Of a stretch of DNA of 64,000 bases, positions 1 through 64,000 are shown piece by piece. Each line of letters starts with the position of its first letter. Position 1 is the stretch's first letter. Made by a program: the position numbers and the translations under genes. Origin of the DNA: Anoxybacter fermentans (lineage in GTDB: Bacteria > Bacillota > Halanaerobiia > DY22613); NCBI RefSeq assembly GCF_003991135.1, contig NZ_CP016379.1:186001-250000 (forward strand), written 5' to 3'. The notes below the pieces were generated by a model. That model saw only the letters and a list, made by a program, of their open reading frames with translations, did not search any database and was not told the origin of the DNA.

Positions 1-1058
1 TGGTACACGGTACTGGAGCAAATATAACTGAATCTGACGCAGCACTGGTGGATTTAAATCGTGCTGGGGTACCGCTGATTGAGATTGTAACTGAGCCTGA
101 TATCCACAGTCCTGCCCAGGCAAGGGCTTATTTGATTACTCTCAAGTCCATTCTTAAATATCTGGGTGTATCTGATTGTAATATGGAAGAAGGTTCTTTA
201 AGGGTTGATGCCAATGTTTCCATTAGACCTGTAGGTTCTAAAGAGTTTGGAACCAAAACTGAATTAAAGAATATGAACTCTTTTAAAGCATTGGAACGGG
301 CTTTAGAGTATGAAGTTGAGCGACAGGCGGAAGTTATTAAGAGCGGTGGTAAGGTGGTTCAGGAGACCCGGACATGGGATGAGAAAGCCGGTAAAACTGT
401 CTCTATGCGGAGTAAAGAAGAAGCTCATGATTATAGGTATTTTCCTGAACCTGACCTTGTGCCCATTAAACTGGATAGAGAATGGATTGAGGAGATTCGT
501 GCATCCATTGGTGAACTGCCTAAAGAGAAAAAACAGCGATTTATTGAGCAATATGGTTTGCCTGAATATGATGCGGGTGTTCTGACTCAGGATAAGGCAT
601 TGGCCGACTTTTTTGAAGATGCTGCTAAAGAATATCATGATCCAAAAGCCGTATCAAATTGGGTCATGGGTGATTTCTTACGTCTGGTTAAGGAAGAGAA
701 TATTGATTATGGTGATTTGAAAATAACAGGTAGCCAGTTAGCAGAGATGTTGAAATTGATAGATAAAGGAACCATCTCCTCAAAGATTGCTAAAACTGTC
801 TTTGAAGAGATGTTCAAGACAGGTAAGAATCCGAAGACTATTGTTGAGGAGAAAGGTTTAATCCAGATCAGTGATGAGAGTGTACTGGAAGGTATTGTAC
901 AAAAAGTTCTAGATGCCAATCCGCAGGCAATTGCTGATTATAAAGCCGGTAAAGATCGGGCCATCAAATTCCTCATGGGTCAGGTAATGAAAGAGACCCG
1001 GGGTAAGGCTAACCCACAATTGGTTAATAAGATACTCATGGAAAAATTGAATGCTTAA
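1..1058 (+). CDS. gatB: Asp/Glu-tRNA(Asn/Gln) amidotransferase subunit B (5' end outside window)
   Basis: C-terminal three quarters of GatB, read in frame from base 3 to a TAA at 1056-1058 (about 351 residues; the family is near 475). With GatA and GatC it converts Glu-tRNA(Gln) or Asp-tRNA(Asn) to the amide form in the cytoplasm. The conserved GatB stretch [15 protein letters not shown] lies at the left edge, followed by [19 protein letters not shown] and RYFPEPDL typical of the kinase-like core. The helical tail (YqeY-like tRNA-binding domain) ends [16 protein letters not shown]. The gene is intact as far as seen and is followed by an intrinsic terminator, so it is probably last in a gatCAB operon to the left. 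Identification is firm. Confidence 0.97.
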
Positions 1059-1073
1059 AGGAATGAGTGGATG

Positions 1074-1110
1074 ATAGACAGGCCGATGAATGGGTCTGTC
1101 TATTGTTTTT
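1074..1110 (+). terminator. Intrinsic terminator after gatB
   Basis: ATAGACAG pairs with CTGTCTAT across a 14-nt loop, followed by TGTTTTT. It starts 16 bases after the gatB stop. Confidence 0.8.
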
Positions 1111-1116
1111 AATAAA

Positions 1117-1339
1117 TGGTTAAACTGCAAAAAGCTAATTTTTCGCTTCCTGAGAAATTTTTCGAATCATCTAAAGCTCGATTTCCGCCGAAATAAGGCT
1201 TCCTAATCAAAGGGCCCTCCTGGCCCTTGATTAGCTCATCACATCCTGGGATGAGGCCTTGCTTTGTCTGAAATCTCGCTAAGATGGTTTAGCGAAAAAT
1301 TTTTATGTTGCTTAAAATAAGCTTTTTGCAATAAAGTCA
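1117..1339 (-). repeat. Long palindromic element, copy 1 (long form, reverse orientation)
   Basis: First of 13 related copies. The ends TGGTTAAACTGCAAAAAGCT and AGCTTTTTGCAATAAAGTCA are inverted repeats, and most of each ~85-base arm is complementary. The centre holds two smaller inverted repeats: CTAATCAAAGGGCC/GGCCCTTGATTAG, and CTCATC...GATGAG. Relative to the majority it is inverted (arm with TTTTTCGCTTC first). It lies between two same-strand genes. No flanking duplication is visible. Confidence 0.9.
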
Positions 1340-1446
1340 CTTTAAAATTTTCCAGGTAACCTTTTGGAGTATAATAAAATATAGAGAGGAAAATAAATTA
1401 TCGGTGGAGAAATTTTAAAGAAAAAATCAGGCAGGGAGAAGAGAAA

Positions 1447-2481
1447 ATGAGAGTTATAAGGGAAGATTTGTTTTTTGATTATCTTTATAACAAGTTAGTA
1501 AAAAGTGTAAAATTACGAATCGGTCAAGGGTGTAGTGGTGAATGTTCTTTTTGCAATATCCGTGAAAAAGAAGGAGAAGAAGTAATTTATCCTCCGGCAG
1601 ATAAAATTAAAAAAGGATTACTTGAGCTGTGGGAGAGTGGGGTTAGACACCTTGATTTTATGGATGATACGTTCCTGTTAAATGGCGATGAAATGGGGAA
1701 TATTTTAAGAAACTTGATGGAGAGGGGAGTCGGTTTTACTTTTTCTATTGTCAGTCCGGTAAAAACTCTCATTCGTAATCAAAAATATCTAACCCCCTTT
1801 AAACAATTGGGATTACGACGGATAACTTTGCGGGTGGAAAATTCCAATGAGGATGTTTTAAGTCGTTATAACATTAAAGCAACCAGGGCCGATAAGCAGT
1901 ATGCGATTCAAATATTGCAGGCATTGCGGTTTCAGATTCACCTTCATTATATTCTTTTTGAACCTTTGACTACCCTTGAGCATTTGAGAAATGATTTTAA
2001 TTTTCTCGAAAAATATAACCTATTGGGCCTTGTTCCTTTTACCGATATTCTTACTAGCTATCTGGATCTTGACAAAGATACTCCTATCAGTCGGGAATAT
2101 GGGAATCGTCAGTTGATTAAACCATCTTCCAATTCACTGCTGCCGTATCAGATTTTTCAAAAGGAAGTAGAAGAGATATTTTACTGGCTTTTGTATTTTG
2201 AAAAGGAGTTTGGGAAGAGGTTTGAAGATATTTATAACAAGCTTTTACAGTTCAGAATAGATCTGGCAAAAGAAAAACCTAACTGGGCTTTGACGCATCA
2301 AGGCCAGGAACTGATGTATATTATATTGAAACTGAGAATGCTGCCATATGAGCTTTTTAAAGAGTTGTTAAACAGCAATAATGATCAGATTGCAGAAGGT
2401 GAAATGAGAAGAAAATGTGAAATAAAGCTTTCGGAGGTTGAGGAAAACTATAGGTGTTATCGAAAATGTTATAATTTATAG
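1447..2481 (+). CDS. Radical SAM protein
   Basis: 344-residue cytoplasmic protein. The sequence GQGCSGECSFCNI (Cys29, Cys33, Cys36) is a CX3CX2C cluster of the radical SAM type, which binds a [4Fe-4S] cluster and cleaves S-adenosylmethionine. It is followed by barrel-like segments (GVRHLDFMDDTFL, GLRRITLRVENSNED), as in MiaB/Elp3-like or B12-radical SAM proteins. No B12-binding, TRAM or SPASM domain is recognisable. The C-terminus is Cys-rich (CYRKCYNL), which could ligate a second cluster. The start ATG follows GGGAGAAGAGAAA. The gene stands alone between palindromic copy 1 and the IS. The substrate is unknown; only the superfamily call is secure. Confidence 0.75.
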   Translation: MRVIREDLFFDYLYNKLVKSVKLRIGQGCSGECSFCNIREKEGEEVIYPPADKIKKGLLELWESGVRHLDFMDDTFLLNGDEMGNILRNLMERGVGFTFSIVSPVKTLIRNQKYLTPFKQLGLRRITLRVENSNEDVLSRYNIKATRADKQYAIQILQALRFQIHLHYILFEPLTTLEHLRNDFNFLEKYNLLGLVPFTDILTSYLDLDKDTPISREYGNRQLIKPSSNSLLPYQIFQKEVEEIFYWLLYFEKEFGKRFEDIYNKLLQFRIDLAKEKPNWALTHQGQELMYIILKLRMLPYELFKELLNSNNDQIAEGEMRRKCEIKLSEVEENYRCYRKCYNL

Positions 2482-2805
2482 ATTTAATTTTGACAGAAAT
2501 AATGACTATTTTATTGATGTAAAAAATGGATAAGGAAAGTTTTACAAGAAAAACAGGAAAAATTAATACTAAAGGAGAATGAATATAATAGAAACGTTAA
2601 GATAGGTAAATATTTAGATAGCTAATGCAGTTATATTGTATTACACCCTTTAATAAAATTTAGTGAGGTATAAAATATGTTTTTTTTGGTACAATATAAA
2701 AAAGTTTAAAAGGGTATGATACAAATGAAAAGAAATTATTATTTTTTATGGAAAAATAGATTAGGGGGGGATGTATGTTTAAGTCCAGGTTAGGTAAAAA
2801 TTCTT
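2482..2805. other. AT-rich gap with a possible truncated gene start
   Basis: No complete gene. A strong ribosome site (AGGGGGGG) precedes ATG at 2774, which opens MFKSRLGKNS and runs straight into the IS end at 2806. This could be the 5' stub of a gene interrupted by the IS, possibly the one whose 3' part survives after 14312. The link is inference; nothing in ten residues proves it. Confidence 0.35.
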
Positions 2806-4199
2806 GGCTCTCCGTCAAATGTTGTGAAAGATAAGTTGGCTCTGTTGAATTGATTGATAAATTGATTTTGAAATAAACATTTAAATTTAATAACTTAACA
2901 TTGAATTAAATACTCTTCTCCTTAGATTCATAACATTTGGAACACCATATCCGATCCTTTTGATCAATTTAATCTTGTTATTGATACCCTCAGCAAAGCC
3001 ATTGGTTATCTTAGTCTTAAAATAATTTAGTATTTTTTCTTCCCATCTTTGTATTATCTTTTTTACCTGGTAAAAAGGTATCAGCTTGCTTTTTATTACT
3101 TCTTTATACCACCTTTTTAGAGCTCTGGTGGCTTCTTTTACATCATCTAGCTGCAATAAGTCTCTGAATTCCTCTTTTAATTCCCAGGCCTTTTCTAGAG
3201 CTGGACTGAGTTCAAATAATTCGATGAGCTTTTCATGTTCTTCGTCTGTCAGTTCCTCAGCTCGTTTTTGGAGTAATAAACGAATTTGAAAAAACTTTCT
3301 TCTCTGATGATTATTTAGTGTTTGTTGAACTTGTTTTCTAACTTCGTCAAGGGCTTTGTTCATTAAAGTTACAAGGTGAAATTTATCTATAACAATTTTT
3401 GCATGAGTAAATGCTGTATCTGCTACTGCTTTAAACGGACGCCACATATCCATAGAAATCGATTGAATTTGCCGTCTTTGTTCATCTTCCCAATAATTAA
3501 AGTAGTTAATTAAATCATCCTTTTTGCGGGTAGGTAAATGTCAATTAACTCCCGATTAATTGGATCTGTAATGCTAACTCCATATTTATGGCGTTTTAAA
3601 ACTGCAAATTCATCGATACTGATGGCTTTTAATTGACTAAGTTTTGAAAGTTGTTGTTCAATGAGAGGGTCAATTACTTTTTTAACTGCATTATTAACAG
3701 CTGTATAACTTAACCCGTTTTCTCTAGCAACTTTAGAATAATCCTTGCTGACAGTTTCTTTAGCAAGACATTTATCAAAGCGTTTGGTATTACGGGCATA
3801 TTTATCAATACTTTCATATTTTTCAGGGATGCCCCTTTTATGACAATAAGGACAACGATATCTTTTCTTTAGAAGTCTAATGATTACTAGTTTACCTCTT
3901 ATGGGGATGTCTCTAATATTTTGCCATTTTGTATCATGGATTTTATTAGTGATATTACCACACTGAGGACACACAATGTGATTTTTCTTTGCTTCAGCGA
4001 TAAAAATATATCTGTCCTCCGTTGAAATAATTTCAGTTGCAATAATGTCTGGCAAATCAAGAAATTTTATGATATTATTATCTTGCATTTGCTGGGCTCC
4101 TTTCTTTGGTTTTTAGTTCGCAACTAATTAATTCAACGGGGCCAGCAAATGCCTTTTTATTTTTTATAATTTTTTCTTCACAACATTAATTATAGACCC
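2806..4199 (-). mobile_element. ISL3-family insertion sequence, copy 1 (transposase frameshifted)
   Basis: 1394-bp element bounded by imperfect ~25-bp inverted repeats: GGCTCTCCGTCAAATGTTGT at the left, and the complement of GGGTCTATAATTAATGTTGT at the right. It is nearly identical to the copy at 12918-14312 but in the opposite orientation, so the two enclose about 8.7 kb. Its 8-bp flanks (AAATTCTT left, AAAAGTAT right) are not direct repeats, so no target duplication is visible. Confidence 0.9.
2887..4088 (-). pseudogene. ISL3-family transposase, inactivated by a 1-base deletion
   Basis: Compared with the intact copy at 13029-14231, this gene has lost one T in a T-run (ATTTACC instead of ATTTTACC) near 3535-3540. 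The frame breaks after INRELID, giving an N-terminal half (3510-4088, zinc ribbon CPQC...CPYC, helix-turn-helix and first catalytic Asp in SIDEFAV) and a C-terminal half (2887-3453, from MDMWRPFK with IVIDKFHL to MLSY). A few other substitutions separate the two copies. It is probably inactive itself, but the intact copy could mobilise it in trans. Confidence 0.9.
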
Positions 4200-4359
4200 A
4201 AAAGTATTTGGGGAAAGAATACGGTTTTATAGAAATATATAGTTATAAAAAAATTGTAGATTTATTGGAGGGAAATGAGATAGATAATTAAAATTAGCTA
4301 TTCTATAATTTGTCTTTGTAACAATACTGTCAGGGTATTGCTTTTTATTATGAACTTTT

Positions 4360-5071
4360 TTAAGATTTTTTAAATAGAAATAATGTGTGTTTGGCAAGAT
4401 AAAAATTCTGCATTTGACCATATTTTTTTCCAGCATCCTCATTTCCAACATTAATACTTAATGGTAGAGTGTTTAATCTGCAATTTTCTCCTATAAATAT
4501 CAAAAGATAGCTATGATGTATAAATCTGTTAATTATTACATTTGTCATTCTTTCATCGTAAAATATATTTATCCATTTGCTGAATTCCAGATTGGTTGTT
4601 ATTATAAGGCTCCTTTTTTCATAGCATTTTGCTATAACTTGAAAGAGCAGCTGGACTCCTTCTCTATCTAAAGGAATATACCCCCATTCATCGCAGATTA
4701 ACAACTCTGTCTTTTGAATCTGCTTAAGAAACTTATTCAATTTACCTTCAGTTTTTGCTTCTATTAGATGATTCACCAAGGTTGCTGTCCTGTAAAACTT
4801 AACCTTCATTCCTCTATTACATGCTTCAATACCAATCGCTGTTGCCAGATGGTTTTGCCAGAAATTCCTTATGAGTATCTGCAATAATTTGTGGATAATT
4901 TCTTACTATGCTTTTGCCCAGTCTCAATTGCTTGCAATACTCTGCTATTAATTGTTTTATTCTACACATATCCTTTCCATAGGAGGTGATCATAAACCGA
5001 TATGTCTGTGCGGTATGATGCTAATTTCGGGATATCATCAGATGATTTAATATCTTCGTATTGATTTTTTG
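4360..5071 (-). pseudogene. IS21-family remnant (istA tail and deleted istB)
   Basis: Read leftward, the end of an IstA-like transposase (SYRTDISVYDHLLWKGYV, about 5071-4965) overlaps an IstB start at 4969 (MCRIKQLIAEYCKQLRLGKS). IstB reads to HKEFLAK and then jumps to a different frame, resuming at QNHLATAIGIEACNRG. The Walker A segment and roughly 60 residues before it are missing. The Walker B region (LLICDEWGYIPLDREG) and sensor (SLIITTNLEFSKW) remain. The C-terminus runs into unrelated sequence. IstB is the ATPase helper of IS21 transposases; this copy cannot work. It lies between the ISL3 copy and the glycan genes, showing repeated insertion at this site. Confidence 0.85.
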
Positions 5072-5390
5072 TCCTATATCATATATAATATAAATGAGTA
5101 ATTGTTTTAAATAACTTTTTCTCATTTTATCAGCACCCTTTTTTGTTTGTGGTAAAACAATTATAAAAAGGATGCTTTTATTTTACAAATTTTTCTTCAA
5201 TAATTTCCAATAAAAAATGAAAAATCTAAAATTCATAATGATTCTTAACAACTTCTTATAAATCAACGGGCTATCGTCCTAAAAAATTTTCAAGTGCTAA
5301 AATTTTGTAAGGAAGGTAATTGGACGAGATATTATGTGATTTTAATTTCTATGGATTTAAAGAATATTCAAGACTTATAGGAGGAAATTT
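5072..5390. other. AT-rich gap
   Basis: Contains no recognisable gene. A ribosome site (AGGAGG) just before 5391 belongs to the deacetylase gene that follows. Confidence 0.5.
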
Positions 5391-6345
5391 ATGTCATCAA
5401 AATTATACTTTTCTATGTACCATTATGTCCGCGATTTAAAAAATAGTCGTTTTCCCAAAATTAAAGGTTTAGATTAAGCAACAATTGGAATTTTTCAAAC
5501 AGAATTTCAATGTAGTTACAATGGAAGAAGTGATTGCAGCTTATAAAGAAAGTTATGACCTTCCAGAAAATGCACTACTACTAACATTTGATGATGGTTA
5601 TATTGATCATTACTTATATGTAATGCCAGCACTAAAGGAATATGGAATGCAAGGATCATTTTTTGTGCCAGGAAAGATTATTGAAGAACGTACTTTGCTG
5701 GATGTGAATAAAATACATTTCATTTTGGCTAGTTCTAATATTCAAGTTCTATTGCGAGACTTATTTAAAAAATTGGATTATTATCGAGGGCGGGAGTTTT
5801 ACTTCCCATCTAACGAAGAACTTTTTGCAGAGTATGCAGTAGCAAATAGATTTGATTGCAAAGAGGTCGTTTTCTTTAAGAGAATTCTTCAGGTAGTTCT
5901 ACCAGAAAGGCTTCGTTCAAAAATTGCTAGTGAGATGTTTGAAGAACATGTTGGAATAAGGGAAGAAATTTTTGCAAGAGAACTTTATTTAAATTATGAT
6001 CAGATGAAATACATGAAAAAGAAGGGGATGTATTTTGGGATTCACGGTTATGATCATTATTGGATGAATATGCTGAGTTTAGATGAATTGAAACAGGATA
6101 TTACGAGGGCATTAATATGTATGGATGAATTGGTTGATTCGAATTGTTGGGTAATAAATTATCCATATGGTTCTTATAATGATGATGTAATTGATTGTGT
6201 AAAATCTATGGGGAGTATACTTGGAGTTACAACAGATTTAGGTATTGTAGATTTAAATACGTGTCATCCATTCAAGTTACCACGTTTGGATACAAATGAT
6301 TTTCCACCAAAAAGTAATACTTATTTAAAATTCAGGTACTATTAA
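5391..6345 (+). pseudogene. Polysaccharide deacetylase (NodB domain), frameshifted near its N-terminus
   Basis: The true start is ATG 5391 behind AGGAGG. The protein reads MSSKLYFSMYHYVRDLKNS...KIKGLD and stops at TAA 5475. The frame resumes as KQQLEFFKQNF from about 5479, so a single extra base (GAT-T-AAG) or a two-base loss explains the break. The rest is intact: the NodB metal motif TFDDGY, FFVPGKII, IHGYDH (second metal site) and NYPYGSYND. Such enzymes remove acetyl groups from glycans outside the membrane. With the break it would give a 28-residue peptide, unless translation reinitiates downstream or the base is a sequencing error. First gene of the glycan cluster. Confidence 0.8.
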
Positions 6346-6429
6346 TAAATATTTATGAAATATTTATGCAAAAAGCGAGACATAAAATTTATATAATTTC
6401 CGATATATATTGGGGAGGAAATAAGTACA

Positions 6430-7479
6430 ATGAATAAATTTGATGAAAGATATATTATTCGGTTAGCAAACATATCAGATATTGATAATATCATGCGTTT
6501 TATTGATAAATACTGGAAAAAAGGACACATAATGGCTCGTGATAAAGAATTATTTAAATACGAATATGCAGATGGTGATAACTTGAATTTTGTTTTAGCT
6601 ATCGATAAAAATACTAAACTAATTGAAGGAATATTTGGATTTTTAAAATGTTCAAATACGAAAGATCCTAAAAAGAAAGATATTTGGGGCAGTATTTGGA
6701 AGGTAAATGATTCGCATGACAACATGCCACTTCTTGGAATTGAACTTGCAAAACGAGTATTTACTTTGACGAACTGTCGCACTCATATAGGAAATGGTGC
6801 AAATCCTAACACCACAATTCCGTTAAGAAGAATATTCTTCGGTGATAAAGTAGTTAAAATGAAGCAATATTATTTACTTAATCCATATATTGATGACTAT
6901 AAAATTGCACTAATAAAAAACAAAGTTAATGGGATTACTATTTCTACGCAAAATGAAACAACTTTGCGGGAATTCCATTCAATTGATGAAGTAAAAAAAC
7001 ATTTTGATATAGAAAGTATTGATGCAATTCCATATAAAGATAACTGGTATGTTAATAAGCGTTACTTTTGCCACCCATATTATAAATATAAGGTATACGG
7101 ATTGGCAGATGGAACAGGGAAAATAGGTGCATTAATGATGGCGCGAGTAATTGAATGTAATGGCAGAAAGGTATTTAGGATTGTAGATTATATTGGAAAT
7201 CACAAATTATTTGCTGGACTATCTAATCAATTTCAACAATTGATAAAAGACAATGATTTTGAATATATAGATTTCTATACATATGGTTTTGATGAGGAAT
7301 CAATCTTAAAAGCTGGATTTAAACTTAGAACAGACGAGGATCCAAATGTAATTCCAAATTACTTTGAACCATTTGTACGTGAAAATATTGATATATGGGC
7401 ACATTATAAACTTGAGGGTACTTTATTTTTCAAAGCTGATGGTGATCAAGATAGACCGAATATAATTAGGAGTATTTAA
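6430..7479 (+). CDS. GNAT-like protein of a surface-glycan cluster
   Basis: 349 residues, soluble. The N-terminal ~110 residues (YIIRLANISDIDNIMRFIDKYW, then FVLAIDKNTKLIEGIFGF) have the order of a GNAT acyltransferase fold: an action-on-substrate helix, then a strand that normally reads 'vae..g.ivG'. A second, similar segment occurs near residues 220-300 (KIGALMMARVIECNGRKVFRIVDYIG). Together they suggest a tandem GNAT-like protein, as found in capsule and O-antigen clusters. No catalytic residue can be assigned. The start ATG follows GGGGAGG at 11 bases. It sits between the deacetylase and the FkbM gene with only 6 bases to the next, so probably co-transcribed. Confidence 0.5.
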   Translation: MNKFDERYIIRLANISDIDNIMRFIDKYWKKGHIMARDKELFKYEYADGDNLNFVLAIDKNTKLIEGIFGFLKCSNTKDPKKKDIWGSIWKVNDSHDNMPLLGIELAKRVFTLTNCRTHIGNGANPNTTIPLRRIFFGDKVVKMKQYYLLNPYIDDYKIALIKNKVNGITISTQNETTLREFHSIDEVKKHFDIESIDAIPYKDNWYVNKRYFCHPYYKYKVYGLADGTGKIGALMMARVIECNGRKVFRIVDYIGNHKLFAGLSNQFQQLIKDNDFEYIDFYTYGFDEESILKAGFKLRTDEDPNVIPNYFEPFVRENIDIWAHYKLEGTLFFKADGDQDRPNIIRSI

Positions 7480-7485
7480 TAGTGG

Positions 7486-8652
7486 ATGAGGTGGTTGAGT
7501 ATAGATAATATGAGTGAATTTAGGAGCAAATTAATAAAGAAGGACTTGTACAATGAAAATGCAAAGAGGTATGCTGAAAAGATTAAAAATACTGATAATA
7601 TCGTGATATGGGGATGTGCAAGTGCAGGTCAATATGTATATGAATTTTTAGAAAAATTTGGAGTAGTTGCTAATATTAAATATTTTGCAGATAATAACAA
7701 AAAAAAATGGGGAACCAAAATGAATGGGCTACTTGTTTTATCGCCTGAGGAAGTAGTTAAAAAGTATAATGATAAAAGTATATCAAGTATAATAGTTGCG
7801 ACTATACATTTATCAGATGTTAGAAAGCAGTTGTTATCACTTGGAATAGAAGATTATGCTATAGATGTAAGGGGGTTAAGTTTAGCAAAGGATTATTTGG
7901 ATTTTAGAAATGAATCTCCGTTCAAAATAATTAACTCTCACATAGAACAATATGAAAAGGTTTACTCATATTTATCAGATGAGCATTCAAAGAAGGTTTA
8001 TCTAGGAATATTAAATTCTAAAATATCTTTGGATAATAAGTATATGAAAGGTATAGCTTCGCCTGCTAAAGAACAATATTTTGCTAAAGAACTTATTAAA
8101 ATAAGTGAAGAAGAGGTATTTTGTGATTGTGGAAGTTTTAATGGGGATACTTTAGAAACATTTATTTCGCTATCAGGTGGTAGGTACAAAAAATATATAG
8201 CCATTGAAGCTGACAAAGAAATATATAATGAGTTAAATAAAAAAATTGCTGCAAAAGGTATTAAGAATGTGCAAACGTATAATGTTGCATGTTGGAATGA
8301 AAAAACAATTTTAAAATTTCAACCTTCACAATCTTCAGGACATATTACAGAAAAGGGAAAGATTTCTGTTTGTGCTGATACTTTAGATAACATTCTGCAA
8401 AATGAAAAAGTGACATTTTTGAAAATGGATATTGAAGGTGCAGAGGAAAAGGCTTTAAATGGTGCTAGTACAGTAATTAAAAAATATAAGCCAATTTTGG
8501 CAATATGTCTTTATCATAGCTTGGAAGATTATTATAAAATTCCATTAATGATAAAAGAGTTGAATCATGAATATAGTTTATTTATTAGGAATTATACCGA
8601 TATGTTAGATGTTGAAACAGTATGTTATGCAATTCCTAAGGATAGACTTTAG
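7486..8652 (+). CDS. FkbM-family methyltransferase with N-terminal Rossmann-like domain
   Basis: 388 residues. Residues ~35-135 form a nucleotide-binding-like unit (NIVIWGCASAGQYVYEFLEKF, then IKYFADNNKKKWG and ISSIIVATIHLSDVRKQL), as often fused to sugar-modifying methyltransferases. From about residue 210 comes an FkbM SAM-dependent methyltransferase: CDCGSFNGDTLETF (SAM-binding loop), YIAIEADKEIY (acidic residue for ribose), and VTFLKMDIEGAEEKAL near residue 312. These enzymes usually O-methylate sugars or polyketides. The start is uncertain: ATG 7486 (AGGAG 12 bases upstream) or an internal ATG at 7510. It lies in the glycan cluster, so a sugar O-methyl decoration is the likely role. Confidence 0.8.
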   Translation: MRWLSIDNMSEFRSKLIKKDLYNENAKRYAEKIKNTDNIVIWGCASAGQYVYEFLEKFGVVANIKYFADNNKKKWGTKMNGLLVLSPEEVVKKYNDKSISSIIVATIHLSDVRKQLLSLGIEDYAIDVRGLSLAKDYLDFRNESPFKIINSHIEQYEKVYSYLSDEHSKKVYLGILNSKISLDNKYMKGIASPAKEQYFAKELIKISEEEVFCDCGSFNGDTLETFISLSGGRYKKYIAIEADKEIYNELNKKIAAKGIKNVQTYNVACWNEKTILKFQPSQSSGHITEKGKISVCADTLDNILQNEKVTFLKMDIEGAEEKALNGASTVIKKYKPILAICLYHSLEDYYKIPLMIKELNHEYSLFIRNYTDMLDVETVCYAIPKDRL

Positions 8653-8985
8653 TAGTATTGGATAATATTGTAGACATGAAAATTTAAACGTTAATATAAG
8701 AAAAAGAAAATATTTTAAGCATATAAATTATATTGCTCATCAATATTGTGAAAATATGACTAAAAAATTTGTTTATGAATTAATATAAATTCATATGTAG
8801 TTTAAAGGTTATATAAAAAATTATGTAATGATTAGAAATTTTTGAATTGTTCTAATAAAACAAAGTAAATAACAAATAATTGTTTAATTATTGAAAATTT
8901 GATAATGGAGAGATTAAGTGGCTAATAACATATCAGTTTTAAGTTGCATAGGTCAGTGTCTCAATTTTAAATAGGAGGTGAGCAT
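8653..8985. other. AT-rich gap
   Basis: About 330 bases, roughly 80% A+T. No gene and no clear hairpin. The sequence AGGAGG at 8972-8977 is the ribosome site of the next gene. A promoter for the ligase/ACP sub-cluster could lie here but I cannot place it. Confidence 0.4.
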
Positions 8986-10158
8986 GTGGATAAAATTGTA
9001 ATTGGTATGGTTGGAGCAGGTCGAGCAACGGAACTACATATGAATGCTTTACAAAGGGTAAGTGGCATACCATTGCGTTTTAAAACGATAGTTGCACGTC
9101 GTCCTGAACAACTATTACCAGCAAAAGAAAAATACGGATTTGAAATTGCATCCTATGATTTTAATGATTTGCTTAATGATCCAGAAATAGACGTTATTGA
9201 CATATGTACTCCGCCCTATGTTCATGAGGATATGATTATTAAAGCTATACAGGCTGGTAAGCATGTTATATGTGAAAAGCCACTAACAGGTTATTTTGGT
9301 AATGAAAATGATGGAAAACCCATAGGTTTAAATGTTCCGAAAACAGTTATGTATGAGGAGGTTCTAAAATCAATAGAGAATTTGAAAAAAATTATTGATG
9401 CGTCAGACAGAAAGTTTATGTATGCTGAGAACTTTGTATATGCGCCCGCCGTGGTAAAAGCAGCAGAAATTATATCTGCAAAGAAAAGTAGAATTCTCTA
9501 TATGAAAGGTGAAGAAAGTCTTAATGGTTCTAGTTCTCCCGTAGCGGGTGAATGGTCTAAGACTGGAGGAGGAACTTTTATACGAACGGGTTCACACCCT
9601 TTATCAGCTGTGCTGTGGCTTAAGCAACAGGAAGCGAAAGCACGTGGCGTTGATATTTTCGTCGAAAGTGTTCTTGCAGATATGGGGAGAGTAACACCAT
9701 TACTATCAGAATATGAACATAGGCATATTATGGCGCGTCCTAATGATGTTGAGGATAACGGTACTGTAATACTGACATTTTCGGATGGATCAAAGGCAGT
9801 GATTATTGCTACTGATATCTGTTTGGGAGGAAGTAAAAATTATATAGAGTTATATTGTAACGATGCAAATATTAAATGTAACTTAACTATGAACGATATG
9901 ATGTCAACATACTTTTTAGATGAGCACGGATTAGATAATGTATATCTTTCAGAGATGCTTCCAGTTAAAATAGGATGGAATAACCCTTTCATAGCCGACG
10001 AAGTAATACGTGGATATACTGATGAAATGCAAGATTTTATGGAGTCGATTTATTATGATAGAGAGCCAAAATCTGGTTTCAAACTTGCATATGACACAAT
10101 GAAAATCACGTATGCCGCTTATAAGTCTGCTGAAATAGGGCAAAGAGTGAAATTATAA
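8986..10158 (+). CDS. Gfo/Idh/MocA-family NAD(P)-dependent oxidoreductase
   Basis: 390 residues starting at GTG 8986, behind AGGAGGTGAGCAT. The N-terminal Rossmann fold has GMVGAGRATELH at residues 7-18, DVIDICTPPYVHEDM, and the hallmark EKP in HVICEKPLTGY near residue 97. The substrate domain has FIRTGSHPLSAVLWL, where the His is a likely catalytic or binding residue. Members oxidise or reduce sugar or cyclitol carbons, commonly making keto-sugars for surface glycans. In this cluster a sugar-nucleotide or cyclitol substrate is plausible; shikimate-type rings are an alternative given the DAHP synthase three genes on. The substrate cannot be read from sequence. Confidence 0.85.
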   Translation: MDKIVIGMVGAGRATELHMNALQRVSGIPLRFKTIVARRPEQLLPAKEKYGFEIASYDFNDLLNDPEIDVIDICTPPYVHEDMIIKAIQAGKHVICEKPLTGYFGNENDGKPIGLNVPKTVMYEEVLKSIENLKKIIDASDRKFMYAENFVYAPAVVKAAEIISAKKSRILYMKGEESLNGSSSPVAGEWSKTGGGTFIRTGSHPLSAVLWLKQQEAKARGVDIFVESVLADMGRVTPLLSEYEHRHIMARPNDVEDNGTVILTFSDGSKAVIIATDICLGGSKNYIELYCNDANIKCNLTMNDMMSTYFLDEHGLDNVYLSEMLPVKIGWNNPFIADEVIRGYTDEMQDFMESIYYDREPKSGFKLAYDTMKITYAAYKSAEIGQRVKL

Positions 10159-10279
10159 TAATTAATTGAATAATAAAATATCCAAATTCAATTTAGAATA
10201 CATTAATTTGATGATATAGAAAAAAGTTTATAGCAGTTAGATAACTGGCTATAATATTATCATATAAGGAGAAATGCAT

Positions 10280-11806
10280 ATGAAAAAATTAGCAAACCAG
10301 TTTTATGAAATTGCTGCCTTATATCCCAACAAAATAGCTATATGGTGTGACGATAAAACTATTACATATAAAGAGCTTGCTGATTTAGTAAGTCAATACT
10401 CAAATTATCTTTTAAAAAATGGGGTTGCTTACCGCGACCATATTGGTATTCCAATGAATAATAGTATCGAATCAGTTGCGTTAATTCTTACAGCAGCAAA
10501 CCTTGGGGTGGGACTCGTTCCAATAAACCCAACCTTACCAATAGATGCTATTAAAACAGCTTTTGCTTTTGGCAATGTAAAACATCTAATAGCTAGACGT
10601 ATATTTTTTGAACAATGTGATAAATTAGGTGGACTAAATATTAATGGCATAAAATTTTGCTTAGATGGAGAATATGATGGTACGCTACCATTAGCAGATG
10701 CAAAGAAAATGTCCACGAAAAGACCGATTCTTGAAGAAGTTAGCGGAGATGAAACATTAATTCTAACTATGACATCCGGGTCTACAGGTTCACCAAAGCC
10801 AATTGATTTAACACAAAACAATAAATACCAACGTGCCATGGCACATATAAATTTATATAATATAACAAAAGACGATAATGTTCTTGCAGCTACTCCACTC
10901 TATCATTCCTTGGCTGAAAGACTTGTATTAATTCCGTTGCTAATTGGTGGAACAAGCGTTTTATTACCAAGATTTACTCCTCATATTTGGCTTAATTGTG
11001 TGAAAAATTTACAAGTAACGTTTACGATTGCTGTATCAACTCAGCTTAGTCAAATTGCTGAGCTGCTTTCAAGTCCATTTATTCCGGAATTAGAAAGTTT
11101 AAGATGTGTTGTATCTTCTTCTGCATTACTTGAACCACATGTAAAAACTGAGCTTATAGAAAAATTAAAATGTGAATTTCACGAAATGTATGGAACTTCT
11201 GAAATATCTACTGCAACAAGTATTAATTTTAAAGAATCTTTAAACAAAAAGCAGTCAGTGGGAAGGCCAATTCCTGAAGCAGATATAAGAATTATTAAAG
11301 ACAATGGTGAACTGGCATCAAACTATGAAATTGGTGAAATAGCATGTAAAACTAGCCTTTTGTGTAATGGATATTATGGTATGTCAGAAGTTTTTAATGA
11401 TGCTCTACAGGATGGTTACTTCAAAACTGGAGACTTAGGATATATTGACGAAGATGGATTTTTATATTTTGTAGGTCGTAAGAAAGAATTAATTATAACT
11501 GGTGGTATTAATGTATACCCTTCGGATATAGAGAAATGTGTATTAAAACTTCCCGAGGTAAGTGAGTGCGCAGCATTTGCATACCCGGATGAGAGACTTG
11601 GAGAAGTTGTTGCATTGGCTGTTGTTACTAAACCAAATTGCAAATTAACGAAAAGAGCAATCCAAATTCAATGCGCAAGAAATCTTGCAGACTTTCAACA
11701 ACCACACAAAATTTTCTTTGTTGATGAACTACCAAAGAATGCAATGGGTAAATTGATGAAATTTAAACTGATGGAATATGTAAGGCTTCATTGTTTAGAC
11801 GAGTAA
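10280..11806 (+). CDS. Acyl-adenylating ligase (ANL superfamily, AMP-forming)
   Basis: 508 residues. ATG 10280 has AGGAG eight bases upstream, better than the in-frame ATG 10274. All class motifs are present: P-loop-like TMTSGSTGSPKP near residue 163, YGTSE near 303, TGDLGYIDEDGFLYFVGRKKE near 383, IITGGINVYP, and the catalytic Lys in KNAMGKLMK near 485. It activates a carboxylic acid as acyl-AMP and transfers it to CoA or a carrier thiol. A free-standing acyl carrier protein follows after 26 bases, so loading of that ACP is the likely job. The acid cannot be deduced; an aryl or hydroxy acid is possible. Confidence 0.85.
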   Translation: MKKLANQFYEIAALYPNKIAIWCDDKTITYKELADLVSQYSNYLLKNGVAYRDHIGIPMNNSIESVALILTAANLGVGLVPINPTLPIDAIKTAFAFGNVKHLIARRIFFEQCDKLGGLNINGIKFCLDGEYDGTLPLADAKKMSTKRPILEEVSGDETLILTMTSGSTGSPKPIDLTQNNKYQRAMAHINLYNITKDDNVLAATPLYHSLAERLVLIPLLIGGTSVLLPRFTPHIWLNCVKNLQVTFTIAVSTQLSQIAELLSSPFIPELESLRCVVSSSALLEPHVKTELIEKLKCEFHEMYGTSEISTATSINFKESLNKKQSVGRPIPEADIRIIKDNGELASNYEIGEIACKTSLLCNGYYGMSEVFNDALQDGYFKTGDLGYIDEDGFLYFVGRKKELIITGGINVYPSDIEKCVLKLPEVSECAAFAYPDERLGEVVALAVVTKPNCKLTKRAIQIQCARNLADFQQPHKIFFVDELPKNAMGKLMKFKLMEYVRLHCLDE

Positions 11807-11832
11807 TTATAAAAAAGAATGGAGGGAAAATA

Positions 11833-12087
11833 ATGAATGTATCGGATTTCATAATAAATAGACTACAACAAAAATATACAATAGATAAGAATATTGATAT
11901 TGAAACTCTTAATTATGTAGAAAGTGGTTATATAGATTCACTTGGCATTATTAAATTTATAGTTGAGATCGAAGATGAATTTGGAATTGAATTTTCAGAT
12001 GAAGAAATAGCTGATCCATCTTTTAAAACTGTAGGTGGTTTAATAAAACTTGTAGAAAGAAAAGTGATGAATAATGAAGAATCTTAA
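11833..12087 (+). CDS. Acyl carrier protein
   Basis: 84 residues from ATG 11833 (GGAGG 8 bases upstream). It is acidic, with the carrier motif [22 protein letters not shown]; Ser36 in DSLG is the phosphopantetheine site. The gene lies between the acyl-adenylating ligase and DAHP synthase and overlaps the latter by 14 bases, so it is translationally coupled. It is probably a dedicated carrier for the acid activated by the ligase, not the fatty-acid-synthesis ACP, which normally sits with fab genes. Confidence 0.9.
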
Positions 12088-12910
12088 ATTTGTTACTGCA
12101 AAGAAGCAAAATGGTATCTATAGAAAGACAGAATTTAGAATAGGAGATATTACCGTAGGAAAAGATTTTTTAGTTATTGCAGGTCCATGTAGCGTTGAAT
12201 CTGAAGAACAAATAATGACTGCTGCAAAGGCAGTTAAAGCTGCAGGTGCAAACATGCTTCGTGGTGGTGCGTATAAGCCAAGAACTTCTCCTTATTCTTT
12301 TCAAGGTCTTGGAAGAGTTGGACTTCAGTATCTTAGTAAGGCAGGAAAGGAAACGGGGCTTCCAATTATAACAGAAGTAATTGATCCAAGAGATGTCTAT
12401 TTAATTAGTGAATATGCCGATGTACTTCAAATCGGAGCACGTAATATGCAAAATTTTTCTTTACTTATTGAAGTAGGAAAAGTTGGAAAACCTGTTCTTC
12501 TAAAAAGGGGCATGAATGCTACTATCGAAGAATGGTTAAACAGTGCAGAATATATTATGAACGCAGGAAATCCAAATGTAATTTTATGTGAACGTGGTAT
12601 TCGTACCTTTGAAACATATACAAGAAATACCTTAGATTTAAGTGCTGTTGCTGCAGCAAAAGGACTTACGCATCTTCCGGTAATTGTTGATCCTTCTCAC
12701 GCTACAGGGCGCGTAGATTTGATACGTCCTATGACTCTAAGTGCAATTATGGCTGGTTGTGACGGACTTATGATTGAAGTCCACCCATCACCTTCTCACG
12801 CTCTCAGTGACAAGGAACAACAACTTACGCCCGACCAATTTAAAAATTTAATGGAGGAGGTTAGAGAAACTCTGACATTTAGAGATAAGTTATATGTAAA
12901 AAAAGATTAA
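12074..12910 (+). CDS. aroF: 3-deoxy-7-phosphoheptulonate (DAHP) synthase, type I beta
   Basis: 278 residues. It condenses phosphoenolpyruvate and erythrose 4-phosphate to DAHP, the first step of the shikimate pathway. Family motifs are in order: [82 protein letters not shown] and IEVHPSPS. The N-terminus is short, with a small strand but no full ferredoxin-like or ACT regulatory domain. Its ATG overlaps the end of the ACP gene. Finding it in an IS-bounded glycan/acyl cluster, not with aro genes, suggests a dedicated supply of shikimate-pathway intermediates for a special product. The enzyme call is firm; the pathway role is inference. Confidence 0.93.
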
Positions 12911-12917
12911 AATTATT

Positions 12918-14312
12918 GGGTCTATAATTAATGTTGTGAAGAAAAAATTATAAAAAATAAAAAGGCATTTGCTGGCCCCGTTGAATTAATTAGTTGTGAA
13001 CTAAAAACCAAAGAAAGGAGCCCAGCAAATGCAAGATAATAATATCATAAAATTTCTTGATTTGCCAGACATTATTGCAACTGAAATTATTTCAACGGAG
13101 GACAGATATATTTTTATCGCTGAAGCAAAGAAAAATCACATTGTGTGTCCTCAGTGTGGTAATATCACTAATAAAATCCATGATACAAAATGGCAAAATA
13201 TTAGAGACATCCCCATAAGAGGTAAACTAGTAATCATTAGACTTCTAAAGAAAAGATATCGTTGTCCTTATTGTCATAAAAGGGGCATCCCTGAAAAATA
13301 TGAAAGTATTGATAAATATGCCCGTAATACCAAACGCTTTGATAAATATCTTGCTAAAGAAACTGTCAGCAAGGATTATTCTAAAGTTGCTAGAGAAAAC
13401 GGGTTAAGTTATACAGCTGTTAATAATGCAGTTAAAAAAGTAATTGACCCTCTCATTAAACAACAAGTTTCAAAATTTAGTCAATTAAAAGCCATCAGTA
13501 TCGATGAATTTGCAGTTTTAAAATGCCATAAATATGGAGTTAGCATTACAGATCCAATTAATCGGGAGTTAATTGACATTTTACCTACTCGCAAAAAGGA
13601 TGATTTAATTGACTACTTTAATTGTTGGGAAGATGAACAAAGACGACAGATTCAATCGATCTCTATGGATATGTGGCGGCCGTTCAAAGCAGTAGCAGAT
13701 GCAGCATTTACTCATGCAAAAATTGTTATAGATAAATTTCACCTTGTAACTTTAATGAACAGAGCCCTTGACGAAGTTAGAAAACAAGTTCAACAAACAG
13801 TAAATAATCATCAGAGAAGAAAGTTTTTTCAAATTCGTTTATTACTCCAAAAACGAGCTGAAGAATTGACAGATGAAGAACATGAAAAGCTCATCAAATT
13901 ATTTGAACTCAGTCCAGCTCTAGAAAAGGCCTGGGAATTAAAAGAGGAATTCAGAGACCTATTGCAGCTAGATGATGTGAAAGAAGCCACCAGAGCTCTA
14001 AAAAGGTGGTATAAAGAAGTAATAAAAAGCAAGCTGATGCCTTTTTACCAGGTAAAAAAGATAATACAAAGATGGGAAGGAAAAATACTAAATTATTTTA
14101 AGACTAAGATAACCAATGGCTTTGCTGAGGGTATCAATAACAAGATTAAATTGATCAAAAGGATTGGATATGGTGTTCCAAATGTTATGAATCTAAGGAG
14201 AAGAGTATTTAATGCAATGTTAAGTTATTAAATTTAAATGTTTATTCCAAAATCAATTTACCAATCAATTCAACGGAGCCAACTTATCTTTCACAACATT
14301 TGACGGAGAGCC
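12918..14312 (+). mobile_element. ISL3-family insertion sequence, copy 2 (transposase intact)
   Basis: 1395 bp from GGGTCTATAATTAATGTTGT to the complement of GGCTCTCCGTCAAATGTTGT, with an intact transposase. The left end abuts the DAHP synthase (8 bases after its stop). The right end cuts into the following coding region. The 8-bp flanks AAATTATT and AATATAGA do not match each other. Confidence 0.92.
13029..14231 (+). CDS. ISL3-family (IS204/IS1001/IS1096/IS1165) transposase
   Basis: 400 residues, full length for the family. N-terminal zinc ribbon (CPQCGN...RYRCPYCHKRG, residues ~38-85), then a helix-turn-helix (SKDYSKVARENGLSYTAVNNAVKK). The DDE domain has the first Asp in AISIDEFAVLK and the second in AKIVIDKFHLVTLMN; the Glu is probably in NGFAEGINNKIKLIKR near the C-terminus. 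The ribosome site AAAGGAG precedes ATG 13029. It catalyses excision and insertion of this element and could act on the frameshifted copy at 2806-4199. Confidence 0.95.
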   Translation: MQDNNIIKFLDLPDIIATEIISTEDRYIFIAEAKKNHIVCPQCGNITNKIHDTKWQNIRDIPIRGKLVIIRLLKKRYRCPYCHKRGIPEKYESIDKYARNTKRFDKYLAKETVSKDYSKVARENGLSYTAVNNAVKKVIDPLIKQQVSKFSQLKAISIDEFAVLKCHKYGVSITDPINRELIDILPTRKKDDLIDYFNCWEDEQRRQIQSISMDMWRPFKAVADAAFTHAKIVIDKFHLVTLMNRALDEVRKQVQQTVNNHQRRKFFQIRLLLQKRAEELTDEEHEKLIKLFELSPALEKAWELKEEFRDLLQLDDVKEATRALKRWYKEVIKSKLMPFYQVKKIIQRWEGKILNYFKTKITNGFAEGINNKIKLIKRIGYGVPNVMNLRRRVFNAMLSY

Positions 14313-15931
14313 AATATAGACATAATTCTTTTTTGGGGAAATCACCTTTTGGAAAACCGCAATATATATTGTTAAGTGGTATTCCAGAAGAAGTTCGTTC
14401 TATGCGTGTAAAAAAAAGAATTATGGAGTGGGAGCGTAAATTTGGACAGGTTCAATCTTCTAGTAATATTGAAAGTGGTTGGATAGAGTCACCTATAAGT
14501 CGAACTAAAGTGGAATTTATGACAGATGAACAATGGTTAAAAGCAATAGAAAAATATAAAACTTTAAAAGATAAACATCCTGATGATCTGAAAGGAGGAG
14601 CGCGGGAGTTATCAAGAGAATTGGAGGTTCAGGCTCATAAACATGGTCAACGTTTTGCAAAACTGGTTTTGCATTTGCCACAAGATTGTTATCACGGATA
14701 TTATGATGCTATAATAAGAGGAATAACAAAAAAAGAAACTTATAAATTTGATAAGAAACAGGATAAAATTCCTCCATCAGAATCTGCAAGTTTTGAGGAT
14801 ATTTGTTCTGTTATTCGATATGTTAGTACTTTAAAGGGAAATCCGTGTGCAAAAGAAATATGTGAGGGTGTTGCAAGATTAGCTGATTATAATTGGCCTG
14901 AGGATATACTTAAATATATTGTTAATTGTGCAGTTGATCCAAATAATTCTATTGATAATATAATTGTTGAAAAATCTTGTGAAGATATATATATCAATGG
15001 TATTAATACTGTGCCTGGTGTGGCTGCTATTACAATTGCTAGATTACTTTCGGAGAATGACAATAGGTTCAAAATTTTTAAACCAGCGATTTTACATTTA
15101 ATCAATCATCATTCAGCTGCTGTTCGTTCATGTGCTGCTGCGTGTTGTTCAGCTATGTTGAAGATTGATAGAGATAAGGCTTTAGAATATTTCTTAAAAT
15201 TGACTGATATTAATGATGAAAGATTATTAGCAACTCCAAAGGTAAAAGAATTTTTGTATTCTGCTTATCATACTCATTATAACGAATTAAAAAAAATAAT
15301 TAAAACAATGGTAAAATCCAGAGAATCGAAGGTAGCAGAAATTGGAACTATTGTTCAAATAAGAAGTTGGTTGGAATATGGGAAGGGTGAAGAGTTAACA
15401 CAAATTTGTTTAAATGGTTCTAAAACAAATCGTCTTGAATTAGCAAAATTGTTTGCTAAAAATTACTTTGAAAAAAAATATTTTGAGAGAGTAAAAGAGT
15501 ATTTAAAAAATTTATTTAATGATCCAAGTAAAGAAGTTCGTAATGCAGCGTTGCAGGTTTTTGGGAAATTTGGTGGAAGTGAAGTGGATCAGCTTAAAGA
15601 AATTTTATCAATATGCCTTAAAAGTCCTGTCTTTTGGGATAATCCTTCTGTTGTATTGCAGGCTTTAGAAAGATGTTATAGTGTTGATAAAATTTCCAAA
15701 GAAATTTTTTTACTTTCGGATTTAATGAGTACAGAATTAACTAAAAATTCACGATATTTGGAAAAGAGTCTATTTTTGGATGTTTCAGTTATGATTAAGT
15801 TAGTGTTAAGATTGTATGACCAGGGTTCTTATTGTAGTGAAATTCGGTCTAAGTGTCTGGATGTAATAGATCAAATGTTAAAAGCACGGATAGGAGAAGT
15901 AATAAATGAATTAAAAGATATTGAACGATGA
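14313..15931 (+). pseudogene. C-terminal fragment of a large helical-repeat (STAND/NACHT-type defence?) protein
   Basis: The frame is open through the IS edge (TTG 14300 lies inside the IS), so the coding sequence proper begins at 14313 and is the 3' part of a longer gene, about 539 residues. The section MTDEQWLKAIEKY...DDLKGGARELSRELEVQ, then RFAKLVLHLPQD and YYDAIIRGI, resembles to my recollection the C-terminal region of very large (>1200 aa) predicted P-loop NTPases of antiviral islands. HEAT-like helical repeats follow (SAAVRSCAAACCSAML, DPSKEVRNAALQVFGKF). The NTPase core is absent. Whether TTG translation gives a stable fragment is unknown. The defence assignment is by memory of the family and needs a search. 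Confidence 0.5.
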
Positions 15932-16012
15932 TAGTAGAAAGCAATAATATTTAAGTCAAGGAATGATAAGTACCTGAAAGTTTTTAAATGAATTATCATT
16001 AAAAAATATAAA
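15932..16012. other. Short AT-rich spacer before palindromic copy 2
   Basis: Contains a possible weak hairpin (GAATGATAAG...AATTATCATT) with no clear T-run. Nothing else is seen. Confidence 0.3.
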
Positions 16013-16200
16013 GGATTAAACTGCAAAAAGCTAATTTTGAGCGACATAGAAATTTTTCGTTAAACCATCTTAGCGAGATTTTAGTCGAAATAAGGCCTCA
16101 TCACTTCCTGTGATGAGGCCTTATTTCGACTGAAATTGAGCTTTAGATGGTTCGAAAAATTTCTTTTGAAGCGAAAAATTAACTTTTTGCAGTAAAATCA
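16013..16200 (+). repeat. Long palindromic element, copy 2 (short form)
   Basis: 188 bp. The arms match the family, but the centre is a single hairpin, GCCTCATCAC-TTCC-GTGATGAGGC; the second inner hairpin with GGGCC is missing. It lies between convergent genes. Left flank TAAA and right flank TAAT are similar but not identical. Confidence 0.9.
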
Positions 16201-16435
16201 TAATTGTAAAAAAAATTGTAGATTTGTTAATGACAAATATGTAAGAGGTTTAAAGCTAAGAAAAGTTAAAAGGCTCATAAATAAATTGTCTCTAAAAGTG
16301 ATATCATTTAGAGATAAAGAGAATTTAAAAAGGGCTTTGATAATTTTTATCGAAAAAGATGATTATGTGATTGTTATTCCATAATTTTAGAATCAGATGC
16401 TTAAAAAATGAGGAAGTGGATTTTCTTTTATAAAT
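16201..16435. other. Gap with a possible 50-codon gene relic
   Basis: A frame from about 16225 to the TAA at 16381-16383 reads ...FRDKENLKRALIIFIEKDDYVIVIP. It is protein-like but has no good start or ribosome site. Probably the tail of a decayed gene. Low confidence. Confidence 0.2.
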
Positions 16436-16465
16436 AGAAAAACCGACTATGAAAGTCGGTTTTTA
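16436..16465 (-). terminator. Intrinsic terminator of the MATE gene
   Basis: AAACCGACT-ATGA-AAGTCGGTTT hairpin with A/T tracts on both sides, touching the stop codon of the leftward gene. Confidence 0.85.
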
Positions 16466-17875
16466 TGCTTCCTGATAATCTTTTATATTAATTTCTTTTT
16501 TCTTCCACAAATTTATCTCCTTCCATTTACCACTCCGGAAACGTAGATAAGACATAACGGTTCTACTCATAAAGTCAATGGCAAAAGCAATCCATACTCC
16601 CACAAAACCAATTTTAAAAACAATAGCCAAAAGATAAGCTAAAGCTACTCTGCTTCCCCAGACACCTATGGCGGTAATATACATAACCCATTTGGTATCT
16701 CCTGCACCTCTAAGAGCACCGAAAAAGGTAAGGAGAATGCCTAGAAAAGGTAGGGAGAGAGAGATTATACGCAAAGCAATAACTGACAAGTGGACAACTT
16801 CTGGAGTCCGGGTAAAGATCAGAGTGATTGGTTTTGCCAGAAGAAAGATTACAATTCCAAAAATAAACATGAAACCTGCTGCCATTTTTGCAGCGATATA
16901 ACCTACTTTTTCAGCACGATCTGGTTTTCCAGCTCCCAGATTTTGTCCGACAAGAGTTGTAGTAGCCATATTGAGACCAAATGCTGGCATATTGGCTATG
17001 GAGATTCCACGCATGACGATCTGATTTGCTGCTAATGCAGGAGTACCTAAACCTGCAACTATCATAGCCAGAGATGTAGTACCACTAGTACGAATCAACT
17101 GTTCTATAGCAGCAGGGATCCCCACCCTGGTTAATTGACCAATTATTTCCCAATTAAAGGTAAAGCGTTTTGGCCAGTTAACTTTGAATCTGGTTCGCCC
17201 TGTCAGCAGAATATAAAGTGCTATTCCAAAGGCCAGCATTCGCGCAGCAGTTGAAGCGATAGCTGCACCGACTACGCCCAATTCCGGAAATGGCCCAACT
17301 CCAAAGATTAATAAATAGTCAAAGACTAAATTAAATATGTTAACAAAGACCATCACTTTCAAAGGTGTTTTCATATCACCCGCGCCCTGCAAAATTCCGT
17401 TAAGTACCATTAAAGTAAAGAAGAATGGGAAAGAGATAGCGATAATTTGAAAATATACGGTTCCGTAGTGGATAACTGCAGGGTCAGGTTTTTTCATAGC
17501 TACAATCATTAGTTCAATAATCTGTTCTGCAAAGATATAGGAAAAAAAACCAATCCCTAATGCCATAGTCAAGGTAATGGCAATAGATTGGCGTGCTATT
17601 TCTTCTGCCTGTTTATAATTTTTTGCCCCTACATTCTGAGCTATAAGAGCAGTAGTTCCTACACTAAAAGCAGTGGTTGCACTGATAATAAACCATAATA
17701 AATTGTTGCTGATTCCTACAGATGCAATTGCCGCTGAACCCAGAGAGCCTACCATTGCTAAATCTACAATTCCAACAATCATCTGAAGGCTCATTCGTAA
17801 TATTACCGGCCATGCCAGGAAAATTACACTTTTAGGAATACTCATAGAGGTTAGATCCTGTTTAATCTGCTTCAC
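16463..17875 (-). CDS. MATE-family multidrug/Na+ antiporter
   Basis: 470 residues with about 12 membrane segments in two homologous halves. Typical MATE features: PVILRMSLQMIVGIVDLAMVG in the first helix, GAGDMKTPL in the first half and GAGDTKWVMY in the second, plus NQIVMRGISIANMPAFGLNMATTTLVGQNLGA. Members export cationic drugs or metabolites using Na+ or H+. The start is GTG 17875; the context is GGGAGAAG upstream. The last 20 residues are charged and cytoplasmic. It stands alone with its own terminator; the substrate is unknown. Divergent from the CPBP gene at 18023. Confidence 0.95.
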   Translation of the reverse strand: MKQIKQDLTSMSIPKSVIFLAWPVILRMSLQMIVGIVDLAMVGSLGSAAIASVGISNNLLWFIISATTAFSVGTTALIAQNVGAKNYKQAEEIARQSIAITLTMALGIGFFSYIFAEQIIELMIVAMKKPDPAVIHYGTVYFQIIAISFPFFFTLMVLNGILQGAGDMKTPLKVMVFVNIFNLVFDYLLIFGVGPFPELGVVGAAIASTAARMLAFGIALYILLTGRTRFKVNWPKRFTFNWEIIGQLTRVGIPAAIEQLIRTSGTTSLAMIVAGLGTPALAANQIVMRGISIANMPAFGLNMATTTLVGQNLGAGKPDRAEKVGYIAAKMAAGFMFIFGIVIFLLAKPITLIFTRTPEVVHLSVIALRIISLSLPFLGILLTFFGALRGAGDTKWVMYITAIGVWGSRVALAYLLAIVFKIGFVGVWIAFAIDFMSRTVMSYLRFRSGKWKEINLWKKKEINIKDYQEA

Positions 17876-18022
17876 CTGCTATACTTCTCCCTTCAAAAGT
17901 ATTTCGAATTCAAAAATATCTTATATAACTAAATAATAACACAATGATAAGTAATTTGTCAAAGGAATATCATATTCCTTTAATACATAAAAATTTAATA
18001 AACGTAGGAAGGAGGATAGGTG

Positions 18023-18715
18023 ATGCGTAAAAGTATGATTTGGGGCGGGATTTTTACATTAGTTGCAGTAGTTTTGGCTTTGCCTTATATATATTTTACG
18101 GTAGTTTATAGTACTTCTGGTAATATTATAGAAGGAAATGGGCAGGTTCCTTGGGGAAAATTATACTTTGAGGGAGTAAAGTTGGCTCTGGTGGTCTTTT
18201 CTTCCTGTTTAATCGGTTTTTCCTGGAGTAAGAGTTTGGGATTAGCGGGGTTTGGAAGAGTGGAAGATTTAAAACGGAATTGGCAGTGGATTTTGGTCTA
18301 TGGTGGATTTATTGGTTTGATGATTTATATTTTTGGAGATCGGTATTTTATAAAGCTGGCCCCAGGATTTTATCCAACTCAGCTTAAGTTTGCTATATTT
18401 ATTCCTATTTATGCAGCTCTGGTTGAAGAAACCTTTGCTCGATTTGGAGTTATGACCTTTTTGGTAAAAATTTTTGGGAGTAAACAGATAGCTAATATTT
18501 TGGCGGCTTTGATCTTTGCTATTGGTCATGTAAATATGTTTAAGGTTACTGGGATAATTTATCGGTTGAATTATGTAACTTTCTGCTCCTTTATCTTAAA
18601 TTTATGTGTTAGTCTTTTCTTTGGGTATGTGTATTGGCGTAAAGGTCTTTTAACGGCTATGGGAATTCATTTTGTAGCTAATCTCAGATATGTACTTTTT
18701 GCACTTTTGCGATAA
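18023..18715 (+). CDS. CPBP-family intramembrane metalloprotease
   Basis: 230 residues from ATG 18023, with GGAGG seven bases upstream (better than GTG 18020). About six to seven membrane helices. The CPBP (Abi/Rce1-like) motifs are visible: EETFARFG (motif 1, EExxxR) near residue 137, FAIGHVN near 173 (motif 2 His), and GIHFVAN near the C-terminus (motif 3 His). These proteases cleave substrates within the membrane; bacterial members process or confer immunity to peptides, but here no peptide gene is adjacent. Function beyond the fold is unknown. A strong terminator follows. Confidence 0.85.
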   Translation: MRKSMIWGGIFTLVAVVLALPYIYFTVVYSTSGNIIEGNGQVPWGKLYFEGVKLALVVFSSCLIGFSWSKSLGLAGFGRVEDLKRNWQWILVYGGFIGLMIYIFGDRYFIKLAPGFYPTQLKFAIFIPIYAALVEETFARFGVMTFLVKIFGSKQIANILAALIFAIGHVNMFKVTGIIYRLNYVTFCSFILNLCVSLFFGYVYWRKGLLTAMGIHFVANLRYVLFALLR

Positions 18716-18723
18716 AAGTAAGT

Positions 18724-18755
18724 GAGGCTATAGTAAAAAGCCATAGCCTCATTTA
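18724..18755 (+). terminator. Intrinsic terminator of the CPBP gene
   Basis: GAGGCTATAG/CCATAGCCTC hairpin (GAGGCTATGG-type stem with one mismatch), then ATTTAT. It starts 9 bases after the stop. Confidence 0.75.
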
Positions 18756-18761
18756 TGTGAA

Positions 18762-18786
18762 GAAAAACAACCATGAAGTTGGTTGT
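18762..18786 (-). terminator. Intrinsic terminator of the 52-aa gene
   Basis: Read on the minus strand: ACAACCA-ACTTCA-TGGTTGT followed by TTTTTCT. It lies just after the stop of the small leftward gene. Confidence 0.75.
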
Positions 18787-18794
18787 ACTAGAGT

Positions 18795-18953
18795 TTAAAA
18801 ATAATCTGTCTGGGTGAGAGTGATGATATTTTTTAGATTCTGAATCCGAAGTTTAATTTCGATTTTTAAGAGCGGGTCAGAAGTGGCCTGCTGTTTTTTC
18901 TTTAGATATTGAATTCTCGCAAAAACCCGTTGGTAACTTTCCTTTCTATACAT
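18795..18953 (-). CDS. Small basic protein, 52 residues, unknown
   Basis: Starts at ATG 18953 behind AGGAGGGCATGTT (minus strand) and ends at TAA 18795. Reads MYRKESYQRVFARIQYLKKK, then QQATSDPLLKIEIKLRIQNL, ending TQTDYF. It is helical, basic and has no membrane segment or Cys. The canonical ribosome site, the dedicated terminator and the amphipathic pattern make it a likely real gene, although it is under the usual length cutoff. Similar size and character to small Fur- or Spo0E-like regulators, but I recognise no family motif. Divergent from rlmD, with palindromic copy 3 between. Confidence 0.6.
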   Translation of the reverse strand: MYRKESYQRVFARIQYLKKKQQATSDPLLKIEIKLRIQNLKNIITLTQTDYF

Positions 18954-18987
18954 AACATGCCCTCCTGTTTGTCCATGTATTTATTAA

Positions 18988-19211
18988 TGATTAAACTGTA
19001 AAAAGCTAATTTTTCGTTTCATAAAGAAATTTTTCGAACCATCTAAAATTCGATTTCAGTCGAAATAAGGCACACTAATCAACGGGCTCTCCTGGCCCTT
19101 GATTAGCTCATCACATCCTCATATGAGGTCTTATTTCGACTAAAATCTCACTAAGATGGTTTAACGAAAAATTTCTATGGTGTTCAAAATTAACTTTTTG
19201 CAGTTTAATCA
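18988..19211 (-). repeat. Long palindromic element, copy 3 (long form, reverse orientation)
   Basis: 224 bp, TGATTAAACTGTAAAAAGCT to the inverted end at 19211. The centre has CTAATCAACGGGCTC/GGCCCTTGATTAG and the CTCATC hairpin, with some decay. Flanked by TTAA on both sides (18984-18987 and 19212-19215), a candidate 4-bp target duplication. It lies between divergent genes. Confidence 0.9.
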
Positions 19212-19259
19212 TTAATAATATTTATATAACAAAGGGAGAAAAGTTATGATAAAGGTAGT

Positions 19260-19288
19260 TTGATAAAGTGAAAAAAAAGTATTATGAT
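19260..19288 (+). promoter_or_regulatory. Sigma-A promoter for rlmD
   Basis: TTGATA, 17-base spacer, TATGAT. The start codon is 50 bases downstream. Confidence 0.6.
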
Positions 19289-19337
19289 ATAAATATCCGA
19301 AAGCTTTTAATTTGAGAAATTAAGGAGGATTTAAGTA

Positions 19338-20723
19338 ATGGTAAAGCCAGTAAAAAAAGGAGAGATTGTAACCATAGAGTTGGACAACCTGGCCTATGGT
19401 GGCGAAGCAGTAGGTCGGGTTGATAATTTTGCCATTTTTGTGGCCGGTGGTATTCCAGGAGAAAAGGTTAAGGTCCGTATAACCGAAGTAAAAAAACGCT
19501 ATGGACGGGGAGAATTGATAGAAATTTTAAATCCTTCTCCATTCCGTGCTCCTGCTTCATGTGATGTGTACACCGGATGTGGTGGGTGTCAGCTCCAGCA
19601 TGTGGAATATAAGGAGCAGTTGAAGTTAAAGCGTCAAATTGTAGTAGATGCAATAGAAAGGATCGGTGGATTAAAAGGGGTTAAAGTTCATTCTACACTG
19701 CCCAGTAATCAGGATTTTTATCGAAATAAAGCGCAATTTCCCCTGGGCGTTGGAAAGGGCGTAGATGGAAGAGAAGAGATTATTACTGGTTTTTATGCTC
19801 CCGGTACTCATAAGATTGTTCCAAATAATAATTGTTGTATCCAACATCCCCTTATCAACCGGATTGTACGTAAAACTCTTAAGATCCTCAATGAAGAAGG
19901 AGTGTCCATTTATGACGAAAGAGTACATAAAGGTTTGCTCCGTCATCTTCTAGTTCGGGTAGGGGTTTGTACTAACCAGGCAATGTTAGTCTTTGTCACT
20001 AATGGTCAAGAATTTCCAAAAGGTAAGAAGATTGCTCAAAGGGTAATGGATGAAGTACCGGAATTGGTTAGCGTATTGCAAAATATCAATACCCAGCGTA
20101 CCAATGTAATCCTGGGTCAGAAGACTAGATTGATTGCCGGCAAGGAGAGAATTATTGACTATATAGGCGATTTGAAATTTGAAATTTCGGCCCAATCTTT
20201 CTTCCAGGTAAATACCTTACAGTCAAAGGTGCTTTACGATCGGGTTTTAAAATATGCTAATTTAAGCGGTAAAGAGATTGTTCTGGATGCTTATTGCGGG
20301 ATTGGAACGATTTCGCTTTATCTGGCTCAACATGCAGGTGTGGTACACGGTATTGAGGTAGTTCAACAGGCTATTGAAGATGCAGAACAAAATGCAGTAT
20401 TAAATGGGATTAAGAACACATTTTTTTATACCGGTTTGGTTGAAGAAATATTACCGCGGCTTGTAGAAGATAATGTTAAATTTGATGTTGTAGTTGTTGA
20501 TCCACCGCGGAAAGGTTGTCATACGGATGTATTAAAAGTGTTTGGTGAGACTAAACCTGAACGGATTGTGTACGTTTCCTGTAATCCTACTACTCTAGCA
20601 CGAGACCTGGCTGTATTGGTGAAGTATGGGTATGAAGTAATAGAAGTACAGCCGGTAGATATGTTTCCCCATACCTATCATGTGGAGTCAGTAGTATTGA
20701 TTAAAAGGAAATACATGGGTTAA
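19338..20723 (+). CDS. rlmD: 23S rRNA (uracil-C5)-methyltransferase, RlmD/RlmCD-type
   Basis: 461 residues. It transfers a methyl group from SAM to C5 of a uridine in 23S rRNA (U1939 or U747 in E. coli numbering). N-terminal TRAM domain (VTIELDNLAYGGEAVGRV, to ~60), then iron-sulfur Cys residues CDVYTGCGGCQLQ (74-83) with a fourth in NNNCCIQH. The Rossmann SAM site is VLDAYCGIGTISLYLA near 316, the VDPPRKGC motif near 389, and the catalytic Cys lies in YVSCNPTTLARDL near 415. The ribosome site AAGGAGG precedes ATG. Gram-positive members may modify both U747 and U1939 (RlmCD). The family is certain, the exact site is not. Confidence 0.93.
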   Translation: MVKPVKKGEIVTIELDNLAYGGEAVGRVDNFAIFVAGGIPGEKVKVRITEVKKRYGRGELIEILNPSPFRAPASCDVYTGCGGCQLQHVEYKEQLKLKRQIVVDAIERIGGLKGVKVHSTLPSNQDFYRNKAQFPLGVGKGVDGREEIITGFYAPGTHKIVPNNNCCIQHPLINRIVRKTLKILNEEGVSIYDERVHKGLLRHLLVRVGVCTNQAMLVFVTNGQEFPKGKKIAQRVMDEVPELVSVLQNINTQRTNVILGQKTRLIAGKERIIDYIGDLKFEISAQSFFQVNTLQSKVLYDRVLKYANLSGKEIVLDAYCGIGTISLYLAQHAGVVHGIEVVQQAIEDAEQNAVLNGIKNTFFYTGLVEEILPRLVEDNVKFDVVVVDPPRKGCHTDVLKVFGETKPERIVYVSCNPTTLARDLAVLVKYGYEVIEVQPVDMFPHTYHVESVVLIKRKYMG

Positions 20724-20798
20724 GATTAGTAAAATCAATGGTTTAGGGTATTTTGAACAAAACTTAATATGTTACCTTGTATGAGGGAAGAAAACAGT

Positions 20799-20830
20799 AA
20801 CCCTGCATTAATTTGTAGGGTTTTTATTTT
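20799..20830 (+). terminator. Intrinsic terminator after rlmD
   Basis: AACCCT...AGGGTT stem with a 12-base loop and TTTTT tail. Confidence 0.7.
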
Positions 20831-20960
20831 TCAAATATTTTACATATAAAAAATATTGAAGATTACGATAAGACGATTAGATATTGAGACTTTATTAATA
20901 CTTGTAAAAAAACGGAATAAAATATAAAATGGAAAGCTTATATCAATAGGAGTGATGTAA

Positions 20961-21430
20961 ATGCACAATTTCAATGATAAAGTGAATTTTATATGAAAGA
21001 TAGTAGAATTATTAAGGGGTTAATATAGACCTGAAAAATATGGTGATGTTATACTTTCGATGGTAGTATTAAGACGTTTTGATTGTTTGCTTGAAAAAAC
21101 GAAAGAAGCTGTTCTAGAGAAGGCGAAAACAACAGATATTGAAATGATATTAAATAGTGTAGCTGGTTATGGCTTTTCTAATAAATCACAATTTGACTTT
21201 GCTAAGCTCTTAGTACAGAAACTGTCGGCATTAATCATTCATCTTTCGCCATGTTCATTCATGAGAAGACGTCTTCGATTGAAGAAAGGGCACATAAGAC
21301 CATTGCAAAATTTTGCCTTGATAACCCGGAGCATCCGTATGCAGTTAAAAACGATTTGTTCCACATGTTAAGAAGCGGCGATGCGTCTCGAAAAAAATCT
21401 GTTGACAAACATATTAATGTGATTTTATAA
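20961..21430 (+). pseudogene. Decayed type I restriction-modification methylase (HsdM) N-terminus joined to an unknown C-terminal tail
   Basis: From ATG 20961 the frame reads MHNFNDKVNFI-stop-KIVELLRG-stop-YRPEKYGDVILSMVVLRRFDCLLE. This is the HsdM N-terminal domain with two in-frame stops (TGA where Trp is expected, and TAA). It continues to SNKSQFDFAKLLVQ. Then, in another frame, a different protein end reads HEKTSSIEERAHKTIAKFCL followed by DNPEHPYAVKNDLFHMLRSG and a TAA at 21428. The two parts are probably joined by deletion. HsdM would methylate adenine at the recognition site; this copy is dead. I do not recognise the tail. Confidence 0.7.
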
Positions 21431-21491
21431 TTGGAAATAGAAATACATTTTTGGTTTTCCTGGTTTTCTTAAAACTGATTGGAGTGGTTTT

Positions 21492-22082
21492 ATGGAAGAT
21501 AATCGCTTGCGTATTGTTCAGGCGGCCCATGATTTGTTTAATGCTCGGGGATATAAGAGCGTAACCATTAGTGACTTGGCCGATCGATTAGGAATGAGTA
21601 AAAAGACGATTTACCAATATTTTTCCGGGAAAGAGGAAATTGCAGCTGCTGTAATAGAAGGTGCGCTAGCTCGGGTAAATGAAATTATCGATATGGCGGA
21701 ATCCCAACAATCAGACCCTCTGCATGCTCTTCAGGATGCGTTAATACAAGTGAAGGACCAAATTACTCTTCTTGGACCTTTGTTTTTAGAGGATGTACAA
21801 AAATATCTTCCTGACTTATGGCAACGAATCGAACAACATAGGGCTGAAAAAATCAAATTCATTGAGCGTTTGTTACAGCGGGCTCAAGATGCCGGGTTGG
21901 TAAAAGATATTGAGCCGCGTCTGGCAATGGTGATTTTTTTTGAGGCAGGACAGGCTTTAATTAGACCCGATTCTCTTTCTCGACATGGGTTCTCAATGGT
22001 GGACGTTTTGGATGCTTTAATCAAAATCTTCTGTACGGGAATTGTAGAACCAAAGATATTTGAGCCGAACGTCAAGCTCTGA
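21492..22082 (+). CDS. TetR/AcrR-family transcriptional repressor
   Basis: 196 residues. N-terminal helix-turn-helix: LRIVQAAHDLFNARGYKSVTISDLADRLGMSKKTIYQYFSGKEEI (first ~50 residues), the classic TetR pattern. The C-terminal ligand domain is helical. The start ATG follows GGAGTGG. It precedes the phosphotransferase-like and MFS genes on the same strand and probably represses them in the absence of a drug or metabolite. Base composition is richer in G+C than the flanking backbone, as are the two genes after it, suggesting joint acquisition. Confidence 0.9.
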   Translation: MEDNRLRIVQAAHDLFNARGYKSVTISDLADRLGMSKKTIYQYFSGKEEIAAAVIEGALARVNEIIDMAESQQSDPLHALQDALIQVKDQITLLGPLFLEDVQKYLPDLWQRIEQHRAEKIKFIERLLQRAQDAGLVKDIEPRLAMVIFFEAGQALIRPDSLSRHGFSMVDVLDALIKIFCTGIVEPKIFEPNVKL

Positions 22083-22327
22083 TGGATTCTGTTTTTTTTC
22101 GTAACAGATTCCTATTTTGCGAAGTAAACGTGGCAAACATGCAAATTGCGAAATGCCCCCGCTGATCTGTAACAGCAGCTGGGGTTGTCGCACGTCGTTT
22201 GGAAACCATAAATAATATAAACGTCCCCCTGGTTCCATAAATTCTTTAAAGTGTAGATATGGCCGGGTAAAGCCTCTCTGGGTGCCAAATGAATGCAGGG
22301 GATAAACGAAAAGAAAGGGATGATGAA
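22083..22327. promoter_or_regulatory. Leader between tetR-like and rph-like genes with inverted repeats
   Basis: About 245 bases. A first near-palindrome GATTCTGTT...AACAGATTC (22084-22111) follows the TetR stop. A second, CCCCCGCTG...CAGCAGCTGGGG (22157-22183), lies mid-way. Either could be a terminator, an operator for the TetR protein, or a rifamycin-response element as known upstream of some rph genes. I cannot match the published element from memory, so only the repeats are claimed. Confidence 0.4.
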
Positions 22328-25012
22328 ATGGAGAAATACGTATTGTATTTCAAAGAGATCGACAAGACATACTTGCCGTTTGTGGGCGGAAAGGGAGCAA
22401 ATCTGGGTGAAATGACAAAAGCAGGAATTCCGGTTCCTCAAGGTTTTTGCGTGACGACCTTGGCCTATCGCAAATTTATCGAAACAAGTCAAGAGATGGA
22501 TGAACTTTTCAACCGGCTCGATAGGGTGAGTCCGGACTCTTTAGAAGAAATCCGTGAATTGGGACAACGTATTCGGGAACACCTGCAATCCATTTCCATG
22601 CCTGATGATATTCAATCTGCGATTCTGCAGGCATGGGAACGTACTGGAAAGGGAAAATCGTATGCGGTCCGTTCCAGTGCGACGGCGGAAGATTTGCCAA
22701 CTGCCTCTTTTGCGGGGCAACAAGAAACGTATTTGAATGTACGAGGGAAAGAGCAACTGCTCCATGCTATACAAAAGTGCTGGGCTTCTCTGTTTACGGA
22801 TCGTGCCATCTCATACCGGGCGAAAAACGGGTTCGACCATCGTTCCGTATTTCTTTCGGTTGTCGTTCAAGAAATGGTTTTTCCGGAAGTGTCGGGGATC
22901 ATGTTTACGGCGGACCCCATTTCGGGTAATCGAAAAATCATTTCCATTAATGCTAGTTTTGGTTTGGGCGAAGCGCTTGTATCTGGGCTTGTATCACCCG
23001 ATTTATATCAAGTTCGGTCTGGTGAAATCATCAAAAAACAGATATCTAGAAAGAAAATCGCGATCTATCCCGTGCCGGAAGGTGGAACAATTACAAAGAA
23101 CATCCCTGCCGAAAAACAAGAAGTCCAGGCGCTGTCTGACCAGAAAATCCTCGAATTGGCGAAAATAGGTCAGAGGATTGAGGAACATTACAGATCGGAA
23201 CAAGACATTGAATGGTGTTTGGTGGACGGGAAATTTTACATAGTACAGAGCCGACCTATCACCTCTCTTTATCCAGTACCGCATATCACGGATGACAAAT
23301 TACACGTGTTTTTTTCGTTTGGCCATCAGCAAATGATGACAGACGCGATGAAACCGCTGGCGATTTCGTTTTGGCGCACCCTGATGCCTTTCGGGAAAAA
23401 AGGTTCGGTCCGTTCCGAGGGCCATGCATTGCTTGAAGCCGGCGGAAGGTTATTTGTTGACATTACTGAACTTCTTTGCCTGAAGCCGGTTCGAAAGATT
23501 TTGCCTCGCGTTTTGAGCGGCATTGATGAGTTAATCGCCAGTGCCATCTCCGAATTGATCGAACGCGGTGACATTCAATGTAAACCAAACAAACAGGTAA
23601 AAAGAAAAGTGGTTCGAACGGTTCTTCCGATTGCCAAGAACATCATCAAAAACTTGTTTTTCAGGGATCCTTCTCAGGGATTGAAATACGTCAATGATTT
23701 CATGCAGCGATCAATTAAAGAATGTGAAAGCTTTGTGAAGGGGGCTTCCGGAGCAGAGAGAATCAAACGAATCCAAGAGAGCCTCGGGAATCTGCTACTA
23801 TACTCGAATTATCCGCTCTCGAATGTCTTGCCTTATCCGCTTTCGGGAATTGTGGCATGGAAGCTGATCGAACGTCTGAGCCAAAAGTGGTTGGGGGATC
23901 AGCAAAGCGTTCACTTGTTAAATAAATTAAAGAAGTCGTTGCCTGGAAATGTTACAACCGAACTGGGATTGATGATTGGAGATTTGGCTGATGCAGCAAG
24001 GCCGTATCCTCAAGTGATCGACTACCTGCAAAGGGCGAAAGATGAGACATTTTATGAAGGGCTTGGTCGGATTCAGGGAGGAGATGCGTTTAGGAGGAAG
24101 CTGGTTCAATTTATGGATAAATACGGGATGCGCTGTCCCGGTGAAATTGATGTAACCAATCCACGATGGCGAGAAGCACCGACCCTGCTTGTGCCGTCTA
24201 TTATGAGCCATATCCGAAGTGTTGCTCCCGGTGAACATCGGGAGAAGTTCAGACGGGGAGAGAAGGAAGCCGAACAAGCTGCTAAGGAGATTCTCTCACG
24301 TATCGGAAAGACCCGCGGTGGATATCTCAAAAAGAAACTAATGTCCCGTCTTATTACTGTATTTCGTAATGGAATGGGAATGCGAGAACATCCAAAGTAC
24401 ATTATTGTTCAACATTTTGATATTTATAAGCAAGCCATTTTGGATGAAGGACGGGCTCTTGTTGGTAAAGGTATCTTGGAACATGAGCAGGATGTATTTT
24501 ATCTATCACTGGAAGAACTTCTAGCATTGGAAGAGAATCGTTTTTCCGGCAATATCCGCGAACTTGTTCAATCACGAAAAATAAAATACGAACAATACCA
24601 AAAACTTACTCCTCCTCGTGTCATGACAAGCGAAGGAGAAGTGATTACGGGAAGACGACGTGATATTGAAGCCCCAGAAGGCGCATTGATCGGTACGCCG
24701 GTTTCCGCAGGGGTTGTAGAAGGAGTTGCACGAGTGGTTCTGAGACCGGAGGAAGCCAAACTCAACCCAGGTGAAATATTGGTTGCCCCCTTTACCGATC
24801 CGGGATGGACTCCTCTCTTTAATTCAGCAAAAGGTCTGGTTATGGAGGTTGGCGGTATGATGACTCACGGGGCAGTGGTTGCGCGCGAATATGGGATTCC
24901 TGCAGTTGTAGGCATCGATAAAGCAACCGAGATTATTAAAGACGGTGACTATATTCGTGTGGACGGAACACAAGGTTACGTCCAAATATTGGAAGATGAT
25001 GAAGATGCGTAA
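22328..25012 (+). CDS. rph: Rifampicin phosphotransferase-like / PEP-synthase-family enzyme
   Basis: 894 residues from ATG 22328 (AAAGGGATGATGAA upstream). The N-terminal ATP-grasp/PPDK domain (residues 1-320) has FVGGKGANLGEM, YAVRSSATAEDLPTASFAGQ, GIMFTADP and DIEWCLVDGKFYIVQSRPI. A ~430-residue middle domain differs from PEP synthase. The swivelling phospho-His domain is at the very C-terminus: TDPGWTPLF, then GGMMTHGAVVAREYGIPAVV with His near 847. True PEP synthases have this His domain in the middle, followed by a TIM barrel, which is absent here. That order is the RPH order, which phosphorylates rifamycins using ATP (releasing AMP and Pi). With a TetR regulator and an MFS pump a resistance role is likely, though other small molecules are possible. 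Confidence 0.8.
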   Translation: MEKYVLYFKEIDKTYLPFVGGKGANLGEMTKAGIPVPQGFCVTTLAYRKFIETSQEMDELFNRLDRVSPDSLEEIRELGQRIREHLQSISMPDDIQSAILQAWERTGKGKSYAVRSSATAEDLPTASFAGQQETYLNVRGKEQLLHAIQKCWASLFTDRAISYRAKNGFDHRSVFLSVVVQEMVFPEVSGIMFTADPISGNRKIISINASFGLGEALVSGLVSPDLYQVRSGEIIKKQISRKKIAIYPVPEGGTITKNIPAEKQEVQALSDQKILELAKIGQRIEEHYRSEQDIEWCLVDGKFYIVQSRPITSLYPVPHITDDKLHVFFSFGHQQMMTDAMKPLAISFWRTLMPFGKKGSVRSEGHALLEAGGRLFVDITELLCLKPVRKILPRVLSGIDELIASAISELIERGDIQCKPNKQVKRKVVRTVLPIAKNIIKNLFFRDPSQGLKYVNDFMQRSIKECESFVKGASGAERIKRIQESLGNLLLYSNYPLSNVLPYPLSGIVAWKLIERLSQKWLGDQQSVHLLNKLKKSLPGNVTTELGLMIGDLADAARPYPQVIDYLQRAKDETFYEGLGRIQGGDAFRRKLVQFMDKYGMRCPGEIDVTNPRWREAPTLLVPSIMSHIRSVAPGEHREKFRRGEKEAEQAAKEILSRIGKTRGGYLKKKLMSRLITVFRNGMGMREHPKYIIVQHFDIYKQAILDEGRALVGKGILEHEQDVFYLSLEELLALEENRFSGNIRELVQSRKIKYEQYQKLTPPRVMTSEGEVITGRRRDIEAPEGALIGTPVSAGVVEGVARVVLRPEEAKLNPGEILVAPFTDPGWTPLFNSAKGLVMEVGGMMTHGAVVAREYGIPAVVGIDKATEIIKDGDYIRVDGTQGYVQILEDDEDA

Positions 25013-26393
25013 CCGGATATCTATTCCATTTGCAGGGATTCTTTTTGGCACGGCGGCGAATATGTTGATGCAGACAGTCATTGCTACCATCTTACCTCAG
25101 ATCATGAGTGAATATGGAGGTTGGCAATGGTATGGTTGGGTGTTCAGCAGCTTCTTAATCGTATCTACCATTACTATTCCTTTGTTTGCAAAGATGGCCG
25201 ACTTATACGGCTATAAGAAATTCTATATGATCGGAATGACAATCTTTATAGTCGGCTCTTTGCTGTGTGGTCTTGCCCCATCTGTGCCATTTCTGATCGG
25301 GGCGCGAATTATTCAGGGATTGGGTGTGGGGATTATTGGTCCAGTAACCATAGCCCTGATAAGTAATTTATTTTCTTTGGAAAAGCGCGGTTCTGCTATG
25401 GGGATTTATGCTGCCACACAATTACTATCGAATGTGATCGGGCCGATTTTTGGCGGTCTTATAGCACAAACCTTTGGTTGGCCTTGGGCGTTTTACATGG
25501 TCATTCCGGTTGGACTGCTGTCTCTGTTGCTGATTTATCCGTTGCGTTTGCCATCTAATCAAACATCTCACGGTTCAATTCGTCAACTCGACATGATTGG
25601 AGCTTTACTTTTTGGTAGTTTCATTGCCCTTTTTATTCAAGGTTGGACTCGGTTAGGGAAAACGGGGCTAGATCAGATATCTTTGTCTATTTTTGTGGCA
25701 AGCCTTGTTTTGTTTGCTCTATTTGTTCTTCAAGAGAAACGGCATCCATATCCTGTGATTCCACCGAAATTTATTCGTATCAAGAATGTCCGTTTAGCAA
25801 ATATAACCGCTTTCTTGATTGGATTATTGATGTATGGGGCGATTGCCATATTGCCGCTCTACTCTGAAAAGGTTTTAGGAAATGGTTCTGTGAATAGTGA
25901 CAAGTTGCTTGTTCCGCTCACTGTTGGCATAGGTCTTGGAGCCATTCTTAGTGGACGTGCAGTAAAAAAGTATAGCTATAAAGCGTTGGCCCAAATTGGA
26001 TGGTTAACTTCATTTCTAAGTTTAGCTATATTAACTGTAATGAGCTTCTTGAATGTATTTAATTACTGGATATATGTATTCATCTTTGCTATAGGGCTTG
26101 GAATAGGGACCCTATTACCTACGTTTTTATTACCAGCTCAAAATGCAGTTTCTAAAAATGAGCAAGCTACAATCGGTGGAATGGTTCAATTGAGCCGAAA
26201 CAGTGGGGGAGCTATTGGTATTCCAATATTAACAGGCCTTCTTTTTATCTCAGAGCGTTTCGGATTAACATTTAATGGGGGATATTGGCTAATTTTCTTA
26301 TTTCTTTGTATATGTACTCTTTTTGGATTATTAGTTGGTATGCAATATAAAGGGTCTGTTAAAGAAGAATTGAACGGAGTAGAGAGAGATTGA
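25005..26393 (+). CDS. MFS drug/H+ antiporter, DHA2 (EmrB/QacA) type
   Basis: 462 residues from ATG 25005, overlapping the stop of the rph-like gene by 8 bases (ATG 24996 and 24999 are alternatives). About 14 membrane helices. MFS signature between helices 2 and 3: FAKMADLYGYKKFYMIGM. DHA2 motif C-like region: ISNLFSLEKRGSAMGIYAATQLLSNVIGPIFGGLI. Members export drugs by proton exchange. The 5' two thirds share the higher G+C of the upstream genes. From about 25,950 the sequence becomes more A+T-rich, perhaps a gene-conversion or amelioration boundary. Coupled translation with rph-like gene supports a two-gene resistance unit. Confidence 0.88.
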   Translation: MRNRISIPFAGILFGTAANMLMQTVIATILPQIMSEYGGWQWYGWVFSSFLIVSTITIPLFAKMADLYGYKKFYMIGMTIFIVGSLLCGLAPSVPFLIGARIIQGLGVGIIGPVTIALISNLFSLEKRGSAMGIYAATQLLSNVIGPIFGGLIAQTFGWPWAFYMVIPVGLLSLLLIYPLRLPSNQTSHGSIRQLDMIGALLFGSFIALFIQGWTRLGKTGLDQISLSIFVASLVLFALFVLQEKRHPYPVIPPKFIRIKNVRLANITAFLIGLLMYGAIAILPLYSEKVLGNGSVNSDKLLVPLTVGIGLGAILSGRAVKKYSYKALAQIGWLTSFLSLAILTVMSFLNVFNYWIYVFIFAIGLGIGTLLPTFLLPAQNAVSKNEQATIGGMVQLSRNSGGAIGIPILTGLLFISERFGLTFNGGYWLIFLFLCICTLFGLLVGMQYKGSVKEELNGVERD

Positions 26394-26436
26394 CAGTAAA
26401 GGGGTACAAGATTATTTATTCGGGGGTAGATTATGA

Positions 26437-26640
26437 CTTGGAACAGATTTTACAGGAGACCCTCATTATCACTTTGAAGATCGGGCTAATCAAATCCTGG
26501 ATCAGCTTAAAATTCAATCTGTTCAGGAGTTAAATCTTCGTAAGATCGCTAGGAATTTTAGAATTTCCATATATTTTCGTGCTGAAAATAGTAGTGCACA
26601 GCGATTCGGTAACAAATATTTGATCGTCATAGATAATCGG
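26437..26640 (+). pseudogene. Fragment of an ImmA/IrrE-like phage or ICE gene
   Basis: An open stretch reads LGTDFTGDPHYHFEDRANQI, then LDQLKIQSVQELNLRKIARN, FRISIYFRAENSSAQ and LIVIDNR. The spacing is that of the N-terminal part of ImmA/IrrE-family proteins, before their HEXXH site, which is absent here because the sequence breaks off into transposase debris. A TGA precedes it. ImmA proteases cleave the immunity repressor of mobile elements. The fragment is dead; assignment is by pattern only. Confidence 0.4.
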
Positions 26641-27440
26641 CTTGCTATTGTGACGATAACATCGTGTTCAGTCAAGGCCTTAATGTGCTTATCTCCGTCA
26701 TAATAGCCCCAGATATTCAATGTCCAATTCTGCTACTTGTTTTAGCTTTTCAACCAGCGGTAATAGTACATCAACGTCATGTACATTTGCAGTTAGGACA
26801 ATGGACAATAATGATACTAGTACTTGGCTGGAATGACTGATAATAGTGTGTAACCGATAAAATACATGTTAGTTTTATTCTTTTGAATGCCTACCGCCGC
26901 ATCGAGATCAGTAAAGGTTTTCGGACAATCGCAACTGTTCCTATCCTGGCAGTTGCGATATTTTCTTTTTGGTCCAGCAGTATTGGCATAAAGAGGACGA
27001 GAATCAATGGATGTCAAGTTGGTATCAAAAAAAACATCAATTTTAAGAGCTTGAGCTATAAAGTGAAACATAATCTGGTAAAAACGCTCTACAGCAACCT
27101 TTTTGCGAAAATTACTCATACAGTTATGTGATGGAACATCCTTTAGTGATGGTGCAGCAATGAAGTTCTTGTAATCTTTGTTCTATCCTTTCCAAGTATC
27201 GGTAGAAGGTGATTTCCGGTTTTATAAAATACAAGTAATGGGCACAAAATTGATTAATTGGCTGTTTTGGTAGTTGTCCCCCTTAGGGGAAGAATAATTT
27301 TATCAACTATGCTGTCATCTGCAAAATCTAGATAATCAATCAATTTTTTATCAAAGCCAAGTGTATTATAATAGGCCATAGGTAACAGATCTAATTGAAT
27401 TGCTCGTGCCAATTTTATGCATCTCGCTTGGTTTTGGTAT
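26523..27440 (-). pseudogene. Decayed transposase (IS1182/IS4-like DDE)
   Basis: Minus-strand fragments in different frames line up as one transposase. A start region near 27420-27290 reads ARAIQLDLLPMAYYNTLGFDKKLIDYLDFADDS. The middle (27119-26817) has KIDVFFDTNLTSIDSRPLYANTAGPKRKYRN, with a DDE-like Asp, and CDCPKTFTDLDAAVG. The end (26720-26523) begins NIWGYYDGDKHIKALTEHDV. Frameshifts and stops separate them. The inverted ends of the element are not recognisable. It overlaps the ImmA-like fragment on the other strand at its left end. Confidence 0.6.
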
Positions 27441-27870
27441 TGTTGGTTTAAACATATACTTCAACCACCAAGCGATGGTGCATTTCTTATTTGTTTAGAA
27501 AAAATATTTGTGTGAAGTTACTTTTCAAACATGCTCTTAAGTGAAATTAATAAACATATAAACATAAGTTAATATTGCCCTTTGAGACTGAGAAAGTTGA
27601 GATTCAGTAACTAATCCTGGGATGATTTTATTCCGGAGATTTTTATTTATGCTGAAGATATTATGTTTACTGGAGCTGTGATATTATATTTATATTGAGA
27701 ATTAAAACATCATGGAGTAGAATCTATTTGAAACAATGTAGTGAGACTTAAAATTGTCCGTGATAATTCACAAATGGAGAAACCGGAAGCTGTTATCATT
27801 AAAAAACTGGGGATGAAACCGATTTTCAAAGAAAAAAAGTAGTAGTGATGTTAATATCACTTGTCCAGAA
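27441..27870. other. Non-coding debris
   Basis: Around 430 A+T-rich bases between transposase and phage fragments. No reading frame is convincing and no hairpin stands out. Confidence 0.4.
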
Positions 27871-27873
27871 ATC

Positions 27874-27963
27874 CCAAAATTCCATTCAGGTGGCTAGATA
27901 GGACTACGAAATGATGAAGTTCCTGCAATACTACAAAAAGGTGAGTATGTCGTAAGCCTTTTA
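27874..27963 (+). pseudogene. Fragment of a phage tail tape-measure protein
   Basis: The frame reads PKFHSGG-stop-IGLRNDEVPAILQKGEYVVS. HSGG..GL..DEVPAILQKGEYV is the typical C-terminal signature of phage tail tape-measure proteins. A TAG interrupts it and nothing else of the gene survives, so it is a relic of a lost prophage. Confidence 0.55.
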
Positions 27964-27965
27964 AG

Positions 27966-28173
27966 GTTAATCATGATCTCAACTCTTTGAAAAAATTTGC
28001 GGCATTAATAAAAAAAGCGGAAAAGCAATTTTCCACAAAATGCTATCTCTTTCTGGAATCAACCGGTATTTATCATCTACCACTTTTCCACTTTCTGCAA
28101 AATATGAAGTTTGAGGTGTTTGTAATAAACCCCTCATAACTCATTCTAGCAAGCAAGTTCTATTAAAGAGTAA
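27966..28173 (+). pseudogene. Fragment of an IS110-family transposase
   Basis: Reads NSLKKFAALIKKAEKQFSTK, then FLESTGIYHLPLFHFLQNMKF and EVFVINP, then in another frame LITHSSKQVLLKSK. ESTGIYH...FEVFVINPLITHSSKQ is the N-terminal (RuvC-like DEDD) domain of IS110 transposases. It is truncated at both ends with one frameshift. Confidence 0.7.
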
Positions 28174-28267
28174 ATAATTCGGCTTAGCCAGATTTAAGGA
28201 GTTAATATGCCTGAATAATTTTTATCAATTGTAAAAGGATTTAAAATAATTTTAGAGAAAAATTAAA
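28174..28267. other. Spacer before palindromic copy 4
   Basis: AT-rich, nothing recognisable. Confidence 0.3.
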
Positions 28268-28490
28268 TGATTAAACTGCAAAAAGCTAATTTTGAGTGAC
28301 ATAGAAATTTTTCGTTAAACCATCTTAGCTCGATTTCAGTTGAAATAAGGCCTCATTACAAGATGTGATGAGCTAATCAAGGGCCAGGAGGGCCCTTTGA
28401 TTAGGAAGCCTTATTTAGGCGGAAATTAAGCTTTAGATGGTTCGAAAAAATTCTCAAGGAGCGAAAAATTAGCTTTTTGCAGTTTAACCA
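28268..28490 (+). repeat. Long palindromic element, copy 4 (long form)
   Basis: 223 bp, with both inner hairpins: CTCATTAC...GTGATGAG, and CTAATCAAGGGCC-AGGA-GGGCCCTTTGATTAG. It ends only 28 bases before the start codon of the exporter gene, so any promoter for that gene must overlap or lie upstream of the element. It marks the right edge of the 20.9-28.2 kb scrap zone. Confidence 0.92.
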
Positions 28491-28518
28491 AAGTATTAGA
28501 TGAAAGAGAGTGGTGAAT

Positions 28519-29400
28519 ATGAGACAGGAAACAAGGATGCATCTAGCAATGATAGTTTCAGCTTTATTCTGGGCTGGAGCATTTATAGCTGGTAAAATAG
28601 GTGTACGGGAATTTTCACCTTATGAATTAACGTTTTTTCGCTTTTTATTTGCAACAATTTTAATTTTTATAATTTTATACCATAAGGAAAAAGGGAACTG
28701 GCAACTTGAACGGTCTTTATGGCCCCTGACTATACTATTGGGTTTAATTGGGATGTTTGGGTACCATGTTCTCTTTTTTACAGCATTAAAATATACGACT
28801 GCGGTTAATTCATCGATAATTGGTGCGACCAATCCTTTGATTACAACTATTTTAGCGGCTTTTTTTCTAGGAGAGTATTTAAGTTTAAAACGGATGGGAG
28901 CTATTCTTCTGGCTTTATTAGGGGTGGTTCTGACAGTAACTAATGGTGATCTATCTGTTTTATGGAATTTTACCTTTAATATAGGAGATATAATTATGTT
29001 GGGAGCTGTCATTTGCTGGGCTATTTATTCAATTCTCAGCAGGCGGGCTAAAGGGCGAGTTTCTTCATTGAAGTTAATGACTTACGTTTTTATGGTCTGC
29101 CTTATAGCAATGTTTCCTTTTGTAATTTATGAAAAAGTATGGACTAAGCTTTTGACTATCAGTTGGCAGGGATGGGTTTCTGTTATATATATGGCTGTTT
29201 TTCCGTCAGTATTGGGATATTTGGTCCAGATGGCTTCTATACGACAAATCGGAGCTAGCCGGACAGCAGTTTATGTCAATCTGGTTCCAGTATTTTCTAT
29301 GATTCTCTCCTATTTTATTTTACATGAACCCATTGGATGGTTTAAATTCTTTACTGCCGGAATGATTATTAGTGGAGTGTACTTAAGTTCAAAAAGTTAG
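28519..29400 (+). CDS. EamA/DMT-family transporter
   Basis: 293 residues from ATG 28519 (in-frame GTG codons at 28510 and 28513 are alternatives; the ribosome site GAAAGAGAG is weak). Ten predicted helices in two EamA repeats: MHLAMIVSALFWAGAFIAGKIGVREFSP opens the first and GDIIMLGAVICWAIYSILSRRAKG the second. Members export amino acids, nucleosides or other small metabolites. Its stop is 23 bases before pxpB, so it may be co-transcribed with the 5-oxoprolinase genes and handle a related compound. That substrate link is inference. Confidence 0.88.
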   Translation: MRQETRMHLAMIVSALFWAGAFIAGKIGVREFSPYELTFFRFLFATILIFIILYHKEKGNWQLERSLWPLTILLGLIGMFGYHVLFFTALKYTTAVNSSIIGATNPLITTILAAFFLGEYLSLKRMGAILLALLGVVLTVTNGDLSVLWNFTFNIGDIIMLGAVICWAIYSILSRRAKGRVSSLKLMTYVFMVCLIAMFPFVIYEKVWTKLLTISWQGWVSVIYMAVFPSVLGYLVQMASIRQIGASRTAVYVNLVPVFSMILSYFILHEPIGWFKFFTAGMIISGVYLSSKS

Positions 29401-29423
29401 GAAGCTGGAGGTGTTAAGAGTAT

Positions 29424-30161
29424 ATGAAGATTGATTTTAAACCATTGGGTGATCGGGGGATAAGAATTGGATTTCCTCAGGTAATATCACCTGAAGTTAA
29501 TAGGATGATACGGGCAATTGTCTTTATGTTGACTAAAGAGCAAATTCATGGGATTTTAGAACTGGTTCCGACATATGCTGCTATAAGTGTATATTATGAA
29601 CCAAAACTAATCCGCTATGGAGATATGAAAAGAAAATTGGAAGAGATTATAGAAGGATTGGATCAGGTTAAACTACCTCCGGCTAGATTAGTTGAGATTC
29701 CTGTACTTTATGGTGGTGAAAAAGGTCCTGATCTGGATTATGTGGCAGAATATCATGGTTTAACGGTAGATGAGGTAGTTAAACTTCATACTTCAAGACC
29801 ATATCTGGTTTATATGATCGGATTTACTCCGGGATTTCCTTATCTTGGGGGATTGCCAGAAAAGTTAGCAACACCGCGATTGAACAATCCCCGCCCAAAG
29901 ATTCCGGCGGGATCTGTAGGAATTGGTGGGAGTCAGACAGGAATTTATTCTATAGATGCACCTGGGGGATGGCGAATTATTGGTCATACTCCAGTAAGGC
30001 TATATGACCCTGATAAAGAAGAACCGGTACTACTTAAAGCTGGAGATTATTTACAATTCAAAGCAGTAGATAAGGAGGAGTATTTAAGAATAAAAGAAAT
30101 GATATCCCGGGAAAAATATCAGCTCCGGATTCGGAAATGGGAGGAGGAAGAGAAAAAATGA
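29424..30161 (+). CDS. pxpB: 5-oxoprolinase subunit B (KipI family)
   Basis: 245 residues. Subunit of the ATP-dependent bacterial 5-oxoprolinase PxpABC, which opens pyroglutamate to glutamate in the cytoplasm. Family motifs: [13 protein letters not shown] at the start, then [79 protein letters not shown]. The start ATG follows GGAGGTGTTAAGAGTAT. Its last codons overlap the start of pxpA (ATGA). KipI was first described in Bacillus as an inhibitor of kinase KinA; the oxoprolinase role is now the general one. Confidence 0.93.
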
Positions 30162-30928
30162 TTTATCGTGTAGATATCAATTGTGATCTGGGTGAAAGCT
30201 TTGGACGGTACAAATTAGGGCAGGATGATAAAATACTAAAATTAATTACATCTGCAAATATTGCCTGCGGTTTTCATGCCGGTGATCCACGGGTGATGTA
30301 TCAGACGGTAAAGATGGCCTATGAGCAGGGTGTGGCAATCGGTGCACATCCTGGCTATCCTGATTTGAATGGATTTGGACGGCGGGAAATGAAACTATCG
30401 GCAGATGAGATATATCAATTAATGGTCTATCAAATTGGCGCATTACAGGGGTTTGCCAGACTTTTTGGTGTAAAGGTGGAACATGTAAAACCTCATGGGG
30501 CTTTGTATAATCAAGCAGCAAAGGATAGGGTGCTGGCTGAAGCCGTTGCTAAGGCTGTAGCCGATTTAGATCAGGAGTTAATTCTTTTCGGTCTGGCAGG
30601 AAGTGAACTGGTACGGGCCGGAGAAAAGGCCGGACTTCGAGTGGCTCAAGAAGTTTTTGCAGACCGGACATATCAGGCTGATGGGACTTTGACACCCCGG
30701 AGCCGACCTGATGCTTTAATTCACGATAGTGATCTTGCGGTAAAAAGGGTAGTAAGGATGATAAAAGAAGGGAAAGTGGAAACTGTAGATGGAGCGGAAA
30801 TTTCAATTAAGGCTGATACTATCTGCGTTCATGGGGATGAAGAAACTGCTCTTGAGTTTGTAAAGAAATTGCGTGCTGGATTGGAGAAGGAAGGGATAGA
30901 GATTAGTAAAGTAGGTGATATAAGATGA
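30158..30928 (+). CDS. pxpA: 5-oxoprolinase subunit A (LamB/YcsF family)
   Basis: 256 residues. ATG 30158 overlaps the pxpB stop (ATGA); it is preceded by GGAGGAAGAG. Family landmarks: [79 protein letters not shown], and [13 protein letters not shown]. It forms the core of PxpABC. Tight coupling to pxpB and pxpC (both overlaps are ATGA) shows one operon producing equimolar subunits. Confidence 0.95.
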
Positions 30929-31875
30929 AAGGTATCCGGGTTTTAGAGCCGGGTCTTTTAACTACTGTCCAGGATCTGGGACGCTGGGGTCACCAACAGT
31001 ATGGAATTCCGGTGGCTGGTGCGATGGATCATTTAAGTTTACAGATTGCCAACCTTTTGGTGGGTAATGCGCGAGATGAGGCATGTCTGGAGATTACTCT
31101 TCTTGGGCCAAAACTTATGTTTGAGGTAGATACAGTGATTGCTATTACCGGTGCTGATCTTAAGCCAAAGTTAAACGGTGTTGCTATAGATGGCTGGCGT
31201 GGTATTCCGGTAGAACGGGGAAGTATATTGGAGTTTGGTCCAATAAGAAGCGGATGTCGTGGGTATCTGGCGGTAGCTGGAGGATTTGATCTGCCAGTTG
31301 TGATGGGAAGTAGATCAACTTACTTACGGGGAAAGTTGGGTGGTTTTGAGGGAAGAGCTTTAAAAAAAGGTGATCATCTACCATTTAGGCGGTATGATCT
31401 GGATTTGAATGGTTTTTTTCCAAAGTGGTATTTTACCCAGCCTCAATATCCGAAAAAGAAAGAGATCAGGGTAGTGCGTGGGCCTCAGGCTGAGATGTTT
31501 ACAGATGAGGGTATTAAAACTTTTTTTAATAGTGAGTATGAAGTAACTCCTGCATCTGATAGAATGGGTTATCGCTTAAAGGGGCCCAAAATTGAACACC
31601 GGGATGGTAGTGATATCATCTCAGATGGAATTCCTTTTGGAGGAATTCAGGTTCCTTCTGATGGGATGCCCATTGTGCTTATGGCTGATAGACAGACTAC
31701 TGGTGGATATGCAAAGATTGGAACGGTAATTAGTGTGGATTTGCCGTTAATTGCCCAGAGTAAGCCGGGGGATATTTTCAGGTTTATTGAGGTGACAGTT
31801 GAAGAGGCCCAGGAGTTGTATCTTGAAATGGAGAGGGTGTTAGCTAGTTTAGAAAAATACCAGCTAAAGTTTTAA
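30925..31875 (+). CDS. pxpC: 5-oxoprolinase subunit C (KipA, biotin-dependent-carboxylase-like)
   Basis: 316 residues. Motifs: [31 protein letters not shown] at the start, [44 protein letters not shown], and [34 protein letters not shown]. It shares the cyclophilin-like fold of PxpB and of allophanate hydrolase subunit 2. Last gene of the pxpBAC operon; the start overlaps pxpA by four bases. No terminator hairpin is obvious right after it. Confidence 0.95.
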
Positions 31876-31927
31876 ACTGTTTTATATAGGTATTTTATAC
31901 ATAAAAAGGATTAATATAAAATTATTG

Positions 31928-31956
31928 TTGAAGTTAAATAAATTTTTTGGTATAAT
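31928..31956 (+). promoter_or_regulatory. Sigma-A promoter with extended -10
   Basis: TTGAAG, 17-base spacer ending TGG, then TATAAT. Drives the small gene at 32080. Confidence 0.65.
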
Positions 31957-32079
31957 TAATGTATAAAGAGTTATTAAGGTGTTAAACTAATTATAAAAAA
32001 TCTTTAATTAAAAAGAGGAATATTGGATTTTTATTAGAATATATATTTATTAAGGTTTATTAGGGGAGGTGTTAAATGA

Positions 32080-32406
32080 ATGAAAGTTGATGAGCTATTG
32101 AAAATTTTGAATTTGAGGGCTGATCAGGTTAAAATAACTGTTGAGCCGGAGCATTCTTTGAGTAAATTAAATGAATTTGAAAAATGTTATGGTATTCCAT
32201 CATCACTTGTTTATTGGGTTGTAAAGCAGGGGTTTGAAAATGAATTTTTTGAAGAATGGGCTCATTATTATATTCGTTTTATTGAATTTGGTGGAAATAT
32301 TGAAGATCTTTATTTCAATAAATGTTTTGCTGAAATTAAAGAAGGACAACCTTTTTTAGAAATGCAAAAACCTGAACAGGAATTATCTGCTGTTCAGGTT
32401 TTTTAA
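32080..32406 (+). CDS. Hypothetical 108-residue protein
   Basis: Starts at ATG 32080 after GGGGAGGTGTTAAATGA (an ATG at 32076 in another frame stops after four codons). Soluble and acidic: MKVDELLKILNLRADQVKIT, then LSKLNEFEKCYGIPSSLVYWVV, EFFEEWAHYYIRFIEFGGN and a short tail whose codons form the terminator hairpin. No known family recognised. The promoter and terminator fit a single-gene unit, so it is very likely expressed. Confidence 0.7.
   Translation: MKVDELLKILNLRADQVKITVEPEHSLSKLNEFEKCYGIPSSLVYWVVKQGFENEFFEEWAHYYIRFIEFGGNIEDLYFNKCFAEIKEGQPFLEMQKPEQELSAVQVF
32369..32405 (+). terminator. Intrinsic terminator overlapping the gene's 3' end
   Basis: AACCTGAACAG, 10-base loop, CTGTTCAGGTT, then TTTT. 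The hairpin is encoded inside the last dozen codons and includes the stop. Confidence 0.85.
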
Positions 32407-32419
32407 TTTTAATTCTATT

Positions 32420-33037
32420 TTATTGACTTTTTTTTGTTATATTAAAGTTTATTGGTTTGCACAAAATTTCTTTTATTTGCATGCCATAAACTGGATGAAA
32501 TAACCATTCTTTTCTAGATCCAGTTGCAATTATTGCAGTATCAGCACTCATTACAATTGCTTCTTCTCCAGGTTCAACAGCTCCACTATCTGTAGCTACT
32601 ATAAGTGCTTCTACACAGAGTTTCATTCCACCTCCAAAAAGAGATAAAGTATAATTAATGGTTTGAATTTTGGTGTCGGAATTATACGGAATGATGATGT
32701 CTTCAAAGGGTAAAACTCCTTGTAGTAATATAATTCCTTCTTTTTTTAAATTGTTTTGTACTTCTTTTTTTGATGTTTCTGGTATAATTGTTTCATAATA
32801 GTCTTTGTCTTTTTTAATTTTAAATTGTTTCATATATGGAAAAGTGACAGCAATTATTTGATGGTTGGGTAATTGTTTTTTAAGTTTAAGTGCTATTTCA
32901 CCGTCAGAAGTAAATACTATTATTTTTTTTATTTGTTGATTTTGTTGAGCGGTTTCAATAACAATTTTTAAAACATTCTCTTTATTTTGTTTTCCTTCTT
33001 GTTGAAAATAATATATACTTTTCTTTAAAACAGTCAT
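32420..33037 (-). CDS. Stand-alone pyruvate-kinase C-terminal-domain protein
   Basis: 205 residues. Resembles the PK_C (alpha/beta) allosteric domain of pyruvate kinase without the catalytic barrel: ENVLKIVIETAQQNQQIKKIIVFTSDGEIALKLKK, HQIIAVTFPYMKQF, LYSLFGGGMKLCVEALIVATD-type segment, then GEEAIVMSADTAIIATGSR. Such proteins occur alone in clostridia and archaea; their function is not established, and phosphate or sugar-phosphate sensing is conceivable. The start follows AAGGAGG (minus strand). 11 bases separate it from the upstream gene, so the two form an operon. Confidence 0.7.
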   Translation of the reverse strand: MTVLKKSIYYFQQEGKQNKENVLKIVIETAQQNQQIKKIIVFTSDGEIALKLKKQLPNHQIIAVTFPYMKQFKIKKDKDYYETIIPETSKKEVQNNLKKEGIILLQGVLPFEDIIIPYNSDTKIQTINYTLSLFGGGMKLCVEALIVATDSGAVEPGEEAIVMSADTAIIATGSRKEWLFHPVYGMQIKEILCKPINFNITKKSQ

Positions 33038-33048
33038 ATTAATCCTCC

Positions 33049-33594
33049 TTATGTGATTTCATTTTTCCATTTAGTTATTTTTTGGTTATAATAATTTGAA
33101 TAAGCTTTTTCAAAAGGATATTTTTCTTTTTGAGATATATAAGTTGCAGTTAGTTTTAAGAATAGATAGAAATTAAAATCAAATATGTCCAGGTCAATAT
33201 CTTTTCCTGGTATAAGATGATGAGGCCAGTCATTACGAAAATAGTTGCCTCTTCCATCATCATGATTACCGTGAAGACCATGTTTTGTATCCAGATCAAT
33301 TCTAAAATACCAAAATCCATTTTCTTTATCTGGATTAAGTGGACAAAATTGATATTTATGACAAATTATATAAATATATGAATTTTTTAATGTACATGTT
33401 TCTCTAAATGTAATTAAATCACCAGTTTTTAAGGCTAAATTTTTCTCTTTGATTTCAAGGCCTGTAACATTTCCGTTATTATCAATGATGATTTCAAAAG
33501 GATAGGGAGAATCTTCACAAAAGATATCAAATAAGTAATTATTATTCAAAAAAGTACGAACTTTGGAAATATAGTTACGTATATCGATAGCCAT
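33049..33594 (-). CDS. Hypothetical protein, His/Asp-rich centre
   Basis: 181 residues, soluble, starts at ATG 33594 with an AGGGG-type ribosome site. Notable stretch near residues 100-130: DLDTKHGLHGNHDDGRGNYFRNDWPHHL, with five His and several Asp, suggests metal binding or a nuclease-like site. Not confidently assigned; it has a faint resemblance to small toxin-like families with an H-x-H pattern, but no partner antitoxin is seen. Upstream gene of a two-gene operon with the PK_C-domain protein. Confidence 0.55.
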   Translation of the reverse strand: MAIDIRNYISKVRTFLNNNYLFDIFCEDSPYPFEIIIDNNGNVTGLEIKEKNLALKTGDLITFRETCTLKNSYIYIICHKYQFCPLNPDKENGFWYFRIDLDTKHGLHGNHDDGRGNYFRNDWPHHLIPGKDIDLDIFDFNFYLFLKLTATYISQKEKYPFEKAYSNYYNQKITKWKNEIT

Positions 33595-33836
33595 ATTATT
33601 ACCCCTTTATTCAAATTGTACTAAATAATTTATTCGTGATAATATATTCGTGAAAAATAAACATTTTCCTCCTTATTTATATAAAAAGTGAATAAATAAA
33701 TTATTTAAACTAGACTATTAAAATTAATAAATTTTAAATTTATTTCTGAAAGTTTTTAGTAGAATTTTAAAGAAAGAGGATATAAATAGATGTGGTAAAT
33801 AGTATCCTGGGCCGAACATAAGTATTAAAGCAGATA
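33595..33836. other. AT-rich divergent spacer
   Basis: Probably holds the promoter of the leftward pair (33594 and 33037). A pair of TATTCGTGA direct repeats occurs at about 33632-33655. No gene. Confidence 0.35.
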
Positions 33837-34055
33837 TGATTAAACTGCGAAAAGCTAATTCTGAGAGCTATTGAAATTTTTCGTTAAACCATCTTTACTG
33901 AAATTGAAAAGAATGGCCTTATATTAGGGTATAATGAGCTAATCAAGGGTCATAAGGACCCATTGATTAGTGTGTCTTATTTCGACTGAAATCGAACTTT
34001 AGATGGTTTGAAGATTTTTTATGAAGCGAGAAATTAGCTTTTTGTAGTAAAATCA
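33837..34055 (+). repeat. Long palindromic element, copy 5 (long form, diverged)
   Basis: 219 bp. The right inner hairpin is CTAATCAAGGGTC-ATAAG-GACCCATTGATTAG, where both sides changed together (GGGCC to GGGTC with matching GACCC). The left arm reads ATCTTTACTGAAATTGAAAAGAAT and is the most diverged. No flanking repeat is seen. Confidence 0.85.
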
Positions 34056-34063
34056 CAAAAAAG

Positions 34064-34103
34064 AAAGCTATGGTCTATTTTTTGACTATAGCTTTTTTTT
34101 TTT
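34064..34103 (+). terminator. Strong hairpin with T12 tract
   Basis: AAAGCTATGGTC...GACTATAGCTTT followed by a run of T. It follows palindromic copy 5 and no gene on the plus strand ends just before it, so it may terminate transcription reading out of the palindrome or insulate the next promoter. Confidence 0.75.
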
Positions 34104-34290
34104 AATGCCAAGGAAATTATACAGCTGTGGATAATTTCTTTGGCACCAACAAATTTTCTTTATAAAATATAGTGAAAAATAACACGTTTATTGTCGAAAA
34201 AAATAACACTTTGGCTTTATAAATCTATAATTATTGCTAAAAATATATATATTTTAAACTTTATAGATCTATTAATTATTGATCAAAAAA

Positions 34291-34401
34291 TAAGGGAATT
34301 TCTTAATTAAATCACTTTCGATTATATTGTATTGATAAACTTTCAAAATACACAATATATTGATCCACAATCTTTGAAAATTTAATTATAAAATTCCCTT
34401 A
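34291..34401. promoter_or_regulatory. Large inverted repeat, candidate activator-binding region (UAS)
   Basis: AAGGGAATTTCTTAATTAAAT near the left pairs with ATTTAATTATAAAATTCCCTT near the right, about 110 bases end to end. Between them lie TATTGTATTGATA and ATACACAATATATTGAT, which are partly mirror-related. It ends about 10 bases before a sigma-54 promoter, where enhancer sites are expected. Binding by the activator at 36449 is inference. Confidence 0.45.
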
Positions 34402-34411
34402 AATAAAATAT

Positions 34412-34427
34412 AATTGGCATATTTTTT
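34412..34427 (+). promoter_or_regulatory. Sigma-54 promoter (-24/-12)
   Basis: TGGCATATTTTTTGCT matches TGGCAYRNNNNTTGCW at every defined position. Gene 34518 starts about 90 bases downstream. Confidence 0.8.
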
Positions 34428-34517
34428 GCTTAATTTTTCATATTGGTTTTTCGATTAACTTAAGATTTAGGGAATTCATCTATTTTTTCAATGTAATTAA
34501 GTTGCAAAATACTAGCG

Positions 34518-35927
34518 GTGAAATGTTTGGACAGATCATTAGTAATAAGATTGAACAAAAATTTAAAAAGGAGTGTTGCAAAAGTAGATATGAAAAGTTT
34601 AGCATTAATAGATCAACTGCCAGTTGCTGTTTTTATCATCGATAAAGATCATAAAGTTTGTTATTGGAATAATAAGTGTGAAATAATCACAGGAGTTCCA
34701 AAAGAAAAAATTATTGGGACTTCCGATCATTCTATAGCTTTTTATGAAAAAAGGCGTCCACTACTTGCAGATTTGGTTTTAGATCAAGAAGATAGAATTC
34801 TGGAATTATATCCAGACTGTAAAAAAATAGATGGTTGGTATACTGGAACAGCTTATTTTCCCTTCTTGAAAGGAGGAGAAAAGTTTTTTCAGTTTAGTGC
34901 AAAACCCATTTATGAGAATAAAAAGTTGGTCGGAGTGATGGAGATTCTTTTTGATATAACACACTTAAAACAAATAGATAATTTTAATGAGGATATTTAT
35001 GAAAATTCGATGGAAGCCATTTGTGTTTTTGATATGGAGAGTTTGGAGATATGTTTTGTCAATAAATCAGCTTTAGAAATATATGGTTATAAGCTTAAAG
35101 ATCGACAGCAGGTAATTGGACAAAGTATTTTAAATTTTTCAGTTGTAAGAGCCGAAGAAATTAAAACTTTTATCCAGAAGATTATAAAAAATGGTATAAA
35201 AAGTTTCCAGACCATTCATATAAAAAAGAACGGGAAAAGAATTCATGTTTCTGGTAATTGTCGAAAAATTAAATACCTTGGTCGTGATTGTATTCTGGTA
35301 AATATAAAAGACATTTCTAATGAAATAAAAGCTTTTGAAGAGAAGAATAGAACATGTGAAGAAATTTTAAAGGTTTTATCACGTTCAATTGATTATCGAG
35401 ATAGTTATACTGAAGAACATTCTGAAAGAGTAAAAAACTATGCGGTAAAATTAGCTAAAGAATTATTATTGCCTGAATCTTTAGTTGAGGAAATCCGAAT
35501 TGGTAGTTTATTACATGATCTCGGAAAATTAGGTATTCCTGATCAAATAATAAATAAACAAGGACTACTGAGTGTAGAGGAATATGAGAAGATAAAGGAA
35601 CATCCCCGGATTGGGTATCGTATTATTGAACCGGTTCAAATTTCCAGAAATATTAAAGCAATAATTCTTTTCCATCATGAAAGGTGGGATGGCCAGGGTT
35701 ATCCCCTGGGTCTTAAAGGTGATGAAATTCCTTTGCCAGCTCGAATTGTGGCAATTGCTGATGCCTTTGATGCCATGACCAGTAATCGAGTTTATCGAAA
35801 AGCTTGCTCAAAAGAAGAAGCATTAAAAGAAATTCAAGCCTGTAGTGGTAGTCAGTTCGACCCCCAATTAAGTAAAGTATTTATAAAGATGATAGAAAAA
35901 GAAATAAATTTAAACAAAAATTTGTAA
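34518..35927 (+). CDS. PAS-PAS-HD-GYP protein (cyclic-di-GMP phosphodiesterase-like)
   Basis: 469 residues from GTG 34518; ATG 34590 (AGGAG 16 bases upstream) is the alternative. Two PAS sensor domains (LIDQLPVAVFIIDKDHKVCYWN, ~27-150; SMEAICVFDMESLEICFVNKSA, ~160-270), a linker helix, then an HD-GYP domain: SIDYRDSYTEEHSERVKNYA, LLHDLGKLGIPD, EHPRIGYRI, FHHERWDGQGYPLGLKGDEIP, ADAFDAMTSNR. The HD residues and the GYP triplet are all present, so it is probably an active c-di-GMP hydrolase. No membrane segment. Sits behind a sigma-54 promoter and upstream of a sigma-54 activator with its own PAS domain. Confidence 0.93.
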   Translation: MKCLDRSLVIRLNKNLKRSVAKVDMKSLALIDQLPVAVFIIDKDHKVCYWNNKCEIITGVPKEKIIGTSDHSIAFYEKRRPLLADLVLDQEDRILELYPDCKKIDGWYTGTAYFPFLKGGEKFFQFSAKPIYENKKLVGVMEILFDITHLKQIDNFNEDIYENSMEAICVFDMESLEICFVNKSALEIYGYKLKDRQQVIGQSILNFSVVRAEEIKTFIQKIIKNGIKSFQTIHIKKNGKRIHVSGNCRKIKYLGRDCILVNIKDISNEIKAFEEKNRTCEEILKVLSRSIDYRDSYTEEHSERVKNYAVKLAKELLLPESLVEEIRIGSLLHDLGKLGIPDQIINKQGLLSVEEYEKIKEHPRIGYRIIEPVQISRNIKAIILFHHERWDGQGYPLGLKGDEIPLPARIVAIADAFDAMTSNRVYRKACSKEEALKEIQACSGSQFDPQLSKVFIKMIEKEINLNKNL

Positions 35928-36448
35928 AAACTATTAGTTCTACGGCTAAAATTGAACTAACTTCTTGAAAAGATTTAGTAGTCTGTTATAAAACTTTGTG
36001 GACGAGCCGAATCAGGTATTGATTTCCTCAGTCTTCTTTTTCTTTAAGATTGACCATTTAGCCAGAAAGACTGGTAAGAAATTTAGGGGATTGTTCAATA
36101 AATTTCAAGAGGCTACACCTTTTCTAATTAACACTTCTACTTTTGCATGTTTTTCCCCTTTTTAGATAATTAAATGATGAATTTATTACAGGATATTTAA
36201 AATAACTGCCTAATATTAAAAGAGGGTTTTAGGTATATGTTTTCTGGCAAATAATACCTAACTTTTCCTGGATAAGACGGAGCAAAAGCCCAACTAAGTA
36301 ATCCAGAAGCTCTTTTATTTCTTTTTAGGTTCGTTGAGTTTATTATATCAAATAAGGGATTTATTGGTCTAAACCTGATAAACATAATGGGTTTAGCTTC
36401 CTAATTAACTGTGAAAGTTGAGTAATTGGGTTTGGGGAGGATATTCTA
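35928..36448. other. 520-base gap
   Basis: No convincing gene on the plus strand. A minus-strand frame of 62 codons (36197-36385, ending near NIRQLF) has no good ribosome site; I regard it as doubtful. No sigma-54 or sigma-A promoter is clear. GGGGAGG before 36449 is the next gene's ribosome site. Confidence 0.35.
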
Positions 36449-37903
36449 ATGGATGAAGTAAAAATTTTAAACATTTTAGGTAATGAGTTATTAGTAGGAA
36501 TCGCTTTTGTTACAGTAGATGGTAAAATAAATTTTGCTAATCAGTTATTTTGTGAAATTGCAAATAACCATGATCTAATTGGAATGGATTTTTCAGTTCT
36601 TGATTTTACGCGTGTTAAGGAACTGTTCTATACGGGAAAAAATCAAATTTCGAGAGTCGCAACTATCAATGGTGAAAGATATTTGATTCATGAGAAAATA
36701 GTTAAAGATGATCAAAATATGAAGGGTGCTATAATTCTTTTAATTCCAATAGAGAGTGAAATTATTAAACGGATTTGTCAGCAGTATTCTGCTATAAAAA
36801 AACTAGATAAATCAGAAAAAAATCAGAAAAGTATCTCAAAATATACAATTAAAGATCTAAAAGGAAAAAGTTGTTTTATCCAAAATTTACGTGAGCAAAT
36901 CTATAAAGTAAGTCAATTCGATTCATCTATTTTGATTACAGGTGAAAGTGGAACAGGTAAGGAACTGGTAGCTCACGCTATTCATTCATTAAGTAAACGG
37001 AGAAACGGACCTTTTATCATTGTAAATTGTGGTGCTTTACCGGAACAGATTGCCGAGGCTGAATTATTTGGTTATGAAGAGGGAAGCTTTACTGGGGCAA
37101 AAAAAGGAGGAAGAATAGGTAAGTTTGAAGCTGCTGATGGGGGAACAATCTTTTTGGATGAAATTGGGGATCTTCCTAAGAGTATACAGGTCAAAATATT
37201 GCGCGTGTTACAGGAAAGAGAGATTCAACGGGTGGGGAGTCATTTAGTTAAGAAGGTGGATATTCGAATCATTGCTGCTACAAATCGGAATTTAGAGGAG
37301 ATGATTCAATCTGGAGATTTAAGGGAAGACTTATTTTATAGGTTAAATGTTATACGATTACATCTTGTTCCCCTACGAGAACGAAGAGAAGATATTCCTG
37401 AACTAACTTACTTTTTTCTGGATAAATTGAATAAAAAATATTTGATGAATAAAAAGATTACAGAGGCTGCTGTGGAATATTTACAAAAGCAGAGGTGGCC
37501 AGGGAATATTCGTCAGTTACATAATATGATTGAACATGCTTTTGTAATTTCAGGAAATATTATTGATATAGATGATTTTATTATTTTGGAGAATGAGAAT
37601 AATAATTATAATCTTAATGCAAATATTGAGGATGATTTAAATAGTCAATTAGAAAAATTGGAAAAATCTTTAATAATAAAAGCCTTAGAAAAAGCGAATT
37701 GGAATAAAACCCAGGCCGCAGATTTATTAGGTATTCATAGAACTTCTCTTTATCAGAAACTCGAAAAATACGGTTTAAAAAAAAATGAGAGTAAAAATAT
37801 AATGGTTTCATTTTATTTAATAGATGTTGAAATTGAGATGAATAGGAAAATTTTTTATTCAAAGAAGGTGAAATCTTTCTCTTTGTCTAATATATCCAAA
37901 TAA
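36449..37903 (+). CDS. Sigma-54-dependent transcriptional activator with PAS sensor
   Basis: 484 residues. An N-terminal PAS-like domain (ELLVGIAFVTVDGKINFANQLF, first ~100) is followed by the AAA+ domain, ~140-370. Walker A is GESGTGKELVAHAIH; loop 1 reads GSFTGA rather than the commoner GAFTGA; Walker B is GGTIFLDEIGDLP; VDIRIIAATNRNLEEM and the Arg finger region FYRLNVIRLHLVPLRER follow. A Fis-type helix-turn-helix ends it: LIIKALEKANWNKTQAADLLGIHRTSLYQKLEKYGL. About 40 extra residues (KNESKNIMV...SLSNISK) follow the HTH, which is unusual; a frameshift near the natural end is possible. Likely activates the HD-GYP promoter to its left. Confidence 0.93.
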   Translation: MDEVKILNILGNELLVGIAFVTVDGKINFANQLFCEIANNHDLIGMDFSVLDFTRVKELFYTGKNQISRVATINGERYLIHEKIVKDDQNMKGAIILLIPIESEIIKRICQQYSAIKKLDKSEKNQKSISKYTIKDLKGKSCFIQNLREQIYKVSQFDSSILITGESGTGKELVAHAIHSLSKRRNGPFIIVNCGALPEQIAEAELFGYEEGSFTGAKKGGRIGKFEAADGGTIFLDEIGDLPKSIQVKILRVLQEREIQRVGSHLVKKVDIRIIAATNRNLEEMIQSGDLREDLFYRLNVIRLHLVPLRERREDIPELTYFFLDKLNKKYLMNKKITEAAVEYLQKQRWPGNIRQLHNMIEHAFVISGNIIDIDDFIILENENNNYNLNANIEDDLNSQLEKLEKSLIIKALEKANWNKTQAADLLGIHRTSLYQKLEKYGLKKNESKNIMVSFYLIDVEIEMNRKIFYSKKVKSFSLSNISK

Positions 37904-38002
37904 GTTTTTTTGTCGGGATAATTTCTTATTTAAAAGTAAAAAATTTAAGTATAGTTAATCAAGAATTTGGAAGGAGGGAAAGGTGGTTATACCACTGAAA
38001 AT

Positions 38003-39817
38003 ATGATTAAAGACAAAGAAAAAAAATTAGTACAACGTCATGAAATTCCTGAAGAATATAGATGGAAAACAGAGGATATTTACCCGGATGTAGATACATG
38101 GGAAGCTGATTTTCAAAAAGTAAAAGAACGAATCCCGAAATTTGAAAAATTTAGAGGTCACCTGGGTGAATCAGCAGAAAAATTGTTGGATTGTTTAAAG
38201 TTCAGGGATGAAACCGGAGAAATTGCCCAGAGATTGTTCGGTTATGCCAGTCGTAAGAGAGATGAGGATACCCGTATCTCCAAATATCAGAGTCTGTATA
38301 ATCGGAGTTTTAGCCTTTTGACTGAATTACAAAGTGCCACATCTTTTATTGTACCTGAAATTTTAACTATACCGGAAGAGAAACTTAAAGAGTTTATGCA
38401 GACTAATTCTGAACTTGCAATCTACTGTCATTATATTGATAATATAACCCGGGTTCGGGAACATGTACTTTCGCCTGAATTGGAAAAGGTTCTGGCTATG
38501 ACTTCAGAGTTAGCCAATGCACCATCTCAAATTTTCACCATGATTGATGATGCTGATATCAAATATCCCTGTGTAAAAGATGAAGATGGAAATGAAGTTG
38601 AGCTTACCAAAGGCAGATTCTTAAAGTTTATGCAAAGTAAAGACAGGCGGCTCAGGAAAGATGCCTTTGAAGCTTTTTATAGTTCTTATGATAAGCTTAA
38701 AAATACTATTGCCACTACACTTGCTTCTAGCATTAAAGCAGATATTTTCAATGCAAGAGTAAGGAAATATAACTCTACATTAGAAGCAGCTCTGGATGAA
38801 GATAATATTCCGGTTAGTGTTTATCATAATCTGATCAAAACCGTTTCTAATAACTTAGAACCGATGTATAAATATGTAAGACTTAGGAAAAAGTTGCTGG
38901 GTGTTGATGAACTACATATGTATGATCTTTATGTATCCTTAATTAAGGATATAGATATTGAGATTCCTTATGAAGAAGCCAAAAAGAAGGTTATAGAGGG
39001 TCTGGCACCTTTGGGGAAAGAATATCAGGATTTGCTTAAAATGGGCTTAGAATCCCGGTGGGTGGACGTTTATGAAAATGAAGGTAAGGCCAGTGGAGCT
39101 TATTCAGCTGGTATTTACGGAGTCCATCCTATTGTCCTATTGAATTATAACGATACTCTTGACAGTATGTTTACCCTGGCCCATGAGATGGGACATGCTA
39201 TTCATTCTTATTTATCAAATGAAGCACAACCTTTTGTCTATCACCGCTATACGATTTTTCTGGCAGAGGTTGCTTCGACTTTAAATGAAGTTTTGTTGAT
39301 GGATCATCTTTTAAAGACTACAGAAGAAAAAGAGGTTAAACTGGCGATTTTAAACCATTTCCTTGAACAATTTAGAGGAACCGTATATCGTCAAACTATG
39401 TTTGCTGAGTTTGAGCAGATTATTCATCAAAAATCTGAAGAGGGAGAAGTTTTGACCCATGAGGTGTTAGGCAAGTTATATCATGAGCTTAATGAGAAAT
39501 ACTATGGTCCTGATATGGTAGTTGACCCACAGATTGATCTGGAATGGGCCCGAATTCCTCATTTTTATTCTAATTTCTATGTTTACAAATATGCTACCGG
39601 ATTTGCAGCAGCTACTTCTCTGGCACGGCAGATTATTGAAGAAGGTCAGCCTGCTGTAAAGCGGTATATTGAATTCTTAAGAGCTGGTAATTCAGATTAC
39701 CCAATTAATATACTGAAAAAAGCTGGGGTGGATATGACCACTCCAGAACCTATTGAACAGGCTCTTCAGACTTTCAGGGAACTGGTAGATGAGATGGAAA
39801 GATTAACATCGGAATAA
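38003..39817 (+). CDS. pepF: Oligoendopeptidase F (M3B zinc peptidase)
   Basis: 604 residues from ATG 38003 (an in-frame TTG at 37967 would add 12). The ribosome-like GGAGGG lies at 37971, too far from the ATG, so the exact start is unsettled. M3B core: LDSMFTLAHEMGHAIHSYLSNE, with HExxH near residue 393 and the third zinc ligand Glu in FLAEVASTLNEVLLMDHLL. The N-terminal PepF region reads YRWKTEDIYPDVDTWEADF. It cleaves peptides of about 7-17 residues in the cytoplasm. A single-gene unit with a strong terminator. Confidence 0.95.
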   Translation: MIKDKEKKLVQRHEIPEEYRWKTEDIYPDVDTWEADFQKVKERIPKFEKFRGHLGESAEKLLDCLKFRDETGEIAQRLFGYASRKRDEDTRISKYQSLYNRSFSLLTELQSATSFIVPEILTIPEEKLKEFMQTNSELAIYCHYIDNITRVREHVLSPELEKVLAMTSELANAPSQIFTMIDDADIKYPCVKDEDGNEVELTKGRFLKFMQSKDRRLRKDAFEAFYSSYDKLKNTIATTLASSIKADIFNARVRKYNSTLEAALDEDNIPVSVYHNLIKTVSNNLEPMYKYVRLRKKLLGVDELHMYDLYVSLIKDIDIEIPYEEAKKKVIEGLAPLGKEYQDLLKMGLESRWVDVYENEGKASGAYSAGIYGVHPIVLLNYNDTLDSMFTLAHEMGHAIHSYLSNEAQPFVYHRYTIFLAEVASTLNEVLLMDHLLKTTEEKEVKLAILNHFLEQFRGTVYRQTMFAEFEQIIHQKSEEGEVLTHEVLGKLYHELNEKYYGPDMVVDPQIDLEWARIPHFYSNFYVYKYATGFAAATSLARQIIEEGQPAVKRYIEFLRAGNSDYPINILKKAGVDMTTPEPIEQALQTFRELVDEMERLTSE

Positions 39818-39826
39818 TTTTTTAAG

Positions 39827-39864
39827 ATCAAGTCCCTGCAATTTCGTAGGGACTTGATTTTTTA
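39827..39864 (+). terminator. Intrinsic terminator of pepF
   Basis: ATCAAGTCCCT, 10-base loop, AGGGACTTGAT, then TTTTTT. A perfect 11-bp stem. Confidence 0.92.
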
Positions 39865-39897
39865 ATTAATAGTTTATTTGAGAAGATTTTAATAAAA

Positions 39898-40091
39898 TGA
39901 TTAAACTGCAAAAAGCTAATTTTGAACGATATAGAAATTTTTCATTTAACCATCTTAGTGAGATTTTAGTCGAAATAAGGCCTCATTACAGGATGTATTG
40001 ATTAGTGTGCCTTATTTCGACTGAAATCTAACTTTAGATGGTTCGAAAAATTTTTTATAAAGCAAAAAATTAGCTTTTTGCAGTAAAATCA
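39898..40091 (+). repeat. Long palindromic element, copy 6 (short chimeric centre)
   Basis: 194 bp. The centre reads CCTCATTACAGGATGTATTGATTAGTGTGCC: the left half of one inner hairpin is fused to the right half of the other, as if the sequence between were deleted. Flanked by TAAAA on both sides (39893-39897 and 40092-40096). Confidence 0.9.
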
Positions 40092-40399
40092 TAAAATGAA
40101 TTTTTTTAAATATAATGAAGGAATTTAGGATTATGAAGTAGAAATAAACAAAATATAACGACTGAATAGAGAAGAATTACTAATCAGTAAGAAAAGCATG
40201 GGATTAAAAATCTGATTATGAGGATTTTTATTTAAAAGAGGAGGTTATATTTAAAAGTACATATGCAGATTAGTCAGAAAAAGAGCTAGAAAGACTCAAA
40301 AAAATTAAAGAATTTATTTTAATTGGTTATGTTAACAAAAATAAGTTAACCCATATTTTGTATATTTAATAAACTATATTAAAGAGGAGGGGTTTAAAT
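40092..40399. other. 300-base gap with a possible gene relic
   Basis: A frame starting near AGGAGGTTAT at 40241 reads KSTYAD-stop-SEKELERLKKIKEFILIGYV, ending at the TAA of 40368-40370. It is protein-like with a stop, so probably a relic. A GTTAAC...GTTAAC pair lies at 40330-40351. AGAGGAGGGG at 40383 serves the nucleotidase. Confidence 0.3.
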
Positions 40400-41899
40400 A
40401 TGAATTTTCTAAAGAGGGTTTCAATAATTACTCTGATTTTTGTTTTGACTGTCTCTGTATTGGCTTTTGCGGCAGAACCGGTTAAGGTGACCATTCTACA
40501 TACCAATGATACTCATGGTCGGATTGCCAGCTTTACACCTAGAGGAGAAGAAAAGGAAATTGGCGGCTTTGCACGAATCTTAACTCTCATTAATAAGATA
40601 CGGGCAGAAGAGGAGAATGTTATTCTTCTGGATGCTGGTGATACTTTACATGGAACCAATTTAGTAAATCTGCAAAAGGGTTTGAATATGCTAACTTTGC
40701 TCAATACTATGGGTTATGATGCTATGGTTCCAGGTAATCATGATTTCAATTATGGTTATAAACATCTCTTGAAATTAGCTAAGTTTGCTAAGTTTGATAT
40801 AGTCTCTGCCAATGTTGAAAAAGATGGTGCTTTACTTTTTGCTCCTTATACTATTTTGGAAAAAGGTGGTTATCGTTTTGCTATTTTAGGTATATCTACA
40901 CCGGAAACACCAATCACAACCCATCCAGCTAATGTTGCCGGATTGAATTTTGTTGATCCAATTCAGAGAGTTAAGGAGATAGTTGAAAAGTTAAGTGGTA
41001 GTGTTGATTTCATTATTATGTTAAGCCATCTGGGTTATGAAGGTGACAGGATGATTGCTGAGCAGGTTCCAGGTCTGGATATAATTATCGGTGGCCATAG
41101 TCATACTTCTCTGGAAGAACCTGTGGTGGTCAATGGTGTAATTATTGCCCAGGATGGAGATTATGGTCGGACTCTGGGCCGGATTGATTTAACCATTGAA
41201 GATGGTAAGATTATTAAATACAGCGGTCGATTAATCCCTGTTAAAGATACAATTGCTAAAAATCCGGTAGTAGATGTTGTTGTAAAAGCATATGAAGATA
41301 AATTGAGGACTTTGATGGGAGAAGTTGTAGGTACTACTTCAGTAGATCTTGTAGGTGAGCGTGCACTGGTTCGGACTCAGGAGACTAACCTGGGTAATTT
41401 GATTACTGATATAATGTTAGCTTATTGTGATGCTGATCTGGTTATGACCAATGGCGGGGGAATTCGCGCTTCCATTGCTAAGGGTGATATTACCATTGGT
41501 GATATTTATACCGTTCTTCCATTCGATAATACCCTGGTAGTTCTTGAGTTGACTGGTGCTCAGATTAAAGCTGCATTGGAGCATGGTGTGAGAAAATATC
41601 CGAAACAAAATGGTGGATTTCTCCATGTTGCAGGTATGACTTATGCTTTTGATCCTAATAGACCCGCTGGTGATCGGATAGTGGAGGTTAAAATTCGGGG
41701 TAAAGACTTAGATTTAAATAAAATCTATCGGGTAGCCACTAATGATTTCTTAGCTGCTGGTGGAGATGGTTATTCTATGTTCACTGAAGGAACCATTGTC
41801 TATCAGTCCGGGTCATACTTACGTGATCTGATGGTTGATTACTTAAGAGAACATGGTTCTGTTTCTCCTGAGGTAGAGGGGCGTATTACTATTCGCTAA
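40400..41899 (+). CDS. Secreted 5'-nucleotidase / UshA-family metallophosphoesterase
   Basis: 499 residues. A signal peptide (MNFLKRVSIITLIFVLTVSVLAFAAE, cleavage near 24) exports it. Metallophosphoesterase domain: ILHTNDTHGRI, LLDAGDTLHGTNL, VPGNHDFNYG, IIMLSHLGYEGD, IIGGHSHT. The C-terminal nucleotidase domain (~310-480) has ETNLGNLITDIMLAYCDADLVMTNGGGIRA and VATNDFLAAGGDGYSMF, the substrate-binding loop. It hydrolyses nucleotides (or cyclic/sugar nucleotides) outside the membrane for phosphate and nucleoside scavenging. No cell-wall anchor is visible. It stands alone between two palindromic copies. Confidence 0.94.
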   Translation: MNFLKRVSIITLIFVLTVSVLAFAAEPVKVTILHTNDTHGRIASFTPRGEEKEIGGFARILTLINKIRAEEENVILLDAGDTLHGTNLVNLQKGLNMLTLLNTMGYDAMVPGNHDFNYGYKHLLKLAKFAKFDIVSANVEKDGALLFAPYTILEKGGYRFAILGISTPETPITTHPANVAGLNFVDPIQRVKEIVEKLSGSVDFIIMLSHLGYEGDRMIAEQVPGLDIIIGGHSHTSLEEPVVVNGVIIAQDGDYGRTLGRIDLTIEDGKIIKYSGRLIPVKDTIAKNPVVDVVVKAYEDKLRTLMGEVVGTTSVDLVGERALVRTQETNLGNLITDIMLAYCDADLVMTNGGGIRASIAKGDITIGDIYTVLPFDNTLVVLELTGAQIKAALEHGVRKYPKQNGGFLHVAGMTYAFDPNRPAGDRIVEVKIRGKDLDLNKIYRVATNDFLAAGGDGYSMFTEGTIVYQSGSYLRDLMVDYLREHGSVSPEVEGRITIR

Positions 41900-41910
41900 A
41901 TTTAAAGATA

Positions 41911-42106
41911 TGATTAAACTGCAAAAAGCTAATTTTGAGTGCTATTGAAATTTTTCGTTAAATCATCTTAGTGAAATTTCAGTCGAAATAAGGCCTCATC
42001 ACAGGATGTATTGATTAGTGTGCCTTATTTCGACTGAAAATCAAACTTTAGATGGTTCGAAAAATTTCTTTATGAAGCAGAAAATTAGCTTTTTGCAGTA
42101 AGATCA
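41911..42106 (+). repeat. Long palindromic element, copy 7 (short chimeric centre)
   Basis: 196 bp, starting 12 bases after the nucleotidase stop. The centre CCTCATCACAGGATGTATTGATTAGTGTGCC shares the same junction as copy 6, so both descend from one deleted form. Flanks are GATA on both sides (41907-41910 and 42107-42110), a candidate 4-bp target duplication. Confidence 0.92.
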
Positions 42107-42125
42107 GATATTAACTTATCTGAAG

Positions 42126-42160
42126 AAGCACCATCTAAATTTTTGGGATGGTGCTTTTAA
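42126..42160 (+). terminator. Intrinsic terminator between nucleotidase and sigma operon
   Basis: AAGCACCATC, 11-base loop, GATGGTGCTT, TT. Just after palindromic copy 7. Confidence 0.8.
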
Positions 42161-42191
42161 TATTTTTGGTGAAAAAATTTTCAAATTGAAA

Positions 42192-42217
42192 TGAACCTTT
42201 TGCATATATCAATCGTC
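42192..42217 (+). promoter_or_regulatory. ECF-type promoter of the sigma operon
   Basis: TGAACC, 16-base spacer, CGTC. This matches the -35 AAC / -10 CGTC pattern of ECF sigma factors. It lies 39 bases before the sigma gene, implying autoregulation. Confidence 0.75.
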
Positions 42218-42255
42218 ATATTAACGACGGGATGAAAAAAAGGAGGGGATAGCCT

Positions 42256-42771
42256 TTGCAGGAAATAGAATTGGTTCAGCGTGCCCAAAAGGGAGATAGA
42301 AAGGCGTTAAAAGAACTTTTACAAATGAATTATTCTATTCTCAAAGGCTATCTTCTAAAAATCACTTTGGATCCTGATCTGGCGGCAGATTTGACGCAGG
42401 AGACAATGCTTAAAGCAATTCTGAAATTGCAAAAATTTAAGGGCCAGTCTAAATTTTCGACCTGGCTTATAACTATAGGTTCAAATCTTTATCGGGATTA
42501 TTTAAAGAAAAATCGCCATCTAATAATGGTAGATTATCCGGAACGATTTGAATCGATAACGGAAATGAAAGAAGCGGGATTAATTATTGAAGAAATGCTT
42601 TTAAAATTACCAGCAGAAAAACGTATGGTTTTAGTCCTAAAACACTATTTTGGCTACACATATGAAGAGATTAGTAAAATAATCAAATGTCCGGTCGGGA
42701 CAGTTAAATCCAGAATGTATTATTGTCTGGAATTTTTACAGAACCAGATTGAAAGGGGGAATAAGGGTTGA
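42256..42771 (+). CDS. sigY: ECF RNA polymerase sigma factor, SigY-like
   Basis: 171 residues from TTG 42256, seven bases after AGGAGGGG. Region 2: DPDLAADLTQETMLKAILKLQKFKGQSKFSTWLITIGSNLYRD (~40-85); region 4: LPAEKRMVLVLKHYFGYTYEEISKIIKCPVGTVKSRMYYCLEFLQNQ (~115-165). No region 3, as for ECF factors. The gene order after it (zinc-finger anti-sigma-like, zinc-ribbon membrane protein, ABC ATPase, permease, YxlE-like protein, ABC ATPase, permease) parallels the Bacillus sigY-yxlCDEFG operon, with an extra transporter. Probably directs RNA polymerase to its own promoter just upstream. Confidence 0.9.
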   Translation: MQEIELVQRAQKGDRKALKELLQMNYSILKGYLLKITLDPDLAADLTQETMLKAILKLQKFKGQSKFSTWLITIGSNLYRDYLKKNRHLIMVDYPERFESITEMKEAGLIIEEMLLKLPAEKRMVLVLKHYFGYTYEEISKIIKCPVGTVKSRMYYCLEFLQNQIERGNKG

Positions 42772-43160
42772 GTTGTAAAATTTTTCGTCAGCAAATGATG
42801 GATCTGATTTATTGTGAGGGTAAGAGTGATCTTACTTTAGAAATACATCTTAAAAAATGCCCCCAATGTGCAGAGTTCTGGTCTAATTTACAGCATGTTA
42901 AAGAGATGTTGGGAGAGATGATACCTCCTGAAGAAACAGGTTTAGTAGAAATTAATAATGTAATACATAAAGCCAATTCGATTCTAAAAATGTGTAGGTT
43001 AGTTAATGATTTGATAAAATTTGGTGGCCTTATTAGTCTGGTATTCTTAATTTATTATCAATTTTATTTGTGGTTTGGTACAGAAGGATTGCTATCCATA
43101 TATCTCGTTTTTTATATAACTCTTCCTTTTTCTCTAATCCCGTTAAAAAATTTGAATTAG
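42768..43160 (+). CDS. YxlC-like membrane anti-sigma factor with HxxxC-CxxC zinc finger
   Basis: 130 residues from TTG 42768, overlapping the sigma stop (TTGA) behind GGGGG. The N-terminal SCKIFRQQMMDLIYCEGKSDLTLEIHLKKCPQCAEFW has the His-x3-Cys-x2-Cys of zinc-finger anti-sigma domains (ZAS). Two membrane helices occupy ~85-125 (FGGLISLVFLIYYQFYLWF, LLSIYLVFYITLPFSLIPL). By position and motif it holds the ECF factor inactive at the membrane until a signal arrives. Coupled translation with the sigma factor supports the partnership. Confidence 0.8.
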   Translation: MSCKIFRQQMMDLIYCEGKSDLTLEIHLKKCPQCAEFWSNLQHVKEMLGEMIPPEETGLVEINNVIHKANSILKMCRLVNDLIKFGGLISLVFLIYYQFYLWFGTEGLLSIYLVFYITLPFSLIPLKNLN

Positions 43161-43175
43161 CCAGGAGGGAGTTAA

Positions 43176-43508
43176 ATGAATCTGTGGTTGTTTATATTAA
43201 TAGGATTTATTTTAGCTGCACAGGCGGTCTGGATTTTTCTTGATGCCAGAAAAAGGGGAGAAAGTTACTGGCTCTGGGGGTTTTTTGGCCTTTTAAATTT
43301 TCCCAGCAGTTTAATTATTTATCTCCTCGTTACCAGAACAAAAAAGATAACCTGTCCTGATTGTGGGCGGAAATTCAGCAAAAATAATAACTGCTGTCCT
43401 CATTGTGGAGGTGCAACACTGACATGTCCTGGTTGTCATGAACAGATTCAGATAAGTTGGGTTTATTGTCCTTATTGTTCATGTAAATTAAAGGAAGGAG
43501 ATGATTAA
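43176..43508 (+). CDS. Membrane protein with double zinc ribbon
   Basis: 110 residues; start ATG after AGGAGGGAG. Two N-terminal helices (LWLFILIGFILAAQAVWIFLDA, YWLWGFFGLLNFPSSLIIYLLV) resemble the YxlD/PLDc_N-like two-helix module. They are followed by a cytoplasmic tail with four CxxC pairs: CPDCGRKF, CCPHCGG, CPGCHEQ, CPYCSCK (residues ~60-105), enough for two zinc ribbons. Within the sigma operon it could act as an extra sensor or anti-sigma component. Function unknown. Confidence 0.65.
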   Translation: MNLWLFILIGFILAAQAVWIFLDARKRGESYWLWGFFGLLNFPSSLIIYLLVTRTKKITCPDCGRKFSKNNNCCPHCGGATLTCPGCHEQIQISWVYCPYCSCKLKEGDD

Positions 43509-44456
43509 ATGGATTATGCGATAGAGGTTCAGGGGTTAAGCAAGAAATTTGCTGAGAAATATGCTGTTAAAGATTTAAATTTTCAAATACAGAGAGGGGA
43601 AATTGTGGCTTTTTTGGGGCCAAATGGTGCAGGTAAGACTACAACTGTTAGATTATTAAATGGAGTATTACGACCTACAGCAGGTACCATAAAGATATTG
43701 GGTTATGAATTGAATAGGGATGTTATAAAGATACAATCAAGAACTGGAGTGGTTACAGAGACTTTTACTCTTTATGAAAGGCTTACTGGAAGATATAATT
43801 TAAAATTTTATGGAAACCTTTATGGTTTAAAAACAGATGTGATCAATCATAAAATATCTGCTATGATTTCATTTTTTAATTTTGAAGATTATATTGATCG
43901 ACCAGTTGAAACATATAGTACGGGAATGAAGAAAAAGTTATCTCTGGCTAGAGCTCTTTTGCATGATCCTGAAATACTTTTTTTAGATGAGCCTACAACC
44001 GGTCTTGATCCTGAAGCATCCCGTACAGTAATTAAGTATATAGCAAAGTTGAATCAGGAGGAAAAAAAGACAATTTTTTTATGTACTCATAACCTGGAGG
44101 TAGCTGAAATTTTAGCTACCAGAATTATGCTTATTGATAAAGGCCAACTTATTACTATTGGAACACCTGATGAATTAAAGAAGAAGTTGTGGCCTGATGT
44201 TCAGGTAGATATTGAGTGCAAAATGTGGGGGAATGAGAAGAAAGAAAAGATATATGAAATTGATTGGATAACCGATATTAAAGATATTGGAAATAAAGAG
44301 GGAGTAACTAAATTATCTATTAATGTTGCTGAAAGAAAGTATATTCCTGATCTAGTTGAAATCTTGATTCAACAGGGGTGCCGTATTTTTTCTGTGGTGG
44401 AAAAAGAACATTCTTTAGAGGAGATATATTTTAAATTGAGGGAGGGAAAAAAATGA
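43509..44456 (+). CDS. ABC transporter ATP-binding protein (first of two)
   Basis: 315 residues. Walker A GPNGAGKTTTVRLLNG (~37), signature YSTGMKKKLSLARALLHDP (~137), Walker B EILFLDEPTTGLDPEASR, and H-loop FLCTHNLEVAE, all intact. The C-terminal ~90 residues form the extra domain found in export-type (drug/lantibiotic/gliding) ATPases. The permease at 44453 overlaps its stop by four bases, so the two form one exporter. Transcribed from the ECF promoter. Confidence 0.93.
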   Translation: MDYAIEVQGLSKKFAEKYAVKDLNFQIQRGEIVAFLGPNGAGKTTTVRLLNGVLRPTAGTIKILGYELNRDVIKIQSRTGVVTETFTLYERLTGRYNLKFYGNLYGLKTDVINHKISAMISFFNFEDYIDRPVETYSTGMKKKLSLARALLHDPEILFLDEPTTGLDPEASRTVIKYIAKLNQEEKKTIFLCTHNLEVAEILATRIMLIDKGQLITIGTPDELKKKLWPDVQVDIECKMWGNEKKEKIYEIDWITDIKDIGNKEGVTKLSINVAERKYIPDLVEILIQQGCRIFSVVEKEHSLEEIYFKLREGKK

Positions 44457-45274
44457 ATGTCGGGAAAATAAAAGCCATTGTTGCAAAGGACATTAAAGAA
44501 GTTACAGAGAGTCTGCAGATGCTGGTACCAATAATAGTGGTGCCACTGATAATTTTGGTGATAATTCCACTGGTATTAATTCTTTTACCTCGTTTTATAG
44601 AAATCCCTTCAAATATGCATCAGATTATTGATAATATGATAAAAAATATGCCTATAATAATGAAAAATAAAATTATTAATTTTGATCAACAACAATTACT
44701 TATTTACATGATGATTAATTACTTTTTTGGGCCGCTTTTTTTAATTATACCGCTGATGGTATCGAGTATAATTGCTGCCAATAGTTTTGCGGGTGAAAAA
44801 GAGAAAAAGACTTTAGAAGGTCTTCTCTATGCTCCCGTTACTGATTTTCAATTATATTTGAGTAAATGTCTTGCTGCATTTATTCCGGCAGTATCAGTTG
44901 CTTTTATTGGATTTGTTGTATATGCTATAATTATCGATATATTAACTTATCCGGTATTTGGTTTTTTAATTTTACCAAATAGTCATTGGATAGGTTTAAT
45001 ATTATGGTTGGTACCTACGTTTTCTTTCTTCGGTCTTGGTGTAACAGTACTTGTATCTGCAAAAGTACGGGGATTTCAGGAAGCACAACAGTTAGCTGGA
45101 GTTGTAGTAATTCCGATTTTAGCAATGATTATTATGCAATTAAGTGGTGTTATCTTTCTCAGTGGATGGGTTATTTTTATAATTGGTTTCATTTTTCTAC
45201 TGATGGATATATTTTTGCTTAAAATTGGAGCTAATTTGTTTAAAGGAGATAAAATATTAGATAAGTTCGTATAA
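44453..45274 (+). CDS. ABC-2 type transporter permease (first of two)
   Basis: 273 residues with about six membrane helices. The N-terminal helix (MLVPIIVVPLIILVIIPLVLILLPRF) is followed by an extracytoplasmic loop, and the typical ABC-2 phrase SSIIAANSFAGEKEKKTLEGLLYAPV near 105. Later helices include AAFIPAVSVAFIGFVVYAI and VVVIPILAMIIMQLSGVIFL. Overlaps its ATPase partner (ATGA). Substrate unknown; relatives export antibiotics, peptides or Na+. Confidence 0.9.
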   Translation: MNVGKIKAIVAKDIKEVTESLQMLVPIIVVPLIILVIIPLVLILLPRFIEIPSNMHQIIDNMIKNMPIIMKNKIINFDQQQLLIYMMINYFFGPLFLIIPLMVSSIIAANSFAGEKEKKTLEGLLYAPVTDFQLYLSKCLAAFIPAVSVAFIGFVVYAIIIDILTYPVFGFLILPNSHWIGLILWLVPTFSFFGLGVTVLVSAKVRGFQEAQQLAGVVVIPILAMIIMQLSGVIFLSGWVIFIIGFIFLLMDIFLLKIGANLFKGDKILDKFV

Positions 45275-45311
45275 AATTGAAATGTTTTCCAGTCAGAAGG
45301 AGGGGATGAAA

Positions 45312-45530
45312 ATGTTTGAAGGGATGACTTTGGCTGAAATTCTAAAACTGTTATTACCTTTGATTATGATTCAGGTGATTTTAATTATTATTACCCTGAC
45401 TGTTTTGATCAAGGCTGAAAGGGTGCGCTTTATGCCAAAATGGGCCTGGGCATTGATTATTATCCTATTTTCCAATCTTGGTCTTGGGCCTATTGTTTTT
45501 TTAATCTTTGGAAGAGAGAAGGATGTGTAA
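45312..45530 (+). CDS. Small two-helix membrane protein (YxlE / PLDc_N-like)
   Basis: 72 residues from ATG 45312, with AGGAGGGG seven bases upstream (the in-frame ATG 45306 touches the ribosome site). Two hydrophobic segments: LLLPLIMIQVILIIITLTVLI, then a basic loop KAERVRFMPKWAWALIIILFS and GLGPIVFLIFGREKDV. WAWALIIILFSNLGLGPIVFLIFGR is typical of PLDc_N-type modules such as YxlE in the sigY operon, where it helps restrain the sigma factor. Its place between two ABC units mirrors that operon. Confidence 0.8.
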   Translation: MFEGMTLAEILKLLLPLIMIQVILIIITLTVLIKAERVRFMPKWAWALIIILFSNLGLGPIVFLIFGREKDV

Positions 45531-45533
45531 ATT

Positions 45534-46460
45534 ATGCTTGAAGTAAAAAATCTGATTAAAAGATATGGAAATTTTACTGTTTTGAAAGGGATTAACTTTA
45601 CTATTGAAAAGGGTAGTGTTTTTGGTTTTCTTGGGCCAAACGGTGCTGGAAAATCTACAACTATGAACATTTTAACTGGCTTAATTGATTATGAAGAAGG
45701 TCAAATTTTCCTGGATGGTCAGGACTTTGGTAAGAATAAAGAGACTTTACGACTCCGAATTGGGTATCTTCCCGAGAATCCGATTTATTATCCCTATATG
45801 AATGCTTATGAATATTTATGGATGATTGGTGATTTAAGCGGGTATCCGGTCAATCAAATAAAAAAACGTATAGATGAATTACTTAAGTTGGTTGGGTTAA
45901 AGGATGCAGCTAGACGAAGAGTGGGCGGTTATAGTCGCGGGATGAAGCAGCGTCTCGGTCTGGCAGTGGCTCTCTTTAACCATCCTGATTATCTTTTTTT
46001 AGATGAACCGACTTCCGCTCTGGATCCTGAAGGTAGATTGGAAATGCTTAAGCTGATGGAAGAGTTAAAAGAATTGAAGATTACAGTATTTCTCTCTACT
46101 CATATCCTGGCAGATGTAGAACGGGTCTGTGATAAAGTAAGTATTCTTCATAAGGGTGAGATAAAATTGACAGAAACTATGGTAGATTTGCGGAAAAAGT
46201 TTATCCAACCTATCTTCGATCTGGAAATGGAGGGGAATCTTGAAGAAATTAAAGATGAACTGAAAAGATTGGAATGGGTAGAAGAGGTGCATATTGATGA
46301 ATCTAAGATTGCTGTATATGTGACTGATCTTGAGATTGGAAAAAAAGAATTACCTCAGGTCATTGGACGGTTAAAGATGCCACTTATTTCCTATAAGATC
46401 CGTCAGACTACATTGGAGGATATTTTTATAAGGATGGTGAAGAGAGATGAGAACTTTTAA
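45534..46460 (+). CDS. ABC transporter ATP-binding protein (YxlF-like)
   Basis: 308 residues. Start ATG comes 4 bases after the previous stop. Walker A GPNGAGKSTTMNILTG (~37), Q-loop region GYLPENPIYYPYM, signature YSRGMKQRLGLAVALFNHP (~133), Walker B YLFLDEPTSALDPEGR and H-loop FLSTHILADVERV. A C-terminal accessory domain ends it. It overlaps its permease gene by 14 bases. Second exporter of the ECF operon, equivalent to YxlF in Bacillus. Confidence 0.93.
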   Translation: MLEVKNLIKRYGNFTVLKGINFTIEKGSVFGFLGPNGAGKSTTMNILTGLIDYEEGQIFLDGQDFGKNKETLRLRIGYLPENPIYYPYMNAYEYLWMIGDLSGYPVNQIKKRIDELLKLVGLKDAARRRVGGYSRGMKQRLGLAVALFNHPDYLFLDEPTSALDPEGRLEMLKLMEELKELKITVFLSTHILADVERVCDKVSILHKGEIKLTETMVDLRKKFIQPIFDLEMEGNLEEIKDELKRLEWVEEVHIDESKIAVYVTDLEIGKKELPQVIGRLKMPLISYKIRQTTLEDIFIRMVKRDENF

Positions 46461-47211
46461 GGCCTATTTTAGAAAAGAAATCATCGAATCCTGGCGGCAA
46501 TATCGGTATCTAATATTGGTAGTGGGGTTTATCTTTTTTGCTATTCTTGGCCCGGTCATGATCAAACTGCTGCCCGTTATACTTAAAGGTAAAATTCCAG
46601 AAGAATTGATCAGATTAATTAATTTTACACCGTTAGAAGCAGCTCGCAGTTATATGAAGGATGTATTTCAAATTGTTAATCTCTTCGTGGTTCTGAGCTT
46701 AATGGGAATTTTCAGTGACGAAATTAACAATCAGAAGCTGGTTTTTCCCTATTCTAAAGGGGCGCGGATTGAAGGAATAGTGTTGGCAAAATTCAGTCAT
46801 TATGCAATAACTATTTTTATATGTTCTCTTTTGGGTTTTGCATTGAATACATATTATGTCAATTCACTCTTTAAAGGGGATAGGGTTAGTTATGCTCAGA
46901 TGATGGGATCAGCATCTCTTTTTGCTCTCTATTATATTTTTACTATTGCACTGCTCTTTTTCTTAAGTAGTCTAACAAGGCGGGGTATTGCAGCGGGAAT
47001 TACTGTGCTTTTGTTTAATTACTTATCTCCCCTGGTTCTTCAGCTATTCAGGTTACAAGGTTGGGTACCGCATACGCTGGTAATTCAAGCCAATAGATTG
47101 GGGATGGTAGATTCAGGACTTTTAAAACAGATTTTGGTGAGTGTTATTTTCTATATTTTAATTTTACAGTGGCTAACTATAAGAAAGATGAAAAAAGTGG
47201 AGGTAGTTTAA
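46447..47211 (+). CDS. ABC transporter permease (YxlG-like)
   Basis: 254 residues, six helices. Opens RTFKAYFRKEIIESWRQYRYLILVVGFIFFAILGPVMIKLLP, the usual 'KEL.E..R..R' start of ABC-2 permeases. Later segments: FQIVNLFVVLSLMGIFSDEINNQKLVFPYSKG, ALYYIFTIALLFFLSSLTRRGIAAGITVLLFN. Last gene of the ECF operon; a strong terminator lies about 115 bases downstream. Pairs with the ATPase at 45534. Confidence 0.88.
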   Translation: MRTFKAYFRKEIIESWRQYRYLILVVGFIFFAILGPVMIKLLPVILKGKIPEELIRLINFTPLEAARSYMKDVFQIVNLFVVLSLMGIFSDEINNQKLVFPYSKGARIEGIVLAKFSHYAITIFICSLLGFALNTYYVNSLFKGDRVSYAQMMGSASLFALYYIFTIALLFFLSSLTRRGIAAGITVLLFNYLSPLVLQLFRLQGWVPHTLVIQANRLGMVDSGLLKQILVSVIFYILILQWLTIRKMKKVEVV

Positions 47212-47326
47212 ATTAAATCAGAGGGATTTAAAAACGATGATATTGAAATTTTAAAAGAAGCTCATCAATCTAGATTATGAGATCTTTCATCATAAATGGA
47301 CCGATGATATTAATGTGATAGATTAA

Positions 47327-47365
47327 AAAGACAGCCGTACACTTAAGTCAGGCTGTCTTTTTTAT
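47327..47365 (+). terminator. Terminator of the ECF operon
   Basis: AAAGACAGCC, 14-base loop, GGCTGTCTTT, TTTTA. Directly followed by palindromic copy 8. Confidence 0.9.
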
Positions 47366-47373
47366 TTTGTAAT

Positions 47374-47597
47374 TGATTATACTGCAAAAAGCTAATTTTG
47401 AGCGATATAGAAATTTTTCGTCAAATCATCTTAGCGAGATTTCCGACGAAATAAGGCCTTATCACAGGAGGTGATGAGCTAATCAAGGGCCAAGGAGGGT
47501 CCTTTGATTAGGAAGCCTTATTTCGGCGGAAATCGAGCTTTAGATGATTCTAAAAATTTCTCAAGAAGCGAAAAATTAGCTTTTTGCAGTAAGATTA
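47374..47597 (+). repeat. Long palindromic element, copy 8 (long form)
   Basis: 224 bp with both inner hairpins: CTTATCAC-AGGAG-GTGATGAG, and CTAATCAAGGGCC-AAGGAG-GGTCCTTTGATTAG. The left end is TGATTATACTGC, the right end GCAGTAAGATTA. Confidence 0.93.
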
Positions 47598-47685
47598 GGA
47601 TAAAAATTCACAAATAAAAAGCAGGAAATTTTTATCATTGTCACTAAAAATATAATTAATAAACTTATCTGAAGGTGGGAGTTAT

Positions 47686-48369
47686 ATGAATAAACCTTAT
47701 TACCTGGCTTATGAAGAACGATATAAAAAAGTCCATTCCATGAATATTGCCTGGTTCGGTTCTAGGCCTACACTGGAGGTATTAAAATGGGTTGAAGAGT
47801 ATCAGATTCCAGGAAATGAAGTAATTTTAGAGGTTGGATGTGGAGAAGGTCGTGATCTTATCTATCTGGCAGGTCTGGGTTATCGTGTCAAGGGAGTAGA
47901 TATTTCGCCTACTGCAATTCAGTATTGTAAGAAGTTGGCACGAAAACGGGAAGTTGAAATAGATCTGCTGGTTTGTGATGGATTATATCTGGTAGATGAG
48001 TTGGGGGCAGAAACCTTTAATTGGATTTATTCTGTAGGAACACTCCATATGCTTGTTGACCAAAATCATCGGGACAGGTTTTTAAAAAATATATACCAAA
48101 TATTAAAACCAGGAGGTAAAGCTTTATTGGTTAACATGGGTGATGGAAAGGAAGAGTATATTACTGATAAAACAAAAGCTTTTGAAGAGGAAGAAAGAAA
48201 CCATCCAGATGGAGTTATCAGGGTAGCCTCAACTTCCTGTAGAAAAGTAAATTGGGATTACCACTTAAGGGAGTTAAAAAAAGCCGGTTTTACTGTGGAA
48301 AAACAGCTTTCCACGGAGAACGAAGAATATGGCAAATGTATGACGGTATATTTGACAAAGGAAAGTTAA
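47686..48369 (+). CDS. Class I SAM-dependent methyltransferase
   Basis: 227 residues, soluble. The SAM-binding sequence is VILEVGCGEGRDLIYLAGLGYRVKGVDISPTAI (~45-75). Motif II-like WIYSVGTLHMLVD and motif III-like ILKPGGKALLVNMGDG follow. An N-terminal PYYLAYEERYKKVHSMN segment is reminiscent of TehB/thiopurine-type small-molecule methyltransferases. The start ATG has GAAGGTGGG upstream. It is a single gene between two palindromic copies. The substrate is unknown. Confidence 0.85.
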   Translation: MNKPYYLAYEERYKKVHSMNIAWFGSRPTLEVLKWVEEYQIPGNEVILEVGCGEGRDLIYLAGLGYRVKGVDISPTAIQYCKKLARKREVEIDLLVCDGLYLVDELGAETFNWIYSVGTLHMLVDQNHRDRFLKNIYQILKPGGKALLVNMGDGKEEYITDKTKAFEEEERNHPDGVIRVASTSCRKVNWDYHLRELKKAGFTVEKQLSTENEEYGKCMTVYLTKES

Positions 48370-48445
48370 CTCTTTTGTAAGAATTTGAGGAAAAGAATTT
48401 GTAAAATGTTGGATTGGTCTAAAGAAACTTTACTAAATAATTTAA

Positions 48446-48668
48446 TGATTATACTGTAAAAAGCTAATTTTGAACGATATAGAAATTTTTAGACAAACCA
48501 TCTTAGCTCGATTTCAGTCGAAATAAGGCCTCATCACAGGATATGATGAGCTAATTAAGGGCCAGGAGGGCCCTTTGATTAGGAAGCCTTATTTCGACTG
48601 AAATCGAGCTTTAGATGATTCGAAAAATTTCTCAAGAAGCGAAAAATTAGCTTTTTGCAGTATAACCA
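48446..48668 (+). repeat. Long palindromic element, copy 9 (long form)
   Basis: 223 bp, complete, both inner hairpins present (CTCATCAC...ATGATGAG; CTAATTAAGGGCC-AGGA-GGGCCCTTTGATTAG). Flanks TTAA and TTGA are similar, not identical. Confidence 0.93.
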
Positions 48669-48691
48669 TTGATTAGTAAGTAAATTTGACT

Positions 48692-48719
48692 TTGAAATTG
48701 AGCTTTCTTCTGGTATAAT
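48692..48719 (+). promoter_or_regulatory. Sigma-A promoter with extended -10
   Basis: TTGAAA, 16-base spacer ending TGG, TATAAT. It lies 23 bases beyond palindromic copy 9 and drives the 69-aa gene. Confidence 0.7.
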
Positions 48720-48822
48720 TGAGAATGAGGATTAATTCATATCATTCATAAAATGGTAGCTTACATTTATCTGACCTGATTTGAACTTGAGGGGATGCTG
48801 CCTCTGAAGGGAGGGATAAGGA

Positions 48823-49032
48823 TTGATTCAGAATATTCCTAATGATCGGGAAAGCAAACGGGAAGAAAAAGCCCTTAATGAGAAAAAGCGGCGTCAGCGG
48901 GCAAAAACCCAGGCTCTTCTTGAACGGAAGATGGAGCGGGGAGGCAGGTTCCGTAATGCTTACCGACGGGTTAAACGTAATTGGATGGAACTTTATGAAG
49001 AAGAAATGGAATGGGAATTAGAAGATTATTAA
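48823..49032 (+). CDS. Small, highly charged 69-residue protein
   Basis: Starts at TTG 48823 behind GGGAGGG. Sequence is almost entirely Lys/Arg/Glu: RESKREEKALNEKKRRQRAK, LLERKMERGGRFRNAYRRVK, ending MELYEEEMEWELEDY. Strong helical bias, basic middle and acidic tail. Such proteins may bind RNA or ribosomes, but no family is recognised. An extended -10 promoter upstream and a perfect terminator downstream support a real single-gene unit. Confidence 0.7.
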   Translation: MIQNIPNDRESKREEKALNEKKRRQRAKTQALLERKMERGGRFRNAYRRVKRNWMELYEEEMEWELEDY

Positions 49033-49088
49033 TATCAAAGAAACCGGAATATATGTTATGTATTTTAATATATAGAATAGGAGAGATA

Positions 49089-49125
49089 TCGGGAGTCGAT
49101 TTGACTCCCTTAATTTATTTATTTT
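49089..49125 (+). terminator. Terminator of the 69-aa gene
   Basis: GGGAGTC-GATTT-GACTCCC followed by TTAATTTATTTATTTT. Confidence 0.85.
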
Positions 49126-49190
49126 CTAAAAGTAGTCCTGATCATTTCGACGAAGTTTTAAGAAAAAAAATTTAACGAGGAGTGGAAGAA

Positions 49191-50387
49191 GTGAAGAGAA
49201 AATATTATACTAATTCGTATGTGGGAAGATTTAATACTAAAATCCTCCGGGAAGAAACACTGAAAGATGGTCGGCATCTGGTGGTTTTAGAAGAAACTTA
49301 TTTTTATCCTACTTCAGGTGGACAACCTCATGATCTGGGAACGATAGCTGGAGTAAAGGTGCTAGATGTGGTTGATGGTGATGAAATTTTGCATGTGGTA
49401 GAAAGACCCATAGGTCTTGAGGAAGTTGAGTGCGAGATTGACTGGAAACGAAGATTTGACCATATGCAACAGCATGCAGGCCAGCATATTCTCTCCGCCT
49501 GTTTTGAAAAACTTTACGATGCAGAAACAGTAGGATTTCATCTGGGTGATGAATATGTGACAATTGATGTAACTTTAGATGAGTTGACCTCTGCTATGGC
49601 ACAGAAGGTAGAAGATGCAGCTAATGAGTTAATTTATCGGAATTTGCTGATTAAGACCTATTTTGTAAAGCCTGAGGAACTTAAAAATCTTCCATTGCGT
49701 AAACCGCCGGTAGTGGATAAGAATATCCGGATTGTAGAAATAGATGGGGAAGATTATTCTCCATGTGGTGGTACCCATCCTAAAACTACCGGTGAAATCG
49801 GAATAATTAAGATCCGCAAATGGGAGAAAAAACGGGCCAACATCAGGGTTGAGTTTGTCTGCGGCTATCGTGCCCTTGCTGATTATCAATGGAAAAATGA
49901 TCAGATTAACCAGGTTTCCAATCTGCTTTCCATTAAAGATAAGGAGACGTTAGATGGTGTTACACGTCTTTATGAAGAGTTGAAAGATTTACGGCGGGAA
50001 GTTAGAAAACTGAAAGGGCAGATGTTGGAGTATGAGGCTCAGAAGTATTATAACATGGCCCGGGAAATTAATGGTATACGCCTCATCAGCCAGATTGTCA
50101 CAGATCGGGACTTAGGAGAAGTAAAACAATTAGCTAATAAGATTGTAGAGAAAGAAAGGGTAATTGTACTATTTGGAGTTAAAGGTGAGAAGGCACAGGT
50201 CAGTTTTAGTCGTTCTGATGATCTGGATGTGAATATGAATGAACTTTTAAAAGAAGTTATTGGTTTGATTAATGGTGGTGGAGGTGGAAATGCCAGGTCT
50301 GCTCAGGGTGGAGGTACAGATATCAATAATTTAGAGAATTTGCTGAAATCTGCTGAGATTATACTTAAAAATCGATATTTAAAGTGA
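49191..50387 (+). CDS. Alanyl-tRNA editing protein AlaX (long form, DHHA1 domain)
   Basis: 398 residues from GTG 49191, eight bases after AGGAG (in-frame GTG 49182 touches the ribosome site). It hydrolyses mischarged Ser- or Gly-tRNA(Ala). Editing-site residues: FDHMQQHAGQHILSACF (HxxxH) and CGGTHPKTTGEIGIIKI (Cys-x3-His), together a zinc site. The N-terminal segment TYFYPTSGGQPHDLGTI matches the AlaRS editing region. The C-terminal DHHA1 domain ends with the Gly-rich INGGGGGNARSAQGGGTD. Full length for AlaX-L. The methyltransferase that follows is 9 bases away. Confidence 0.93.
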   Translation: MKRKYYTNSYVGRFNTKILREETLKDGRHLVVLEETYFYPTSGGQPHDLGTIAGVKVLDVVDGDEILHVVERPIGLEEVECEIDWKRRFDHMQQHAGQHILSACFEKLYDAETVGFHLGDEYVTIDVTLDELTSAMAQKVEDAANELIYRNLLIKTYFVKPEELKNLPLRKPPVVDKNIRIVEIDGEDYSPCGGTHPKTTGEIGIIKIRKWEKKRANIRVEFVCGYRALADYQWKNDQINQVSNLLSIKDKETLDGVTRLYEELKDLRREVRKLKGQMLEYEAQKYYNMAREINGIRLISQIVTDRDLGEVKQLANKIVEKERVIVLFGVKGEKAQVSFSRSDDLDVNMNELLKEVIGLINGGGGGNARSAQGGGTDINNLENLLKSAEIILKNRYLK

Positions 50388-50396
50388 GGTGATTAA

Positions 50397-51008
50397 ATGG
50401 ATCAAGAGTTAAAGGCAAGCTTGATAGAAACATATGATCGACATGCTAAAGAACGGGATAAAAGTGAGATAGAACCATGGAAAGCAGAGGAAAGGGATTA
50501 TTTTTTAAACCTTCTAAAAAAGGAGCAGAAAAAGTTTCTCTTAGAGATTGGAGCAGGGCCAGGGAGAGACAGCAAATTCTTCAAAGATAATGGATTAGAA
50601 GTTATAGCTATAGATATTTCAACAGAAATGGTTAAATTATGTAAAAAGAAAGGTCTTAAAGCATATGTAATGGATTTTTATAATCTTAAGTTTTATCCTG
50701 AAACCTTTGATGCAGTCTGGGCTTTAAACTGCCTCTTACATGTACCCAAAAAGAATCTTCCAAAAGTTTTAGAAGGTATTCGTAATGTCTTAAAACCTAA
50801 TGGATTGTTTTATATGGGTGTGTATGGGGGACCTGATTCAGAAGGTGTGTGGGAAGATGACCATTATTGGCCGCAGCGTTTTTTTGTTTTTTATACTGAT
50901 GAGCATATTCAGGAGGTTGTACAGGAGTATTTTGAGCTTGTTTATTTTAAAACAATTCCTACTGGTGGAGAGATTCATTTTCAATCTTTAATATTACGAA
51001 AAAAATAG
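50397..51008 (+). CDS. Class I SAM-dependent methyltransferase
   Basis: 203 residues. The SAM site is FLLEIGAGPGRDSKFFKDNGLEVIAIDISTEMVKLC (~43-78), with the motif VWALNCLLHVPKKNLPKVLEGIRNVLKPNGLFYMGVYGG after it. Cytoplasmic. Starts at ATG 50397 with GTGAGGTGATTAA. Co-transcribed with AlaX (9-base gap), which hints at a tRNA- or small-molecule role, but the substrate is not predictable. It ends just 2 bases before palindromic copy 10. Confidence 0.85.
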   Translation: MDQELKASLIETYDRHAKERDKSEIEPWKAEERDYFLNLLKKEQKKFLLEIGAGPGRDSKFFKDNGLEVIAIDISTEMVKLCKKKGLKAYVMDFYNLKFYPETFDAVWALNCLLHVPKKNLPKVLEGIRNVLKPNGLFYMGVYGGPDSEGVWEDDHYWPQRFFVFYTDEHIQEVVQEYFELVYFKTIPTGGEIHFQSLILRKK

Positions 51009-51010
51009 GA

Positions 51011-51222
51011 TGATTAAACTGCAAAAAGCTAATTTTGAGCGATATAGAAAATCATCTTGGCGAGATTTCCGACGAAATAAGGCCTCATCACAGGAGGTGA
51101 TGAGCTAATCAAGGACCAGGAGGGCCCTTTGATTAGGAAGCCTTATTTCGGCGGAAATCGAGCTTTAGATGATTCGAAAAATTTCTCAAGAAGCGAAAAA
51201 TTAGCTTTTTGCAGTTTAACCA
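51011..51222 (+). repeat. Long palindromic element, copy 10 (long form with an arm deletion)
   Basis: 212 bp, starting 2 bases after a stop codon. The left arm lacks about 11 bases (GATATAGAAAATCATC instead of AGAAATTTTTCGTCAAATCATC), which unbalances the outer stem. Both inner hairpins are intact. Confidence 0.92.
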
Positions 51223-51234
51223 GATTATATTTTT

Positions 51235-51990
51235 TTATAAAAATGGGGCCAATAAGGCCCCTATTACTTTTTTTATTTGGATAGATGTTTTTTCGTTATT
51301 AAGGGAAAGAATGCCTGTTGGGTAGTTTTTCACACAGGTAGAGCAGCGGATACAGGTTTCATTATCAAATTGATTCTTATCAGAAAACTCCAGATAAGGG
51401 GTTAACTGCATTGGACAAACCCGGGAACATTTGCCACAGATATGACACATTTCTTTTCAAGCAATGGATACCTTTTGATCTATCTTTTTATTTATGCCGA
51501 GCAATTTACCCAATTTATACATAAGTATCTGCATTGTACCCGTCGGGCAGAAGGAACACCAGGTTCTGGGATTAATCAATATAGCCAGAGGGGTTCCTAC
51601 AATGGTTACTACAAGGTAGTTCATGACGAAAATATATCCCAATTTATCCAGAAAAAATGTTGTACCGAAGATAGTAATTTAATTAACATATAAGAAAACC
51701 ATGCAAAGGCTATTGTCTTAGTAATTTTGGATTTGAAAAAAGAAGGGATTTTCCTATTAGGACTGATGGGCATGATGATAAAATCAAACAAACTTTCATG
51801 TGGACAAAAATTTCCGCACCAGTATTTATCTTTAAAAAGTCTTAGTACCATTAAGGGTGATCATAACTGGAATCATCAAAAGACCCAATTTTGGAAACCA
51901 GAGCCCCGCAAAAGCTACTATAGCCAGGAGAACTTTCTAATGGGAGTAAAAATTCGATTGGTTTTAATGTAGAATGTTGGTATGATAATT
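51235..51990 (-). pseudogene. Decayed polyferredoxin (NapH/YccM-type 4Fe-4S membrane protein)
   Basis: Minus-strand fragments in order: RIFTPIRKFSWL, frameshift, AIVAFAGLWFPKLGLLMIPVMITL, frameshift, MVLRLFKDKYWCGNFCPHESLFDF, frameshift near 51645, MNYLVVTIVGTPLAILINPRTWCSFCPTGT, in-frame TGA at 51457-51459, then MCHICGKCSRVCPM and CIRCSTCVKNYPTG. The Cys patterns (CGNFCP, CSFCPTG, two 4Fe-4S ferredoxin motifs) are those of membrane electron-transfer proteins next to nitrate reductase or other molybdoenzyme genes. At least four lesions mean it is inactive. Its neighbours are molybdate uptake genes. Ribosome-like AAGGAGG near 52000 marks the old start. Confidence 0.85.
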
Positions 51991-52190
51991 AAGATACCTC
52001 CTTTTTAAATTATTCATATCCCATACCATCGGGAGGTATAGTATAAACTATATTCAATTACCCTTTACTTGTCAAAAGATTTTTTTGAAATTCTTTATTT
52101 TTTTATGGGAATATTTCTACTCAAAAAGGAAAATTAATATCTTTTGTTGAAATAATCAATATTGGAAAAAAGTTATGAAGGGGGGATTAG
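51991..52190. promoter_or_regulatory. Divergent spacer between the polyferredoxin relic and modE
   Basis: Contains a hairpin CATACC...GGTATAG-like sequence around 52018-52040 (CCCATACCATCGGGAGGTATAG) and a long A+T run. It probably contained promoters for both sides. No clear -35/-10 pair can be placed. Confidence 0.3.
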
Positions 52191-52541
52191 ATGGAGCTAA
52201 AATTTAAAATATGGTTAGAAGAAGATGGTGAGAAACTATTTGGTATTGGCCCCTGTGACATTCTTAAGCGGGTGAAACGGACCGGGTCTTTACGTAGGGC
52301 TGCTGCCGAGATTAATATGTCTTACAGCCAGGCCTGGAAGTTAATTGATAGACTTGAAAATGCTCTAGGGTTTTCTCTATTGGAAAAACAGGTGGGTGGA
52401 AAGACAGGAGGTGGGTCCCGTCTGACTCCGGAAGGGAAAATGTTAATGGATGCTTATGAAAATTTCTATCAGGAAGCCTCAGAAATATTAGAGAAATTAT
52501 GCGATAAATGGTTTACTCCTTTTTTTAAAAAACAAAAATGA
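52191..52541 (+). CDS. modE: ModE-type molybdate-responsive regulator (HTH domain only)
   Basis: 116 residues. N-terminal winged helix of ModE/LysR type: FKIWLEEDGEKLFGIGPCDILKRVKRTGSLRRAAAEINMSYSQAWKLIDRLENALGFSLLEKQVGGKTGGGSRLT. The sequence GGGS.LT is typical of ModE. The two Mop-like molybdate-binding domains of E. coli ModE are missing, as in many clostridia. It precedes modA by about 80 bases that hold a ModE-like operator. A molybdate signal must come by another route, or the short form acts constitutively. Start ATG after AAGGGGGG. Confidence 0.88.
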   Translation: MELKFKIWLEEDGEKLFGIGPCDILKRVKRTGSLRRAAAEINMSYSQAWKLIDRLENALGFSLLEKQVGGKTGGGSRLTPEGKMLMDAYENFYQEASEILEKLCDKWFTPFFKKQK

Positions 52542-52565
52542 GTTTAATGATTTAATTTTTGCTAC

Positions 52566-52589
52566 CGTTATACGAGTTTACATATAACG
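52566..52589 (+). promoter_or_regulatory. ModE-type operator upstream of modA
   Basis: CGTTATA, 10 bases, TATAACG: a 24-bp palindrome with the half-sites and spacing of the E. coli ModE site at modA. Confidence 0.7.
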
Positions 52590-52624
52590 CTTTAGGAAAA
52601 TATTTTTACGAAGGAGGGTGAGCT

Positions 52625-53413
52625 ATGGTAAATAAATGGTTGATTTTTTTAGTAATCATTCTGCTTTTAATTGGGGTTGGATTAACATATTCACACCAGA
52701 GTGGGATTAAATCAAAGGAGAGGGAGTTATTGGTTTTTGCTGCAGCCAGTTTAACCGATGCGTTTCAGGAATTGGTAGAGAAGTTTGAACAGCAATATCA
52801 AGGAGTTAAGGTCAGATTAAATCTGGCTTCCTCAGGAACACTACAAATCCAGATAGAGCAAGGAGCACCGGCCGATGTTTTTGCTTCTGCGGGAATAAAG
52901 CAGATGGAATCACTTTTAAAAAAAGGGTTAATAGCAACAGATTCAGTGACTTATTTTGCCAGAAACCAATTGGTGGTTATTGGGAAGAAAAATAGTCCGT
53001 TAAAGATTACAGGCCCTGATGATTTTCTTAAGGCTCATATAAGAGAGATCAGTATTGGTGACCCAGTGACGGCACCTGTTGGACAATATAGTGTTACTTC
53101 ATTAAAAAATCTACATATCTGGGAACAAATCGAGAAAAAACTTGTATTTGCTAGAAATGTAAGACAAGTATTGCAGTATGTGGAGCGTGGTGAGGTGGAT
53201 CTGGGCTTTGTTTATGCAACAGATGCAGCTATCTCAGAAGAGGTTAAAGTTCTTTATACTATTCCGCAAGATACACATCATCCCATCCTATACCCTATAG
53301 GAATTGTAAAAGAGAGTAAAAACCAGGATTTAGCGAAAAAATTTATAGAGTGGGTTCTCTCACCGAATGGTCAGGAGATTTTAGCAAGATATGGGTTTGA
53401 ATCTACTATATAG
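52625..53413 (+). CDS. modA: Molybdate ABC transporter substrate-binding protein
   Basis: 262 residues. An N-terminal membrane anchor/signal (MVNKWLIFLVIILLLIGVGLTYS) has no Cys lipobox. The binding domain starts at ELLVFAAASLTDAFQELVEKFEQ, then LNLASSGTLQIQIEQGAPADVFASAG. Later parts include VVIGKKNSPL, ISIGDPVTAPVGQYS and VDLGFVYATDAAIS, matching ModA. It binds molybdate or tungstate outside the membrane and hands it to ModB. Start ATG after GGAGGGTGAGCT. Regulated probably by the ModE box upstream. Confidence 0.93.
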   Translation: MVNKWLIFLVIILLLIGVGLTYSHQSGIKSKERELLVFAAASLTDAFQELVEKFEQQYQGVKVRLNLASSGTLQIQIEQGAPADVFASAGIKQMESLLKKGLIATDSVTYFARNQLVVIGKKNSPLKITGPDDFLKAHIREISIGDPVTAPVGQYSVTSLKNLHIWEQIEKKLVFARNVRQVLQYVERGEVDLGFVYATDAAISEEVKVLYTIPQDTHHPILYPIGIVKESKNQDLAKKFIEWVLSPNGQEILARYGFESTI

Positions 53414-53424
53414 GAGTGTTTTAG

Positions 53425-54087
53425 ATGAATCAGATATGGTTTTCGATTTATTTATCATTTAAAATTGCGTTTATTTCTACCCTTCTTGTTATTTTTATTG
53501 GCTTTTGGGTCAGTTGGATTTTGGTCCGTAAAGACTTTATGGGAAAAAAATTAATTGAAGTTTTGGTAAATCTACCTCTACTGGTTCCGCCGTCTGTTCT
53601 GGGATACTATCTTCTCTTAATTTTTGGACGGGAGGGATTAATTGGATATGGATTGGAAAAGTATCTGGGAATTCGGTTGGTTTTTCATTGGACGGGTGGA
53701 ATAGTAGCGGCTGTTATGGTCTCATTACCCCTTTATATTAATGCTGTCCGGCCTGCCCTTGCAACTTTAGAACAGGAGGTAGAGCAGGCGGCAAAGGTAG
53801 ATGGTGCAACAGATTTTCAGGTCTTTTATAAGATTATTTTGCCGTTAATAAGTAAAAGTCTGATTGCAGGAATTGCATTGACTTTTGCAAGATCTTTAGG
53901 AGAGTTTGGAGCAACATTGATGTTAATTGGCAATATTCCCGGTAAAACTCAGACCATGTCTCTTGCTATTTACCAGGCTGTTCTCTCAGGTGAATATGGT
54001 ATTGCTAATCAGCTTGTCTTTATATTGACGTTTTTTGCAATTTTAATCATGCTTTTTATAGGAAAGATTGATACTAAATTTGAATAA
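53425..54087 (+). CDS. modB: Molybdate ABC transporter permease
   Basis: 220 residues with five or six helices. Binding-protein-dependent permease signature: EQAAKVDGATDFQVFYKIILPLISKSLIAGIALTFARSLGEFGATLMLIGN (~120-170), where the EAA loop and GEFGAT are typical of ModB. The opening IWFSIYLSFKIAFISTLLVIFIGFWVSWILVRKDF is usual for the family. 11 bases after modA. The expected ATPase gene modC is not next; a palindromic remnant and an MFS gene follow. Confidence 0.93.
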   Translation: MNQIWFSIYLSFKIAFISTLLVIFIGFWVSWILVRKDFMGKKLIEVLVNLPLLVPPSVLGYYLLLIFGREGLIGYGLEKYLGIRLVFHWTGGIVAAVMVSLPLYINAVRPALATLEQEVEQAAKVDGATDFQVFYKIILPLISKSLIAGIALTFARSLGEFGATLMLIGNIPGKTQTMSLAIYQAVLSGEYGIANQLVFILTFFAILIMLFIGKIDTKFE

Positions 54088-54250
54088 TGAAGGAATTGAA
54101 ATGGACTTAAAAGTTTAAAAAGAAAATTTTACTATAATTGCGAGGAAAAATAATTTTTTATCCGAAGAGGTGATGATTAATACAAGGATTCTTTCTTAAA
54201 AAAGGCAATTGGCAATCCTGCTCGAAAGATTTTTTTTATTGAAGGGAAAA
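54088..54250. other. Spacer after modB, no modC
   Basis: AT-rich with AAGAGGTGATGATTAA at 54165-54180, which may be a very decayed left end of palindromic copy 11. No ATPase motif is found. Confidence 0.4.
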
Positions 54251-54319
54251 GAAATTGAACTTTAGATAGTTCGAAAAATTTCTTTTGAAGTAAAAAATTA
54301 GCTTTTTATAGTAAAATCA
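54251..54319 (+). repeat. Long palindromic element, copy 11 (right-arm remnant)
   Basis: About 69 bases match the right arm only (AACTTTAGATAGTTCGAAAA, then AATTAGCTTTTTATAGTAAA). The left arm and centre are lost. This lies exactly where modC would be expected. Confidence 0.8.
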
Positions 54320-54342
54320 GATATTTATTAATATTAATTAGA

Positions 54343-54370
54343 TGACGGTATAATATATACCGTCAATTTT
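54343..54370. terminator. Hairpin before the MFS gene
   Basis: GACGGTATA-ATA-TATACCGTC followed by AATTTTA. A perfect 9-bp stem; weak T tract. Confidence 0.55.
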
Positions 54371-54394
54371 ACTGTAAAAGATGTTAATAAAATA

Positions 54395-54423
54395 TTGACA
54401 TTTGTAAGTATATAGAATATTAT
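54395..54423 (+). promoter_or_regulatory. Sigma-A promoter for the MFS gene
   Basis: TTGACA, 17-base spacer, TATTAT. The start codon is 77 bases downstream. Confidence 0.7.
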
Positions 54424-54499
54424 AATATTATTAATATGTCTAACAATAGCTTGATGGTAGATTCAAGGAAATGTGACTTATTTGTAAGGGGGTTTTAAA

Positions 54500-55801
54500 T
54501 TGCTTAAGGAAAAGATTTTAACTCAAGAGTATATTTTGGATTCTAAGTTCAATGCCAGAGTTAGGTGGAATATGATTTTGATGTTGGCTGGAAAGCTGGT
54601 ATCCCTTTTTGGAACCTATATCTATAGTTTTGCCATTGGTTTATATGTTCTGAAAGTGACGGGTTCAGGGATGAATTTTGCTACAACATTGGTTTTCAGT
54701 ATGTTACCCAGGGTTATTTTGGGACCTTTCGCAGGAGCTATAGCAGATCATTTTAATCGTAAGCGAATGGTTATCATTATGGATTTTTTAAGTGGTATAA
54801 TCGTTTTGGCTTTGTATGGTATCGCTTTTTATGATAGTTTACGACTTTCATATATCTATACTGTGGCTGTATTATTGTCAATTTGTAATACTTTCTTTAA
54901 TGTGGCGTTAGATGCAAGTATTCCGAATCTTGTAGATGAAAAACGTTTGTTGAAAATAAATTCTTTTAATCAGAGTATTATGTCATTGGCCCAGATTACC
55001 GGTCCAATGATAGGTGGTTTGATTTACGGACTTGTAGATGTGAAAGTTTTTTTAGTCATTAATGGACTTTCTTTTATTATTTCAGCTATTTCTGAAATTT
55101 TTATAGATTTTGAACTAACAGCTGACCGCGGGAGAGATAGAAAGAAAGAAGATATTACATTTTTAAAGAAGATTATAAATGAGATGAAAGAAGGGTTTTT
55201 ATATTTAAAAGAGTCAAAGTTTTTGCTAACTTTACTAAGTTTTGCTTTATTTATGAATTTTCTCGTTAATCTAGGATATGCGGTTTCAGTACCTTATATT
55301 ATTAACAAAGTAATAAAATTAACTCCTGGCCAGTATGGTATAATTTCGAGTACATTTTCTATCGGGATTTTTTTGGGTTCATTGGTATTATCAATTTTGC
55401 CTGAGTTTAAAAAAAAGTATAAGATTATGACGATAAGCTTAAGTATATTTGCTGTAGAATTAGTGTTAACCGGGATACCTGGGATTCCAGTTTTACGGTT
55501 TATCGATAAATATATTTTCTTTATTTTCTATTCCACTCTGGCTTTTTTGATGGGAGTGAAACAGGCCATTATTAATATTCCACTTCAGGTTGAATTTCAA
55601 AGGCAGATTCCCGACAAATATAGGGGGAGGGTTTTTGGATTAATACAAACTACGGCTATGGCAATAACTCCTCTTGCTTTGATATTAGCTGGTATTTTCA
55701 CTGAAATGATTCCCGTTTATATATTACCGATTACTTCAGGTATTTTGTTAGCACTTTTGATGGTTAAATTTGCAACTAATGAGGATATAAAAAAATTATA
55801 A
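54500..55801 (+). CDS. MFS transporter (MFS_3/enterobactin-exporter-like)
   Basis: 433 residues starting TTG 54500 after AAGGGGG. Twelve predicted helices. The opening NARVRWNMILMLAGKLVSLFGTYIYSFAIGLYVLKVTGSG and the loop FAGAIADHFNRKRMVIIMDFLSG (MFS signature between helices 2 and 3) match the MFS_3 branch. The motif near residues 155-185 is NQSIMSLAQITGPMIGGLIYGLVD, and the C-terminal half has VEFQRQIPDKYRGRVFGLIQTTAMA. Members export drugs or siderophores. No linked regulator. Single gene with its own promoter. Confidence 0.9.
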   Translation: MLKEKILTQEYILDSKFNARVRWNMILMLAGKLVSLFGTYIYSFAIGLYVLKVTGSGMNFATTLVFSMLPRVILGPFAGAIADHFNRKRMVIIMDFLSGIIVLALYGIAFYDSLRLSYIYTVAVLLSICNTFFNVALDASIPNLVDEKRLLKINSFNQSIMSLAQITGPMIGGLIYGLVDVKVFLVINGLSFIISAISEIFIDFELTADRGRDRKKEDITFLKKIINEMKEGFLYLKESKFLLTLLSFALFMNFLVNLGYAVSVPYIINKVIKLTPGQYGIISSTFSIGIFLGSLVLSILPEFKKKYKIMTISLSIFAVELVLTGIPGIPVLRFIDKYIFFIFYSTLAFLMGVKQAIINIPLQVEFQRQIPDKYRGRVFGLIQTTAMAITPLALILAGIFTEMIPVYILPITSGILLALLMVKFATNEDIKKL

Positions 55802-55961
55802 AAGAGGGTGGGTCTAGAAAAAGTAAATTTCAAGAAAAAATATGATTCTAGGATTTTTTATGATAATTATAATACAGAAATGCTGGCAAATTGGGTTTTG
55901 TGGCCTGGTCAGGTTTAGTATATCCAGGTTATAATAGTTATATGAAGTAGAAAATCACCTC

Positions 55962-55989
55962 TTCACATAAAAAGAAAATATGGTATAAT
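55962..55989 (+). promoter_or_regulatory. Sigma-A promoter of asnS
   Basis: TTCACA, 16-base spacer ending TGG, TATAAT (extended -10). 69 bases before the start codon; no T-box leader fits in this distance. Confidence 0.65.
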
Positions 55990-56058
55990 AAATAAAATAA
56001 GATACCATTAATGGATTTGTTGCGGGAATAAAACCAGGCAAAGGAGGATTATATAGTT

Positions 56059-57450
56059 ATGCATTACTTTGAACGAACAAAAGTTAGAGATGCTCTTAGG
56101 GCAGAAAAGCCTCAGGAGGATGTAATTATCCTGGGTTGGGTACGGACCAAACGGGTATCCAAAAATGTTGCATTTCTGGAAGTAAACGATGGGAGTACGC
56201 TGGCAAATTTACAGTTGGTACTGGAACCGGATAAGTTTCCTATCTTAGATGAGGTTAATACCGGGACAAGTATCAAAGCAACGGGGGACCTTGTTGAATC
56301 CAAGGGTGGAAAACAGGCCTGGGAGGTACAGGTAAAAACTTTAGAAATTATTGGACATTGTCCACAGGATTATCCGCTTCAGAAAAAACGTCACAGTTTT
56401 GAGTTTCTTCGTGAAATTGCTCATATTCGCCCCCGGACTAATACCTTTGGAGTAGTTAACCGCTTCAGAAGTAAGATGGCTTATGCTGTTCATAAGTTTT
56501 TCCAGGAACGGGGATTCTACTATGTCCATACTCCGATTATTACTGCCAGTGACTGTGAAGGCGCTGGTGAGATGTTTAGAGTCACCACTTTTGATCTGAA
56601 TAAAGTACCTATGACCGATGGTCATGTGGATTTCAGGCAGGATTTCTTTGGTCAAGAGACATCTTTAACCGTATCCGGTCAGTTAGAGGCTGAACTTCTG
56701 GCTACTGCTATAGGTGATGTTTATACCTTTGGCCCGACTTTTAGAGCAGAGAATTCTAATACTTCCCGCCATCTTGCAGAGTTCTGGATGATTGAACCCG
56801 AAATGGCTTTCTGTGATCTGGAAGAAAATATGAAGATTATTGAAGAATTTTTAAAATATCTCTGTCAATATGCTCTGGATAACTGTCAGGAAGAGATGCA
56901 GTTTTTTAACAAATGGATTGATAAGACCCATACCCGGATTCAAACCCTTGAAGAGATTGTTAATTCTGATTTTGGTGTTATTACTTATACAGAAGCTATC
57001 GAGATTCTTAAAAAAGCTGATCGTAAATTCGAATTTCCGGTTGAATGGGGACTGGATTTACAGTCTGAACACGAGCGTTACCTGACAGAAGAATATTTTA
57101 AGCGTCCTATGATGGTTATTGATTATCCAAAAGATATTAAAGCATTTTATATGCGGCTTAATGATGATAATAAAACTGTTCGTGCTGTTGATGTACTGGT
57201 ACCGCAGGTTGGAGAGATTGTTGGAGGTTCCCAACGCGAAGAGCGTCTGGACAAATTGATTCAGCGAATGGAGGAACTGGGTATGGATATTGAAGGGATG
57301 CAGTGGTATTTGGATATCCGCCGTTGGGGAAGTGTTCCGCATAGCGGTTTTGGCCTGGGCTTTGAGCGAATTTTGATGTACATGTCAGGAATCTCCAATA
57401 TCCGTGATGTTATACCTTTTCCAAGAACTCCGGGGAATGCTAAATTTTAA
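56059..57450 (+). CDS. asnS: Asparaginyl-tRNA synthetase
   Basis: 463 residues. N-terminal OB-fold (VIILGWVRTKRVSKNVAFLEVNDGST, ~20-100), then the class II core: motif 1 near FEFLREIAHIRPRTNTFGVVNRFRS, motif 2 FGPTFRAENSNTSRHLAEFWMIEPE, motif 3 HSGFGLGFERILMYMSGISNIRDVIPFPRTPGNAKF. FGQETSLTVSGQL is typical of AsnS rather than AspS. It charges tRNA(Asn) directly, so with gatB nearby the GatCAB enzyme is needed mainly for tRNA(Gln). Start ATG after AAAGGAGG. Confidence 0.97.
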   Translation: MHYFERTKVRDALRAEKPQEDVIILGWVRTKRVSKNVAFLEVNDGSTLANLQLVLEPDKFPILDEVNTGTSIKATGDLVESKGGKQAWEVQVKTLEIIGHCPQDYPLQKKRHSFEFLREIAHIRPRTNTFGVVNRFRSKMAYAVHKFFQERGFYYVHTPIITASDCEGAGEMFRVTTFDLNKVPMTDGHVDFRQDFFGQETSLTVSGQLEAELLATAIGDVYTFGPTFRAENSNTSRHLAEFWMIEPEMAFCDLEENMKIIEEFLKYLCQYALDNCQEEMQFFNKWIDKTHTRIQTLEEIVNSDFGVITYTEAIEILKKADRKFEFPVEWGLDLQSEHERYLTEEYFKRPMMVIDYPKDIKAFYMRLNDDNKTVRAVDVLVPQVGEIVGGSQREERLDKLIQRMEELGMDIEGMQWYLDIRRWGSVPHSGFGLGFERILMYMSGISNIRDVIPFPRTPGNAKF

Positions 57451-57455
57451 TCTGA

Positions 57456-57512
57456 AAAAATGCACCAATAGATATCTCAGCCCGTCTGGGATACTATATG
57501 GTGCTTTTTTTC
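57456..57512 (+). terminator. Terminator of asnS
   Basis: GCACCA...TGGTGC stem with an inner CAG/CTG stem, then TTTTTTT. A long imperfect hairpin. Confidence 0.88.
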
Positions 57513-57653
57513 TATAATTTAAAAAGGAAAGTCGAAGGTTTTTGTAGAACTTGAAAAAGGTGCTGGTTAAAGAAAACCACCATTGTGAACTTATTTATCC
57601 AGCAGATTTTATCATTATGGAATATGTTAAAAAATAGAAGTAGGTGAAATTAG

Positions 57654-58550
57654 ATGAGGAACAAAACACGCGGTAGTATTCAAATTATTATTTCTTCTAT
57701 TTTTTTCGGAGCATTACCTCTATTGACCCAGATAGGATATGAAGGAGGAGCAAATGTAGTTAGTATTCTGGCTATCCGTTTTAGTATTGCAGCCGTTTTG
57801 ATCTGGTTTTATCTCTGGTTGACAAAAGTAAAGATCAAAGTGGATCTTAAACAATTGTTTATTTTAGCTGTGGTTGCTATATTTGGGTATGGAGTTATGG
57901 TCTTTAGTTATTTTTTATCATTACAGTATATTCCATCTTCTCTGGCAGCTATGATTTTATTCACTTATCCAGTAATTGTTACCTATCTATCGGCGATTCT
58001 GTTAAACTCGCCAATTACAAAAGTTAAAGTTATTGCTCTCGTGCTGGTCACTATCGGTGTGTTATTGATGAGTTGGGGTGAAGTGGATTTCCATCCTTTT
58101 GGAATATTCCTTGCTTTTATAGCGGCACTTTTTTATGCCATTTATATTGTTTATCTGGGTAGTTCATATACTTTTCAGTTAGAACCTAGGGTGTTAACAG
58201 CTTTTATCATTCTTTTTTCTGCTATCTTTTTTATGATATTGGGGGTCATTAGGGGAGATTTAATCTTTGCAATCAGCGGCTTTGCATGGTTAGCTATTAT
58301 TATTATGGCTATTTTCTCTACTATTTTTGCTATTATGATTTTTTATTCTGGTGTGCAGAAGATAGGGCCAGCTTTAGCAGCAATTATCAGTGCAGTTGAA
58401 CCAATAACGGTAATGATTTTGGGAGTTATGATTTTGGAGGAAAAAGTTAGATTTATTCAATTATTGGGATCTTTATTAATCCTCAGCGGAGTTATTTATG
58501 TTCAAAAATGCAGCTCAAAGCCGAAAATAGATTGGAAAGCAAGGATTTAA
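57654..58550 (+). CDS. EamA/DMT-family transporter
   Basis: 298 residues, ten helices in two EamA repeats. The first: GSIQIIISSIFFGALPLLTQIGYEGGANVVSILAIRF; the second: GIFLAFIAALFYAIYIVYLGSSYTFQLEP and LAAIISAVEPITVMILGVMILEEKV. Substrate unknown, probably an amino acid or other metabolite. It shares the fold with the gene at 28519 but the two are not near-copies. The AlkA-like gene begins 18 bases after its stop, so they are probably co-transcribed, without an obvious functional link. Confidence 0.9.
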   Translation: MRNKTRGSIQIIISSIFFGALPLLTQIGYEGGANVVSILAIRFSIAAVLIWFYLWLTKVKIKVDLKQLFILAVVAIFGYGVMVFSYFLSLQYIPSSLAAMILFTYPVIVTYLSAILLNSPITKVKVIALVLVTIGVLLMSWGEVDFHPFGIFLAFIAALFYAIYIVYLGSSYTFQLEPRVLTAFIILFSAIFFMILGVIRGDLIFAISGFAWLAIIIMAIFSTIFAIMIFYSGVQKIGPALAAIISAVEPITVMILGVMILEEKVRFIQLLGSLLILSGVIYVQKCSSKPKIDWKARI

Positions 58551-58567
58551 AAGGAGAGGAGTAATAT

Positions 58568-59179
58568 ATGTCCAATAGATGGCAGGAGGCAGAACAATTC
58601 TTAAGAGATAAGGACCCGGTACTTGGAGGACTGATAGAAAGATATGGTCCATGTACCTTAAGCCCACGGAAAAATCTTTTTGATTTTCTTTGTGAATCCA
58701 TCATTTGGCAGCAAATATCGATAAAAGTAGCAGTTTCTATTATGGAACGGTTTCGTTCTCTTTTCAGTAAAAATCAGGCAGAACCTGAGGAATTGTTAAA
58801 TTTAAGTAATGAAGACTTAAGAGAGGTTGGAGTGTCCCAGAGAAAAATAATTTATCTAAAAAACCTGGCTAAAAAGATCGTAGATGGAGAGTTGGACTTA
58901 TTTCGATTAAGAGAGCTTTCTAATGAGAAAATTGAAGATGAATTACTTAAATTAAAAGGAATTGGGCCCTGGACAGTGACTATGTTTTTGATTTTTGCTC
59001 TCAACCGAACCAATGTTTTACCGATAGGTGATTTAGGAATCAAAAAAGCAATTCAGATTCATTATAACCTACCTGAACTCCCTAGACCTGATAAAATACG
59101 AGAGATTGCCCGGGCCTGGCATCCATATGAATCCATTGCCTCATGGTATCTCTGGCAAAGCTTAAGAAACAAAGATTAG
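58568..59179 (+). CDS. DNA-3-methyladenine glycosylase II-like (AlkA-type HhH-GPD)
   Basis: 203 residues. Helix-hairpin-helix at ELLKLKGIGPWTVTMFLIFAL (~128-148), followed by the catalytic Asp in VLPIGDLGIKKAI (~155). Residues FLCESIIWQQISIKVAVSIMERF match the substrate-binding helices of this base-excision family. Lacks the N-terminal AlkA domain of E. coli, as do many Gram-positive homologues. It removes alkylated purines from DNA. Start ATG after AAGGAGAGGAG. No Ada-like regulator is linked. Confidence 0.9.
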   Translation: MSNRWQEAEQFLRDKDPVLGGLIERYGPCTLSPRKNLFDFLCESIIWQQISIKVAVSIMERFRSLFSKNQAEPEELLNLSNEDLREVGVSQRKIIYLKNLAKKIVDGELDLFRLRELSNEKIEDELLKLKGIGPWTVTMFLIFALNRTNVLPIGDLGIKKAIQIHYNLPELPRPDKIREIARAWHPYESIASWYLWQSLRNKD

Positions 59180-59243
59180 ATTATGGCAGATTTTTATAAA
59201 AAGCCAGAATTTTTTTTAATTTAATTTTAGAGGAGTGGCAAAA

Positions 59244-59591
59244 ATGAAATATATCAGACGATTTATTTTATACCTTATCATTGCATCAATTCATTTTCTG
59301 CTCCAGGCAACCATGATGCTTTTGTCAATTATCAGTAAATTAATCTTTTTTGAGGATTCCATCTGGTCAATGGGTGGGATGCTGAGAGTGATATCTGCAG
59401 GGTTATATCAGATTTTAATATTTCCATTTATCTGGATTTTTCAGAAATGGTCGTTCCAGATTCCCTGGTTTCAGGACTTACCTTTTGTATTGAATAGTCT
59501 TTTATGGGGGTTAATTATTTATTTACTTATTGCTAGAAAAGCCAGGAAGAAGAAAAAAAATGCACGTTATTATTTTGTGCGTGGTTTATAA
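59244..59591 (+). CDS. Hypothetical membrane protein, three helices
   Basis: 115 residues from ATG 59244, with AGAGGAG upstream (in-frame GTG 59235 overlaps the ribosome site). Three hydrophobic segments: FILYLIIASIHFLLQATMMLLSIISKLIFF, ISAGLYQILIFPFIWIFQK, FVLNSLLWGLIIYLLIAR, then a basic tail RKARKKKKNARYYFVRG. No family recognised. It lies between the glycosylase and a zinc-ribbon membrane gene; the gap to each is 65-80 bases. Confidence 0.65.
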   Translation: MKYIRRFILYLIIASIHFLLQATMMLLSIISKLIFFEDSIWSMGGMLRVISAGLYQILIFPFIWIFQKWSFQIPWFQDLPFVLNSLLWGLIIYLLIARKARKKKKNARYYFVRGL

Positions 59592-59671
59592 TAATTTACT
59601 AATCATGATTTAGAGTTAGAATGGTTGGTGTATGATAGATTTTATATGAATTTATAAGGGAGGAATTAATT

Positions 59672-60175
59672 ATGAGTGGGAAAATATCCAATAGAAGAAA
59701 GTTTGTTTATTATCTGGGAATGATGTTTATTATTATAGGTTTTCTTATGTTCTTATCAAATTTTATATTTATCACTTTTGAAGGAAGTCCATTTGGGCAT
59801 AAAGGATTTTTTTTCAGAAGAACCAGTCCATTTTTGGGTTTTGATAGTATAGTAGGGGGATTTGCCATCCGGGGAGTAAGTAGTTTTACTTTAATAATCA
59901 TTGGAGGAGTATTAATGATTGTGGGTAGAGCCGGATTAGCAGGTTCAGGTATAATACTTGATCCTGAAAGAGCAAGAGAGGATTTAAAACCATGGAATCG
60001 TGTTAAAGGAGGTATGATCAACGATACTCTTAATGAGATTGATGTAGTTAAAACAGTAACCAGAAAGTTAAGTGGAGAAGAAGCTGAGCCAGTAATTAAA
60101 GTTCGGTGTAGTTCGTGTCGGACACTGAATGATGAAGATGCAAAATTTTGTAAAAACTGTGGGAAATCTTTATAA
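59672..60175 (+). CDS. Membrane protein with C-terminal zinc ribbon
   Basis: 167 residues. Two membrane helices (YYLGMMFIIIGFLMFLSNFIFI; SFTLIIIGGVLMIVGRAGLAG), separated by a short extracytoplasmic loop rich in Gly/Phe. The C-terminus carries a zinc ribbon, VRCSSCRTLNDEDAKFCKNCGKSL (CxxC...CxxC, residues ~145-165). The middle region (DPERAREDLKPWNRVKGGMI) is amphipathic. Function unknown. Start ATG after GGGAGG. Confidence 0.7.
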   Translation: MSGKISNRRKFVYYLGMMFIIIGFLMFLSNFIFITFEGSPFGHKGFFFRRTSPFLGFDSIVGGFAIRGVSSFTLIIIGGVLMIVGRAGLAGSGIILDPERAREDLKPWNRVKGGMINDTLNEIDVVKTVTRKLSGEEAEPVIKVRCSSCRTLNDEDAKFCKNCGKSL

Positions 60176-60277
60176 GTTTATGGAAAGTAAGTTTGGAGAT
60201 ATGTTGGGGTTAAGAAAAAAAGTTGCTTTAGAGGGGTTGGATGGTGAAATGGAGAATATATTTATTATGTAATTTAA

Positions 60278-60413
60278 GATTTTACTGCAAAAAGCTAATT
60301 TTTCGCTTTAAAAGAAATTTTTCAAATCATCTAAAGTTCGACTGAAATCTCACTAAGGTGGTTAAACGAAAAATTTCTATGGCGCTCAAAATTAGTTTTT
60401 TGCAGTTTAATCA
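60278..60413 (-). repeat. Long palindromic element, copy 12 (centre-deleted, reverse orientation)
   Basis: 136 bp. The whole centre, both inner hairpins, is missing, leaving outer arms joined at CATCTAAAGTTCGACTGAAATCTCACTAAGG. Reverse orientation. Flanks TTTA on both sides (60273-60276 and 60414-60417), taking 60277 as the first base. Ends about 20 bases before the ribosome site of the dipeptidase gene. Confidence 0.9.
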
Positions 60414-60445
60414 TTTAATAGAAAAATAATAAAGGGGGTAAAATA

Positions 60446-61846
60446 ATGGACTTGTTGGCACGGGTTGATAACATGCGTGATCAGATTATCAAATCTACCC
60501 AGGAGTTAGTACGGATCAGGAGTGTAGAAGAAGAGGCACAGCCGGGAATGCCTTTTGGTAAAGGGGTTAATGATGCTTTAGAGTATGTATTGAAGCTCTC
60601 TGAGGAAATGGGATTTAAAACAAAGAATTTGGATGGATATGCTGGTCATGCTGAAATTGGTGAAGGTGATGAGATTGTAGGAATTCTGGTACATTTAGAT
60701 GTGGTTCCAGAAGGTAGTAATTGGACATATCCACCTTATGGTGGGGAAATTCATGATAATAAAATATACGGTCGTGGTACTATTGATGATAAAGGGCCAG
60801 CTATTGCGGCTTTATATGCAATGAAAGCGGTACTGGACAGTGGAATTCCGTTAAAGAAACGGGTTCGGATTATTTTTGGAACAGATGAGGAGAGCGGTTG
60901 GGAGGGAATTAAGTACTATTTAAAGCATGAAGAAGCTCCTACAATAGCTTTTGCTCCAGATGCCGAATATCCTGCTATTCATGGTGAGAAAGGAATTCTT
61001 ATCTTTAATTTAGAAAAGGAATTTAAGAATAATTGTACTGCTTGTGATGATGGAATACGGATTGTATCCATAAAGGGTGGAAATGCTCCGAATATGGTTC
61101 CAGATTACTGTGAGGCCGTTTTGGCTGGTAATGATCTGTCTAAGGTTAGAGAAGCAATGGAAACATATGCTAAGGAAAATGAAGTTCATCTCGAATGGGA
61201 AGAGAAAGATGGTCAGGCGGTTATCAAATCCCATGGTGTTTCTGCTCACGGTAGTTTACCTGAATCGGGTCAAAATGCAATTTCACAGCTTATGGTTTTC
61301 CTGGCTTCTCTCGATTTAAGTTCCTGTGATCTCTGTGACTTTATTAAGTTCTATGCTAAAAAAATTGGTATGGAATATTATGGGCAATCTATCGGATGCG
61401 GAATTGAAGATGATGTATCTGGAAAATTGATCTTTAATGTGGGTTTAATTGACCTGACAGAGGAAAAAGCAAAAGTAGTGGTAAATATCAGGTATCCTGT
61501 AACCAGTTCAGCGGAAGAAGTATATAGTGGAATTGAGAAGGAGCTAGAGGGTACCGGTATTAAACTCGTAAAAGGAGAACATATGAAACCATTATATGTT
61601 CCGGCAGATGATGAACTGGTAGTAAAATTAATGGATGTTTACCGTGAGTTAACGGGTGATGATAGAGCACCTATCACAATTGGTGGTGGTACATATGCCC
61701 GTGCTGTTACAAAAGCTGTGGCCTTTGGACCGCTTTTTCCAGGTCAGCCTGAGTTAGCCCATCAGAAGGATGAGTTTATTGGTGTGGACGATTTGATTTT
61801 GAATACAAAGATATATGCAAAGGCAATCGTAGCGTTAGCGGGATAA
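60446..61846 (+). CDS. M20 zinc dipeptidase, PepV-like
   Basis: 466 residues. Metal-binding signature regions: GILVHLDVVPEGSNWTYPPYGGEIHDNKIYGRGTIDDKGPAIAALYAM (His and Asp ligands, ~83-130) and RIIFGTDEESGWEGIKYYL (Glu ligands and catalytic base, ~148). DAEYPAIHGEKGIL follows, with a lid domain, then VSAHGSLPESGQNA. The last ligand His is in QPELAHQKDEFIGVDDL. Cytoplasmic; hydrolyses dipeptides. Start ATG after AAAGGGGG. A palindromic element ends about 30 bases upstream, leaving no obvious promoter of its own. Confidence 0.92.
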   Translation: MDLLARVDNMRDQIIKSTQELVRIRSVEEEAQPGMPFGKGVNDALEYVLKLSEEMGFKTKNLDGYAGHAEIGEGDEIVGILVHLDVVPEGSNWTYPPYGGEIHDNKIYGRGTIDDKGPAIAALYAMKAVLDSGIPLKKRVRIIFGTDEESGWEGIKYYLKHEEAPTIAFAPDAEYPAIHGEKGILIFNLEKEFKNNCTACDDGIRIVSIKGGNAPNMVPDYCEAVLAGNDLSKVREAMETYAKENEVHLEWEEKDGQAVIKSHGVSAHGSLPESGQNAISQLMVFLASLDLSSCDLCDFIKFYAKKIGMEYYGQSIGCGIEDDVSGKLIFNVGLIDLTEEKAKVVVNIRYPVTSSAEEVYSGIEKELEGTGIKLVKGEHMKPLYVPADDELVVKLMDVYRELTGDDRAPITIGGGTYARAVTKAVAFGPLFPGQPELAHQKDEFIGVDDLILNTKIYAKAIVALAG

Positions 61847-61851
61847 TTATA

Positions 61852-61876
61852 AAATCGGGGGAATTCCCCCCGATTA
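61852..61876. terminator. Bidirectional terminator between pepV-like and trmB
   Basis: AATCGGGGGAATTCCCCCCGATT, a nearly perfect palindrome between convergent genes with A/T tracts on both sides. Confidence 0.85.
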
Positions 61877-61878
61877 GT

Positions 61879-62532
61879 TTATTTTCCTGTCCAGATAGCT
61901 TCTAGACGGTAGATAGCTTTACCCATTTCGACCCATTTTTTCTCATATCGGGTCATAATATTTTTTTCAGCATATTCACTATTATGCAGGTCAAAGGTAA
62001 TATTTTTAAGTAAAAATCCGTTTCCGGATAATTTTTCAAGAGAGAATTCAAAGAAATCCCGATTATCGGTTTTAAAGTGGATTTCTCCCCCAACTTTGAG
62101 AACTTCTTTATATAGATTAAGGAATCGGGGATGTGTAAGACGTCTTTTATGATGTCTTTTTTTCGGCCAGGGATCAGAGAAATTAAGATAAATTCTTTCC
62201 ACTTCACCGGGTGCAAAGTAGTTAGTTATAAATTGAGCATCTCCGTAAATAAAGGCCATATTCTTTTTATCATATTCAACAGCATAGCGGGCAGGATAGA
62301 TTAAAACTTCTTCTACCTTTTCAAAGCCAATAAAATTGATTTCTGGATGCTGTTCGGCTATTTCAATTATGAAATGCCCTTTACCTGTACCAATTTCTAA
62401 ATGAATGGGGTTGGAATTACCGAAAAATTCCTGCCAATGCCCTGAAATATTTTTTTTAGTTTCTGGGCCAAATATAACCCGGGGGTTTTTTCTAAGTTCA
62501 TCTTCTGCCCAGGGTTTATTCCGAATTCGCAT
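61879..62532 (-). CDS. trmB: tRNA (guanine-46-N7)-methyltransferase
   Basis: 217 residues from ATG 62532, with AAAAAGGAG upstream (an earlier in-frame ATG at 62562 overlaps that ribosome site). It methylates G46 in tRNA variable loops with SAM. Motifs: HLEIGTGKGHFIIEIAEQHPEINFIGFEK (SAM site), IYLNFSDPWPKKRHHKRRLTHPRFL (the family's PWPKKRH catalytic loop), HFKTDNRDFFEFSLE and YEKKWVEMGKAIYRLEA (T-x-Y-E substrate motif region). Convergent with the dipeptidase gene. Confidence 0.95.
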   Translation of the reverse strand: MRIRNKPWAEDELRKNPRVIFGPETKKNISGHWQEFFGNSNPIHLEIGTGKGHFIIEIAEQHPEINFIGFEKVEEVLIYPARYAVEYDKKNMAFIYGDAQFITNYFAPGEVERIYLNFSDPWPKKRHHKRRLTHPRFLNLYKEVLKVGGEIHFKTDNRDFFEFSLEKLSGNGFLLKNITFDLHNSEYAEKNIMTRYEKKWVEMGKAIYRLEAIWTGK

Positions 62533-62641
62533 TATGGATTCACTCCTTTTTAACAGTGTCATCTCAGATTGTACTATATTGCTAAAAAATTTTCAACCCT
62601 ATAGGTATAGGGTAGCATTTATGGTAGAAAGGAGAGATTAA

Positions 62642-63571
62642 ATGGAATTATTAACATTATTTTATCAGATTCTTGTTTTATTTATGATACTTTTGATTGG
62701 ATTTATTATCTATCGTTTAAAAGTTATTGATGAACATTTAATCGGTGGTTTATCTCGATTGATAATGGATGTGACTTTGCCGGCTATGATTATTACTTCG
62801 ATGAGTTTCGACTTTTCCCGGGAAATATTATTCAAAAGTGGTCAATTATTTTTTATATCATTGGGATTATACTTTTTTTCATGGATTATCGCACTTCTGG
62901 TGACCTGGAAGATGAAAATTACAGACAGGGAAAGAGATATTTTTCAGTTTATGCTAACATTTTCTAATGTGGGATTTATGGGGTATCCTGTTATTGGTGC
63001 TATCTATGGCAAGTTGGGGATTTTTTATACATCAATCTTCAATTTTACTTTTGGATTGGTTGTCTGGACGTTAGGGGTCTGGCTCTTTCGGAGAAGGGAA
63101 GGAGAAAATTTTACGTTTCATTGGCGAATGTTTCTGACACCGGGGATTGTTGCTGTTTTGATAGGTTTTGGGTTCTTTCTCTTCTCTATTAAGCTTCCAT
63201 ATCCCATATTTCATACTTTAGATTTATTAGGAAGTACTACCACACCACTTTCTATGTTGATGGTAGGAGCATTGATGGGTAAATCAGCGATTCGTAAGAT
63301 GTGGAAAAACAAGCAAATATACCTGGCAAGTTTCGTCCGGTTGGTGGTCATCCCTTTTTTCACTCTGATCCTGGTTTTACCTTTTAAATTTTCTGAGACC
63401 ATGTTAGGGGTGATTGTTATTTTAATGGGAATGCCGGCAGCTGCCAATACTGCAATTTTTGCTAAAAGATTTGGTGGTGATGCAGAATTGGGAGCAGAGG
63501 TAGTTTTTATCAGTACTCTTTTTTCAATTGTTACTATTCCCTGCTTTTTGTTTTTGCTTAAAGCATTATAA
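62642..63571 (+). CDS. AEC-family (auxin efflux carrier-like) transporter
   Basis: 309 residues, about ten helices. Opening LLIGFIIYRLKVIDEHLIGGLSRLIMDVTLPAMIITSM is the N-terminal AEC signature. The middle has FSNVGFMGYPVIGAIYG (conserved in carriers for malonate and other acids) and the C-terminal GMPAAANTAIFAKRFGGDAELGAEVVFISTLFSIVTIPCF is the other hallmark. Transports organic acids or similar. Start ATG after AAAGGAGAG. Single gene followed by a terminator-like hairpin. Confidence 0.92.
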   Translation: MELLTLFYQILVLFMILLIGFIIYRLKVIDEHLIGGLSRLIMDVTLPAMIITSMSFDFSREILFKSGQLFFISLGLYFFSWIIALLVTWKMKITDRERDIFQFMLTFSNVGFMGYPVIGAIYGKLGIFYTSIFNFTFGLVVWTLGVWLFRRREGENFTFHWRMFLTPGIVAVLIGFGFFLFSIKLPYPIFHTLDLLGSTTTPLSMLMVGALMGKSAIRKMWKNKQIYLASFVRLVVIPFFTLILVLPFKFSETMLGVIVILMGMPAAANTAIFAKRFGGDAELGAEVVFISTLFSIVTIPCFLFLLKAL

Positions 63572-63607
63572 ATCCAACTTCGATGATTTGAATGAGCCAG
63601 AGCTAAG

Positions 63608-63650
63608 GAACAGAGCTTCAATTTCGAAGTTTCTGTTCTCTTTTATTTTT
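63608..63650 (+). terminator. Terminator of the AEC gene
   Basis: GAACAGAGCTTC...GAAGTTTCTGTTC stem with small mismatch, then CTTTTATTTTT. Confidence 0.7.
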
Positions 63651-63662
63651 AAAGTATAGTAA

Positions 63663-63883
63663 GATTATACTGCAAAAAGCTAATTTTGAGCGACATAGAA
63701 ATTTTTCGCCAAATCATCTTAGCGAGATTTCCGATGAAATAAGGCCTCATCGCAGGAGGTGATGAGCTAATCAAGGGCCAGGAGGGCCCTTTGATTAGGA
63801 AGCCTTATTTCGGCGGAAATCGAGCTTTAGATGATTCGAAAAATTTCTCAAGAAGCGAAAAATTAGCTTTTTGCAGTTAATCA
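63663..63883 (+). repeat. Long palindromic element, copy 13 (long form)
   Basis: 221 bp, among the best-preserved copies, with all pairings: the outer arms, CTCATCGC-AGGAG-GTGATGAG, and CTAATCAAGGGCC-AGGA-GGGCCCTTTGATTAG. No flanking repeat. Confidence 0.93.
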
Positions 63884-63994
63884 TATATAGATTACATACA
63901 TCATATATATTTTTAAGAGAATTCTCTACCATTACTGAGAATGAGAATACAGCAATGACGTGTTGAAAGTAAAATTTGTTGTTAAGGAGGGAAT

Positions 63995-64000
63995 TTGCAG
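63995..64000 (+). CDS. Possible start of the next gene
   Basis: AAGGAGGG at 63984-63991 followed by TTG 63995, in the style of other TTG starts here. Only two codons are in the window, so no identity can be given. Confidence 0.3.

Follow-up and report, generated by a model that had tools for sequence, protein, structure and literature searches.

Of the ECF sigma factors, SigY of Bacillus subtilis is one of those that are less well understood. In Bacillus, the sigY-yxlCDEFG cluster runs in the order sigma factor, YxlC, YxlD, the PLDc_N-like YxlE, ATPase and permease, and for B. subtilis yxlC and yxlD are listed in PMC4326333 as anti-sigma-Y factor and component. The same order was found in an operon within the window, the whole stretch of 64,000 nucleotides that was analysed. 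An earlier note on this DNA had called the operon SigY-type, like sigY-yxlCDEFG and furnished with a second complete exporter, and had proposed a neighbourhood comparison with Bacillus sigY. We ran this comparison on four Bacillaceae genomes (L147–L150), in place of the B. subtilis operon itself. All five homologues of yxlC, D, E, F and G were collinear after the sigma gene, and in the window operon a single exporter pair separates D from E. The SigY assignment is borne out by this collinearity and by the NF007216 score given below, the likeness to sigY-yxlCDEFG by the Bacillaceae loci, and the second exporter by a pair additional to the YxlF/YxlG-like one. Unlike the window operon, the Bacillaceae loci encode a YxlC (DUF5345) without a ZAS motif, a YxlD without ribbons and a single exporter, and have TGAACG-N16-CGTC before sigma, compared with TGAACC-N16-CGTC in the window. 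The nearest relative found, locus L127 of genome G299 (same family; sigma 64% identical), shares the ZAS anti-sigma, double-ribbon YxlD, YxlE-like protein, exporter 2 and N16 promoter; it lacks exporter 1 but otherwise keeps the gene order. The operon is a genuine variant of a familiar kind of system, with a second exporter added to the usual one. A literature search of open-licence papers turned up none describing either two exporters in a SigY operon or zinc ribbons on YxlD.

Positions 42192–47363 form one predicted transcription unit flanked by two terminator-like hairpins (all features described here lie on the + strand). The order is ECF promoter, SigY-family sigma, YxlC-like ZAS anti-sigma, double-ribbon YxlD, exporter 1, YxlE-like protein and exporter 2; the eight ORFs were confirmed as co-directional and close-set or overlapping, each with its frame open. 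The upstream hairpin (42124..42158), which resembles an intrinsic terminator, divides the operon from a 5'-nucleotidase-like gene; its surroundings (42115–42170) fold at −18.3 kcal/mol (z −5.11 relative to shuffled sequence). The operon's intrinsic terminator (47325..47363) combines a fold with a run of T, and 47325–47368 fold at −17.8 kcal/mol (z −6.45). Neither hairpin appears in the list of a simple scan, Rfam at gathering cut-offs gave no match within the window, and no sigma-70-like promoter was listed on the + strand at 41850–42256.

The sigma gene (42256..42771) has a TTG start and a 4-base overlap with the next gene. Its product matches Sigma70_r2, Sigma70_r4_2 and, just above the cut-off, the SigY equivalog NF007216 (194.1 bits versus 194). 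The YxlC-like membrane anti-sigma (42768..43160) carries a probable zinc site formed by Cys3, His27, Cys31 and Cys34. Class I ZAS factors are defined by Hx3Cx2C across helices 2 and 3 (PMC7406223), and the window YxlC has this motif as HLKKCPQC at residues 27–34, which lie on model helices 2 and 3. Cys3 was invariant in 10 aligned anti-sigma rows, where it is the only informative zinc-site residue because the rows were picked for having the motif. A profile search matched the protein to YxlC of Bacillaceae and others at 95.6%. With residues 1–52 of the model, the four best chains were anti-sigma domains (two AlgU–MucA entries, RslA and PupR), the best at Z 6.5 and rmsd 2.6 over 52 residues, a Z at which helical folds may agree by chance. 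Foldseek with the model found no match at E 0.001; the NCBIfam anti-sigma match was weak (16.5 bits versus a cut-off of 50), as was RsiW in a PDB profile search (E 0.68), where unrelated MntH chains ranked above it. The window YxlC has the zinc motif and N-terminal helices in common with membrane-bound class I ZAS factors, and its sequence is only weakly similar to named families.

The next gene (43176..43508) encodes YxlD with a C-terminal double zinc ribbon (DZR, PF12773, 32.5 versus a gathering cut-off of 27.3; two complete C4 sites). Its YxlD half was aligned with 17 relatives, and this membrane half aligns with Bacillaceae YxlD at six invariant columns; the structure model is poor (mean pLDDT 67). 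The earlier note had placed Cys-rich ribbons in the position of a plain YxlD: the ribbons are indeed present, but they are added C-terminally to a YxlD that has not been replaced. C-terminal ribbons are common to many relatives, including the nearest one with its single exporter, and absent from six Bacillaceae loci examined. They are not special to the window operon.

Exporter 1 comprises a DrrA-like ATPase (43509..44456; TIGR01188 at 287.5 bits, under the cut-off of 312.45) and an ABC-2 permease (44453..45274; PF12730, 39.3 bits versus 27), whose sole NCBIfam match, an ABC permease/CPBP protease fusion, lies far under its cut-off (39.9 versus 435 bits). A YxlE-like small membrane protein (45312..45530; PLDc_N, PF13396, 25.7 versus a gathering cut-off of 23.3) follows; its start is probably ATG 45312 rather than the ORF opening at 45282, given the better ribosome-site spacing. 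The YxlF-like ATPase of exporter 2 (45534..46460) shares 69% identity with its counterpart in the nearest relative and falls with Bacillaceae sigY-operon ATPases in one starred group of 22 rows. The YxlG-like permease (46447..47211) scores 46–55 bits with the final genes of four Bacillaceae sigY operons and matches no Pfam family at cut-off. Both ATPases contain ABC_tran with Walker A, signature, Walker B and H-loop all kept.

The ECF promoter-like TGAACC-N16-CGTC (42192..42217) ends 38 bases before the TTG start. Of 59 SigY loci, 45 have the motif 5' of the operon's first gene and 0 have it there on the opposite strand, compared with 11 matches in the remaining 517,523 same-strand bases (0.007 per equal stretch), counts that are not independent draws because many of these loci are close relatives. 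Among an earlier set of 34 stretches it occurred in 19, with 0 on the opposite strand and 2 when read backwards; shuffles gave a mean of 0.14 and a maximum of 2. Where exporter-1-type genes lie upstream of sigma, the motif precedes the exporter in 10 of 13 loci, linking transcription of the exporter to the SigY promoter. Such conservation suggests that the candidate promoter is active and supports the autoregulation previously proposed.

Further promoters of this kind, for which the earlier note had suggested a search, did not emerge. TGAACC-N15..18-CGTC had 11 matches in the whole host genome versus 4 when read backwards, and TGAACY-N16-CGTY had 13 versus 18 and was not enriched. For both patterns, only the operon's own match is intergenic and before a gene. 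Eight of the other 10 strict matches lie inside ORFs of at least 157 aa and the remaining two at the end of a CRISPR-like array and within a dispersed-repeat copy (both judged by eye); all 12 other relaxed matches lie inside ORFs of at least 100 aa. A wider regulon was rejected, as neither pattern yielded a second credible promoter genome-wide. The N15 spacing was searched only as TGAACC-N15-CGTC, so N15 sites like TGAACT-N15-CGTT stay possible targets. TGAACT-N15-CGTT precedes a paralogous sigma gene at about 16.9 kb (L040). At L249, a relaxed match within an ORF lies 106 bases 5' of another ORF start and was not counted as a promoter.

Exporter content, called with a 100-bit bar in a limited span around each locus, varies among the 60 SigY loci while the sigma–YxlC–YxlD core is constant: 27 have only the YxlEFG type, 15 have the exporter-1 type alone, 10 have neither type, and 7 are cut or partial. 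Both types occur together only in the window operon. L152, one of the loci with neither type, carries large ABC proteins of another kind. The exporter-1-only loci (e.g. L030, L032, L038 and L227–L232) resemble the window operon in core and promoter and in having a DrrA-like ATPase with an ABC-2 permease; unlike it, they lack YxlEFG and their exporter belongs to a different clade. In 12 of these 15 the exporter genes lie upstream of sigma.

In trees, exporter 1 of the window groups with SigY-free relatives, and for this reason it was probably recruited independently. Descent from SigY-linked exporter-1 operons was rejected: AU tests excluded the window genes from that clade (p 0.0029 for the ATPase, 0.0017 for the permease), in tests set after the tree was seen, with long branches and few SigY-free rows (3 for the ATPase, 4 for the permease), themselves found using the window permease as query. 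The ATPase tree has 42 rows, selected at 170 bits and 250–380 aa; six Bacillaceae loci offered to it as further SigY-free rows do not appear there. GC3 is 0.247 and 0.237 in the exporter 1 genes and 0.327 and 0.345 in those of exporter 2, a weak sign of different origin because the anti-sigma gene is low too (0.267).

We favour, with a probability of about 0.62, a self-contained, positively autoregulated SigY-type module whose output is two ABC-2 exporters, exporter 1 having been added to an inherited YxlEFG. At rest, the ZAS anti-sigma YxlC and the double-ribbon YxlD would jointly keep SigY at the membrane. An envelope or intracellular signal, for which the earlier note had suggested a toxic peptide or metal but which nothing in the sequence singles out, would loosen this complex. 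Freed SigY would then drive transcription of the operon that encodes it from one TGAACC-N16-CGTC promoter, raising sigma, both brakes and both exporters simultaneously. If one guesses from the transporter class, the exporters most likely remove a toxic compound, probably peptide-like or amphiphilic, and YxlE would be a small accessory protein. The second exporter would have been inserted between yxlD and yxlE in the window lineage. Stacking could also mark a transitional module swap, one exporter replacing the other and one being redundant. On the sigma tree, 41 single-type rows require 4 changes of exporter type, L034 has the YxlEFG type within a clade whose two other rows are of the exporter-1 type, and the window operon is the sole locus seen with both; we nonetheless hold a swap unlikely, as both ATPases keep their motifs, every frame is open and exporter 1 falls outside the clade of its SigY-linked relatives.

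Bce-type exporters set the state of their histidine kinases. By analogy, the exporters here might belong to the sensor rather than serve as output alone, with transport or a substrate-bound exporter setting the state of YxlC/YxlD. In at least 43 of the 60 loci, exporter genes neighbour those of the brakes and share a promoter with them, but the 10 loci with enough context that have the core and neither exporter type nearby, and the switching of exporter type on the sigma tree without change in the core, make this quite unlikely. It is very unlikely that both exporters form a single unit acting on one substrate. On an Atribacterota contig that lacks SigY (L044), an exporter-1-type pair does stand immediately before another ATPase and ABC-2 permease; against this, each type occurs alone, in 27 and 15 of the 60 SigY loci.

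The comparison separates a constant part (sigma, YxlC, YxlD and promoter) from an exchangeable part, the exporter, and shows zinc sites in relatives outside Bacillaceae that are missing in the Bacillaceae loci examined; the questions of signal and substrate thereby become testable. A bolder reading, which we regard as doubtful, is that the YxlD ribbons and the YxlC zinc site make one metal- or thiol-sensing membrane brake dispensed with in Bacillaceae, and that SigY is a plug-in export controller with a fixed sigma–YxlC–YxlD core (two zinc-thiolate proteins in one branch) to which exporters with separate origins are fitted, exchanged for one another and, in the window operon, stacked. The zinc sites may instead be structural only. 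PMC7406223 describes zinc and non-zinc class I anti-sigmas as mixed within groups and the motif as possibly structural. Correlated evolution (loss) of ZAS motif and ribbons is not claimed: the tree needs just 4 changes for each, and an independent-pairs test, with 3 pairs on starred branches, cannot reach 0.05. Row by row the two features do coincide: among 58 rows (L193 without a found anti-sigma; L039 and L040 left out), 15 have both features, 33 neither, 7 ribbons only and 3 the ZAS motif only.

The operon under study (42192–47363) comprises eight genes, all in one direction, in a single-contig genome of 3.56 Mb of which the window occupies positions 186001–250000. By folding, the genes lie between a hairpin at 42124–42158 and a terminator hairpin at 47325–47363, neither of which was on the list of a simple terminator scan. 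The sigma gene has a TTG start with a good ribosome site and overlaps the anti-sigma gene by 4 bases; the zinc-ribbon gene abuts the exporter 1 ATPase gene, and both ATPase genes overlap their respective permease genes. The finding is sound and the first reading of the operon was largely correct. The novelty is modest and lies in the stacked exporters, their separate recruitment and a pattern of exchangeable exporters, and, again modestly, in zinc sites in both putative membrane brakes (YxlC and YxlD) of some non-Bacillaceae forms. Imperfect palindromic repeat copies, MITE- or IRU-like, flank the operon at 41917–42102 (~186 bp) and 47381–47593 (~213 bp). The former has at least 40 matching places in the genome at 79–100% identity (40 of 677 candidates scored); the latter is absent among the genome matches listed, and its kinship to the former was judged by reading the sequence.

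Exporter typing supported the earlier claim of a second complete exporter. Sixty loci were scored with a 100-bit threshold over a span reaching from 2.3 kb upstream to 3.8 kb downstream of the sigma start: 27 carried the ATP2 (YxlF) type and 15 the ATP1 type, and only the window carried both; 10 with enough context had neither, and 7 were cut or partial. In at least one of these 7 (L194), an ATP2-type gene falls a little beyond the span. G299, a genome of the same family, has the window's operon without exporter 1, and the two pair in the sigma tree with support of 100/98. On that tree, exporter type requires 4 changes among 41 single-type rows. Window permease 1 forms a pair with its counterpart in L041 (Bacillota; no SigY match found in the 16.8 kb of this record), and window ATPase 1 branches beside L041's, below all other ATP1 rows. 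A single clade of all SigY-linked exporter-1 rows was rejected by the AU test (p = 0.0029 for the ATPase, 0.0017 for the permease). A CPBP/Rce1-like protease gene adjoins the exporter pairs of L041 and L042, a setting known for peptide self-immunity; this neighbourhood may point to a substrate class, as a hint and not a test. Separately, the Atribacterota locus L044 (2019–6609) has two tandem ATPase/ABC-2 permease pairs followed by a DUF6544/DUF6920 gene, with no SigY match in 11.7 kb.

The sigma factor is of the SigY type, as first proposed, exceeding the equivalog cut-off by 0.1 bit. The anti-sigma protein matched no Pfam family (best match, E 0.17). It contains the zinc anti-sigma (ZAS) motif Hx3Cx2C, and Cys3 is invariant in 10 aligned rows, all motif-bearing. 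Its AlphaFold model (mean pLDDT 78, pTM 0.35) displays three helices and then two long ones, which could form a membrane hairpin. Residues 1–52 of the model best matched solved anti-sigma domains (AlgU–MucA entries, Z 6.5 and 6.0; RslA, 5.2; PupR, 4.4); Foldseek alone returned no match at E 0.001. Towards its C-terminus the protein fits a profile of YxlC from Bacillaceae and similar loci (90 columns, 95.6%, E 1.2e-8), and these YxlC proteins are Pfam DUF5345 at 62–85 bits in all four tested (L148, L149 and L151, named Bacillaceae; L025). Unlike the window protein, however, Bacillaceae YxlC bears the ZAS motif in 0 of 6 named loci.

The zinc-ribbon protein does contain two C4 ribbons, but it does not replace YxlD as had been suggested: its membrane half aligns with Bacillaceae YxlD, making it a YxlD with two ribbons, whereas Bacillaceae YxlD has none in 6 of 6 loci. 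With the YxlD profile, matches at E 1e-6 came from 40 of 398 genomes at the level of the phylum and from 4 of 59 at that of the class; three further class samples gave 4/12, 14/29 and 25/37, and there is overlap between the samples. An ECF sigma gene lies just upstream of the YxlD ORF in 63 of 69 loci, which is not an unbiased rate because some loci were picked via the sigma gene. Of the six others, L190 and L191 lie at the ends of contigs, L199 and L200 are the weakest matches, and the remaining two are L229 and L233.

A promoter-like TGAACC-N16-CGTC (42192–42217) precedes the sigma gene. Across loci, TGAAC-N-(15 to 17)-CGT[ACT] stands ahead of the first operon gene in 45 of 59, with none on the opposite strand and 11 matches in the remaining 517,523 same-strand bases (0.007 per 310 bases). 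As for the 14 motif-less loci, L147 has the motif just beyond the scanned stretch; a looser pattern picks up a variant with CGAAC in L034, L193, L201 and L203, and L029 and L033 have a similar sequence by eye; L031 and L226 are cut contigs; in L037 and L194, which have exporter genes ahead of sigma, the scan covered the region before sigma alone; the rest are L036, L197 and L234. Thirteen loci have ATP1-type genes ahead of sigma, and in 10 of them it is the exporter that the motif precedes. The search for further promoters proposed in the earlier note, made with two patterns in the window's own genome, gave the window's as the sole intergenic match ahead of a gene. A match near 721176 on contig C1 (L121) lies, by eye, at the end of an apparent CRISPR array, just after repeat-like sequence.

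Published papers tie Bacillus subtilis SigY to sublancin and SPbeta maintenance (PMC10141391, table; PMC8270828), cite nitrogen deficiency as raising SigY activity (PMC7439481), report induction of SigY-regulated genes by ethanol stress (PMC3498285), and list YxlC as anti-sigma factor, YxlD as a component and YxlE as negative regulator (PMC4326333). Our best model of the window operon is a putative export response that regulates itself and is held in check at the membrane by two proteins (YxlC, YxlD).

The same genome has a paralogous core (L040, contig C1, ~16.9–18.8 kb) made up of an ECF sigma 37% identical to the window's, an anti-sigma with the ZAS motif, and a protein of 287 aa. This last one has a long N-terminal region, a hairpin that weakly resembles PLDc_N/YxlD, and a double zinc ribbon. 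L039, from another genome, is similar except that the ZAS motif is missing from its second protein. The L040 core is preceded by TGAACT-N15-CGTT and has none of the window's exporters next to it.
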